Assembly: GCF_001402795.1 (NCBI RefSeq)
Contig: NZ_LIRE01000241.1
Location: forward strand, 1-36,391
DNA: 36,391 bases
Direction: 5' to 3'
Origin: Pseudanabaena sp. 'Roaring Creek'
Lineage (GTDB): Bacteria > Cyanobacteriota > Cyanobacteriia > Pseudanabaenales > Pseudanabaenaceae
The notes below the pieces were generated by a model. It was not told the DNA's origin and did not search any database. It saw only the letters and a list, made by a program, of their open reading frames with translations. Shown here piece by piece: positions 1 to 36,391 of this stretch. The position numbers and the translations under genes are program-made. The stretch's first letter is position 1. Every line of letters starts with the position of its first letter.

Positions 1-1
1 T

Positions 2-151
2 GTCCAACAAAAGCGCTGGGTGGTTGAACGTACTTTTGCTTGGTTTTCTCGCTTTCGGCGTTTGACAAGAGAGTACGAACTTTTACCTGAAACTTCTGAG
101 GCTTTTTTCTATGTCGGCATGATTCACATTCTCCTCAAACGCCTCGCTTAA
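2..151 (+). mobile_element. 3' end of an IS5-type DDE transposase gene (cut by window edge)
   Basis: An open frame runs in from the left edge and stops at TAA 149-151, giving 49 residues. It contains [17 protein letters not shown] followed by a TREYE motif, which matches the C-terminal end of IS5-superfamily (IS427/IS1031-like) transposases, where the glutamate of VERTF is the last acidic residue of the DDE catalytic triad. The rest of the gene lies outside the window, so it cannot be judged intact or not. No clear terminal inverted repeat could be assigned in the 40 bases after the stop. Confidence 0.75.
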
Positions 152-190
152 CTTCTCAAACACGCTCTTACTTATAGGATAAATCAACAG

Positions 191-235
191 CCCAAAGATG
201 AGAGGCGGCGCGAAGCGCCGCCTCTCATCTTTGGG
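191..235. repeat. Family A palindrome (45 bp, perfect)
   Basis: Two perfect 21-bp arms flank the loop GAA. The inner part of the stem reads GGCGGCGC-GAA-GCGCCGCC and the outer part CCCAAAGATGAGA. It lies nine bases beyond the stop codon of the minus-strand methyltransferase gene and could act as its terminator, but the same palindrome recurs in at least seven other gaps of this window, so it is primarily a dispersed repeat. Confidence 0.9.
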
Positions 236-243
236 CTTCGTTG

Positions 244-1092
244 CTATAGCTTTTGCCAAAGTTGAATCTCATAGCAGAGATGCTTGTGAAAAAGAGTCGA
301 GGCATTAAGCCCTTCCGTAATCAAGTTTTTGATTGACTTGCCAAAGAAGTAACGCATAACTTTATAGATCGGTGGAACTGCGATCGCGATTAGATTGCCG
401 ATATATTTCAGGGTCGAAACGCCAAAGGTTTGGAAGCTTTGCACGCAGATATCCAAAGTTGGAGCAATATGTGCCGAAATATCATCGGTCTTGACTAACT
501 TAAATCCCGCCTTCTCCATTGATTTATGCAGATCGGCATTAATCAGACAGTTAGAGAACATTCCTTCCTTATATTCAGGATCTTTCCGTAACATATCTGC
601 TAACAGCACATAACTGCCAGATTTCACCACCACAGCCGAACCTTCTGCGATCATTTCTGGCGACATATATTGAGTGCTTTCGCTAAATAGAATTAGATCG
701 TAGGTAAGTTGTGTGGAATACTTTTGCGGCGCTTGCACAAATTCTTGAAAGGTATCAATATGGAATAAAGCTTTTCCCTTGGTACGTTCCAAGAAATTAG
801 CTTGTTGAAGTGGATCGGGAGCAAGTCCCTCAACTTGTAAACCTTTCTCAATCATCGCTACAGCATTATCTCCATTGCCACAACCAACATCTAATACGGA
901 ATGAATATCGGTGGGAAGGAAAGCGAGAAGATGGGTCGCGTAGGCTTCTTGAGCTACACGCAACTTGGTAACCGTCAACTCATCTGTGGGAGATGGAATT
1001 GGTTCCCAATAACCATAGTGAAGATAGGAAGAGCCTGTCAAATCTCGGTAATATTGCAGTGCAGCGTTTTGGTAGCGAATTACATTGTTCAT
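244..1092 (-). CDS. Class I SAM-dependent methyltransferase, substrate unknown
   Basis: The 282-residue protein has a Rossmann-type methyltransferase core. Motif I VLDVGCGNGDNA (about residues 66-77) is the glycine-rich loop that holds S-adenosylmethionine. A later YDLILFSESTQYM segment fits motif IV, and VVVKSGSYVLLADML fits the strand following it. The N-terminal stretch with HYGYWEP resembles the start of small-molecule methyltransferases of the UbiE/sterol type. A hydrophobic segment near residues 230-245 (YIGNLIAIAVPPIYKVM) suggests membrane contact. It stands alone between a palindrome and the riboswitch gene, so context gives no substrate. The fold is secure from motif I; the substrate is not known. 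Confidence 0.8.
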   Translation of the reverse strand: MNNVIRYQNAALQYYRDLTGSSYLHYGYWEPIPSPTDELTVTKLRVAQEAYATHLLAFLPTDIHSVLDVGCGNGDNAVAMIEKGLQVEGLAPDPLQQANFLERTKGKALFHIDTFQEFVQAPQKYSTQLTYDLILFSESTQYMSPEMIAEGSAVVVKSGSYVLLADMLRKDPEYKEGMFSNCLINADLHKSMEKAGFKLVKTDDISAHIAPTLDICVQSFQTFGVSTLKYIGNLIAIAVPPIYKVMRYFFGKSIKNLITEGLNASTLFHKHLCYEIQLWQKL

Positions 1093-1138
1093 AGATTAGT
1101 AAATATAGCAGTTTTCGCTATGGGCTGTACTAAGTCCA

Positions 1139-1171
1139 AAGGACGAACGGCGCAAAGCTCCGCCCGTCCTT
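1139..1171. repeat. Degenerate family A-like hairpin
   Basis: AGGACGAACGGCGC and GCTCCGCCCGTCCT form an imperfect stem around AAA. It keeps the GGCGC/GCxCCGCC core of family A with several mismatches. It lies just upstream of the methyltransferase gene start, in a run of back-to-back palindromes covering 1139-1387. Confidence 0.6.
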
Positions 1172-1181
1172 ATCTAATACC

Positions 1182-1215
1182 AATTCACGAAAGTGTGACA
1201 ACACTTTCGTGAATT
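1182..1215. repeat. Family D palindrome (34 bp)
   Basis: AATTCACGAAAGTGT and ACACTTTCGTGAATT are perfect 15-bp arms around GACA, preceded by CTAATACC. Related copies lie at 2116-2149, 22791-22816 (one arm broken) and 30596-30649. Its last base is also the first base of the family C element that follows. Confidence 0.85.
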
Positions 1216-1319
1216 ACAGCGCTTTGCGCTCAAACCCAAGCCAAGGAAATTCATGAAAGCCTTGCTAAGCAAGGCTTTCATGAATTTCCTTGTGATTCGT
1301 TTGATCGATAATTGCTGTA
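1215..1319. repeat. Family C MITE-like element, 105 bp
   Basis: The outer ends are TACAGCGCTTTGCGCTCAAA on the left and GATCGATAATTGCTGTA on the right, making a TACAGC/GCTGTA terminal inverted repeat. Inside is a long palindrome (AAGGAAATTCATGAAAG with its complement) around TAA. Two more copies of exactly 105 bp lie at 22641-22745 and 29290-29394. It has no coding capacity, and resembles a miniature inverted-repeat element. Confidence 0.8.
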
Positions 1320-1336
1320 AACACCAAACTCAGTCA

Positions 1337-1387
1337 GGTTATACCCATTCCCAAAATGGCGTTGCCATTTTGGGAATGGGTATAACC
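1337..1387. repeat. 51-bp perfect palindrome
   Basis: GGTTATACCCATTCCC begins a 24-bp arm repeated in complement after the loop GTT. It ends just before the stop codon end of the minus-strand gene 1389-1838, so it may serve as that gene's terminator. No second copy was noticed in the window. Confidence 0.85.
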
Positions 1388-1388
1388 C

Positions 1389-1838
1389 TCATTTAGGGTA
1401 TGTTTCTAAGCAAGGCTGAAACTCTTCCCAACGTCGGTTAACCTGCTCAAAACAATCGGGGGGAAAGATTTTCAGATTTTGGAAAAGATTGATTTCGAGA
1501 TGCTGCTCCATCTTCATCAGGAGAACAATCTCTTTGTCTGGGGCATAATTCCCAACGGCTTGCACAAGAATAGCGATCAATTCTTGATCGAGAGAAAAAG
1601 CTTGAATTGAAGAGATTAATTCTTGTTCAGCAACAAATTGAGATTTGAATTGGGTAACTTCTAAGCCTGTGTTACTAGGAGCGATCGCATTGCGATCGAC
1701 ATCACAAAACACGACTCCTCGACCATGCTGCAAAAAGCCTTGCCATGCCGCATAGCCGATCATCATTAGGTTTGCGTGAATAAAGCTTTTTTGCCAATAG
1801 CCAAAATTGCCTTGCCAATCACTATCTTTTAACTTCAT
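1389..1838 (-). CDS. Unknown 149-residue protein under a cobalamin riboswitch
   Basis: I do not recognise this protein family. The product is 149 residues, soluble-looking, with aromatic-rich N-terminus (YWQKSFIHANLMMIGYAAWQGF) broken into a GRGVVFCDVDRN segment and a C-terminal acidic and aromatic half with a PPDCFEQVNRRW stretch. There is no signal peptide or clear membrane segment. The start is supported by GAGG six bases before ATG. The feature that matters is upstream: a well-formed cobalamin aptamer ends about 37 bases before the start codon on the same strand, so synthesis should fall when adenosylcobalamin or a related corrinoid is plentiful. A role in cobalamin uptake, handling or a B12-sparing reaction is inferred from this alone. 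Confidence 0.75.
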   Translation of the reverse strand: MKLKDSDWQGNFGYWQKSFIHANLMMIGYAAWQGFLQHGRGVVFCDVDRNAIAPSNTGLEVTQFKSQFVAEQELISSIQAFSLDQELIAILVQAVGNYAPDKEIVLLMKMEQHLEINLFQNLKIFPPDCFEQVNRRWEEFQPCLETYPK

Positions 1839-1874
1839 CTATTACCTCGTAGATGTAGATTTATGGATTTGAAA

Positions 1875-2005
1875 TGAGCTTCGGCGGGCGTTCTGACTTT
1901 TTCTGCTTTTCAACAGAAAATCACAGTTGCGGGACAGCGTTGGATTTGCACCAATCTTTCCCCATTACTTTTAGTGACTGCTCCTCACTAAAACCGAAAG
2001 CTGAA
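1875..2005 (-). promoter_or_regulatory. Cobalamin (B12) riboswitch
   Basis: Read on the minus strand, this stretch carries the hallmark B12-box series in order: GGTGCAAATCC, then CGCTGTCCCGCAACTGTGA, then AGTCAGAACGCCCGCC. AGCTTTCGG at the 5' end pairs imperfectly with CCGAAGCT at the 3' end to close helix P1. A TTTTAGTGA...TCACTAAAA hairpin near the 5' side and TTTTCTG...CAGAAAA near the 3' side fit peripheral helices. It sits directly before the gene at 1389-1838. No strong terminator is visible between the aptamer and the GAGG ribosome site, so control of translation is more likely than attenuation. Confidence 0.93.
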
Positions 2006-2050
2006 GTCAAAGTATAACATCTATGGCGATTAGCAATTTTTCATAGGCAG

Positions 2051-2095
2051 GTTTTAAAAGTACAAAATGGCTCTGTCATTTTGTACTTTTAAAAC
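2051..2095. repeat. 45-bp palindrome
   Basis: Arms GTTTTAAAAGTACAAAATG and CATTTTGTACTTTTAAAAC (19 bp, perfect) surround a 7-base loop. It lies between the riboswitch and the STAND cassette promoter region and belongs to the same style of intergenic palindrome as the others here. With the riboswitch and the family D copy it accounts for most of the gene-free stretch 1839-2188. Confidence 0.85.
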
Positions 2096-2115
2096 CCTTA
2101 CTGGGTTTGGTTTTT

Positions 2116-2149
2116 AATTCACAAAAGTGTTAGCACACTCTCGTGAATT
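2116..2149. repeat. Family D palindrome, second copy
   Basis: AATTCACAAAAGTGT is followed after a short loop by ACACTCTCGTGAATT. The outer bases match the copy at 1182-1215 while the stem has two mismatches. It ends 39 bases before the first gene of the STAND cassette, in the likely promoter region. Confidence 0.8.
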
Positions 2150-2188
2150 GGTATTACATCCGCTATATTAGGATAGGCGGCACTTGAT

Positions 2189-3826
2189 ATGGTTCATCCT
2201 CATCCTATAAATCCGACTATGGATCTCGAACTTTCGCGATTTTATAAGGCTTGCAACCCGACGCATCCTCTCGATTCGGGAAATGAAGAGGATCGGAGTT
2301 ATTATGTCGATCTTTCAGCAGTGCGCGGAGCAAGACTGATTGAGAGCATGGTACGCACGATCGCGCGGATTGCTCCCGATGAGGCGACTTGCCAATTATT
2401 TACTGGGCATATCGGCTGTGGCAAGTCAACGGAGCTTTTGCGGTTGAAATATTTACTGGAGCAGCAAAATTTTCATGTAGTTTATTTTGAATGCGATCGC
2501 CAGTTGGAACTGAGTGATGTTGATGTTAGTGATGTGCTGTTAGCGATCGTGGGACAAATCAGTGCCAGTTTAGACAAACAAGAAATAAATATCTTTCCAT
2601 CCTATTTCAAAAAATTATTTGACGAACTCAAAGACATTAAAGATATTCAATCCCTGTTAAAAAATTCAGTAGATTTGAGTAAAACTTTCAAACTATCAGA
2701 AGGAATTGCCGCGCTAATTTCTCAGGCAAAAGACAGTCCATCTCTGCGCCGCCAAATGCACGAACGGTTAGAAGCACGGACTAACAACATCATTAATTCG
2801 ATCAACGAAGAGTTGCTCGCTCCTGCAAAGGAAAAGCTCAAGCAAAGGGGAGTGAGAGGATTAGTGGTCATTGTCGATAATCTAGATCGCATCGAAAATC
2901 GTCTCGATCCTAAAGAGCAGTCACGGGCTGGATATTTGTTTGTCGAACGGGGCGATCAATTGCGCAAGTTAGATTGCCATATGATCTATACAGTTCCTTT
3001 ACGATTGACTTTTTCTAAAGATAGGGAAATTGTCAGGGATCGTTTTGGAACGGATATCAAAATCTTGCCAATGGTTCCAGTGAGATTCGCCAATGGAAGC
3101 ATATGCGAAGAAGGTATGGCATTACTCCGAAGATTTGTGATGCTCAGGGCATTTCCCCATGCTGTTGATGGCTCTACCCAAACTGAGCTAATTAGTAAAG
3201 TATTTGAGAAACTGGAAATTCTAGATCGTTTATGTCAAGTCACTGGTGGGCATGTTCGTAATTTATTGCGTTTGCTATCTGCATGTCTACAGCAGGAAGA
3301 TCCGCCAATTACCTTAGATTTGTTAGAAAGTATTATCAGCCAAGAGCGCAGTCAAAACACTAAAAATATAACCCCAGAGATTTGGGAACTAATTCAAAAT
3401 GTCCGAAACCAAAAACGAGTTGGGGGCGAAGATAATTATGAGAAATTGATTAAAAGTTTTTTGGTATTTGAATATGAATATCAAAATGAAAGTTGGTTTG
3501 ATATCAATCCCCTCGTGGTTGAAGATATCAATCTAAATGAGGAGTCCAATCAATCCGAGACCCAAAATATTCAAGGCTTGGAAGAATTTGTTGATGCCAC
3601 AATTGTTAATGCTTTAAATCAATCGTCTCATCAATATGAAGAATATCTCTCCCAGCGTGATTATAATAAGGCATCTAATCTGGCAAACCAAATCTATGAA
3701 ATGTGTAATGATATAGCAGCAACGTTAGATCCTGAGAAGCAAGGACAAATATATACCAAGGTGGCAGCTTTATCGTCGTATTGGAAATTAAGCCGCGATT
3801 TGTATAAGGGAATAGCTTTAAACTAA
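2189..3826 (+). CDS. P-loop ATPase, first gene of the STAND cassette
   Basis: The 545-residue protein carries Walker A GHIGCGKST (residues 73-81) and a Walker B strand LVVIVDNLDRI (225-235), with aspartates in place for magnesium binding, so it should bind and hydrolyse ATP. The general layout (N-terminal P-loop core, long helical C-terminal half from about residue 330) fits the AAA+/STAND-like part of the P-loop family; I cannot name a closer family. There is no membrane segment. The conserved part seems to begin at M11 (MDLELSRFYKACNP), but AGGCGG ahead of position 2189 favours the longer start. It is followed after 24 bases by the small helical protein and then the WD40 STAND protein, all on the plus strand. 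A regulatory or switch role in that system is inferred. Confidence 0.8.
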   Translation: MVHPHPINPTMDLELSRFYKACNPTHPLDSGNEEDRSYYVDLSAVRGARLIESMVRTIARIAPDEATCQLFTGHIGCGKSTELLRLKYLLEQQNFHVVYFECDRQLELSDVDVSDVLLAIVGQISASLDKQEINIFPSYFKKLFDELKDIKDIQSLLKNSVDLSKTFKLSEGIAALISQAKDSPSLRRQMHERLEARTNNIINSINEELLAPAKEKLKQRGVRGLVVIVDNLDRIENRLDPKEQSRAGYLFVERGDQLRKLDCHMIYTVPLRLTFSKDREIVRDRFGTDIKILPMVPVRFANGSICEEGMALLRRFVMLRAFPHAVDGSTQTELISKVFEKLEILDRLCQVTGGHVRNLLRLLSACLQQEDPPITLDLLESIISQERSQNTKNITPEIWELIQNVRNQKRVGGEDNYEKLIKSFLVFEYEYQNESWFDINPLVVEDINLNEESNQSETQNIQGLEEFVDATIVNALNQSSHQYEEYLSQRDYNKASNLANQIYEMCNDIAATLDPEKQGQIYTKVAALSSYWKLSRDLYKGIALN

Positions 3827-3850
3827 ACTATAGATTGAGAACTTCATTTT

Positions 3851-4444
3851 ATGAGCCAGCAACCTATGATGCCCTCGAGCGATATTATCACCCTTGCAGG
3901 TTCAGTCTTACAGGGGATTAAAGAAGCAAAATCATTGGTAGATAAAATTCCTGTATCACTTTTTCTACCTGCTGGTCGTAGCAATGTTGAGGCTTTACAA
4001 AAAAAGGTGGCTAGTCTAGAACAGTCAGTTACAGTTGGGTTTCCTAAAATGGCACAACTGATTCGTTCTTATTCGGCGCTAATTTCTGAGATAAAAGTCT
4101 CCAAAGCCTTAGCAGATAAAATGTCGGAGTTAACAATTCTTGCACCTCGATTAACGGAAATAGACATAATCGTATCTGGATTTATCAATCAATTAGAAAA
4201 CAACCATGGAAGGATTAGTACCAGTATTAGTCAACTATCAAGCCCTGATGTTTCAGAAAGAGGAATGGTTGATGTCAAGCTTGCCAATGTGAGAGATACC
4301 TTGCGAGATCTTAAAAATCTCGATAAAACTGATTTGAAAATGATGAAACAATATTTCGATCGCATATCTACAGATTACGCTGATGTTGAAGGCTCTTTGT
4401 CTCGTCTATTAGAAAAGATCTTAACTGGCTTTGAAGTTCGTTAG
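3851..4444 (+). CDS. Small helical protein, middle gene of the STAND cassette
   Basis: I do not recognise the family. The 197-residue product is rich in Leu, Ser, Lys and Ile and reads as almost continuous helix. Segments such as VEALQKKVASLEQSVTV, VRDTLRDLKNLDKTDL and DVEGSLSRLLEKIL have heptad-like spacing. There are no cysteines, no catalytic motif and no clear signal peptide. The piece LVDKIPVSLFLPAG near residue 30 is the least helical part. It lies 24 bases after the ATPase gene and 57 before the STAND gene, so the three are probably one transcript. A helical adaptor, or a small membrane-disrupting effector held in check by its neighbours, would both fit; neither is shown. Confidence 0.7.
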   Translation: MSQQPMMPSSDIITLAGSVLQGIKEAKSLVDKIPVSLFLPAGRSNVEALQKKVASLEQSVTVGFPKMAQLIRSYSALISEIKVSKALADKMSELTILAPRLTEIDIIVSGFINQLENNHGRISTSISQLSSPDVSERGMVDVKLANVRDTLRDLKNLDKTDLKMMKQYFDRISTDYADVEGSLSRLLEKILTGFEVR

Positions 4445-4453
4445 TTTGGATCT

Positions 4454-4486
4454 GTCTTGCATTAGTCTTGCATTGGTCTTGCATTA
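4454..4486 (+). repeat. Three 11-bp direct repeats before the STAND gene
   Basis: GTCTTGCATTA, GTCTTGCATTG and GTCTTGCATTA follow each other without spacers. They end two bases before the ribosome site TAAGGA that precedes ATG 4502. The repeat is about one helical turn long and occupies most of the gap between the second and third genes of the cassette. Confidence 0.9.
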
Positions 4487-4501
4487 GTAAGGAACAAAAC
4501 A

Positions 4502-7500
4502 ATGAGTGTTACTGATGTTAATCAAAAATCTTTAAAGAGGTTGGCGCGCATTATCCAGCTAGCGCAAGGGTTTTCATTGTCGATCGCTTTATGTAACTAT
4601 CGCGTATTGCAGGAGCGCGTATTGCAAGACTTGCGATCGCAATTAGCCGAAAATAATTTGCCAGAAACAGCGATCGCCATACTTGAACTGCAACCTGATA
4701 CTAAAACTTTGCTAGCACCGATTCAGGAATTGATGGACAAGGTGCATCGATTGCCAACTGAGCAGAAACCCAAGGTATTAATGGTATTGGGGTTAGATGC
4801 GGTTACGGAAATTGAAGTAGTTCTGAAATCAGCAAATCGGGTGCGGGAGGAATTTGCCAATTGTTTGGAATTTCCGATGGTACTGTGGATGAACGATCGC
4901 ACTCAGGATATTTTGACTCGTGAGGCAAGCGATCTGGCGAACTGGACGACAGCAGGAGCGATCGCCTTTCAGCTTGGGGTAGAAGAACTAAAGGAGTTAG
5001 TACGAGAATCAACGGAGGCAATGTTCGCGCTCTTTCACGACATTGATAAACGAGAAACGGCTCTCAGTACAGAAACCTCCCCTAGTTCGCAACATTTTGA
5101 ACTGATGTCAGCGATCGCTGAACTGGAAAATCAAGAGAGCGAGATCGCTCCAGAATTACGAGCCAACCTAAATTTTGCCTTTGGATGCATTGCTTTCACC
5201 AATAGGGAAATCGCAAAAGCGAAAGAATTTTTAAAAAAATGCTCGGCAATTTTTGCAGTTCGAGATCGACTCAAGCAGGCTATTTGTCAGTTGCAATTGG
5301 GGATGTGCGAGTTCGGGCTCGCCTTTAGCGATCGCTACCACAAGCATCCCTTTTATGAATCTGCGAGGGAATATTTTGCCCAAAGTATTGACTTATTCCG
5401 TCAATTGGATCGTTGGGATTTGGTAGCAATATATATTAATTTTTTGACGGTGACAATGGAAGAATTGCAGAGTGAGGGGCTAGAAACTCTCGCTCGCGAA
5501 GCTTTAGCGCTGAGGCAAATCTACCCCAATCAATTGAGAGAAGCCCACGATCTCGCCATGTTATCCTCAGTCAAACTCGCAGCAAAGGACTATCGCGCTG
5601 CAAAAGAGTTTGCCGAATCAGCTTTAGCGCTCTATCGCGAAGGGGAAGCGTTGAAGTTATCGAATTTAACTTTTTCCCAACGCTATGGCTATGGAAAGTA
5701 TGAAGTCTGGTTAGCAAGGGCTTTGGAGGGATTGGGCGATCGCCAAGGGGCGATCGCGAGATTAGAGGGCGTAAAAGCTAGCTGGCGGCATCAGTACGAC
5801 GCTCAGATCTACGTGTCGGTTTTAAGAGAATTGCGATCGCTCTATACCGCCGCAGGTCGATACCTAGAAGCCTTTGAAACCAAACAACATCAGCGATCGG
5901 TGGAGCAGCAGTATGGACTACGCGCTTTTATTGGTGCAGGTACGCTGAATCCTAAACGAGAAGGAAATAATCCCGATCCCTATACGAATGTAGCGCCGCC
6001 ACCCGATGAGATCGCTCAAGAGATTGAGGCTTCGGGTAGAATGCCAGATGTGAAGAACTTGGTCGATCGCATCGGTCAGGCGCGATTTCCCTTGACTGTA
6101 GTGCATGGGGATTCGGGGGCGGGGAAAAGTTCGATTTTGAGTGGTGGGGTGATTCCTGCTTTAAGATTCAGGGAAAGCTTTGATGGGCGCAGGGTTTTAG
6201 TTTTAGCCGTCAATACCTATAAGGATTGGAGTGGTGAAATTCGGCGGCAGTTACAGAATTATTTTCCCAATCGCGATCGCGATATCGATCCGATTCATCA
6301 TTTCAAGCGGAATATTGATGAGAATTATTTGACGGTATTGATATTCGATCAGTTTGAGGATTTCTTTTTTAAGAAGGAAGATTTTCGCGATCGCCTGCCG
6401 TTTTATAAGTTCCTTAAGGCTTGCTTGCATACGGATTTCGTGCGGGTGGTGCTGTCTCTGCGGGAGGACTATCTGCATTATTTATTGGAATGCGATCGCG
6501 CGGTAGATCTAGAAAAAGTAGAAAACGACATTCTCGGCAAGCAGATTCGTTACTATTTGGGGGACTTTACGCAGGATCAGGCGCGACAGGTAATCGAGGC
6601 TTTGACTAAGCGATCGCAGTTACGTTTGGAGCCTGAGTTAATCGATCGCCTTGTGACGGATTTGAGTGGTGAGCAGTTGCGGATTTTGCCGATTGAGTTG
6701 CAGGTGGTGGGGGCGCAGTTGGAGTCAGAGAATCCTCCTATTTCTACGCTTCAGCAATATCTGGCTCTGACTAGCAGTGATATGGCTTCGCGCCGACCAT
6801 ATCACAATAATTCTGAGAGTAGGGGACGTAAGCCAAGTGAGGTGTTGGTGGAGCGGTGGTTAGAAAATGTGGTGCGGGATTGTGGGGTAGCGAATAAGGA
6901 TTTGGCGGAGAGGGTGTTGTATGCGTTGACGGGGAATGAGGAGAAGCGTCCACAAAAGACGCAAGCGGAACTTGCGGCGGAGTTGTTGGGGGTGGGATCT
7001 GATAATGGTTTTCGATCCCCCCCAGCCCCCCTTAAAAAGGGGGGAGAAGAGTTAAGCCAAGTCTCCCTTGTGAGGCATGGAGAGTTAAGCCAAGTCCCCC
7101 TTTTTAAGGGGATCGAACCTCTCAACGAAGCAGAAAATCTCTCGCTAGTGCTGGCGGTTCTGGTTGGTTCGGGGCTTGCTTTTCGGGTGAGTAGTTCGCC
7201 TGATGACCGTTTTCAGTTGATTCATGATTATTTGGTTAGCTTTATTCGCAAAAAATATGTCTTCGGTATGGCGGAAGAGTTGCGGATGACCAAAGAACAG
7301 TTGCGATCGGCTTTAGTTGAGAAAGATAACGCCTTAGCAGAGAAAGATAAAGAACTCCAACGTGCTGAAATTGCCGAAATCGAAGCTTTAAGTATTTCCT
7401 GCGAAGCTTATTGGCTTGCCCATAAGGAGCTAGACGCGATGGTGGCAGGATTAAGAGCAGCAAGGCGCATCTTCGATCCTAATATCCGCAAGATTATTCC

Positions 7501-9376
7501 TAACTATATTGAGGGGAGAACCTTTGGGCGATTCTGGGAAGTCATCTATAACATTCGCGAAGCTAATCGGCTTGAAGGTCATAGCAATGGAGTTAGGAGC
7601 GTTGCCTTTTCTCCTGATGGTAAAATCATCGCATCTGGCAGTTTTGACAACTCTATCAAGCTATGGAATCTTGAAGGAAAAGAACTGCAGACGCTGACGG
7701 GACATAGTAATGGGGTTAGGAGCGTTGCCTTTTCTCCCGATGGCAAAACCATCGCATCTGGTAGTTTTGACAAATCCATCAAATTATGGAATCTCGAAGG
7801 GAAAGAGCTACGGACGCTGACAGGACATAGCAATGCGGTTTTGAGCATTGCTTTTTCTCCAAATGGCAAAACTATTGCATCTAGCAGTTCTGACAAAACA
7901 ATCAAATTATGGAATCTCGAAGGAAAAGAACTACAGATGCTAAATGTGCATAGTACAGTTTTGAGCGTTACCTTTTCTCCTGATGGTAAAATCATCGCAT
8001 CTGGCAGTTCTGACAAAACGATCAAATTATGGAATCTTGAAGGTAAAGAACTACAGACGCTAACTGGTCATAGCAATGACGTTTTGAGCGTTGCCTTTTC
8101 TCCTGATGGTAAAACTATCGCATCTGGCAGTGATGATAATTCCATCAAGCTATGGAATCTTGAAGGTAAAGAACTGCAGACGCTGACTGGGCATAGCAAT
8201 AAGGTTAGGAGTGTTGCCTTTTCTCCAGATGGCAAAACTATTGCATCTAGCGGTTTTGACAAATCTATCAAATTATGGAATCTTGAAGGTAAAGAACTAC
8301 AGACGCTGACTGGGCATAGCAACAGGGTTAGGAGCATTACCTTTTCTCCAGATGGCAAAACCATTGCATCTGGCAGTTCTGACAAATCCATAAAGTTATG
8401 GAATCTTGAAGGCAAAGAAATACAGATGTTCAGAGGTCATAGCAATGATGTTAGGAGCGTTGCCATTTCTCCTGATGGCAAAACTATCGTATCTGGCAGT
8501 TCTGATAACTCCATAAAGTTATGGAATCGCGAAGGTAAAGAAGTACGGATGCTGACGGGTCATAGCAGTGGGATTAATAGCGTTGCCTTTTCTCCTGATG
8601 GAAAAACCATCGCCTCTGGTAGTTATGACAAATCCATCAAATTATGGAATCTTGAAGGGAAAGAACTACGGACGCTTATTGGGCATGGCAATGCGGTTTT
8701 GAGCGTTGCCTTTTCTCCTGATGGCAAAACTATCGCATCTGGCAGTGATGATAACTCCATAAAGTTATGGAATCTTGAAGGTAAAGAAATACAGATGTTC
8801 AAAGGGCATAGCAATGGGGTTAGGATCGTTGCCTTTTCTCCTGATGGCAAAACTATCGCATCTGGCAGTTCTGACAAAACTATTAAATTATGGGATATCG
8901 AAGGAAAAGAACTGCGGACACTCACGGGGCATAGCAGTGGGGTTAATAGCATTGTCTTTTCTCTTGATGGTAAAATCATCGCCTCTGGTAGTTATGATAA
9001 AACCATCAAATTATGGGATATCGAAGGGAAAGAAATACAGACATTCACAGGGCATAGTAGTGAGGTTAATAGCGTTACCTTTTCTCCTGATGGCAAAACT
9101 ATCGCCTCTGGTAGTTATGACAAATCCATTAAATTATGGAATCTCGATGGTAAAGAACTACAGACATTGACCAATCATAGCAATGGGGTTTGGAGTATCA
9201 CCTTTTCTCCCGATGGTAAAACCATCGCATCTGGTAGTTATAACAACGCCATCAATATATGGGATTTAGATCCAGAGTTAGCAATTTCTGAAGCCTGCGA
9301 TTGGCTTCGTCCATACCTCACCAATAACCCCAATGTTTCTGAAAGCGACAGACAACTTTTAGAAAGTAAAAAGTAG
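4502..9376 (+). CDS. STAND NTPase with 14 WD40 repeats
   Basis: This 1624-residue protein has four parts. Residues 1-190 form a domain shared with the paralog at 23889-29027 (both have a CNYR motif near residue 31-50). Residues 200-480 are helical and TPR-like, ending in EQQYGLRAFIGAGTL. An NTPase follows with Walker A GDSGAGKSS (536-544) and Walker B LIFDQFEDFFF (613-623), as in the nSTAND1 group; LIHDYLVSFI closes its winged-helix or helical part. From residue 1024, 14 WD40 repeats of 41 residues (one of 40) fit two seven-bladed propellers. Such proteins oligomerise when the repeats sense a trigger. Residues 837-871 are an inserted C-rich repeat. The stop codon lies inside a mobile 119-bp repeat, so the C-terminus may be altered. 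TAAGGA precedes the start. Confidence 0.9.
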   Translation: MSVTDVNQKSLKRLARIIQLAQGFSLSIALCNYRVLQERVLQDLRSQLAENNLPETAIAILELQPDTKTLLAPIQELMDKVHRLPTEQKPKVLMVLGLDAVTEIEVVLKSANRVREEFANCLEFPMVLWMNDRTQDILTREASDLANWTTAGAIAFQLGVEELKELVRESTEAMFALFHDIDKRETALSTETSPSSQHFELMSAIAELENQESEIAPELRANLNFAFGCIAFTNREIAKAKEFLKKCSAIFAVRDRLKQAICQLQLGMCEFGLAFSDRYHKHPFYESAREYFAQSIDLFRQLDRWDLVAIYINFLTVTMEELQSEGLETLAREALALRQIYPNQLREAHDLAMLSSVKLAAKDYRAAKEFAESALALYREGEALKLSNLTFSQRYGYGKYEVWLARALEGLGDRQGAIARLEGVKASWRHQYDAQIYVSVLRELRSLYTAAGRYLEAFETKQHQRSVEQQYGLRAFIGAGTLNPKREGNNPDPYTNVAPPPDEIAQEIEASGRMPDVKNLVDRIGQARFPLTVVHGDSGAGKSSILSGGVIPALRFRESFDGRRVLVLAVNTYKDWSGEIRRQLQNYFPNRDRDIDPIHHFKRNIDENYLTVLIFDQFEDFFFKKEDFRDRLPFYKFLKACLHTDFVRVVLSLREDYLHYLLECDRAVDLEKVENDILGKQIRYYLGDFTQDQARQVIEALTKRSQLRLEPELIDRLVTDLSGEQLRILPIELQVVGAQLESENPPISTLQQYLALTSSDMASRRPYHNNSESRGRKPSEVLVERWLENVVRDCGVANKDLAERVLYALTGNEEKRPQKTQAELAAELLGVGSDNGFRSPPAPLKKGGEELSQVSLVRHGELSQVPLFKGIEPLNEAENLSLVLAVLVGSGLAFRVSSSPDDRFQLIHDYLVSFIRKKYVFGMAEELRMTKEQLRSALVEKDNALAEKDKELQRAEIAEIEALSISCEAYWLAHKELDAMVAGLRAARRIFDPNIRKIIPNYIEGRTFGRFWEVIYNIREANRLEGHSNGVRSVAFSPDGKIIASGSFDNSIKLWNLEGKELQTLTGHSNGVRSVAFSPDGKTIASGSFDKSIKLWNLEGKELRTLTGHSNAVLSIAFSPNGKTIASSSSDKTIKLWNLEGKELQMLNVHSTVLSVTFSPDGKIIASGSSDKTIKLWNLEGKELQTLTGHSNDVLSVAFSPDGKTIASGSDDNSIKLWNLEGKELQTLTGHSNKVRSVAFSPDGKTIASSGFDKSIKLWNLEGKELQTLTGHSNRVRSITFSPDGKTIASGSSDKSIKLWNLEGKEIQMFRGHSNDVRSVAISPDGKTIVSGSSDNSIKLWNREGKEVRMLTGHSSGINSVAFSPDGKTIASGSYDKSIKLWNLEGKELRTLIGHGNAVLSVAFSPDGKTIASGSDDNSIKLWNLEGKEIQMFKGHSNGVRIVAFSPDGKTIASGSSDKTIKLWDIEGKELRTLTGHSSGVNSIVFSLDGKIIASGSYDKTIKLWDIEGKEIQTFTGHSSEVNSVTFSPDGKTIASGSYDKSIKLWNLDGKELQTLTNHSNGVWSITFSPDGKTIASGSYNNAINIWDLDPELAISEACDWLRPYLTNNPNVSESDRQLLESKK
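7013..7115. repeat. C-rich palindromic repeat inserted in frame in the STAND gene
   Basis: The segment starts CGATCCCCCCCAGCCC and ends TTAAGGGGATCG, and has internal GCCAAGT(C) direct repeats. It encodes a low-complexity stretch containing RSPPAPLKKGGEEL. The paralogous STAND protein has no counterpart at this place: there the chain goes straight from the ELRTGLL helix to the VLEILIGSG helix. C-rich repeats of this kind, starting with runs like CCCCCCAGCCCCCC, are common in cyanobacterial genomes. Confidence 0.85.
7571..9280 (+). repeat. Tandem WD40-coding repeats (about 123 bp, 14 copies)
   Basis: Each unit encodes L-x-GHSN-x-V-x-S-V-x-FSPDGKTIASGS-x-D-x-SIKLWNLEGKEL. Copies are nearly identical at DNA level over long stretches, including silent positions, which points to recent duplication or conversion. 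The variable residues sit mainly at three places: the two after GHS, the two after V, and the residue before D-K/N in the GSxD turn. The fourth unit is one codon short. Confidence 0.95.
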
Positions 9377-9486
9377 AAAGGAAAAAGGAAAAAATTTGGA
9401 TTGATTATTTCGTTCCTTAGGGGCGTAGCATTTGCGCCATAATCTTGAAAACCAGCAGATAATCCCAATCCGCAAATGCTGCGCCC
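9368..9486. repeat. 119-bp repeat, copy 1 (supplies the STAND gene stop)
   Basis: It begins AAAAAGTAGAAAGG, so the last two codons and the TAG stop of the STAND gene lie inside it. It ends with the inverted pair GGGCGTAGCATTTGCG (9421-9436) and CGCAAATGCTGCGCCC (9471-9486). A copy of the same length with roughly ten to fifteen differences lies at 9960-10078. Confidence 0.9.
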
Positions 9487-9593
9487 ATTCCACAATATCT
9501 AGTTTATTAGCGAATGGAATATAATTATTAAACCAAGCATTTAACTGCGATCGCAATTTCCATCTATGCAAACATTGACTCAGGAGATAAATA

Positions 9594-9833
9594 ATGAACA
9601 CCAGCTTACATGATTCCATTACTATCGATACTGAAATTCAACATGGCAAACCAGTCCTCAAAGGAACACGCATCCCCATTGCGATTATCATTGGCTCCCT
9701 CGCTGGAGGCATGAGCTACGAAGAAGTCATGCAAGAATACGCAGTTACCCAACAGCAGATCCTTACATCCCTAGCATACTTCGCAGAGATTCTAAACTAT
9801 GAAACCATCTATCCAATGGAGAAAGCAAGTTGA
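9594..9833 (+). CDS. DUF433-type antitoxin
   Basis: The 79-residue product has the DUF433 core: it opens with ITIDTEIQHGKPVLKGTRIP and continues IIGSLAGGMSYEEVMQEY, the helix-turn-helix-like fold found in antitoxins that sit ahead of PIN-like DUF5615 proteins. CAGGAGATA lies just upstream of ATG, a strong ribosome site. Its TGA overlaps the TTG start of the next gene by four bases (TTGA), the usual translational coupling of such pairs. The antitoxin itself is full length; its partner is not, which raises the question of what this copy still does. Confidence 0.88.
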   Translation: MNTSLHDSITIDTEIQHGKPVLKGTRIPIAIIIGSLAGGMSYEEVMQEYAVTQQQILTSLAYFAEILNYETIYPMEKAS

Positions 9834-10012
9834 GCATTAGATTCCTGATTGATGAAGATTGCCCCTTAAGTTTAGAAACATTACTCAATAGCAAAGGTCA
9901 TGACACCATTCATGTGAAAACCTCTAGGCTAAGTGGCACAAAAGATCCTGAACTAAAGGAAAAAGTAGAAAGGAAAAAGGAAAAAATTTGCATTGATTAT
10001 TCCGTCACGTAG
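9830..10012 (+). pseudogene. DUF5615 PIN-like toxin, truncated by a repeat
   Basis: The first 43 or so residues match the N-terminus of DUF5615 proteins: FLIDEDCPLS holds the first acidic residues of the PIN-like active site, and GHDTIHVKTSRLSGTKDPEL is the typical next block. From position 9960 the frame runs into the 119-bp repeat and encodes a basic tail (KVERKKEKICIDYSVT) unrelated to the family. The second half of the domain, with the remaining catalytic aspartates, is missing, so a working nuclease is unlikely. Family members are normally about 110-120 residues. No recognisable remainder was found after the repeat. The start is TTG, overlapping the antitoxin stop. Confidence 0.82.
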
Positions 10013-10078
10013 GGGCGTAGCATTTGCGCCACAATCTCGAACACTGACAGATAGCCCCAATCCGCAAATGCTACGCCC
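9960..10078. repeat. 119-bp repeat, copy 2 (inside the toxin gene)
   Basis: It matches 9368-9486 over its full length, including the AAAAAGTAGAAAGG start and the inverted pair GGGCGTAGCATTTGCG and CGCAAATGCTACGCCC. It cuts the DUF5615 toxin frame. The stretch after it up to 10422 (344 bases) has no supported gene: it contains HIP1 sites, a short open frame of about 37 residues that I cannot place, and a fragment related to the repeat end near 10207-10230. Confidence 0.9.
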
Positions 10079-10422
10079 TCTTCGCCTTCACCGATCGCCT
10101 ATCTCTGCTTGACCTCACCACCTTCAGCGATCGCTTTTCCCTACATTACAAGATTAAGGGCAAAGTATTCCCAAAACAAGGCGATCGCAAAAATTGATAG
10201 ATTACTGCGGGAATGCTTTGCCCCTACAGTTCTTTCTATTTGAGATTTCGTTACCTAAACGGTCAGATATCTACACCTTGATAACATTTGTCTATGAATT
10301 TATTACCCCATTTTTATTTTTTAGCAGATGGGCTACACTAATATCAACAGATGTAAGTCAAATTTTATTAGATATATTGCAGATGAAATGGATATAGCCA
10401 AATTCAAAATGAGATAAAAACA

Positions 10423-10615
10423 ATGAATACTACAATTACAATTGAACAAAGATTACTAGAAAAAATTCGCAACCTGTCATCTGACAAAATTACAGAAGTA
10501 GAAGACTTTATCGACTTTCTCTATCAACGTCAAACCAACTCTGAGCAGAATCTAGTCATGACTGCTGCCAAACGCTCAGAAGCCAGCTTCTCAAAAGTAT
10601 GGGACAACCCCGAAG

Positions 10616-10638
<23 letters not shown>
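10423..10638 (+). CDS. Antitoxin of a MazF-type pair
   Basis: The 71-residue protein starts MNTTITIEQRLLEKIRNLS and continues DKITEVEDFIDFLYQR, a helical dimer-like region seen in DUF2281-type antitoxins. It ends in an acidic tail (WDNPEDAEYDNL) of the type that wraps and inhibits MazF toxins. The toxin gene begins inside its last codons (overlap 10616-10638), so the two are translated together. The family call rests mainly on this arrangement and on the tail, as the sequence itself is short. Confidence 0.8.
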
Positions 10639-12168
<1,530 letters not shown>

Positions 12169-12169
12169 G

Positions 12170-12205
12170 AGATAGAAGATAGTGGCGTGCCACTATCTTC
12201 TATCT
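12170..12205. terminator. Convergent palindrome between frmA and the Uma2 gene
   Basis: Arms AGATAGAAGATAGTGGC and GCCACTATCTTCTATCT (17 bp, perfect) flank GT. It starts one base after the full-length frmA stop and contains the stop codon of the minus-strand Uma2 gene (12200), so it can terminate both. There is no long T run on either side, so termination strength is uncertain. Confidence 0.65.
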
Positions 12206-12841
12206 AAACTGTTCCATTAACCATGCAGTCGTTGCTGACTGATTTTCCTGCCGACTGCGTTGCAGCGCTTGCTCCAAGATTTCCAACTTCAGTCCCGACA
12301 ATACTAGCGATTCCCGAATCCGCCGAGTACTACCATCGATCGCAATTGTAAAAGCAAAAATTTGCATAGTCTGAACATTCACAATCCAATATTCTGAAAT
12401 ACCGAGTTCCTCATATTGCAAGCGTTTTGTGCCTAAGTCATCGGAGATAGAGGTATCTGATATTTCAATAACAAGATCGGGTAATGGGTATTGATCTAAA
12501 TCAATGATTCGGGTTCCCCAAGATATGACATCGGCTTTGTCACCAATGTAGTAAGATGCATCAGGCTGAAATTCTGTATGTCCTTTTTTGCGATAGGAGC
12601 AGCCATCATGTCCATTGATTGGTATATTTCGCAAAGCTGCAAATACACCAACACTCAAAATAATAGTCATGTGATCTTTGGAATGATCGGAGCCTGTGGA
12701 CATATTTTCCAACCTCATCTCGCCGTTGTAATAGTAACTTTTCAGCTTGCTAGAGTCTGGGGCATCGGCAATATTAACAAATTCTTCCCAAGGCATAGCT
12801 AGCCAAGTATCTAGGGGCGTTTTGGTTTGCAGTAGGGGCAT
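12200..12841 (-). CDS. Uma2-family (DUF820) putative endonuclease
   Basis: This protein has the DUF820 core related to PD-(D/E)xK nucleases: FQPDASYYIGD, then LPDLVIEISDTSISDDL, then KRLQYEELGISEYWIVN. The aspartate in QPD, the glutamate in VIEISD and the lysine in TKRLQYEELG correspond to the active-site D-ExE-K pattern. Uma2 proteins are very numerous in cyanobacteria and their biological role is mostly unknown. I take ATG at 12841 (MPLLQTKTPLD) as start, seven codons inside the longer frame, which would need TTG at 12862. The gene is transcribed toward frmA. Confidence 0.85.
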   Translation of the reverse strand: MPLLQTKTPLDTWLAMPWEEFVNIADAPDSSKLKSYYYNGEMRLENMSTGSDHSKDHMTIILSVGVFAALRNIPINGHDGCSYRKKGHTEFQPDASYYIGDKADVISWGTRIIDLDQYPLPDLVIEISDTSISDDLGTKRLQYEELGISEYWIVNVQTMQIFAFTIAIDGSTRRIRESLVLSGLKLEILEQALQRSRQENQSATTAWLMEQFR

Positions 12842-12902
12842 GGTATTCACCGAGAGACGCAAATAGGCGATCGCTTATGCTTTATTTTACATTGCCCCAA
12901 CA

Positions 12903-12937
12903 AAAAGAGAAGCCTCGCGATGCGAGGCTTCTCTTTT
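12903..12937 (-). terminator. Intrinsic terminator of sodB
   Basis: Read on the minus strand, AAAAGAGAAGCCTCGC and GCGAGGCTTCTCTTTT form a perfect 16-bp stem with a three-base loop, followed by a T run (TTTTTG). It lies 27 bases after the sodB stop codon. Confidence 0.9.
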
Positions 12938-12963
12938 ACAATAGCGCTATGCAAGGTTTATAA

Positions 12964-13566
12964 CTAGGCAGCCGCGAAGTTAGCCGCAACAAAATCCCAG
13001 TTGATTAGCTTTTCGACGAAATTAGCCATGAAGTTAGGACGGCTATTTTGGAAGTCGAGGTAATAGGCATGTTCCCAAACATCCATTGTCAATAAAGGAA
13101 CTTGACCTTCGTGGATGAGAGGATTTTCAGCGTTAGGGGTTTTGGTGATTTTCAATGTACCGCCTTCAGCCACAAGCCATGCCCAACCGCTACCAAATTG
13201 AGTAGCACCAGCATTTTTAAATTCGGTTTTAAAGTTATCTAAGCTGCCAAAGCTAGCATTGATAGCATCTAACAAAGCACCCGTAGGAGCGCCACCACCA
13301 GCAGGCTTGATCCCATTCCAGTAGAAGGTGTGGTTCCAAACCTGAGCGGCGTTATTGAAGATTCCAGCTTTGCCTTCTTTGTAGCTAATCTTGATAATTT
13401 CCTCTAGGGACTTATCAGCAAGATCGGTATCCTTAATCAAGTTGTTGAGGTTATCAACATACGCTTTGTGGTGCTTGCCATAGTGAAATGATAGAGTTTC
13501 AGCAGACATACCAGAAGCCGCAAGAGCATCTTGGGGGTAGGGTAAAGATGGGAGTTCAAATGCCAT
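12964..13566 (-). CDS. sodB: Iron superoxide dismutase
   Basis: The 200-residue protein converts superoxide to hydrogen peroxide and oxygen in the cytoplasm. Metal ligands are His28 (LSFHYGKHH), His79 (QVWNHTFYWN), Asp162 and His166 (MDVWEHAYYLD). FNNAAQVWNHTFYWNG and the Ala-Gln pair ATQFGSGWAWL are characteristic of the iron form. Length is normal for the family. It is a single gene with its own terminator downstream, transcribed away from msrB; both products deal with oxidative damage. Confidence 0.96.
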   Translation of the reverse strand: MAFELPSLPYPQDALAASGMSAETLSFHYGKHHKAYVDNLNNLIKDTDLADKSLEEIIKISYKEGKAGIFNNAAQVWNHTFYWNGIKPAGGGAPTGALLDAINASFGSLDNFKTEFKNAGATQFGSGWAWLVAEGGTLKITKTPNAENPLIHEGQVPLLTMDVWEHAYYLDFQNSRPNFMANFVEKLINWDFVAANFAAA

Positions 13567-13743
13567 TGTTGTTTAACCTTTTAAAGTTTGAAGTGATTTC
13601 TCAGCTTTAAGTATTGTTACAATTATAAACTAGATTGTAAATCGTAGTGGCTGTTACAACTTTAAATTCAGCAGTTGTTAATCCAACACTTAATCCAATC
13701 CTAAGGGTTGCAACGTAAGTAATACAAACCACTAAATTTAACC

Positions 13744-14274
13744 ATGAAGAAGAGAAATTTTTTGCTCACTGGAGCCGCTGTCGTTGGTGGTTCATGGCTA
13801 TTACAGTTTTGGCGATCGCCATCAACCAATACGGCGATCGCCGTAGACACAAATTCACCCGATCAATTCAATCAAGCAACTAAAAGATACAAAATCATGA
13901 AAACCGAAGAAGAATGGAAACAAATCCTCACGCCAGAGCAATTTAAAGTTTTGCGGAAGCATGGCACCGAGCGAGCCTTTACTAGCCCCCTAGATAAGGA
14001 ATATAGCAAAGGTAATTATAATTGTGCTGGCTGCGATCTGCCCCTATTTACCTCTGACACAAAGTTTAATAGCCATACAGGTTGGCCGAGCTTTTTTGCA
14101 CCCATCGAAGGAGCAATTGGTACTACCGTCGATAATTCATTATTCATGCAAAGGGTTGAAGTCCATTGCAGTCGATGTGGCGGTCATTTGGGGCATGTCT
14201 TTAATGATGGTCCTAATCCCACTGGACAAAGATACTGCATGAATGGAGTTTCTCTAAAATTCGTTCCTGCCTAA
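13744..14274 (+). CDS. msrB: Exported peptide-methionine (R)-S-oxide reductase
   Basis: MsrB reduces the R form of methionine sulfoxide in proteins. Zinc-binding pairs are CAGC (C94, C97) and CSRC (C142, C145); the catalytic cysteine is in RYCMNG (C165); HTGWPSF is the family's substrate loop. Beyond the usual 130-residue core it has an N-terminal extension of about 45 residues: MKKRNFLLTG then a hydrophobic run AAVVGGSWLLQF. KRNFLL resembles a variant twin-arginine signal with one lysine in place of arginine, so export to the periplasm or thylakoid lumen is probable. It is divergent from sodB across a 177-bp gap. Confidence 0.92.
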   Translation: MKKRNFLLTGAAVVGGSWLLQFWRSPSTNTAIAVDTNSPDQFNQATKRYKIMKTEEEWKQILTPEQFKVLRKHGTERAFTSPLDKEYSKGNYNCAGCDLPLFTSDTKFNSHTGWPSFFAPIEGAIGTTVDNSLFMQRVEVHCSRCGGHLGHVFNDGPNPTGQRYCMNGVSLKFVPA

Positions 14275-14313
14275 AAAAACGTCAGTTCGAGTTAAGCTGA
14301 CAAATTTTAAAAG

Positions 14314-14398
14314 CCCAAAAGTAAAAGCCTTGCGTAGCAAGGCTTTTACTTTTGGGTTTTGAGAAAGGTTTTGCTACGCAAAACCTTTCTCAAAACCC
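14314..14398. repeat. Two overlapping palindromes after msrB
   Basis: The first (14314-14356) has 20-bp perfect arms CCCAAAAGTAAAAGCCTTGC with their complement around GTA. The second (14354-14398) has 21-bp perfect arms around TAC. They share the three bases GGG. The first may serve as msrB terminator; both look like members of the same dispersed palindrome class. Confidence 0.88.
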
Positions 14399-14424
14399 GT
14401 TTCAAATTATCCCGAATTCACAAA

Positions 14425-14476
14425 AAGCAAAAGATGAGTGGTGGCGCGAAGCGCCGCCACTTATCTTTTGGGCTTT
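14425..14476. repeat. Family A palindrome after msrB
   Basis: AAAAGATGAGTGGTGGCGC and GCGCCGCCACTTATCTTTT pair around GAA with two G-T type wobble positions. Downstream lies a T-rich run, and the minus-strand DUF3769 gene ends just beyond at 14484, so it sits between two converging genes. Confidence 0.85.
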
Positions 14477-14483
14477 TTATTTA

Positions 14484-16511
14484 CTAGTTACGCTGTTCTA
14501 TTCCATTTTGAATAGTCGTCACATTATCGGGAGGACGAGTCCAGTTAAAATCACTAATCCGTAAGAGGAATTCCCCTAACCCCTGATTGGGATTGTATCG
14601 TATCAGTACAGAATAGGTACGCCTTGCATATTCGAGAGAATATACCGAATCAAATAGGTTGCCACTATCCAAACTCCAACTTTGTTGAATGCCAAAGCGA
14701 AGTGGTCCATAAATTTGCTGTACGATTCCAGCGGTAAGCGATCTGTTATCCGCAACGCGATCAAACAGGAAGGGCGATTTACCACTAGAGAAGGCTTGGG
14801 TGTAGCTTAAGGTTAAACCAGTATAGTCAAGAAAATCTTTGGCAAAATTACCAACTTCCGCAGCTAAACCAATAGTTCCATACAAAACTGCTTGATTAGC
14901 TCCATTGGAATAGAGAGAATTGACACCTTGGGCAGTCACGAAAGCATCTAACCTCGGCACGATAGGCTTTGGAGAGAAGCGCAATCCCGTTTCTTTTTCG
15001 GCTGGCAACGCTTCGCCCCGATAAAGGGGAAAAGCACGACTGAGCACGACAGCACTTTGCAATCGGATTAGGGAACCAATCGTACTGGGTTGGATATCGT
15101 CACGCACGGCTCCCACCAACTGAGCTGCGACTTGATAGTTAAAGGAAATTTGGGAATCTCCTAAAGTATAGGTAGGGGATATCAAGGTACTCCCAAGAAT
15201 ATTGTTCACATCCTGATATCCCAACGAGCCATTGTAAACGCGATCGCGAAAGGCGTATTGAGACACCAAGGTATGATTGCCAAACACAGGAACCTGATGG
15301 CTGACATTAAACCGTAATAAAGAATCGATTTTAGAAAAGTTCAACCCTGAGAAACTGGCTCGCGCCGACAGAGTTTGTCCATCATCAAAAGCGCCATTTA
15401 AGGTCGCCACAATCCCCAAAATATCAAACCCTGAAAATCCGCTTTGGCTAGAGAAAGCCCGTTGTAGGAGTAATTGTGGGGATACCTGCAAGCTTAAATT
15501 AGGCTGGGTAATGACATCAAAACTTTGCTGGTAATAGATCCCATCGCGATCGCGTTTATCAAATCCCACTAGCGCAGGAGCAAAGCGTTGAAAGCGATCG
15601 AGGATAATACTATTAACGGGTAATGGCAAAGAAAAGCCCTGATCAAAAACAATCTTGGGCGATTCGAGTTCGAGGCGGTTTTGAGTTGGAGAAATCGGAG
15701 TCAGAGTCGCTTTGCTTGTTACCAATTCGAGTTCTGGAGGGGTAAAGGGATCGTTAGTAACCCGTAAGTTTTCCGCAGTCCAATTATCTCCGTCGATAAT
15801 TAACCGCTCGGCAATAAAGCCAATGCGCCGCACTCTTCCTTCATTCGCATCCCCAGTCCCCCCAACGGATACCGTCACTGAGTTAGTCGCCACATCCGCA
15901 GGCGATCGCGAAACTTCTGAACTTTGTAAATTCCCAAGATCGACAGCTCCTGAAGCCTTGAGTAATTCGCCCTTAACATTACCGTAATTATACGTAAGCT
16001 TAGTACCGCGAAGCCTTTGATCGCCTCTGGTAAAAAATACATTACCTTCAGCGATAACCTCCTGAGTTTTCGTATCGAGGCGAACGCGATCGGCCTTCAG
16101 CTCTGATTTTTTGTAATTAATTACCACATTGCCTTCAGCCAAAAACACCTGTGTATTTACGTCATACTCTTGGCGATCGCTCACCACATTCAACTTGTCA
16201 CCTACTCGCGGTGGCAGAGTCGGACGTGGTTTATCCCTAGGCTTGGGCTTAGGCAGACTATTGGGTTTGATAGGACCTGCTTGAGCAATTAGGGTCGAGT
16301 TAATTTGCTGGGCAAGCGAATTAGGATCGGGCAGGGTATCAAAAAAAAGCTGCAACTGCGATCGCACCTCTGTTGGCAATTCAACAGGCAATCTGGCAAT
16401 GCGGAGATCGAGCGTTGGCAGTGGTGACAACGTCTGATTAAAGTTAGCCCGTCTCACCTCAGCTTGGGAGTGAGGTGGCAGTTGAGTTGAAGGCGGTGGT
16501 AAGAAGTCCAT
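14484..16511 (-). CDS. DUF3769 protein, LptD-like outer-membrane barrel
   Basis: The protein of about 675 residues has three regions. A proline-rich N-terminal 110 residues includes KPKPRDKPRPTLPPR. Next comes an OstA/LptA-like beta domain with repeats such as VFLAEGNVVINYKKSELKAD and EVIAEGNVFFTRGDQRL (residues 120-170), found in lipopolysaccharide transport proteins. The rest alternates short hydrophobic strands and polar turns, as in an outer-membrane barrel. Cyanobacteria carry this DUF3769 family in place of, or alongside, a classical LptD. No typical signal peptide is visible at the annotated start. ATG at 16511 is preferred to TTG at 16517. Role in outer-membrane glycolipid assembly is inferred from the family. 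Confidence 0.8.
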   Translation of the reverse strand: MDFLPPPSTQLPPHSQAEVRRANFNQTLSPLPTLDLRIARLPVELPTEVRSQLQLFFDTLPDPNSLAQQINSTLIAQAGPIKPNSLPKPKPRDKPRPTLPPRVGDKLNVVSDRQEYDVNTQVFLAEGNVVINYKKSELKADRVRLDTKTQEVIAEGNVFFTRGDQRLRGTKLTYNYGNVKGELLKASGAVDLGNLQSSEVSRSPADVATNSVTVSVGGTGDANEGRVRRIGFIAERLIIDGDNWTAENLRVTNDPFTPPELELVTSKATLTPISPTQNRLELESPKIVFDQGFSLPLPVNSIILDRFQRFAPALVGFDKRDRDGIYYQQSFDVITQPNLSLQVSPQLLLQRAFSSQSGFSGFDILGIVATLNGAFDDGQTLSARASFSGLNFSKIDSLLRFNVSHQVPVFGNHTLVSQYAFRDRVYNGSLGYQDVNNILGSTLISPTYTLGDSQISFNYQVAAQLVGAVRDDIQPSTIGSLIRLQSAVVLSRAFPLYRGEALPAEKETGLRFSPKPIVPRLDAFVTAQGVNSLYSNGANQAVLYGTIGLAAEVGNFAKDFLDYTGLTLSYTQAFSSGKSPFLFDRVADNRSLTAGIVQQIYGPLRFGIQQSWSLDSGNLFDSVYSLEYARRTYSVLIRYNPNQGLGEFLLRISDFNWTRPPDNVTTIQNGIEQRN

Positions 16512-16544
16512 ACTCAACTAAGTTTACAGGATTTTTATCTGCGA

Positions 16545-16676
16545 TATAGCTGTCGCTTGTAAAGTTAAGACATAAAACTGAGAAAGTAAAGGTGGGGCTT
16601 TAACTTAGTATTCCCCAAAGATGAGTGGCGGCGCAAAGCGCCGCCACTCATCTTTGGGGTTTTATATTCTAGCTAT
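16545..16676. repeat. Composite element with family B end and family A core
   Basis: It begins TATAGCTGTCGC with AAGACATAAA following, as in the family B elements, and ends near TAGCTAT. Inside, at 16613-16659, sits a perfect family A palindrome with CCCCAAAGATGAGTGGCG at its start. It fills most of the gap between dnaN and the DUF3769 gene and may contain the dnaN terminator. Confidence 0.75.
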
Positions 16677-16721
16677 CTCTTACAATGCGCTGCTATTCTC
16701 TTCTTGGGTGATATCGTAAAT

Positions 16722-17876
16722 CTAGTTACGTATCTGTACAGGCATAAGCAGATAGGTCATTTTAGTTGCGCCGATAGGCACAAGCACCGCAGGACTAGTC
16801 GGGTTATTCATCTGAATTTGAATTTCATTGCTTGGCAAAGCCTTTAAGCCATCCAGCAGATATTTAACATTAAAGGCAATTTCTACATCCTCACCCGACA
16901 CTTGGGCAGGTAAAGATTCTCTCCCTGCGGCAACATCAGGAGCCTCAACGGACAAAGAAATCTCTTGCCCAGTAGAATCAACAGAGATTTTAACAATATT
17001 ATTTTTTTGGTCAGCCAGTACCGCAATGCGTTCTAGGGCAGATAGGAATAATTTGCGCTCTAAGGTAACTTGGCGATCGAATCGGCTGGGTATCAATTGC
17101 CGATAGTTGGGATAAGTACCATCCAACAAACGAGAAATGAGGATTTGATTAGCACTCTGGAAAATCATATTGGCGCGATCAAATTTAACGGCGATCGCTC
17201 CCTCGGTTTGCTGATTGAGCATTCGCTCTAGCTCCCGCAAAGCCCTTGCAGGAATGGTTACTTCCAAATTAGTCGTGACAGTATCCTCGGTCACAGGAGG
17301 CTCATCCGCATCTAAAAACCCTGTCTGTACCACGGCAAGTCGATGCCCATCGGTAGCCGCAAACTCAAGGCGATCGGCATTAGCCGTCAGATGTACCCCC
17401 GTCAAAATCCGCTTCGTCTCATCAGCGGAAGTCGCAAACAAGGTGGAAGAAAGCCCGCTTAACATCGCCTCTACGGGCAGATAGGTGGTTTCGCCATCTT
17501 CGCCAATTTGCGGTAGTTCGGGAAACTCTTCCACGGGCAAGCCATGCATTTGGTAGCGTCCTGAACCACAGACAATCGAAACCATCGTATTGTCCTTATC
17601 GACATTGATGGTAATGTCTTCATCGGGCAACCGCGAAACGATATCGTTGAGCAACTTTGCAGGCAGCGTAATCGATCCCGCCTCTACTACTTGGGCGGGG
17701 AAAGAAACCTGAATCCCTAGATTGAGGTCGAAGGCAGTCATGCCAAGGCTTTGGGTTAAACTGTCCGCATCTAAACGGATATTAGCCAAGATCGGGTGGG
17801 TTGGACGAGATGCGACCGCACGACCGACAAGGGCAAGATTAGCAGCGAGTTGGTTTTGGGGGCAGACTAGTCGCAT
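16722..17876 (-). CDS. dnaN: DNA polymerase III beta sliding clamp
   Basis: The 384-residue protein is the ring that tethers the replicative polymerase to DNA. It starts MRLVCPQNQLAANLALVGRA, has the three-domain layout of bacterial clamps with VASRPTHPILANI early, GRYQMHGLPVEEFPELP at the end of the first domain, and ends TYLLMPVQIRN, close to the usual PMR-type C-terminus. It reads away from the DnaA-box cluster at 18478-18714. In cyanobacteria such as Synechococcus elongatus the origin is next to dnaN, so the neighbourhood supports both calls. Confidence 0.97.
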   Translation of the reverse strand: MRLVCPQNQLAANLALVGRAVASRPTHPILANIRLDADSLTQSLGMTAFDLNLGIQVSFPAQVVEAGSITLPAKLLNDIVSRLPDEDITINVDKDNTMVSIVCGSGRYQMHGLPVEEFPELPQIGEDGETTYLPVEAMLSGLSSTLFATSADETKRILTGVHLTANADRLEFAATDGHRLAVVQTGFLDADEPPVTEDTVTTNLEVTIPARALRELERMLNQQTEGAIAVKFDRANMIFQSANQILISRLLDGTYPNYRQLIPSRFDRQVTLERKLFLSALERIAVLADQKNNIVKISVDSTGQEISLSVEAPDVAAGRESLPAQVSGEDVEIAFNVKYLLDGLKALPSNEIQIQMNNPTSPAVLVPIGATKMTYLLMPVQIRN

Positions 17877-18049
17877 AGTTTATACAGAGGAATTTTTAAC
17901 GTGAGATAGGGGGATGGGAGACTAAAACTAGATTTTGAATAACTTCTGTATTCTCTTGTATTCTCTGACCAATGGAAGAATCTAGTTTTGGATTTTAAGA
18001 CTGGGAACTGGAGTTTTAGAGTTTAGATTTGCCCAAAGGGTTAATTCTG

Positions 18050-18108
18050 GCAAGTGCCAAATCGCACCAAATTGGTTAATCGTTTGGTTAACCGTATTTT
18101 GCACTTGC
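18050..18108. repeat. Imperfect 59-bp hairpin upstream of dnaN
   Basis: GCAAGTGCCAAAT and ATTTTGCACTTGC form the outer stem with one mismatch; GGTTAA and TTAACC can pair further in. It lies about 175 bases before the dnaN start codon, between dnaN and the DnaA boxes. It might be a 5' leader structure of dnaN or part of the origin region. Confidence 0.6.
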
Positions 18109-18477
18109 TATCTAGATAACTTGACATTGGCAGAAAAAACTAAATTAAAACTAAATTACTTAAAGTGAGTTTTTTAAATTTTGAGGATTCTGGAGATTTT
18201 AAACTCTCTTGGGAAATGTATTGGAGAATACTTTACGCATAGCTTCGGCAAACGAGCTCAAAAAACGAGCTAAAAATAAAACTTTTAAACTTGTTTAAAC
18301 TTAATTTTTCAATAGGAGCTTTTTAGTTTTTAGTTTTTTGATTTGTGGAAGCCAATCATAACATCGTTAGCAATTTTTGTATTGCCAAAATTAATTTTTG
18401 TTTTTCATTTTTTTTTCACTCGATCTAATTATTACTCTTTAAAGAAATAAAAAATCTTTAATAGTAGTAGTAGGGGC

Positions 18478-18800
18478 TGTGGAAAATGTGGAAAACCCAA
18501 AGAAAAGTATATTCAGCAAGTCTTTTAAGATTTTCCACCTGTGGAAAACCCTGTGGAAAAAATGGCTAGTTTTCCACAGGGTATAAATACCTAGTAAAAG
18601 TTTTCCACATTTATTTAAAAGTTTTCCCCAGATATTGCCTGTTTTTCCACAGATGAATTAGAGTTTTCCACAGGTTTTCCACAGGCAAACTATCAAGATC
18701 TAATGTTATCCACAGATAAATAATGCATATTTTTATAAAAAAATCATTTGAGGGCTGCTTAAAAAAAATTAATAATAATTTGATAATAAGAATTTATGGC
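18478..18800. other. Probable chromosomal replication origin (oriC)
   Basis: Boxes of the form TTTTCCACA occur on the minus strand at 18478-18486, 18487-18495, 18540-18548 and 18552-18560, and on the plus strand at 18570-18578, 18601-18609, 18643-18651, 18664-18672 and 18675-18683. TTTTCCACC lies at 18531, TTTTCCCCA at 18622 and TTATCCACA at 18706. The boxes change orientation near 18565. An AT-rich stretch (about 18715-18800, with runs of A and TAATAATAATTT-like sequence) follows and could be the unwinding element. The rest of the gene-free 17877-18998 holds AT-rich DNA and two hairpins. Confidence 0.88.
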
Positions 18801-18842
18801 GAGTAAAAACCATCTGCTTGTTTGTGGATTTCGTCGGGAGAT

Positions 18843-18867
18843 CCCGATCGCGGCATTAGCGATCGGG
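18843..18867. repeat. HIP1-containing hairpin beside oriC
   Basis: CCCGATCGC and GCGATCGGG pair around GGCATTA. Each arm carries most of the HIP1 motif. It lies after the AT-rich stretch and 130 bases before the Psb32 gene; a G-C stem without a T run makes terminator function unlikely. Confidence 0.6.
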
Positions 18868-18998
18868 GCTTAGGGTTGAGAAGAAATGAAATTTTACTTG
18901 TGTTTTTTGATGACTACCTTTTCGATTGATATAGTGTTGAAAATGGAAATAAATGGACTTGGTTTAAAAAATAGTTTTAAAAATAGGTTAAAAATTTT

Positions 18999-19724
18999 GT
19001 GATTAATGTGATTAAAATGCTGCTTAAAAATTTATTTAGTCGCCTATTTTTGGGGACGATCGCCTTAGCCCTTGGCTTTAATTTATTCACTGGTAATGTC
19101 TTCGCTTTGCAGGTGTCGGATATTCCTGACTTAGCAGAGATCCAAAAACTAACTGAGCAGACATGGGTAATTGATGATTCGGAGGTATTAAGTGCGCTCA
19201 CTAAAAGTGCGATCGCTGGTAAAGCTGAAAAAATAGCTGAAGCAACAGGAATTGAAGTGCATGTGCTAGCCATCCAACGGATCGATCTCGGTCAACCTGC
19301 TTCAGAGTTTGCAGCGGAGCTATTTGATAAATGGTTTCCAACGGATGCTGAGAAATCCAATCAAGTGTTGCTATTTATGGCGACGGAAGATCACCGTACA
19401 GCGATTCAGACTGGGGCTAAGGTCAAAGAAGTTTTGCCCGATAGTATTGCTAATAGTATCGCGGATGAGACGATGCTCTATCCCGCCCGTAAGTCAAACT
19501 ATAACCAAGCCGTGAATGAAGGCTTTGCGCGTCTGGAAATAGTGTTAAAGGGGAATCCTGATCCAGGGGCTCCTCTGTTAGCAGTAGAAGAAACTGAGAC
19601 GAGCAACTATGCAACCAGAGAAGAGACGGAGGCGAGTTCGTCGAATGTGGTGGTGATTATTTTGCTGATTTTGGCAACTTTGTTGCCCATGGCAACCTAC
19701 TATTGGTTACAAAGTCAACCATAA
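18999..19724 (+). CDS. psb32: TPM-domain protein, Psb32-type
   Basis: The 241-residue protein has a TPM (TLP18.3/Psb32/MOLO-1) domain. The signature starts with TWVIDDSEVLSALTKSAI, then GIEVHVLAIQRIDLGQPASE, FAAELFDKWFP, and NQVLLFMATEDHRTAIQTG. A signal peptide covers roughly residues 10-36 (LFLGTIALALGF to VFALQ), and VVVIILLILATLLPMATYYW near the C-terminus is a membrane anchor, so the domain faces the lumen or periplasm. Psb32 helps photosystem II withstand and recover from light damage. The frame opens with GTG at 18999; ATG at 19017 is an alternative. It reads away from the origin. Confidence 0.8.
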   Translation: MINVIKMLLKNLFSRLFLGTIALALGFNLFTGNVFALQVSDIPDLAEIQKLTEQTWVIDDSEVLSALTKSAIAGKAEKIAEATGIEVHVLAIQRIDLGQPASEFAAELFDKWFPTDAEKSNQVLLFMATEDHRTAIQTGAKVKEVLPDSIANSIADETMLYPARKSNYNQAVNEGFARLEIVLKGNPDPGAPLLAVEETETSNYATREETEASSSNVVVIILLILATLLPMATYYWLQSQP

Positions 19725-19746
19725 GGTTTCCATACGTCAACCAGAG

Positions 19747-19785
19747 AAAGACAAGTGGCGGCGCGAAGCGCCGCCACTTGTCTTT
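19747..19785. repeat. Family A palindrome after the Psb32 gene
   Basis: AAAGACAAGTGGCGGCGC and GCGCCGCCACTTGTCTTT pair perfectly around GAA. Compared with other copies the stem has CAAG where they have TGAG, and the other arm has changed to match. It lies between two converging genes and may end both. Confidence 0.9.
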
Positions 19786-19805
19786 TGGATTTGCAATCAC
19801 TTTAT

Positions 19806-22403
19806 CTATTGCTCTTCAAAATTGATGTCTTGGGCGAGGTTGGGAGGAGTGACTGCGCGAGTAACTCGAACTTTGTGACTTTCCCTTTGGGTTTGAGCTT
19901 CGATCGCGATCGCTTCAAAGGCAACATCAATGCTACTGAGAGGAATCGAGATATGCGTGCGGGTTTCGATAAACTCGGTATTCGGAACTACGCTAAAGTC
20001 CAACAACCAGCGAGGACCATCGACAATTATGCGGGTCTGTAAATCTTTAATCCAGAACTTCACAAAGAACTTGGTGGTGAGTACGGGTAAACGCACGGTG
20101 ATCAGCATTGGTGTACCTGAGATGATTTCCCCAGCAGGAATGAGGAGTTCGGGGATCGGAATCGGTTCCTGTTCTGAAAAGCTTTGTGGAGAAGATTCTT
20201 GGATGTTACGGATAGTTTTAGCCGTTTCCGTTAGGGCGTAAGCACTGGCATTGGAGCCAGACAATCCACCCACAGGGAAAGCATTGGGATCGGTGGTTTC
20301 TTCCCAAACATATTCATTGAGGATTAGATCGGATTCAAAATCCAGAAGGCGATCAAGCTGTACGTCAAGTTCGCGATCTAATTCCGCCAGACTTGTGGAT
20401 TCGGAGATCGTTCGGATTCGATCGGGATTATCGAGATCGATGGACGCAGCCGTATTTTCCAGCGGTTCATTTATGGGTAATGGATCGCTGGTATAGGTAT
20501 CGAGTAATAGCTCCTCAGTGCGTTGGCTAGCTTTTTGGGCAGCGATCGCATCAGCAGATAGTGTTTGCAGCTTATTGAGAAAACGATGGTTTGTCTGCTG
20601 GGGAGGGAGATCTTTAATGAGGGGTAGTTGACTATTGCCCACATTACCCAAGGATGTCTCTAGTCTTGGTTGTTCGAGTAATTCTTCGTAGTTTTGGGGG
20701 AGATCTTCTTCAAAACTGTAATACAACTCAGGTTCTTTATCATTGAGAAGCGGACGATTTTGGCGATCGCTACCATCAATAATGCCGATATTGGTTAGCT
20801 CAAAACTGGTCAGATCGGATTTGGAATCTATTTGATCAGGGGGAGCCTCTACCTGTGGAAAACTGTGAGGAAGATCCTCGTCAATGGTGGAACTGGAGTC
20901 ACTAAAATTTTGATCTGTTGCTTGAGATCGCAGTTGGGGTAAAGGAGGTAATGACAAGGCATTAGCAGGGCGTTGTGGCTCTCCCTGAGTGGCTTTGGGC
21001 TTATTAGAAGGCAAAGGTGGCAAACTAAGGAAATTGTTAGACTTAGTTTTTGGAGATGGCGGGGTAGGTTGATTTTCAGGTGCGAGGGATGCCTGTGGAA
21101 AACTCTGGGGAATCTGTGGGTAACTAGGATCATCATTGCCCGATGCCGTTAGTTGTAAATAATCCTGAGAGTTATTTTCGGAATTCTGTTTTTGAGCTTC
21201 TTTAATTAGTTCTGGAAGAACTCTTGATGCGGGATAGGAAACCGCGATCGCCTGTTGGCAAACAAATAGCTCCTGATCGAGCAAGCCCTGATCGAGCAAG
21301 CCCTGATCGCGTAAGCCTTGATGTTGTTGAAAGCCCTGTTGGGGATGGATTTGTACTTCTCCAATCAGTACTTGAATTTCTGATGGTGGAGGAACTTGGA
21401 TCTGGTATTTGAAGGGAATGGCTCCATTCACAGGATTGCGATCGCGAGAATCAGCGATCAAGTAGCGCTCACTGACTAAAACCTCAAGGGTTTGCGGATC
21501 TTTGAGGGTCACCTCAAGCTCGCCTTGAGTATAGATATCTCCAGTCAGGTTAAAGCTATTGTCCTCATTAATGATGTATTGAGGTTGTTTGAGGCGCAGT
21601 AAGATACGGGGGTGATGGGGAATGTCAGTTTGCGCGATGGGGGATAATTCTTGTGTGGTTGTCTTCTCTAGAGTAGACTCTACTTTAGAGCGAGCTCTTG
21701 AGCGATCGCCTAGACTGCCTTTTAATGGCAGTTTAGCTTGTGCAGAGTCTTCCCGCTCGTCCTCAAGTTCATTATCAGGTTCGTCATCAAGCTCGTCACC
21801 AAGCTCGTCATCATTAAACAGCGCAAACTCCTCAAACATTGATTGCACTAGTTCGGTCGATCGCTGCTCGGCAATATCGAGAATGGGGGAGCTATAACTG
21901 AGAGGAGTTGGTTCTGTTTGGATGATCCCCAATGCGTTGGTATGGGAGTTCTGGGGGATGTCCGTTGCTATTTCTAGAGCTTCTTCAGGATCGCTATATT
22001 GCCAATCAGAACCAGCTTCTGACGAGATTTGAATTACATCAAACTTGACTGTTTTTCTCCATGCAGGAGGAATATTGGTATTTACTGTTTCTGCATCAGT
22101 AGAATCGGGATTGGATTCCGTTGCTAAGCAATCAATTTGCCATTGTCCAGGAACAAAATTGGTGTAGGGCATCACGATCAGTAATCCATCGTGGCTGATG
22201 CGCTTTACAATTTTTTGTTGAAGTGGTTGATGGCGGACATCGGCGAGGGGGCGATAGGCGATCGCGATACCAACTAGTGCATTTGCTAAAGCAGAGCGTG
22301 CAGCAAGTCGGTACTGCCCTTCTAAAATCTCAACGGTGGGAGACTCTAGGGGCAACCAGGACTTGTCACCTTTGCGTTGTAGCAAAAATTCCCAGTTTTC
22401 CAT
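19806..22403 (-). CDS. Large acidic protein of unknown function
   Basis: I do not recognise a named domain. The 865-residue protein has a compact N-terminal part beginning MENWEFLLQRKGDKSWLPLE (residues 1-120) and a beta-rich C-terminal part (about 735-865, with GEIISGTPMLITVRLPVL and FFVKFWIKDLQTR). These flank a long low-complexity middle full of Pro, Gln, Ser, Asp and Glu, including DDELGDELDDEPDNELEDER and a minisatellite coding DQGLLDQGLLDQEL. A central block ILLRLKQPQYIINEDNSFNL is again ordered. There is no signal peptide. The ordered ends with a variable middle suggest a scaffold-type protein. It is a single gene facing the Psb32 gene. Confidence 0.8.
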   Translation of the reverse strand: MENWEFLLQRKGDKSWLPLESPTVEILEGQYRLAARSALANALVGIAIAYRPLADVRHQPLQQKIVKRISHDGLLIVMPYTNFVPGQWQIDCLATESNPDSTDAETVNTNIPPAWRKTVKFDVIQISSEAGSDWQYSDPEEALEIATDIPQNSHTNALGIIQTEPTPLSYSSPILDIAEQRSTELVQSMFEEFALFNDDELGDELDDEPDNELEDEREDSAQAKLPLKGSLGDRSRARSKVESTLEKTTTQELSPIAQTDIPHHPRILLRLKQPQYIINEDNSFNLTGDIYTQGELEVTLKDPQTLEVLVSERYLIADSRDRNPVNGAIPFKYQIQVPPPSEIQVLIGEVQIHPQQGFQQHQGLRDQGLLDQGLLDQELFVCQQAIAVSYPASRVLPELIKEAQKQNSENNSQDYLQLTASGNDDPSYPQIPQSFPQASLAPENQPTPPSPKTKSNNFLSLPPLPSNKPKATQGEPQRPANALSLPPLPQLRSQATDQNFSDSSSTIDEDLPHSFPQVEAPPDQIDSKSDLTSFELTNIGIIDGSDRQNRPLLNDKEPELYYSFEEDLPQNYEELLEQPRLETSLGNVGNSQLPLIKDLPPQQTNHRFLNKLQTLSADAIAAQKASQRTEELLLDTYTSDPLPINEPLENTAASIDLDNPDRIRTISESTSLAELDRELDVQLDRLLDFESDLILNEYVWEETTDPNAFPVGGLSGSNASAYALTETAKTIRNIQESSPQSFSEQEPIPIPELLIPAGEIISGTPMLITVRLPVLTTKFFVKFWIKDLQTRIIVDGPRWLLDFSVVPNTEFIETRTHISIPLSSIDVAFEAIAIEAQTQRESHKVRVTRAVTPPNLAQDINFEEQ
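21272..21316. repeat. 15-bp minisatellite in the acidic-protein gene
   Basis: Three adjacent units of the type CCTGATCGAGCAAGC are nearly identical and encode DQGLL-like pentapeptides on the minus strand. The unit is a multiple of three, so copy-number change would keep the frame. Confidence 0.85.
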
Positions 22404-22571
22404 ATGTGGCGATCGCAGGATAAGTGTGCTTAATTATCGCAAATACTAACCCATATAGGCTGGTATAGCAATTGTCATCGAAGAGGCAATAGGTCAGATA
22501 TCGGGCTATACGATTTGTCCTTAACCACTCTCCTACGGGAGAGGAGAATGTAAGAGAGATAATCTTTCTCC

Positions 22572-22630
22572 TCATCCCAAAGGTGAGATGTGGCGCGAAG
22601 GGCTGCTACTCACCTTTCACTCACCTTTTG
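22572..22630. repeat. Degenerate family A element
   Basis: CCCAAAGGTGAGATGTGGCGC is followed by GAAGGGCTGCTACTCACCTTT, with a second CTCACCTTTTG after it. The stem is partly eroded. It is the first of a run of repeats filling the gene-free stretch 22404-22948. Confidence 0.65.
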
Positions 22631-22640
22631 TTTTTTGTCC

Positions 22641-22745
22641 TACAGCGCTTTGCGTTCAAATTCAAACCCAGAAAACTTTTGAAAGTCCTGTTTAGTGACA
22701 TTTTCAAAAGTTTTTTGGTGGTTCTTTTGATCGAAAATTGCTGTA
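22641..22745. repeat. Family C element, 105 bp, diverged stem
   Basis: It runs from TACAGCGCTTTGCGTTCAAA to GATCGAAAATTGCTGTA, the same ends and the same length as 1215-1319. The inner palindrome (GAAAACTTTTGAAAGTCC and GACATTTTCAAAAGTTTT) has become imperfect. Confidence 0.8.
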
Positions 22746-22790
22746 AGCAAAACTTGCATTGCTATATTCTTTTGCGGGAGGGCTGATACT

Positions 22791-22926
22791 AATTCACGAA
22801 AGTGTGATCACACTTCTAGATTCTCCAGAATCATTGGGGCGGCTCCGCCGCCCCAATGATTCTGGTTTTATATTTGGTACTTTATTAAATCGCAAGCCCC
22901 TTAAGAAATGGCTACGCCATTTCTTA
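22791..22926. repeat. Cluster: broken family D copy and two further palindromes
   Basis: AATTCACGAAAGTGTGATCACACTT (22791-22815) is family D whose right arm stops short. At 22825-22865 a perfect palindrome with 19-bp arms (CCAGAATCATTGGGGCGGC) around TCC follows. At 22902-22926 TAAGAAATGGC-TAC-GCCATTTCTTA is a perfect palindrome whose identical twin is the last 25 bases of the window. Confidence 0.8.
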
Positions 22927-22948
22927 ATTTGGTATGAGATGTGGAGAT

Positions 22949-23440
22949 TTAGATAGAAAGACCGAGCTTTAGCCCTAATAAAGCATGGGCGACTAAAAGT
23001 ACGACGATCGCACTGCCGAGGTAAGCGTGGGCATTACGCAGTAAGGGTTGATTGCCTCCAAACCCAGTGAGCGAGATCGTGCCGTTGATGGCTAGTAAGG
23101 TCAATACTACGGAGCCCGTAAGGAAATGAGGGCTTTCTAGTAAAGGTTTTCCCTGCATCACCAAGGATAATAGTCCGCCCGTATATCCTGTTGCTAAGAA
23201 GACGGTCATTAGCGGCGCTACTTTGCGATGATCGGCTTTATTCTTAATGGCTACTTCATTGTCCGTTGTAGTGCGGCTGCGCCATCCTGAGATTGCTACA
23301 AACGATCCCATCGCAAAAATGACGATCGCCATAAACAAGGGATGACCCCAATGAGTTACCGAGGCGGGGATAGGCAGAGATTTGAACTGGTCGGCAATGG
23401 GCTGAATGGACTCAGTGAGTTTGTTGGCAAATTCATTCAT
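22949..23440 (-). CDS. DUF4079 four-helix membrane protein
   Basis: The 163-residue protein has four membrane segments: PLFMAIVIFAMGSFVAISGW (about 34-53), MTVFLATGYTGGLLSLV (78-94), FLTGSVVLTLLAINGTISL (106-124) and LGSAIVVLLVAHALLGLKL (142-160). Histidines at H30/H33 and in NAHAYLG and AHALLG lie near segment ends, similar to haem-binding b-type cytochromes of the DUF4079 family, whose members are mostly from photosynthetic organisms. Function is not established. It stands alone between repeat clusters. Confidence 0.8.
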   Translation of the reverse strand: MNEFANKLTESIQPIADQFKSLPIPASVTHWGHPLFMAIVIFAMGSFVAISGWRSRTTTDNEVAIKNKADHRKVAPLMTVFLATGYTGGLLSLVMQGKPLLESPHFLTGSVVLTLLAINGTISLTGFGGNQPLLRNAHAYLGSAIVVLLVAHALLGLKLGLSI

Positions 23441-23550
23441 AGACTTGAGATGGTTGAGTAGGGAAACTACAAAAAAATTTACATTTTTTAATATATTGTA
23501 GCTTTTATTTCATTGATTCAGTAGCTTGGCGCTACTAAATATAAAAATCC

Positions 23551-23589
23551 AAAATCTGTAGTGCACGCTGCGCGTGCGCTACAGATTTT
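23551..23589. repeat. 39-bp palindrome
   Basis: AAAATCTGTAGTGCACGC and GCGTGCGCTACAGATTTT pair with a single G-T type mismatch around TGC. A small inverted repeat GTAGC-TTGGC-GCTAC lies just before it. Confidence 0.8.
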
Positions 23590-23608
23590 GACTCTTAGCT
23601 ACTTACGC

Positions 23609-23715
23609 TATAGCCACAGTCGCTTGACTTCGGAGAAATCAAAACCCAAGAATGGATGCGCGGTGCGCTGCACATTAATTCTTGGGTTTTATGTCTATAC
23701 TTGGTGACAGCTATA
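23609..23715. repeat. Family B element with TATAGC ends
   Basis: It starts TATAGCCACAGTCGCTTGAC and ends CTTGGTGACAGCTATA. The inner palindrome begins AAAACCCAAGAAT and ends ATTCTTGGGTTTT, with an imperfect GCGCGGTGCGC middle. It fills part of the gene-free 23441-23888, which otherwise holds AT-rich DNA and the presumed promoter of the second STAND gene. Confidence 0.8.
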
Positions 23716-23888
23716 TATTGATATTGCGATCCTCGTGCAAGCAACAAAACAAACGAAGGTTGCGCTATAAGTTTGGGGGATATCAGGGAGAAGAGATGTT
23801 CCCCAAACCATTTGGGGTTGCTATAGTAGTGTTCCTGCATAAATTTGCGTAAATTTGAAGATGTCGCGATCGCGGTGAAATAAAACAG

Positions 23889-26800
23889 GTGATTCAGAGC
23901 GAGCAGCCAATCTTTTTCTCAGAAAATGGACATTCCCTTAATGGACAATCCCTAGATAGGTTAGCTAGAGCGATCGGTCTGTTTCAGGGGAATTTCTCAT
24001 TAATTATTGTCAATTGCAATTACCGCAGTCTTCGCCAAAATATGTTGACTGCTTTGGCGGCAAAAACAGGTTTGCTCTTCCGCGAAATTTGGTGGCGAGA
24101 GTCCCACGAGACCCTATATGGTAAATTGCAAAACCTCTGGCGAGAAGGCGCGATCGATCATATTCCTGCCTTGATGTGTTTGGGGTTGGAGCAAACGCCA
24201 GCTACGAATTTAGAAAATTTATTTTTAGAAGCAAACCTCTTCCGCGATCGCCTCAAGCAATATATCAACTGTCCTTTGGTGCTGTGGTTGAGCGATCGCG
24301 AACTACAGCAATTATTGACTAGCGCTCCAGAGCTAGCAAGTTTGGCTGCCCCAGCGATTAAGTTCGCTTTGTCCCCTACCGAGCTATTTACAGAAGTTAA
24401 CCAGCAGGTGGATCGATTATTTGCGATCGCTAAAGATCTTCAGATTCCCATATTTTGGCAGGACACCAAAATAGATACCGAGCGCGAATCATTCTCTAGT
24501 AATGAGCTAGAACTTGCCCGCCAAGAATTGCGAAGGGCTGCTCTTGAGAAAAATGCTAAGAATGCTCATAGTTCTGAAAACTCTATCAAAAAAGCTGCTG
24601 GACAAGATAACTGTCATAACTTTAACGATCTCTTCAATAGCGATCTCTTCAATGGTGATCTCTTCAATGGTGATCTCTTTAAGAGTGATCGAGTCGATGG
24701 GCAAAGTGATTTCTTAGAATTAGAAGCAAAATTAGACTTTGCGATGGGACGATTATTGTGGCGCTCCTCCGATGCTCGCGATCGCGATATATACGAAGAA
24801 TCTCAAGGTACAGTCCATAGCCTTGCCCAAGTCTACTATCAATGCAGTCTTGCCTATTGGCAGAAATTGGATAGACCGATCGAGCGGGGGATCGTTTTAT
24901 TCTATTTAGGAAATTTGTGGTGGCATAATTCCTTTGTGAATGGAAGACATTCATCGACCTCTTGGGTCGCGGCGAAACAATTTTTTCAAGAAGCGATCAC
25001 TGCTTTTAAACAAGCCAATCAGTTGGAGTTAATGGCTAAGTATAGCCGAGCCTATAGCGGAGTCCTCGAACAGCTTAGGGATTGGGCAGAACTCCAAAAA
25101 TGGATAGAATCCCTACTGCCGCTACACCAACAAATGCCCCTCGAACTTGCCCAAGACTACGGTTATTTAGCCAAAATAGCTGTAGAAAAGGGGGAATGGC
25201 AGAAAGTGAAGGATTATTCCTGCAAAGCCCTAGCGACCCTAGAGCAAGTTCCTGCTTTTTATGAAGAGAACTTGATGCATAATTGGCTACGCCTGCGTCA
25301 TATTCAAATAGGTCAATACCAACTATTACTGACTCAGAGCTATCTCCAACTTAATGAGATCAAATTAGCATCTAGTTTAATCGAAGAAACGATCGCTAGT
25401 TTTAATCTGAACTACGAACCCAAGCTTTATATTCGCTTCCTCGATACTTTTCACGATCTTGCCTTCGCTCAAGGACGTTATCTTGAGGCTTTCCAAACTC
25501 GACAAAGACAGCGATCGCTAGAGCAACAATATGGGCTAAGAGCCTTTATCGGTGCGGGAACACTGCAACCCAAACAACTCTCTCCTTCTAGTCTTGCTGA
25601 GATCGAGACGAGTAGATTTGATCTTAATACTGGAGAAATTGCTGCCTCTGGACGAACTCAAGATGTTGAAAGGCTAGTTGAAAGAATTCTCTCCCTAGAG
25701 CATCAGCTCACTGTCATTCATGGTGAATCGGGAGTCGGAAAAAGTTCTTTGGTAAATGCAGGGCTGATTCCCGCACTATTGCAGCGATCGCTAACAGGTC
25801 AAGAATTACTACCGATCGAGATCCATATCTATACCAATTGGCTCAATGCTATTTCCTTAGCTGTTTATAAAAATTACGATCTCGGTTACAGCGATCCCGT
25901 AGCGGTCAAACCCTCTTCATCTTCCCATAAATTTGAGAAAGATAGGAGAGAGAATATGGATGAAAGACGCAGAAAAGGCGATCGCGACATTGTCAATTTA
26001 CTCCTTAAATTTAGGCAATTAGCCTTGAATGGGACACAGATTGTTCTAATATTTGACCAGTTTGAAGAATTCTTCTCCACCTGCTCCCAGCCGAGGGAAA
26101 GACAGATATTTATTGATTTTTGGCAAAACTGTCTGAAGATCCCCCAATTAAAAATAGTAATTTCCATTCGTGAAGATTATCTCCATCTACTATTAGAACT
26201 AGAATCTCCCCATGCTGAATTTGACATATTAAGTCGAAACTTCCGCTATGCCCTCGGCAATCTTTCCCCCTCGGACACCAAAGCTCTAATTGAGAACTTG
26301 ACAGCAAATGCTAATTTTCCCCTCGAACCGATTCTCATCGATGAGTTAGTGAGAGATCTCGCTGGCGATCGCGGTTCGGTAAGACCGATTGAGCTGCAAT
26401 TAGTTGGCTCACAAATTCAAGATCGCAATATTACGACCCTTGCCGCCTATCGAGCTGCTGGAGCGAAACAGCGGCTTGTCGAGCAGTCGGTGGAAGAAGT
26501 AATTCAGGCTTGTGGTAGTGCGGCCTTTATCGCCCAACAGATCTTGATCTTGCTAACGGACGAGCAGGGCAAACGTCCATTGCGTACCTATAATGAATTG
26601 CGAACGGGGCTTTTGTCCTACTCTGGCAATACGGTAGATCTCGATTTAGTTTTAGAAATCTTGATCGGATCGGGCTTAGTTTTCCAATTACCTGAAGTCC
26701 CCAGCAATCGCTATCAGCTAGTGCATGATTACTTGGTGCCATTTATTCGAGCTAATCAGGAAGCAGGTTTATTGGCTGAGTTGCGGAAAGTACGCTCCTC

Positions 26801-29027
26801 GGCTCAGCGCAGCGAAGCCAATCTCAACCGCTTAACCAAGTTCGCTTTGGTCGGTACAGTATTAGCTTTATTTGTGATGGTGGGGCTATCTTTTCAAGCA
26901 ATTCATCAACGCCAACTTGCAGAATTTGGTGAAATTGATGCATTGATCTCTTCGGCAAATTCCAGCTTTTTGCTGAATCGGCAATTAGAGTCTCTATCAA
27001 CAATTGTCCAATCAGCTAAAAAACTACGAGTTATTGATGAAGGATTGGATAAGACAAGAATTAAGCAATCAATGTTTGAAGGCTTGCAAACGATCGTTTA
27101 TGGTATTCGCGAGCGATATCGCTTTTATTCGCTGAAAATGGATGCTCCCTTTTATGCCGCCAAATTTAGTCCTGATGGTAAGATCATCGCATTGGGGGGC
27201 TTTGACGGTAGCGTATCTCTATATCAGAGCGATGGCAGCCCCATCTCGCGTTTAGTCGGGTTAAAAACGAGTGATATTAGGGGCTTGAGTTTTAGTCCCG
27301 ATGGTCAAAAAATTGCATCGTCAGGAAAAGGAAAGAGTGTCAGAATTTGGAATGTCAATTCTGGCAAGTTAATTGCGAAGTTCTATGCCCATCGAGATGA
27401 TATCCTGCGATTGAGTTTTCATCCTGATGGCAAAAGATTGCTGACGGGGAGTAATGATGGCACTGTCAAACTGTGGGATAGCGATCGCGGTGTCGAACTG
27501 CTGACCTTGAACCCTCAAAATGCTAGCAATAGCCCAGCCATTAGAGAAACTAACTTCATTCAAGATACCAGTTTTAGTCCCGATGGTAACTTGATCGTGA
27601 CGGCTAAAAATACGACGATCGCGCTTTGGGACTTGCAAGGTAATTTGTTAACTAACGCGAGCGTCCATGAAAAAGAACTTTACAATGTGAGATTTCATCC
27701 TGACGGTAAACAACTGTTAACCTCCGCTAGAGATGAGACGGTCAAGCTGTGGAAGATTAGCGATCAAAATCACCAAATTCAATTATTGCGGATGTTTAAG
27801 GGAAACTCAACCGATGTATTGAGTTTAAACTTTAGTGCCAATGGCGAGCGCATTGCTCTTGGTTCTCAAGACAACATGATCCAAATTCTCAATAATGAAG
27901 GAATCTTAGAAATGAAGTTAGGAGGACATACTGACGGTATCTTTGATGTTAACTTTAGCCCTGATGGGCGCTATCTCCTGTCTGCGAGTAAAGATCGAAC
28001 TGCTCGACTCTGGGATCTAAAAGCTACGCTACTAAACACTCTTTACGGGCATACCAGTACCGTTTGGTCGGTCAATTTTAGTCCTGATGGCAAAATGTTT
28101 GCCTCTGGTAGTGTTGATAAAAGCATTCGGCTCTGGAATGCCGATGGCACTCTCAAACAAGAACTAAAGGGACATGAGGATACGGTTTATGGGGTTAGTT
28201 TTAGTGCGGATAGTAAGAAGTTAGTCTCAGCCAGTAATGACAAAACTGTGAGAATTTGGGATGTTCAAACGGGTAAATTACTCCATTTGTTGAATATTCA
28301 TGGTGCTAACTTGATTTATGCCACCTTGAGTCCCGATCAAAAAATATTAGCGACCCTTGGTTGGGATAACAAAATCAAGCTATGGCAATGGAAGGATGAC
28401 GATCGCCCGCAGCTATTGCAAGTGCTAGATGGTCATACCCAAACAGTTTGGGCGATCGCTTTTAGTCCAGATAGCCAGAGACTCGCCTCGACTAGTAATG
28501 ATCAAACTGTCAAAATTTGGGATGTACGTAGCGGGCAAAATCTCCATACGATGGAAGCTCATGGCAATGGCGGTCTCTCGATTGCCTATAGCCCTGATGG
28601 TCAACAAATTGGCTCCGCTGGTAAAGATGGCAAATTGAAGTTATGGAACGCTCAAACAGGGGCGCTGGAGAAGGTAATTGCGGTTACTCCCGATTCTTGG
28701 ATTTATGGTATGAGTTTTAGTCCTGATGGCAAGGCGATCGCCACCGCCAATGCCGATAAAACCGTTACAATTATGGATCGGGCTAGTGGTAATTTACTCA
28801 AGACATTATCGGGGCATGGTGCTGAGGTCTATGCATTGACCTATAGTCCTGATAGTCAGAAAATACTGTCGGCTAGTCGAGATGGTACGCTCAAACTCTG
28901 GAATGCGGAGACCTTGGATTTTGACGAACTCGTCCAAAGAGGCTGCAACCTCCTCAACAATTATCTTAAATATACGCCAACCTTATCCCCAGAGATAAAA
29001 CAAGTTTGCATGTCACCTTTTAAATAG
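23889..29027 (+). CDS. Second STAND NTPase with 14 WD40 repeats and a membrane segment
   Basis: The 1712-residue protein is a full-length paralog of the one at 4502-9376. It shares the N-terminal domain (SLDRLARAIGLFQGNFSLII, then CNYRSL), the helical linker ending EQQYGLRAFIGAGTL, Walker A GESGVGKSS (612-620) and Walker B LIFDQFEEFF (720-729), plus LVHDYLVPFI. Two things differ: a hydrophobic segment KFALVGTVLALFVMVGL (about 984-1000) just before the propellers can cross the membrane, and the 14 WD40 repeats (from residue 1084) are diverged. There is a Asn/Asp-rich minisatellite near residue 250. The start is GTG at 23889, fitting the paralog's N-terminus. No ATPase or small helical gene lies beside it, so it works alone or with distant partners. 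Confidence 0.88.
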   Translation: MIQSEQPIFFSENGHSLNGQSLDRLARAIGLFQGNFSLIIVNCNYRSLRQNMLTALAAKTGLLFREIWWRESHETLYGKLQNLWREGAIDHIPALMCLGLEQTPATNLENLFLEANLFRDRLKQYINCPLVLWLSDRELQQLLTSAPELASLAAPAIKFALSPTELFTEVNQQVDRLFAIAKDLQIPIFWQDTKIDTERESFSSNELELARQELRRAALEKNAKNAHSSENSIKKAAGQDNCHNFNDLFNSDLFNGDLFNGDLFKSDRVDGQSDFLELEAKLDFAMGRLLWRSSDARDRDIYEESQGTVHSLAQVYYQCSLAYWQKLDRPIERGIVLFYLGNLWWHNSFVNGRHSSTSWVAAKQFFQEAITAFKQANQLELMAKYSRAYSGVLEQLRDWAELQKWIESLLPLHQQMPLELAQDYGYLAKIAVEKGEWQKVKDYSCKALATLEQVPAFYEENLMHNWLRLRHIQIGQYQLLLTQSYLQLNEIKLASSLIEETIASFNLNYEPKLYIRFLDTFHDLAFAQGRYLEAFQTRQRQRSLEQQYGLRAFIGAGTLQPKQLSPSSLAEIETSRFDLNTGEIAASGRTQDVERLVERILSLEHQLTVIHGESGVGKSSLVNAGLIPALLQRSLTGQELLPIEIHIYTNWLNAISLAVYKNYDLGYSDPVAVKPSSSSHKFEKDRRENMDERRRKGDRDIVNLLLKFRQLALNGTQIVLIFDQFEEFFSTCSQPRERQIFIDFWQNCLKIPQLKIVISIREDYLHLLLELESPHAEFDILSRNFRYALGNLSPSDTKALIENLTANANFPLEPILIDELVRDLAGDRGSVRPIELQLVGSQIQDRNITTLAAYRAAGAKQRLVEQSVEEVIQACGSAAFIAQQILILLTDEQGKRPLRTYNELRTGLLSYSGNTVDLDLVLEILIGSGLVFQLPEVPSNRYQLVHDYLVPFIRANQEAGLLAELRKVRSSAQRSEANLNRLTKFALVGTVLALFVMVGLSFQAIHQRQLAEFGEIDALISSANSSFLLNRQLESLSTIVQSAKKLRVIDEGLDKTRIKQSMFEGLQTIVYGIRERYRFYSLKMDAPFYAAKFSPDGKIIALGGFDGSVSLYQSDGSPISRLVGLKTSDIRGLSFSPDGQKIASSGKGKSVRIWNVNSGKLIAKFYAHRDDILRLSFHPDGKRLLTGSNDGTVKLWDSDRGVELLTLNPQNASNSPAIRETNFIQDTSFSPDGNLIVTAKNTTIALWDLQGNLLTNASVHEKELYNVRFHPDGKQLLTSARDETVKLWKISDQNHQIQLLRMFKGNSTDVLSLNFSANGERIALGSQDNMIQILNNEGILEMKLGGHTDGIFDVNFSPDGRYLLSASKDRTARLWDLKATLLNTLYGHTSTVWSVNFSPDGKMFASGSVDKSIRLWNADGTLKQELKGHEDTVYGVSFSADSKKLVSASNDKTVRIWDVQTGKLLHLLNIHGANLIYATLSPDQKILATLGWDNKIKLWQWKDDDRPQLLQVLDGHTQTVWAIAFSPDSQRLASTSNDQTVKIWDVRSGQNLHTMEAHGNGGLSIAYSPDGQQIGSAGKDGKLKLWNAQTGALEKVIAVTPDSWIYGMSFSPDGKAIATANADKTVTIMDRASGNLLKTLSGHGAEVYALTYSPDSQKILSASRDGTLKLWNAETLDFDELVQRGCNLLNNYLKYTPTLSPEIKQVCMSPFK
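24627..24686 (+). repeat. 15-bp minisatellite in the second STAND gene
   Basis: Four tandem units, GATCTCTTCAATAGC, GATCTCTTCAATGGT (twice) and GATCTCTTTAAGAGT, encode DLFNS, DLFNG, DLFNG and DLFKS. The array is in frame and lies in a linker between the N-terminal domain and the helical part; the first paralog lacks it. Confidence 0.9.
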
Positions 29028-29080
29028 TTAGGCATGATTAAACAAAACTTTTTTGGCGTTATATCTCAAGCAAAAACTTA

Positions 29081-29182
29081 TATTGCTTTGCGTCTAAATT
29101 TAAACCCAGAAATTTTTTAAAAGTGTTGCTTTGCAACACTTTTAAAAAATTTCTGGTGGTTCTTTTGAGCAAAAATATAGCA
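29081..29182. repeat. Degenerate family C element
   Basis: TATTGCTTTGCGTCTAAAT on the left and AGCAAAAATATAGCA on the right are decayed family C ends. The inner palindrome, 24-bp arms starting CCAGAAATTTTTTAAAAG around TTT, is perfect though different from the other copies. The stretch 29028-29748 holds this, two more elements, a further palindrome and AT-rich DNA, but no gene. Confidence 0.75.
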
Positions 29183-29195
29183 ACGTATAGCAATG

Positions 29196-29289
29196 TATAG
29201 CTGTAGCCAAAGGTAATTAGGATATAAAACCCAAGAATTGATTGGCGGTGCTCTGCACCGCCAATCAATTCTTGGGTTTTGATCTGCCA
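29196..29289. repeat. Family B element truncated by a family C element
   Basis: It starts TATAGCTGTAGCC and contains the perfect palindrome beginning CCCAAGAATTGATTGGCGG around CTC, with GGCGGTGC/GCACCGCC in the middle. Its expected right end is replaced by the family C element starting at 29290. Confidence 0.75.
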
Positions 29290-29394
29290 TACAGCAATTA
29301 TCGATCAAACGAACCACAAGGGAATTTTTGAAAGCGTTGCTTCGCAACGCTTTCAAAAATTCCCTTGGTTTGGGTTTGAGCGCAAAGCGCTGTA
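29290..29394. repeat. Family C element, 105 bp, inverted
   Basis: It lies in opposite orientation to the copy at 1215-1319: left TACAGCAATTATCGATCAAA, right TTTGAGCGCAAAGCGCTGTA. The stem AAGGGAATTTTTGAAAGC pairs perfectly with its complement around TTC. Same length as the other full copies. Confidence 0.85.
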
Positions 29395-29620
29395 AGTCAA
29401 GGGAATGTAGCTATAGATTGCTAAGATTGCTACATTTTTGATGCTGGATCGGTAATGAAATCGAGGATTGATTGCTATAGTGGTAGATTATAACCGTTTG
29501 AAAAATGGCAAAGCTTTTTTTTGAACTTAAACCCCTTGCTGGATCTCGCTTTTACTACGTTGAAGAGTCAGATTACATCAATGTAATAAGTAGTTCCGCA
29601 CAATTAAAAGACAAAACCAG

Positions 29621-29655
29621 AGAGCATACCGCCCGCGTAGCGGGCAGTATGCTCT
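29621..29655. repeat. 35-bp palindrome before the response regulator
   Basis: AGAGCATACCGCCCGC and GCGGGCAGTATGCTCT pair with one mismatch around GTA. It is about 95 bases before the response regulator start and could affect its transcription. Confidence 0.75.
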
Positions 29656-29748
29656 TCTAGGTTTTAAGTTTACTTATGCTTATCTACTTAGTATGGGGCG
29701 ATCGCAGAATGAAAGAATAGATAGAAGAATAGATAAATAGGGATAACT

Positions 29749-30447
29749 ATGTCAGGACATATCCTGCTTGTAGATGACGAACCAGGACTGAGAGAGGCGG
29801 TGCAAGCCTATCTCGAAGATAGTGGCTTTGCGGTACAGGTTGCCAATAATGCTAGGGATGCATGGCAATTGCTTGAGCAAACTACTCCCGATCTGGTGAT
29901 ATCGGACATCATGATGCCACAGGTAAGTGGGTATGAGTTCCTGAAGCAAATGCGCGAGGATGTGCGCTTTTTAAATCTGCCAGTGGTGTTTTTAACTGCT
30001 AAGGGTATGACTAAGGATCGTATCGAAGGTTATAACGCAGGCTGTGATGCCTATCTGTCAAAACCTTTCGATCCCGATGAGCTAGTGGCGATCGCTGAAA
30101 ACTTAATTGCCCGTCGTGCCATGCAAGCAGTCACCGCCAATAGCAACACCTCAGAAATGACCGATCTCGCAGGACAGCTTGCAGAGATTAAAGCTTTACT
30201 TAAGCAGAAGCCCGCGATTAACGTTACGCCGCCGCCAATCAAGATAGAGTTTACCCCTCGCGAGCAGAGCGTTTTAGAGCTGGTAGTAGAAGGATTAATG
30301 AATAAGGAGATTGCTAAGCGCCTTGGTACGACTATTCGTAATGTGGAGAAATATGTTAGTCGTCTCTTTAGTAAAACTGGCACAAGCAGCCGCACCGAAC
30401 TGGTTCGCTATGCATTACAACATGGTTTGATTGATTCCTATTCTTGA
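29749..30447 (+). CDS. LuxR/NarL-type response regulator
   Basis: The 232-residue protein has a receiver domain (1-120) with the acidic pair in LLVDDEPGLR, phospho-acceptor Asp53 in LVISDIMMPQVSG, the switch threonine in VVFLTAKG and the lysine in LSKPFDPDEL. After a linker comes a LuxR-type helix-turn-helix FTPREQSVLELVVEGLMNKE and IAKRLGTTIRNVEKYVSRLF. It should bind DNA when phosphorylated by a histidine kinase. The layout resembles the cyanobacterial Rre1/Ycf29 regulators that respond to stress, but I could not check this. No kinase gene is next to it. Confidence 0.88.
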   Translation: MSGHILLVDDEPGLREAVQAYLEDSGFAVQVANNARDAWQLLEQTTPDLVISDIMMPQVSGYEFLKQMREDVRFLNLPVVFLTAKGMTKDRIEGYNAGCDAYLSKPFDPDELVAIAENLIARRAMQAVTANSNTSEMTDLAGQLAEIKALLKQKPAINVTPPPIKIEFTPREQSVLELVVEGLMNKEIAKRLGTTIRNVEKYVSRLFSKTGTSSRTELVRYALQHGLIDSYS

Positions 30448-30539
30448 TCGATGTTAGGATCTGTTCCGATGATTTTTACTTTTTTTTCGGCAAGATATAA
30501 ATCTGGGAACCGAATGCGCCTTACAGTCGTGTGGAAGAT

Positions 30540-30647
30540 ATGTTAGACCTTCCAGACTTGAGCGATCGCCAAAAAGAAATTCTTCAATTTAACTTAGCTA
30601 ATACGAATTCACAAAAGTGTTGTCACACTTTCGTGAATTTGTATTAG
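30540..30647 (+). pseudogene. Possible gene remnant ended by a family D repeat
   Basis: A short frame opens MLDLPDLSDRQKEILQFNLA and then runs into the family D palindrome, which encodes the rest up to TAG. The first 20 residues read like real protein (a helix of the kind found at the start of many regulators) but are too short to identify. It could equally be chance. It lies in the gap 30448-31347, which otherwise contains repeats and the tRNA gene. Confidence 0.3.
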
Positions 30648-30649
30648 CT
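30596..30649. repeat. Family D element, extended (54 bp)
   Basis: AGCTAATACGAATTCAC begins the left arm and GTGAATTTGTATTAGCT ends the right arm. It is the longest version of family D and suggests that the full unit includes the outer CTAATAC/GTATTAG inverted ends, part of which also precedes the copy at 1182. Confidence 0.85.
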
Positions 30650-30725
30650 GAGCGGGGTCGAAGCTAGATAACTTGGTGGGACTTTTTTATTCGCAAAAGC
30701 CTAAGCGATCGCCAGCAATGCCAGA

Positions 30726-30774
30726 CCAAAAAGATGAGTGGTGGCACGAAAGTGCTGTTACTCATCTTTTTGAG
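30726..30774. repeat. Family A palindrome with wobble pairs
   Basis: AAAAAGATGAGTGGTGGCAC faces GTGCTGTTACTCATCTTTTT around GAAA-type bases. Where the arms differ from perfect complement, the pairs are G-T, which still pair in RNA. It lies 42 bases from the 3' end of the minus-strand tRNA gene and may end that transcript. Confidence 0.8.
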
Positions 30775-30815
30775 CTATATCTTTAACTTATTTAGGCATG
30801 AATGCAATTTTAGGA

Positions 30816-30887
30816 TGGGTGACCTGGGATTCGAACCCAGGGCCAGCGGATTAAGAGTCCGATGCGCTACCACTGCGCCAGTCACCC
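30816..30887 (-). tRNA. tRNA-Lys (anticodon CUU)
   Basis: On the minus strand the acceptor arms GGGTGAC and GTCACCC pair fully. The D arm is GCGC-AGTGGTA-GCGC, the anticodon loop CTCTTAA gives CTT at positions 34-36, and the T arm CTGGG-TTCGAAT-CCCAG is standard. The discriminator base is A, and the CCA end is not encoded. The outermost anticodon-stem pair is a mismatch (T with C); the other four pair. Anticodon CUU reads AAG. Confidence 0.93.
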
Positions 30888-31065
30888 GTAAGTTGTTTGA
30901 CCCATTTAAGGGCGATTTATATACTAGCAAATGTTTGACCAAATACATAACAAAAAATTCTATAAATCCCAATAAAAATTGGCGATCGCTATAATATCCT
31001 GAAAGTTAAGAGAAAAGCGAGCCAAAATCTTTGTTTTTTATCTCAGAATCGTTTATTTCTTAACC

Positions 31066-31181
31066 TATAGCTGTCGCCAAGTGTATTAAGACATAAACCC
31101 CAAGAATTGACTGGTGGCGCTTCGCGCCGCCAGTCAATTCTTGGGGTTTGATTTGTCCTCATTCAAGTGACTGTAGCTATA
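31066..31181. repeat. Family B element, full length (116 bp)
   Basis: Ends are TATAGCTGTCGCCAAGTG on the left and CAAGTGACTGTAGCTATA on the right, making an imperfect terminal inverted repeat. The core is a perfect palindrome starting CCCCAAGAATTGACTGGTGG (one wobble) around TTC. It is the best reference copy for family B in this window. Confidence 0.85.
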
Positions 31182-31192
31182 AAAGCCCTAAA

Positions 31193-31225
31193 GATGAGAT
31201 GCGGCGCGAAGCGCCGCATCTCATC
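31193..31225. repeat. Family A palindrome, short copy
   Basis: GATGAGATGCGGCGC and GCGCCGCATCTCATC pair perfectly around GAA. Relative to the main form the stem has ATGCGG where others have GTGGCGG, on both arms. The outer AAAG/CTTT part is lost on the right. It follows the family B element by 11 bases. Confidence 0.85.
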
Positions 31226-31347
31226 TCGTCCCAAGCAAACCTTTGAGAGATTGGCAATGGTAAGCGAATGCCCGAAAGTTTGGCGATCGCATTACTCATG
31301 TTTGGTCATTGCTATATATGATTGGATAGCCCCGATCGAGCGCGAAC

Positions 31348-32067
31348 ATGAGCAATTTATCTATTCTCCAACGTCCTGATGGTCGAGATTGGAATCAACT
31401 GCGACCAGTTCACTTGCAATTACCCTTTACCAAAGCCCCTGCGGGTTCGGTACTAGCGAAATTTGGCGATACCCAATTGATCTGTACCGTTTCTATCGAA
31501 GAAGGCGTACCTAAGTTTTTGACAGGCAGTAACCAAGGTTGGTTAACGGCAGAATATCGGATGCTTCCAGCCTCAACGATCCCCAGACAGCAGAGGGAGT
31601 TTACGAAGCTGTCGGGACGCACCCAAGAGATTCAACGGTTGATTGGACGCAGTTTAAGGGCGGCTCTGGATCTGACGGCGATCGCCAATTACACCTTTGC
31701 CGTGGACATTGATGTATTACAAGCCGATGGCGGTACGCGTACGGGTGGCATTACAGGAGGTTTTGTTGCCCTTAAAGCAGCCTGCGATCGCTTAATGGCT
31801 GAGGGAAAAATAACCAAATCGCCAATTCGTAATGCTGTTGCCGCCGTTTCTGTGGGCTTATTAGATGGAGCCCCAATTTTGGACTTAAATTATCAAGAGG
31901 ATGTGGCGGTGAGTGTCGATCTCAATGTGGTGATGGACAGTACTGGCAAATTGATCGAGGTGCAGGGCACGGGTGAATCCGATACATTCTCGCGATCGCA
32001 GCTAAATCAAATGTTAGATGTCGCCGAAAGGGGCATTAATGAGTTACTAAAGCATCAAGAACTATAA
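31348..32067 (+). CDS. rph: Ribonuclease PH
   Basis: The 239-residue enzyme trims the 3' ends of tRNA precursors using phosphate. Family motifs are [12 protein letters not shown] at the start, [51 protein letters not shown] (phosphate and RNA binding arginines), [20 protein letters not shown], and [18 protein letters not shown]. Length is normal. Its stop codon is inside the stem of the terminator shared with cytM. Confidence 0.96.
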
Positions 32068-32117
32068 AAAAGGAAAAAGAGGACGCGCTATGCGCGTCCT
32101 CTTTTTCCTTTTTTATA
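32063..32117. terminator. Bidirectional terminator between rph and cytM
   Basis: Perfect 26-bp arms, TATAAAAAAGGAAAAAGAGG extending into GACGCGC, surround TAT. Purine and pyrimidine runs give each direction a G-C-rich stem top followed by T runs. Both the rph stop (32065-32067) and the cytM stop (32113-32115) lie inside the stem. Confidence 0.92.
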
Positions 32118-32565
32118 GCTGTTTGAGATAACTTAATAAATCCGCCATATCCTGTGGACTTGGCTGAAACTGTGGCATTGGCGGAGTTTCACCACTGACA
32201 ACCTGTTGAACCAGACGGGCATCGGACTTGCGATCGGATACACCATGCAAGTTGGGGCCAACCTTACCATTAGCCCATTGTCCGTGACATGCCACACAAT
32301 TCATCACAAAAATAGACCGCCCCTGTACTGGATCTCCTGATAAATTTAAAACTGACTGCGTATACTGATCGAGGGGTGGACGCATTAACCAGAGCAGGAT
32401 GGCGATCGCGACAATTACAACGGTAACTGCGATCGCCATTACAACTTGTTGCAGTGACTTTGCCTCAGGAGATGGCAAAGTCGCCTCTGATGCGATCTGT
32501 GTCGCTACATCAGTATCCTTTGTCAAATTTACCCCTTCATTAATCACAGTTTTAAACCTAGCCAT
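32113..32565 (-). CDS. cytM: Membrane-anchored cytochrome c, CytM type
   Basis: The 150-residue protein has a single membrane span, VVMAIAVTVVIVAIAILLWL (41-60), and a haem site CVACH (C90, C93, H94). Met130 in GETPPMPQF is the expected sixth iron ligand. GKVGPNLHGVSDRKSDA and QPSPQDMADLLSYLKQL match the cytochrome cM pattern. CytM is found in nearly all cyanobacteria and restrains photosynthesis or respiration under mixed growth conditions. The N-terminal 38 residues before the span are longer than I recall for the family. Three 14-bp repeats at the start give two extra ATG codons upstream. Confidence 0.85.
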   Translation of the reverse strand: MARFKTVINEGVNLTKDTDVATQIASEATLPSPEAKSLQQVVMAIAVTVVIVAIAILLWLMRPPLDQYTQSVLNLSGDPVQGRSIFVMNCVACHGQWANGKVGPNLHGVSDRKSDARLVQQVVSGETPPMPQFQPSPQDMADLLSYLKQL

Positions 32566-32599
32566 TGAAATCTAGCCATTGAAACCTAGCCATTGATTA
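32559..32599 (-). repeat. Triplicated 14-bp start-codon segment of cytM
   Basis: On the minus strand CAATGGCTAGGTTT-like units occur three times in a row. The innermost ATG (32563-32565) starts the CytM frame; ATGs at 32577-32579 and 32591-32593 are in other frames and lead to stops after about 11 codons. Confidence 0.85.
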
Positions 32600-32784
32600 G
32601 CTAAAACTTTTATTTCGTTTAGAATGCGGAAAGTATTAATAGCTTAAGTATTAATAACATATCTTAAAGAAAGTATAAGTAATCGGGTCATGTTCAGAAA
32701 TTAAATAAAGCCTAAATTTAATTCTACTACCATGCCTCATTCTATGCCCCATTCTAGGATTTGGTGAGGCGATCGCCCATATCC

Positions 32785-32817
32785 ATCGGTCATTAATCGG
32801 TCATTAATCGGTTATAA
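32785..32817. repeat. Three 11-bp direct repeats between cytM and hemE
   Basis: ATCGGTCATTA occurs twice in a row and is followed by ATCGGTTATAA. It lies about 120 bases before the hemE start in the shared promoter region of the divergent cytM and hemE genes. Apart from these and the cytM repeats, the stretch 32566-32934 shows nothing I can name. Confidence 0.85.
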
Positions 32818-32934
32818 ACTGGTCAAAATAACGCCTTAGTCGGTTGGTCAAAGCGTTAGTGTCTGGTACTCGACGTTCTATAATTCAAAAGCACAAATAA
32901 TAAAAACGTTTAAAAACAAAGGAAAGAGTTGATT

Positions 32935-33972
32935 ATGGGAGGAAACGATCGCTTGCTAAGGGCAGCAAGAGGTGAAGTACTGGATCGTCCACCAGTATGG
33001 ATGATGCGCCAAGCAGGAAGATACATGAAGGTGTATCGTGATTTGCGCGATAAATATCCCACATTTAGAGAGCGATCGGAAATTGCCGAACTCGCCGCCG
33101 AAATTTCTTTGCAACCGTTTCGCGCTTTTCAGCCCGATGGCGTGATCATGTTTTCCGATATCCTCACTCCACTTACAGGCATCGGTATTAACTTCGATAT
33201 CGTCGAAAGTCGAGGTCCAATTATCGAGTCCCCAATTCGTACTCAAGCACAAGTTGATGCGCTGACTGAGTTCGATCCCGATACCGCCGTGCCCTTTATT
33301 CGCAAGATATTAAGCGCGATTAAAGATGAGGTCAAAGATCAGGCGACAATTCTTGGTTTTGTGGGAGCCCCTTGGACATTAGCGGCGTATTCCATTGAAG
33401 GTAAAGGTTCTAAGGACTATGCCACGATCAAGGCTATGGCTTATAAGGAGCCAGCGATCGTCCATAGCTTTTTGACCAAGATTGCCGAAATGATCGGTAC
33501 TTATGTCATCCACCAGATTGAGTGTGGCGCTCAAGTGGTGCAGATGTTTGATTCTTGGGCTGGGCATCTTTGTCCCACGGATTATAAAACCTTTGCGCTT
33601 CCCTATCAAAAGATGGTTGTGGATAAGGTTAAGGCAAAATATCCCAACACGCCACTGATCCTCTATATTAGCGGCAGTGCAGGAGTGCTCGACCTCATGC
33701 CAAAATCGGGTGTGGATATTGTCAGTGTTGACTGGACAGTAGATCTTGCTGATGCACGCGATCGCATTGGTCATGACATTCCCGTCCAAGGAAACCTCGA
33801 TCCCTGCGTTCTTTTTGCCGATCAAAGTTACATCCGCGAGCGCATTTTAGAAGTAGTCGCGAAGGCTGGTAATAAGGGGCATATCATGAACCTCGGACAT
33901 GGCATTCTCTCCACTACACCAGAAGACAATGCCAGATTTTTCTTTGAGACTGTTAAAGGGCTGGGTTCTTAA
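32935..33972 (+). CDS. hemE: Uroporphyrinogen decarboxylase
   Basis: HemE converts uroporphyrinogen III to coproporphyrinogen III in haem and chlorophyll synthesis. The signature [18 protein letters not shown] lies near the N-terminus; [36 protein letters not shown] and [11 protein letters not shown] follow, and [16 protein letters not shown] is near the end. The longer frame opens with TTG at 32929, but AGGAAAGAG upstream is better placed for ATG 32935 (MGGNDRLL). Length is normal at 345 residues. Confidence 0.96.
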
Positions 33973-34005
33973 TTATCCCTCCTTCTTCAAGTCTCGGCAT
34001 ATAAC

Positions 34006-34048
34006 CCCAAAGATGAATGGCGGCGCTTCGCGCCGCCATTCATCTTTG
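34006..34048. terminator. Family A palindrome acting as hemE terminator
   Basis: CAAAGATGAATGGCGGCGC and GCGCCGCCATTCATCTTTG pair perfectly around TTC, followed by TTTTTTG. It lies 33 bases after the hemE stop, so this copy has the form of an intrinsic terminator. Confidence 0.88.
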
Positions 34049-34182
34049 TTTTTTGATTGGTGACTAATTTGCGCATCGCCCTAGTACAGTCTGTCCAAAC
34101 TACAGCCCAAGATGTTGATTGTGCTAAATTTTGCCGATGCCCTATACTTTCAATATAAATATGAACCTGTTGGGTTATTACA

Positions 34183-35586
34183 GTGCAAAAAAAGAGATTT
34201 GATAAGCCGCAATCTCACCCACATCCCAGGCAAACTAAAGTGCCCAAGCACTTAGCTCAAAATAATTCCAAATCTCTCAGAAAATTTCTCGTTTATGGGA
34301 GCGTGGCATTTGTGTCGGGAATATCAGGCGCATCTTTTGCTTTGGTTCTTGCAATCTCTCCATTCCGACATCCAGCATCGGTATTGCCTAACAGTTCCAA
34401 GAGTATTACTACAATTATCCCCACGCAGATAGAGCGACCAGTTAACATCCTCATCTTAGGTATAGATAACTCAGGGCATCCCCATCAGGGAGATTTTACC
34501 CCAGCCGAAGCACTATCGGGTAATAGTGACGCTATGTTACTGGTTCGCATTTTCCCCAAGACCCACAAAGTTAATATTTTGTCTATTCCGAGGGATACCC
34601 GTGCAGAAATACCGAATGTAGGATTTGATAAGGTTAATGCTGCTAACGTTTACGGGGGAATACCTTTGGCGGCAACCACGGTGAGTCAGCTATTAAGAAA
34701 TATTTCTATAGATCGCTATATCAGGGTAGATACTGAAGGATTTAGCAATATTGTTGACACCTTAGGAGGGTTAGAGATTAATATCCCGAAGTCGATGAAC
34801 TATGTAGACCACAGTCAAAATCTTAATATTCACTTTGTAGCTGGTAAGCAAACGCTTAACGGTCAACATTTACAGGAATATGTCAGATTTCGCCATGATG
34901 CTTTAGGTGATATTGGTAGAGTTCAAAGACAGCAAGAGGTGATCCAGTCCCTAATTCATAAGCTGATTCAACCCGATACCTTAGGCAAATTACAAGAGAT
35001 TCTTCAAATTGTACGGCAAAACCTTGATACGGACTTGTCTTTAGGAGAAATGATGGCTATCTACAATGTCATTAAAGACACTGATCGCCATGACCGAAAT
35101 ATGGTGATGCTTCCTGGGCGATTCAGTCAGGATAGTGAGTATGAATCTAGTTACTGGATTGAAAATACTCAAGCTGCTGATGCTATTTTAACGCGCTATT
35201 TTGATGTATCTATTCCTGATGGAGTCCCTCAAGACTCGCCACAATTTTCTAATCAGATTTCTAGTCAGAAAGTGCTGGGATCTACATCTATCCAAATAGC
35301 GATCGTGAATGCCACAGGTAGTTCTGGGATTGAGGAGAAAGCCATGCAGTTTTTTAAGAATAGTGGGTTTAGCAATGCCTATATAACAGATCGTGAAATT
35401 GATTCCTTTGGAGAATCTACAAATAAAACGCAAATTATTGCTCAGCAAGGCAATCCCGAAGTAGCTGAGATGGTGAAGCAAAAAATGGGGATCGGTCAAG
35501 TTCAGGTTGCATCTACTGGCGACTTATATTCTGATGTTACAGTGGTCATCAGGGAGGACTTTGCCGCCAAACTTAAAGGTAATTGA
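34183..35586 (+). CDS. LytR-CpsA-Psr (LCP) family protein
   Basis: LCP proteins move glycan polymers from a lipid carrier to the cell wall. This one (467 residues) has a cytoplasmic basic N-terminus, one membrane span LVYGSVAFVSGISGASFALV (about 35-54), then the LCP domain: PVNILILGIDNSG, SDAMLLVRIFPK, VNILSIPRDTRAEIP with its key arginine, and YVRFRHDALGDIGRVQRQQE. A LytR_C domain follows from about residue 370 (IQIAIVNATGSSGIEEKA). The start is GTG at 34183. It ends in TGA overlapping the possible TTG start of the next gene. Confidence 0.92.
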   Translation: MQKKRFDKPQSHPHPRQTKVPKHLAQNNSKSLRKFLVYGSVAFVSGISGASFALVLAISPFRHPASVLPNSSKSITTIIPTQIERPVNILILGIDNSGHPHQGDFTPAEALSGNSDAMLLVRIFPKTHKVNILSIPRDTRAEIPNVGFDKVNAANVYGGIPLAATTVSQLLRNISIDRYIRVDTEGFSNIVDTLGGLEINIPKSMNYVDHSQNLNIHFVAGKQTLNGQHLQEYVRFRHDALGDIGRVQRQQEVIQSLIHKLIQPDTLGKLQEILQIVRQNLDTDLSLGEMMAIYNVIKDTDRHDRNMVMLPGRFSQDSEYESSYWIENTQAADAILTRYFDVSIPDGVPQDSPQFSNQISSQKVLGSTSIQIAIVNATGSSGIEEKAMQFFKNSGFSNAYITDREIDSFGESTNKTQIIAQQGNPEVAEMVKQKMGIGQVQVASTGDLYSDVTVVIREDFAAKLKGN

Positions 35587-36290
35587 TTGTATTTCTTATG
35601 ATCTTTGATAAATTTCCAGTCATTCTCCTCTTAGCAATTGCTGCTAATTTAGATAATTTGGGAGTTGGCATTTCCTATGGAATGCAAAAGCGATATATCC
35701 CTACGGTTGCTAATTTAACGATCGCTTTAATTTCCACAGTACTTACTTTTTTGTCCATGATATTTGGACAGTGGTTAGAACATGTTTTGCCTATATGGGC
35801 TGCCAATGATTTTGGGGCGAGTATTATTATTGGGGTTGGTGTTTGGGTCTGCTGGGAGAGTTTAAACCGACCCTCTTATCAGATGATATGGCGTTTTTTA
35901 CGTTGTTCCCTTTTTCAAGTAAAAATCAAAAAAGTTTTTCACCGTCATCCCCAAAATAATTCTCTTCTTCATGAATCAGGGTTTGAAAACGAGATTTCTG
36001 CTTCAAATTTAAACTCGTCGGTTTGTTATGCTGCACCAATTCAACTATGGGAAACCATTTTCTTAAGTATTTCCCTTTCTCTGAATGCGATCGCTGGAGG
36101 ATTAGGTGCGAGTTTATCAGGATATAATCCCATTGTTACATCCTTAGCTATTGGTATATTCAGCTACATAACTGTAGCTTTAGGACAAAAACTGCCAAAA
36201 AAAATATTTAATAAATCCCTTGGTAAGTTTTCTCAGCAAATTTCAGGAATATTGCTTATTTTAATTGGTATTTACGAAATTGTTTTTTAA
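35583..36290 (+). CDS. MntP/YtaF-like membrane transporter
   Basis: The 235-residue protein has about six membrane segments in two halves separated by a polar loop (residues 100-145). LLLAIAANLDNLGVGISYGM in the first half and ISLSLNAIAGGLGASLSG in the second are the paired N/D-x-x-x-x-G motifs of the MntP/YtaF family, which exports manganese in some bacteria. In this family the second half is an inverted copy of the first. The substrate here is unproven. Start is uncertain: TTG at 35583 overlaps the LCP stop; ATG at 35598 is an alternative. It forms an operon with the LCP gene. Confidence 0.8.
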   Translation: MIVFLMIFDKFPVILLLAIAANLDNLGVGISYGMQKRYIPTVANLTIALISTVLTFLSMIFGQWLEHVLPIWAANDFGASIIIGVGVWVCWESLNRPSYQMIWRFLRCSLFQVKIKKVFHRHPQNNSLLHESGFENEISASNLNSSVCYAAPIQLWETIFLSISLSLNAIAGGLGASLSGYNPIVTSLAIGIFSYITVALGQKLPKKIFNKSLGKFSQQISGILLILIGIYEIVF

Positions 36291-36313
36291 AAGGGCCGGA
36301 GGGTTTTCAAGTT

Positions 36314-36391
36314 ATAGCTGTCGCCAAGTGTATTAGGACATAAACCCCAAGAATTGACTGTAGCTGTAAGAAATGGCTACGCCATTTCTTA
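36314..36391. repeat. Truncated family B element plus 25-bp palindrome at the window end
   Basis: TATAGCTGTCGCCAAGTG and CATAAACCCCAAGAATTGAC match the left half of the element at 31066-31181 almost base for base; the right half is missing after GACTG. The last 25 bases (36367-36391) repeat the palindrome at 22902-22926 exactly. Confidence 0.85.

Follow-up and report, generated by a model that had tools for sequence, protein, structure and literature searches.

The locus examined here raises the question of what an uncharacterised protein does behind a cobalamin riboswitch. It lies in a window of 36,391 nucleotides, the whole stretch of DNA that was analyzed, from the genome of Pseudanabaena sp. 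'Roaring Creek', which is close to that of Pseudanabaena frigida (94% protein identity). Four features of the window, listed in their order along the minus strand, are essential to the question:

1866..2013, minus strand: cobalamin riboswitch aptamer (RF00174, 51.0 bits, E 4.9e-10)
1836..1855, minus strand: expression-platform hairpin, CAUCUACGAGGUAAUAGAUG (loop motif, stem pairing and folding energy)
1389..1838, minus strand: 149-residue gene with an ATG start, of an uncharacterised cyanobacterial family with a CcmS-like fold (family, riboswitch link, fold and dN/dS)
244..1092, minus strand: gene for a class I SAM-dependent methyltransferase, probably the second in the unit (PF13489, 30.3 bits)

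The riboswitch unit and its expression platform

An earlier note on this DNA had claimed a cobalamin riboswitch, and the Rfam covariance model bears this out: the match spans all of RF00174 (model 1-189) and scores 51.0 bits, where the gathering score is 31.5. The aptamer (2013-1866, minus strand) was recovered again in a whole-genome RF00174 search, together with two more matches in the same genome, on contigs 633 and 402. The match on contig 633 precedes a DUF1636 gene; that on contig 402 (L193:169-3639) has HupE, CobW and CobG genes behind it. Cyanobacterial cobW was said in a 2009 study not to be under B12 riboswitches (PMC2770081), and the cobW loci seen here contradict that statement.

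The aptamer ends 28 nt before the ATG of the 149-residue gene and is followed by the 20-nt hairpin CAUCUACGAGGUAAUAGAUG (1855-1836, minus strand), the loop of which carries a Shine-Dalgarno-like GAGG (1845-1848); the final three bases of the hairpin are the AUG of the gene. This hairpin is identical among the Pseudanabaena leaders compared, and a P13/L13-like hairpin is conserved behind cyanobacterial RF00174 aptamers, with the loop motif following 108 of the 110 matches examined. The six stem pairs are 92% paired in the common class (36 distinct sequences) and 25-56% paired once the partner is slid; almost every change in the stem affects one side only, so covariation lends the pairing little support. 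The folding energy of the hairpin is -5.2 kcal/mol (shuffle z -1.2). A complement in L5 for an L5-L13 kissing loop was sought, and no consistent partner was found. The layout of the platform agrees with control of translation through a P13/L13-type element, in which the hairpin would mask the translation start when B12 is bound.

The gene was thought in the earlier note to be the only one behind the switch, which proved wrong: the methyltransferase gene (1092-244) comes next on the same strand. Orthologs of the latter are present in 12 of 18 Pseudanabaena loci blasted (the 18 include same-species duplicates); they trail the family gene in most Pseudanabaena and also in Nostoc, Microcoleus and other cyanobacteria, and this gene is probably the second gene of the riboswitch unit. 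Long, near-perfect inverted repeats (REP/MITE-like; 189-237, 1182-1320, 1337-1387 and 2050-2096) flank the riboswitch gene and also stand between it and the methyltransferase gene. Elsewhere in the window, 4502-9376 and 23889-29027 encode very large proteins (1624 and 1712 residues) of related layout with WD-repeat-like units at the end, one of them adjoining an AAA/STAND-type ATPase gene.

The platform can also open a short leader ORF. In the riboswitch-metE region of seven loci (L110, L147, L162, L164, L167, L106 and L107), the AUG of the hairpin starts such an ORF; in seven metE loci the leader ORF is of exactly 18 codons, e.g., MMKTSGFCDWFFVGILRL, and short leader ORFs of this kind are present at about 79 riboswitches. 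Their substitutions by codon position (106/112/122) have no bias, and coding is only predicted. The leader ORFs at L182, L184, L202 and L108 are overlapped by hairpins that resemble terminators and have T runs behind them, a layout like that of translation-coupled attenuation. B12 riboswitches of Mycobacterium tuberculosis likewise control a short ORF before the main gene, with coupling by stop/start overlap as in the cyanobacterial loci here, but differ in organism, platform and genes, and the cyanobacterial leader ORFs are only predicted (PMC11260477).

A protein family behind cobalamin riboswitches

The 149-residue protein has no match in Pfam, no fitting family was found in Pfam and NCBIfam for it and 44 homologs, and a PDB sequence search gave a chance match only. 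A profile of the 44 homologs (A1) was searched against 291 cyanobacterial genomes, with membership set at E below about 1e-13, and 108 family copies were found in 83 of them. An RF00174 match lies within 8 kb upstream on the same strand for 99 of the 108 genes (76 of the 83 genomes), and the riboswitch-to-gene distance is exactly 28 nt in nine Pseudanabaena genomes. In an independent second genome set, 41 of 43 loci have the switch upstream on the same strand, and all 14 regions fetched around riboswitch-linked copies confirm the link. Some exceptions are contig breaks; in one genome (G082), one contig carries the riboswitch with the 5' part of metE, and another the 3' part of metE with the family gene. 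Coordinates read by hand revealed no RF00174 match within 8 kb upstream of the CcmS genes of three genomes (G056, G070 and G261) or of 16 remote paralogs, the latter from those Pseudanabaena genomes that had been searched with RF00174.

The riboswitch link is thus a family-wide trait. Since B12 riboswitches precede family genes throughout cyanobacteria, a cobalamin-linked role, as the earlier note had proposed, is strongly supported, although its further guess of a corrinoid carrier or uptake accessory fared poorly (see below). The riboswitch link also answers the refutation test that the earlier note had set for itself, namely homologs that never lie near the riboswitch. The family, of about 150 residues and uncharacterised, is so far confined to cyanobacteria: no member was found outside the cyanobacterial class in the phylum sample searched, phage records gave no match, and matches in plasmid records are on cyanobacterial plasmids only. 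In the literature searched, there was no report of the family and none on DUF1636 with cobalamin.

RF00174 is also the aptamer family that controls cyanobacterial metE, and many of the family loci use the same switch, but in the window the first gene encodes a CcmS-like protein and metE is absent. A metE cobalamin riboswitch of Synechococcus is reported, in a passage of PMC9313322 citing Perez et al. (2016), to have been validated in vivo.

Relationship to CcmS

AlphaFold models were made for the window protein (pLDDT 77.8) and for a second-subgroup member (pLDDT 83.7). For both models, the sole Foldseek match at E below 0.001 is CcmS (9iur, 8zlh), with E values of 2.1e-6 and 7.0e-6, a probability of 1.00 and moderate TM-scores of 0.50-0.61. 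Alignment of the family with 15 CcmS sequences by hhalign gives a probability of 91% (E 9e-7), and a CcmS HMM touches 19 of the 44 family members (best E 5.8e-6). CcmS and the family are similar in length and in the order of elements, and have in common a C-terminal PPxC[FY] motif with a near-invariant cysteine, whereas identity is about 17%. On these profile and fold comparisons, the family is a distant relative of CcmS. Identity of the window protein as a true CcmS was rejected, as it scores 16.3 bits (E 0.0067) against NF049993, the equivalog cut-off of which is 125 bits.

CcmS (slr1911, NF049993), the only significant structural match, is an assembly chaperone of beta-carboxysomes. It is a homodimer and binds the C-terminal peptide of CcmK1 (PMC11635287). 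In contrast, family genes lie in B12-riboswitch units and not in ccm clusters, their neighbors being metE, methyltransferase, desaturase, DUF1636 and CobW genes, and in some genomes CcmS and a family gene coexist. The residues of CcmS for dimer and peptide contacts (PMC11635287) are mostly not kept in the family, as judged by eye from the hhalign alignment. The fold suggests that the family protein might work like CcmS.

metE decay, gene partners and a possible function

In about 20 loci, metE is directly upstream of the family gene, and its stop overlaps the start of that gene by 11-17 nt, an arrangement that looks ancestral. In other loci (L162, L170, L175, L046, L148, L154 and L155), all that is left of metE is 45-194 codons of open frame, which retain its first and last codons and a 14-17 nt overlap, and the family gene is intact. 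Because breakpoints differ among L162, L170, L175, L046 and the L148 group, at least five independent-looking events of shrinkage by internal deletion are likely. From these shrunken frames it is unusually clear that selection kept the gene downstream rather than the enzyme. In L174, what is left of metE forms an in-frame fusion with the family gene. A plasmid of Acaryochloris (L222:4748-5017) encodes an 89-residue 'methionine synthase II (cobalamin-independent)', which is a metE remnant that lacks the greater part of the enzyme. In Pseudanabaena, MetH is present and MetE is absent, and the dN/dS of the family gene is 0.04-0.13 over 21 pairs, indicating strong purifying selection; the protein is therefore kept for itself.

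Gene strings were compared for about 100 loci; the family gene recurs throughout, since the loci were selected by it. Its most frequent partners are metE, methyltransferases, fatty acid desaturases, DUF1636 and CobW, and a cyclopropane-synthase-like gene is seen as well; transporter genes are not usual partners among these loci. The unit of PCC 73109 runs on into a UbiH-family hydroxylase gene. Partners differ from genome to genome and no single client is indicated; this changing of partners suggests either several clients or a general one. In a tree of 129 copies, partner types cluster (36 changes, compared with 85 in shuffles) and second copies fall mostly in one group. The clustering fits partner-specific subfamilies, but plain inheritance of gene order may also account for it. 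B12 riboswitches before a desaturase gene and before unknown genes were noted in a metagenome study of 2007 (PMC2211319).

We consider it about an even bet (probability roughly 0.5) that the family is an adaptor or chaperone of the enzymes encoded with it. The CcmS-fold protein would be made when B12 is low, and would act as a small, probably dimeric, CcmS-like adaptor/chaperone that holds a peptide of its client enzymes. The likeliest clients would be the low-B12 enzymes encoded alongside, including MetE where present; where MetE is absent, SAM-dependent methyltransferases or lipid/quinone-modifying enzymes might take this place, and the candidate in the window is the methyltransferase at 1092-244. 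A fuller history is more tentative: a CcmS-fold chaperone/adaptor family devoted to low-B12 metabolism might have arisen coupled to metE and outlived it. In-frame deletions would have whittled metE to a short ORF with the sole role of coupling translation from the riboswitch to the gene of the chaperone; in Pseudanabaena, that gene might have moved directly onto the switch.

Other explanations share parts of this evidence. The protein could serve, as subunit or scaffold, a single low-B12 pathway of lipid or quinone modification (desaturase, methyltransferase and UbiH-like hydroxylase) that substitutes, independently of B12, for a B12-dependent step. Desaturase and methyltransferase genes do recur, a UbiH-family hydroxylase gene is present in some loci, and a B12-independent isozyme was proposed in 2007 for the riboswitch-preceded desaturase (PMC2211319). 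We regard this as rather unlikely, as many copies are without one or all of these partners and no B12-dependent counterpart enzyme is known. A chaperone for MetE alone, with copies lacking metE as leftovers, would explain both the overlapping metE genes and the eroded metE before many other copies. That reading is weakened because metE has been lost while the family gene was retained: Pseudanabaena keeps the gene under the constraint described above, and intact copies with new partners are widespread. Also, metE is present and the family absent in about a dozen genomes, and metE of PCC 73109 is reported in a review to have relieved the B12 auxotrophy of PCC 7002 (PMC8066212). It is accordingly somewhat less probable still.

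The suggestion of a corrinoid carrier or uptake accessory, here widened to a cobalt carrier, draws on the control of the gene by a B12 riboswitch and on the frequent presence of CobW and DUF1636 genes nearby. No corrinoid-binding Pfam or NCBIfam match or motif is present in any of the 44 members, there is no conserved histidine, the near-invariant cysteine is likewise invariant in CcmS, the fold matches CcmS only, and the usual partners are not transporter genes; we therefore consider this role improbable. Least probable by far is that the riboswitch link is due to chance or to passive hitch-hiking with metE. Ancestral coupling would indeed have carried the gene along, but the mini-metE ORFs retain their overlap and the platform AUG in Pseudanabaena is the start codon of the gene itself; as for chance, a genome has two to three switches, and the number of the 108 genes expected so close to one of them is estimated to be far below one. 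This reading is already disfavored.

The family is of interest beyond this locus. Cyanobacteria both produce and use cobamides on a large scale, and a conserved low-B12 protein that outlasts MetE suggests that the response to B12 shortage has a component not yet described. A sizeable unannotated family hereby gains a regulatory signal that tells when it is active, and its fold ties it to a protein already studied.

Remote relatives of the family (E about 1e-7) occur in several copies per Pseudanabaena genome and adjoin a RavA/bpMoxR-type AAA+ gene (L194:3247-3780, L195:2940-3410, L196, L197, L198, L199 and L201), where they possibly represent a third use of the CcmS-like fold.
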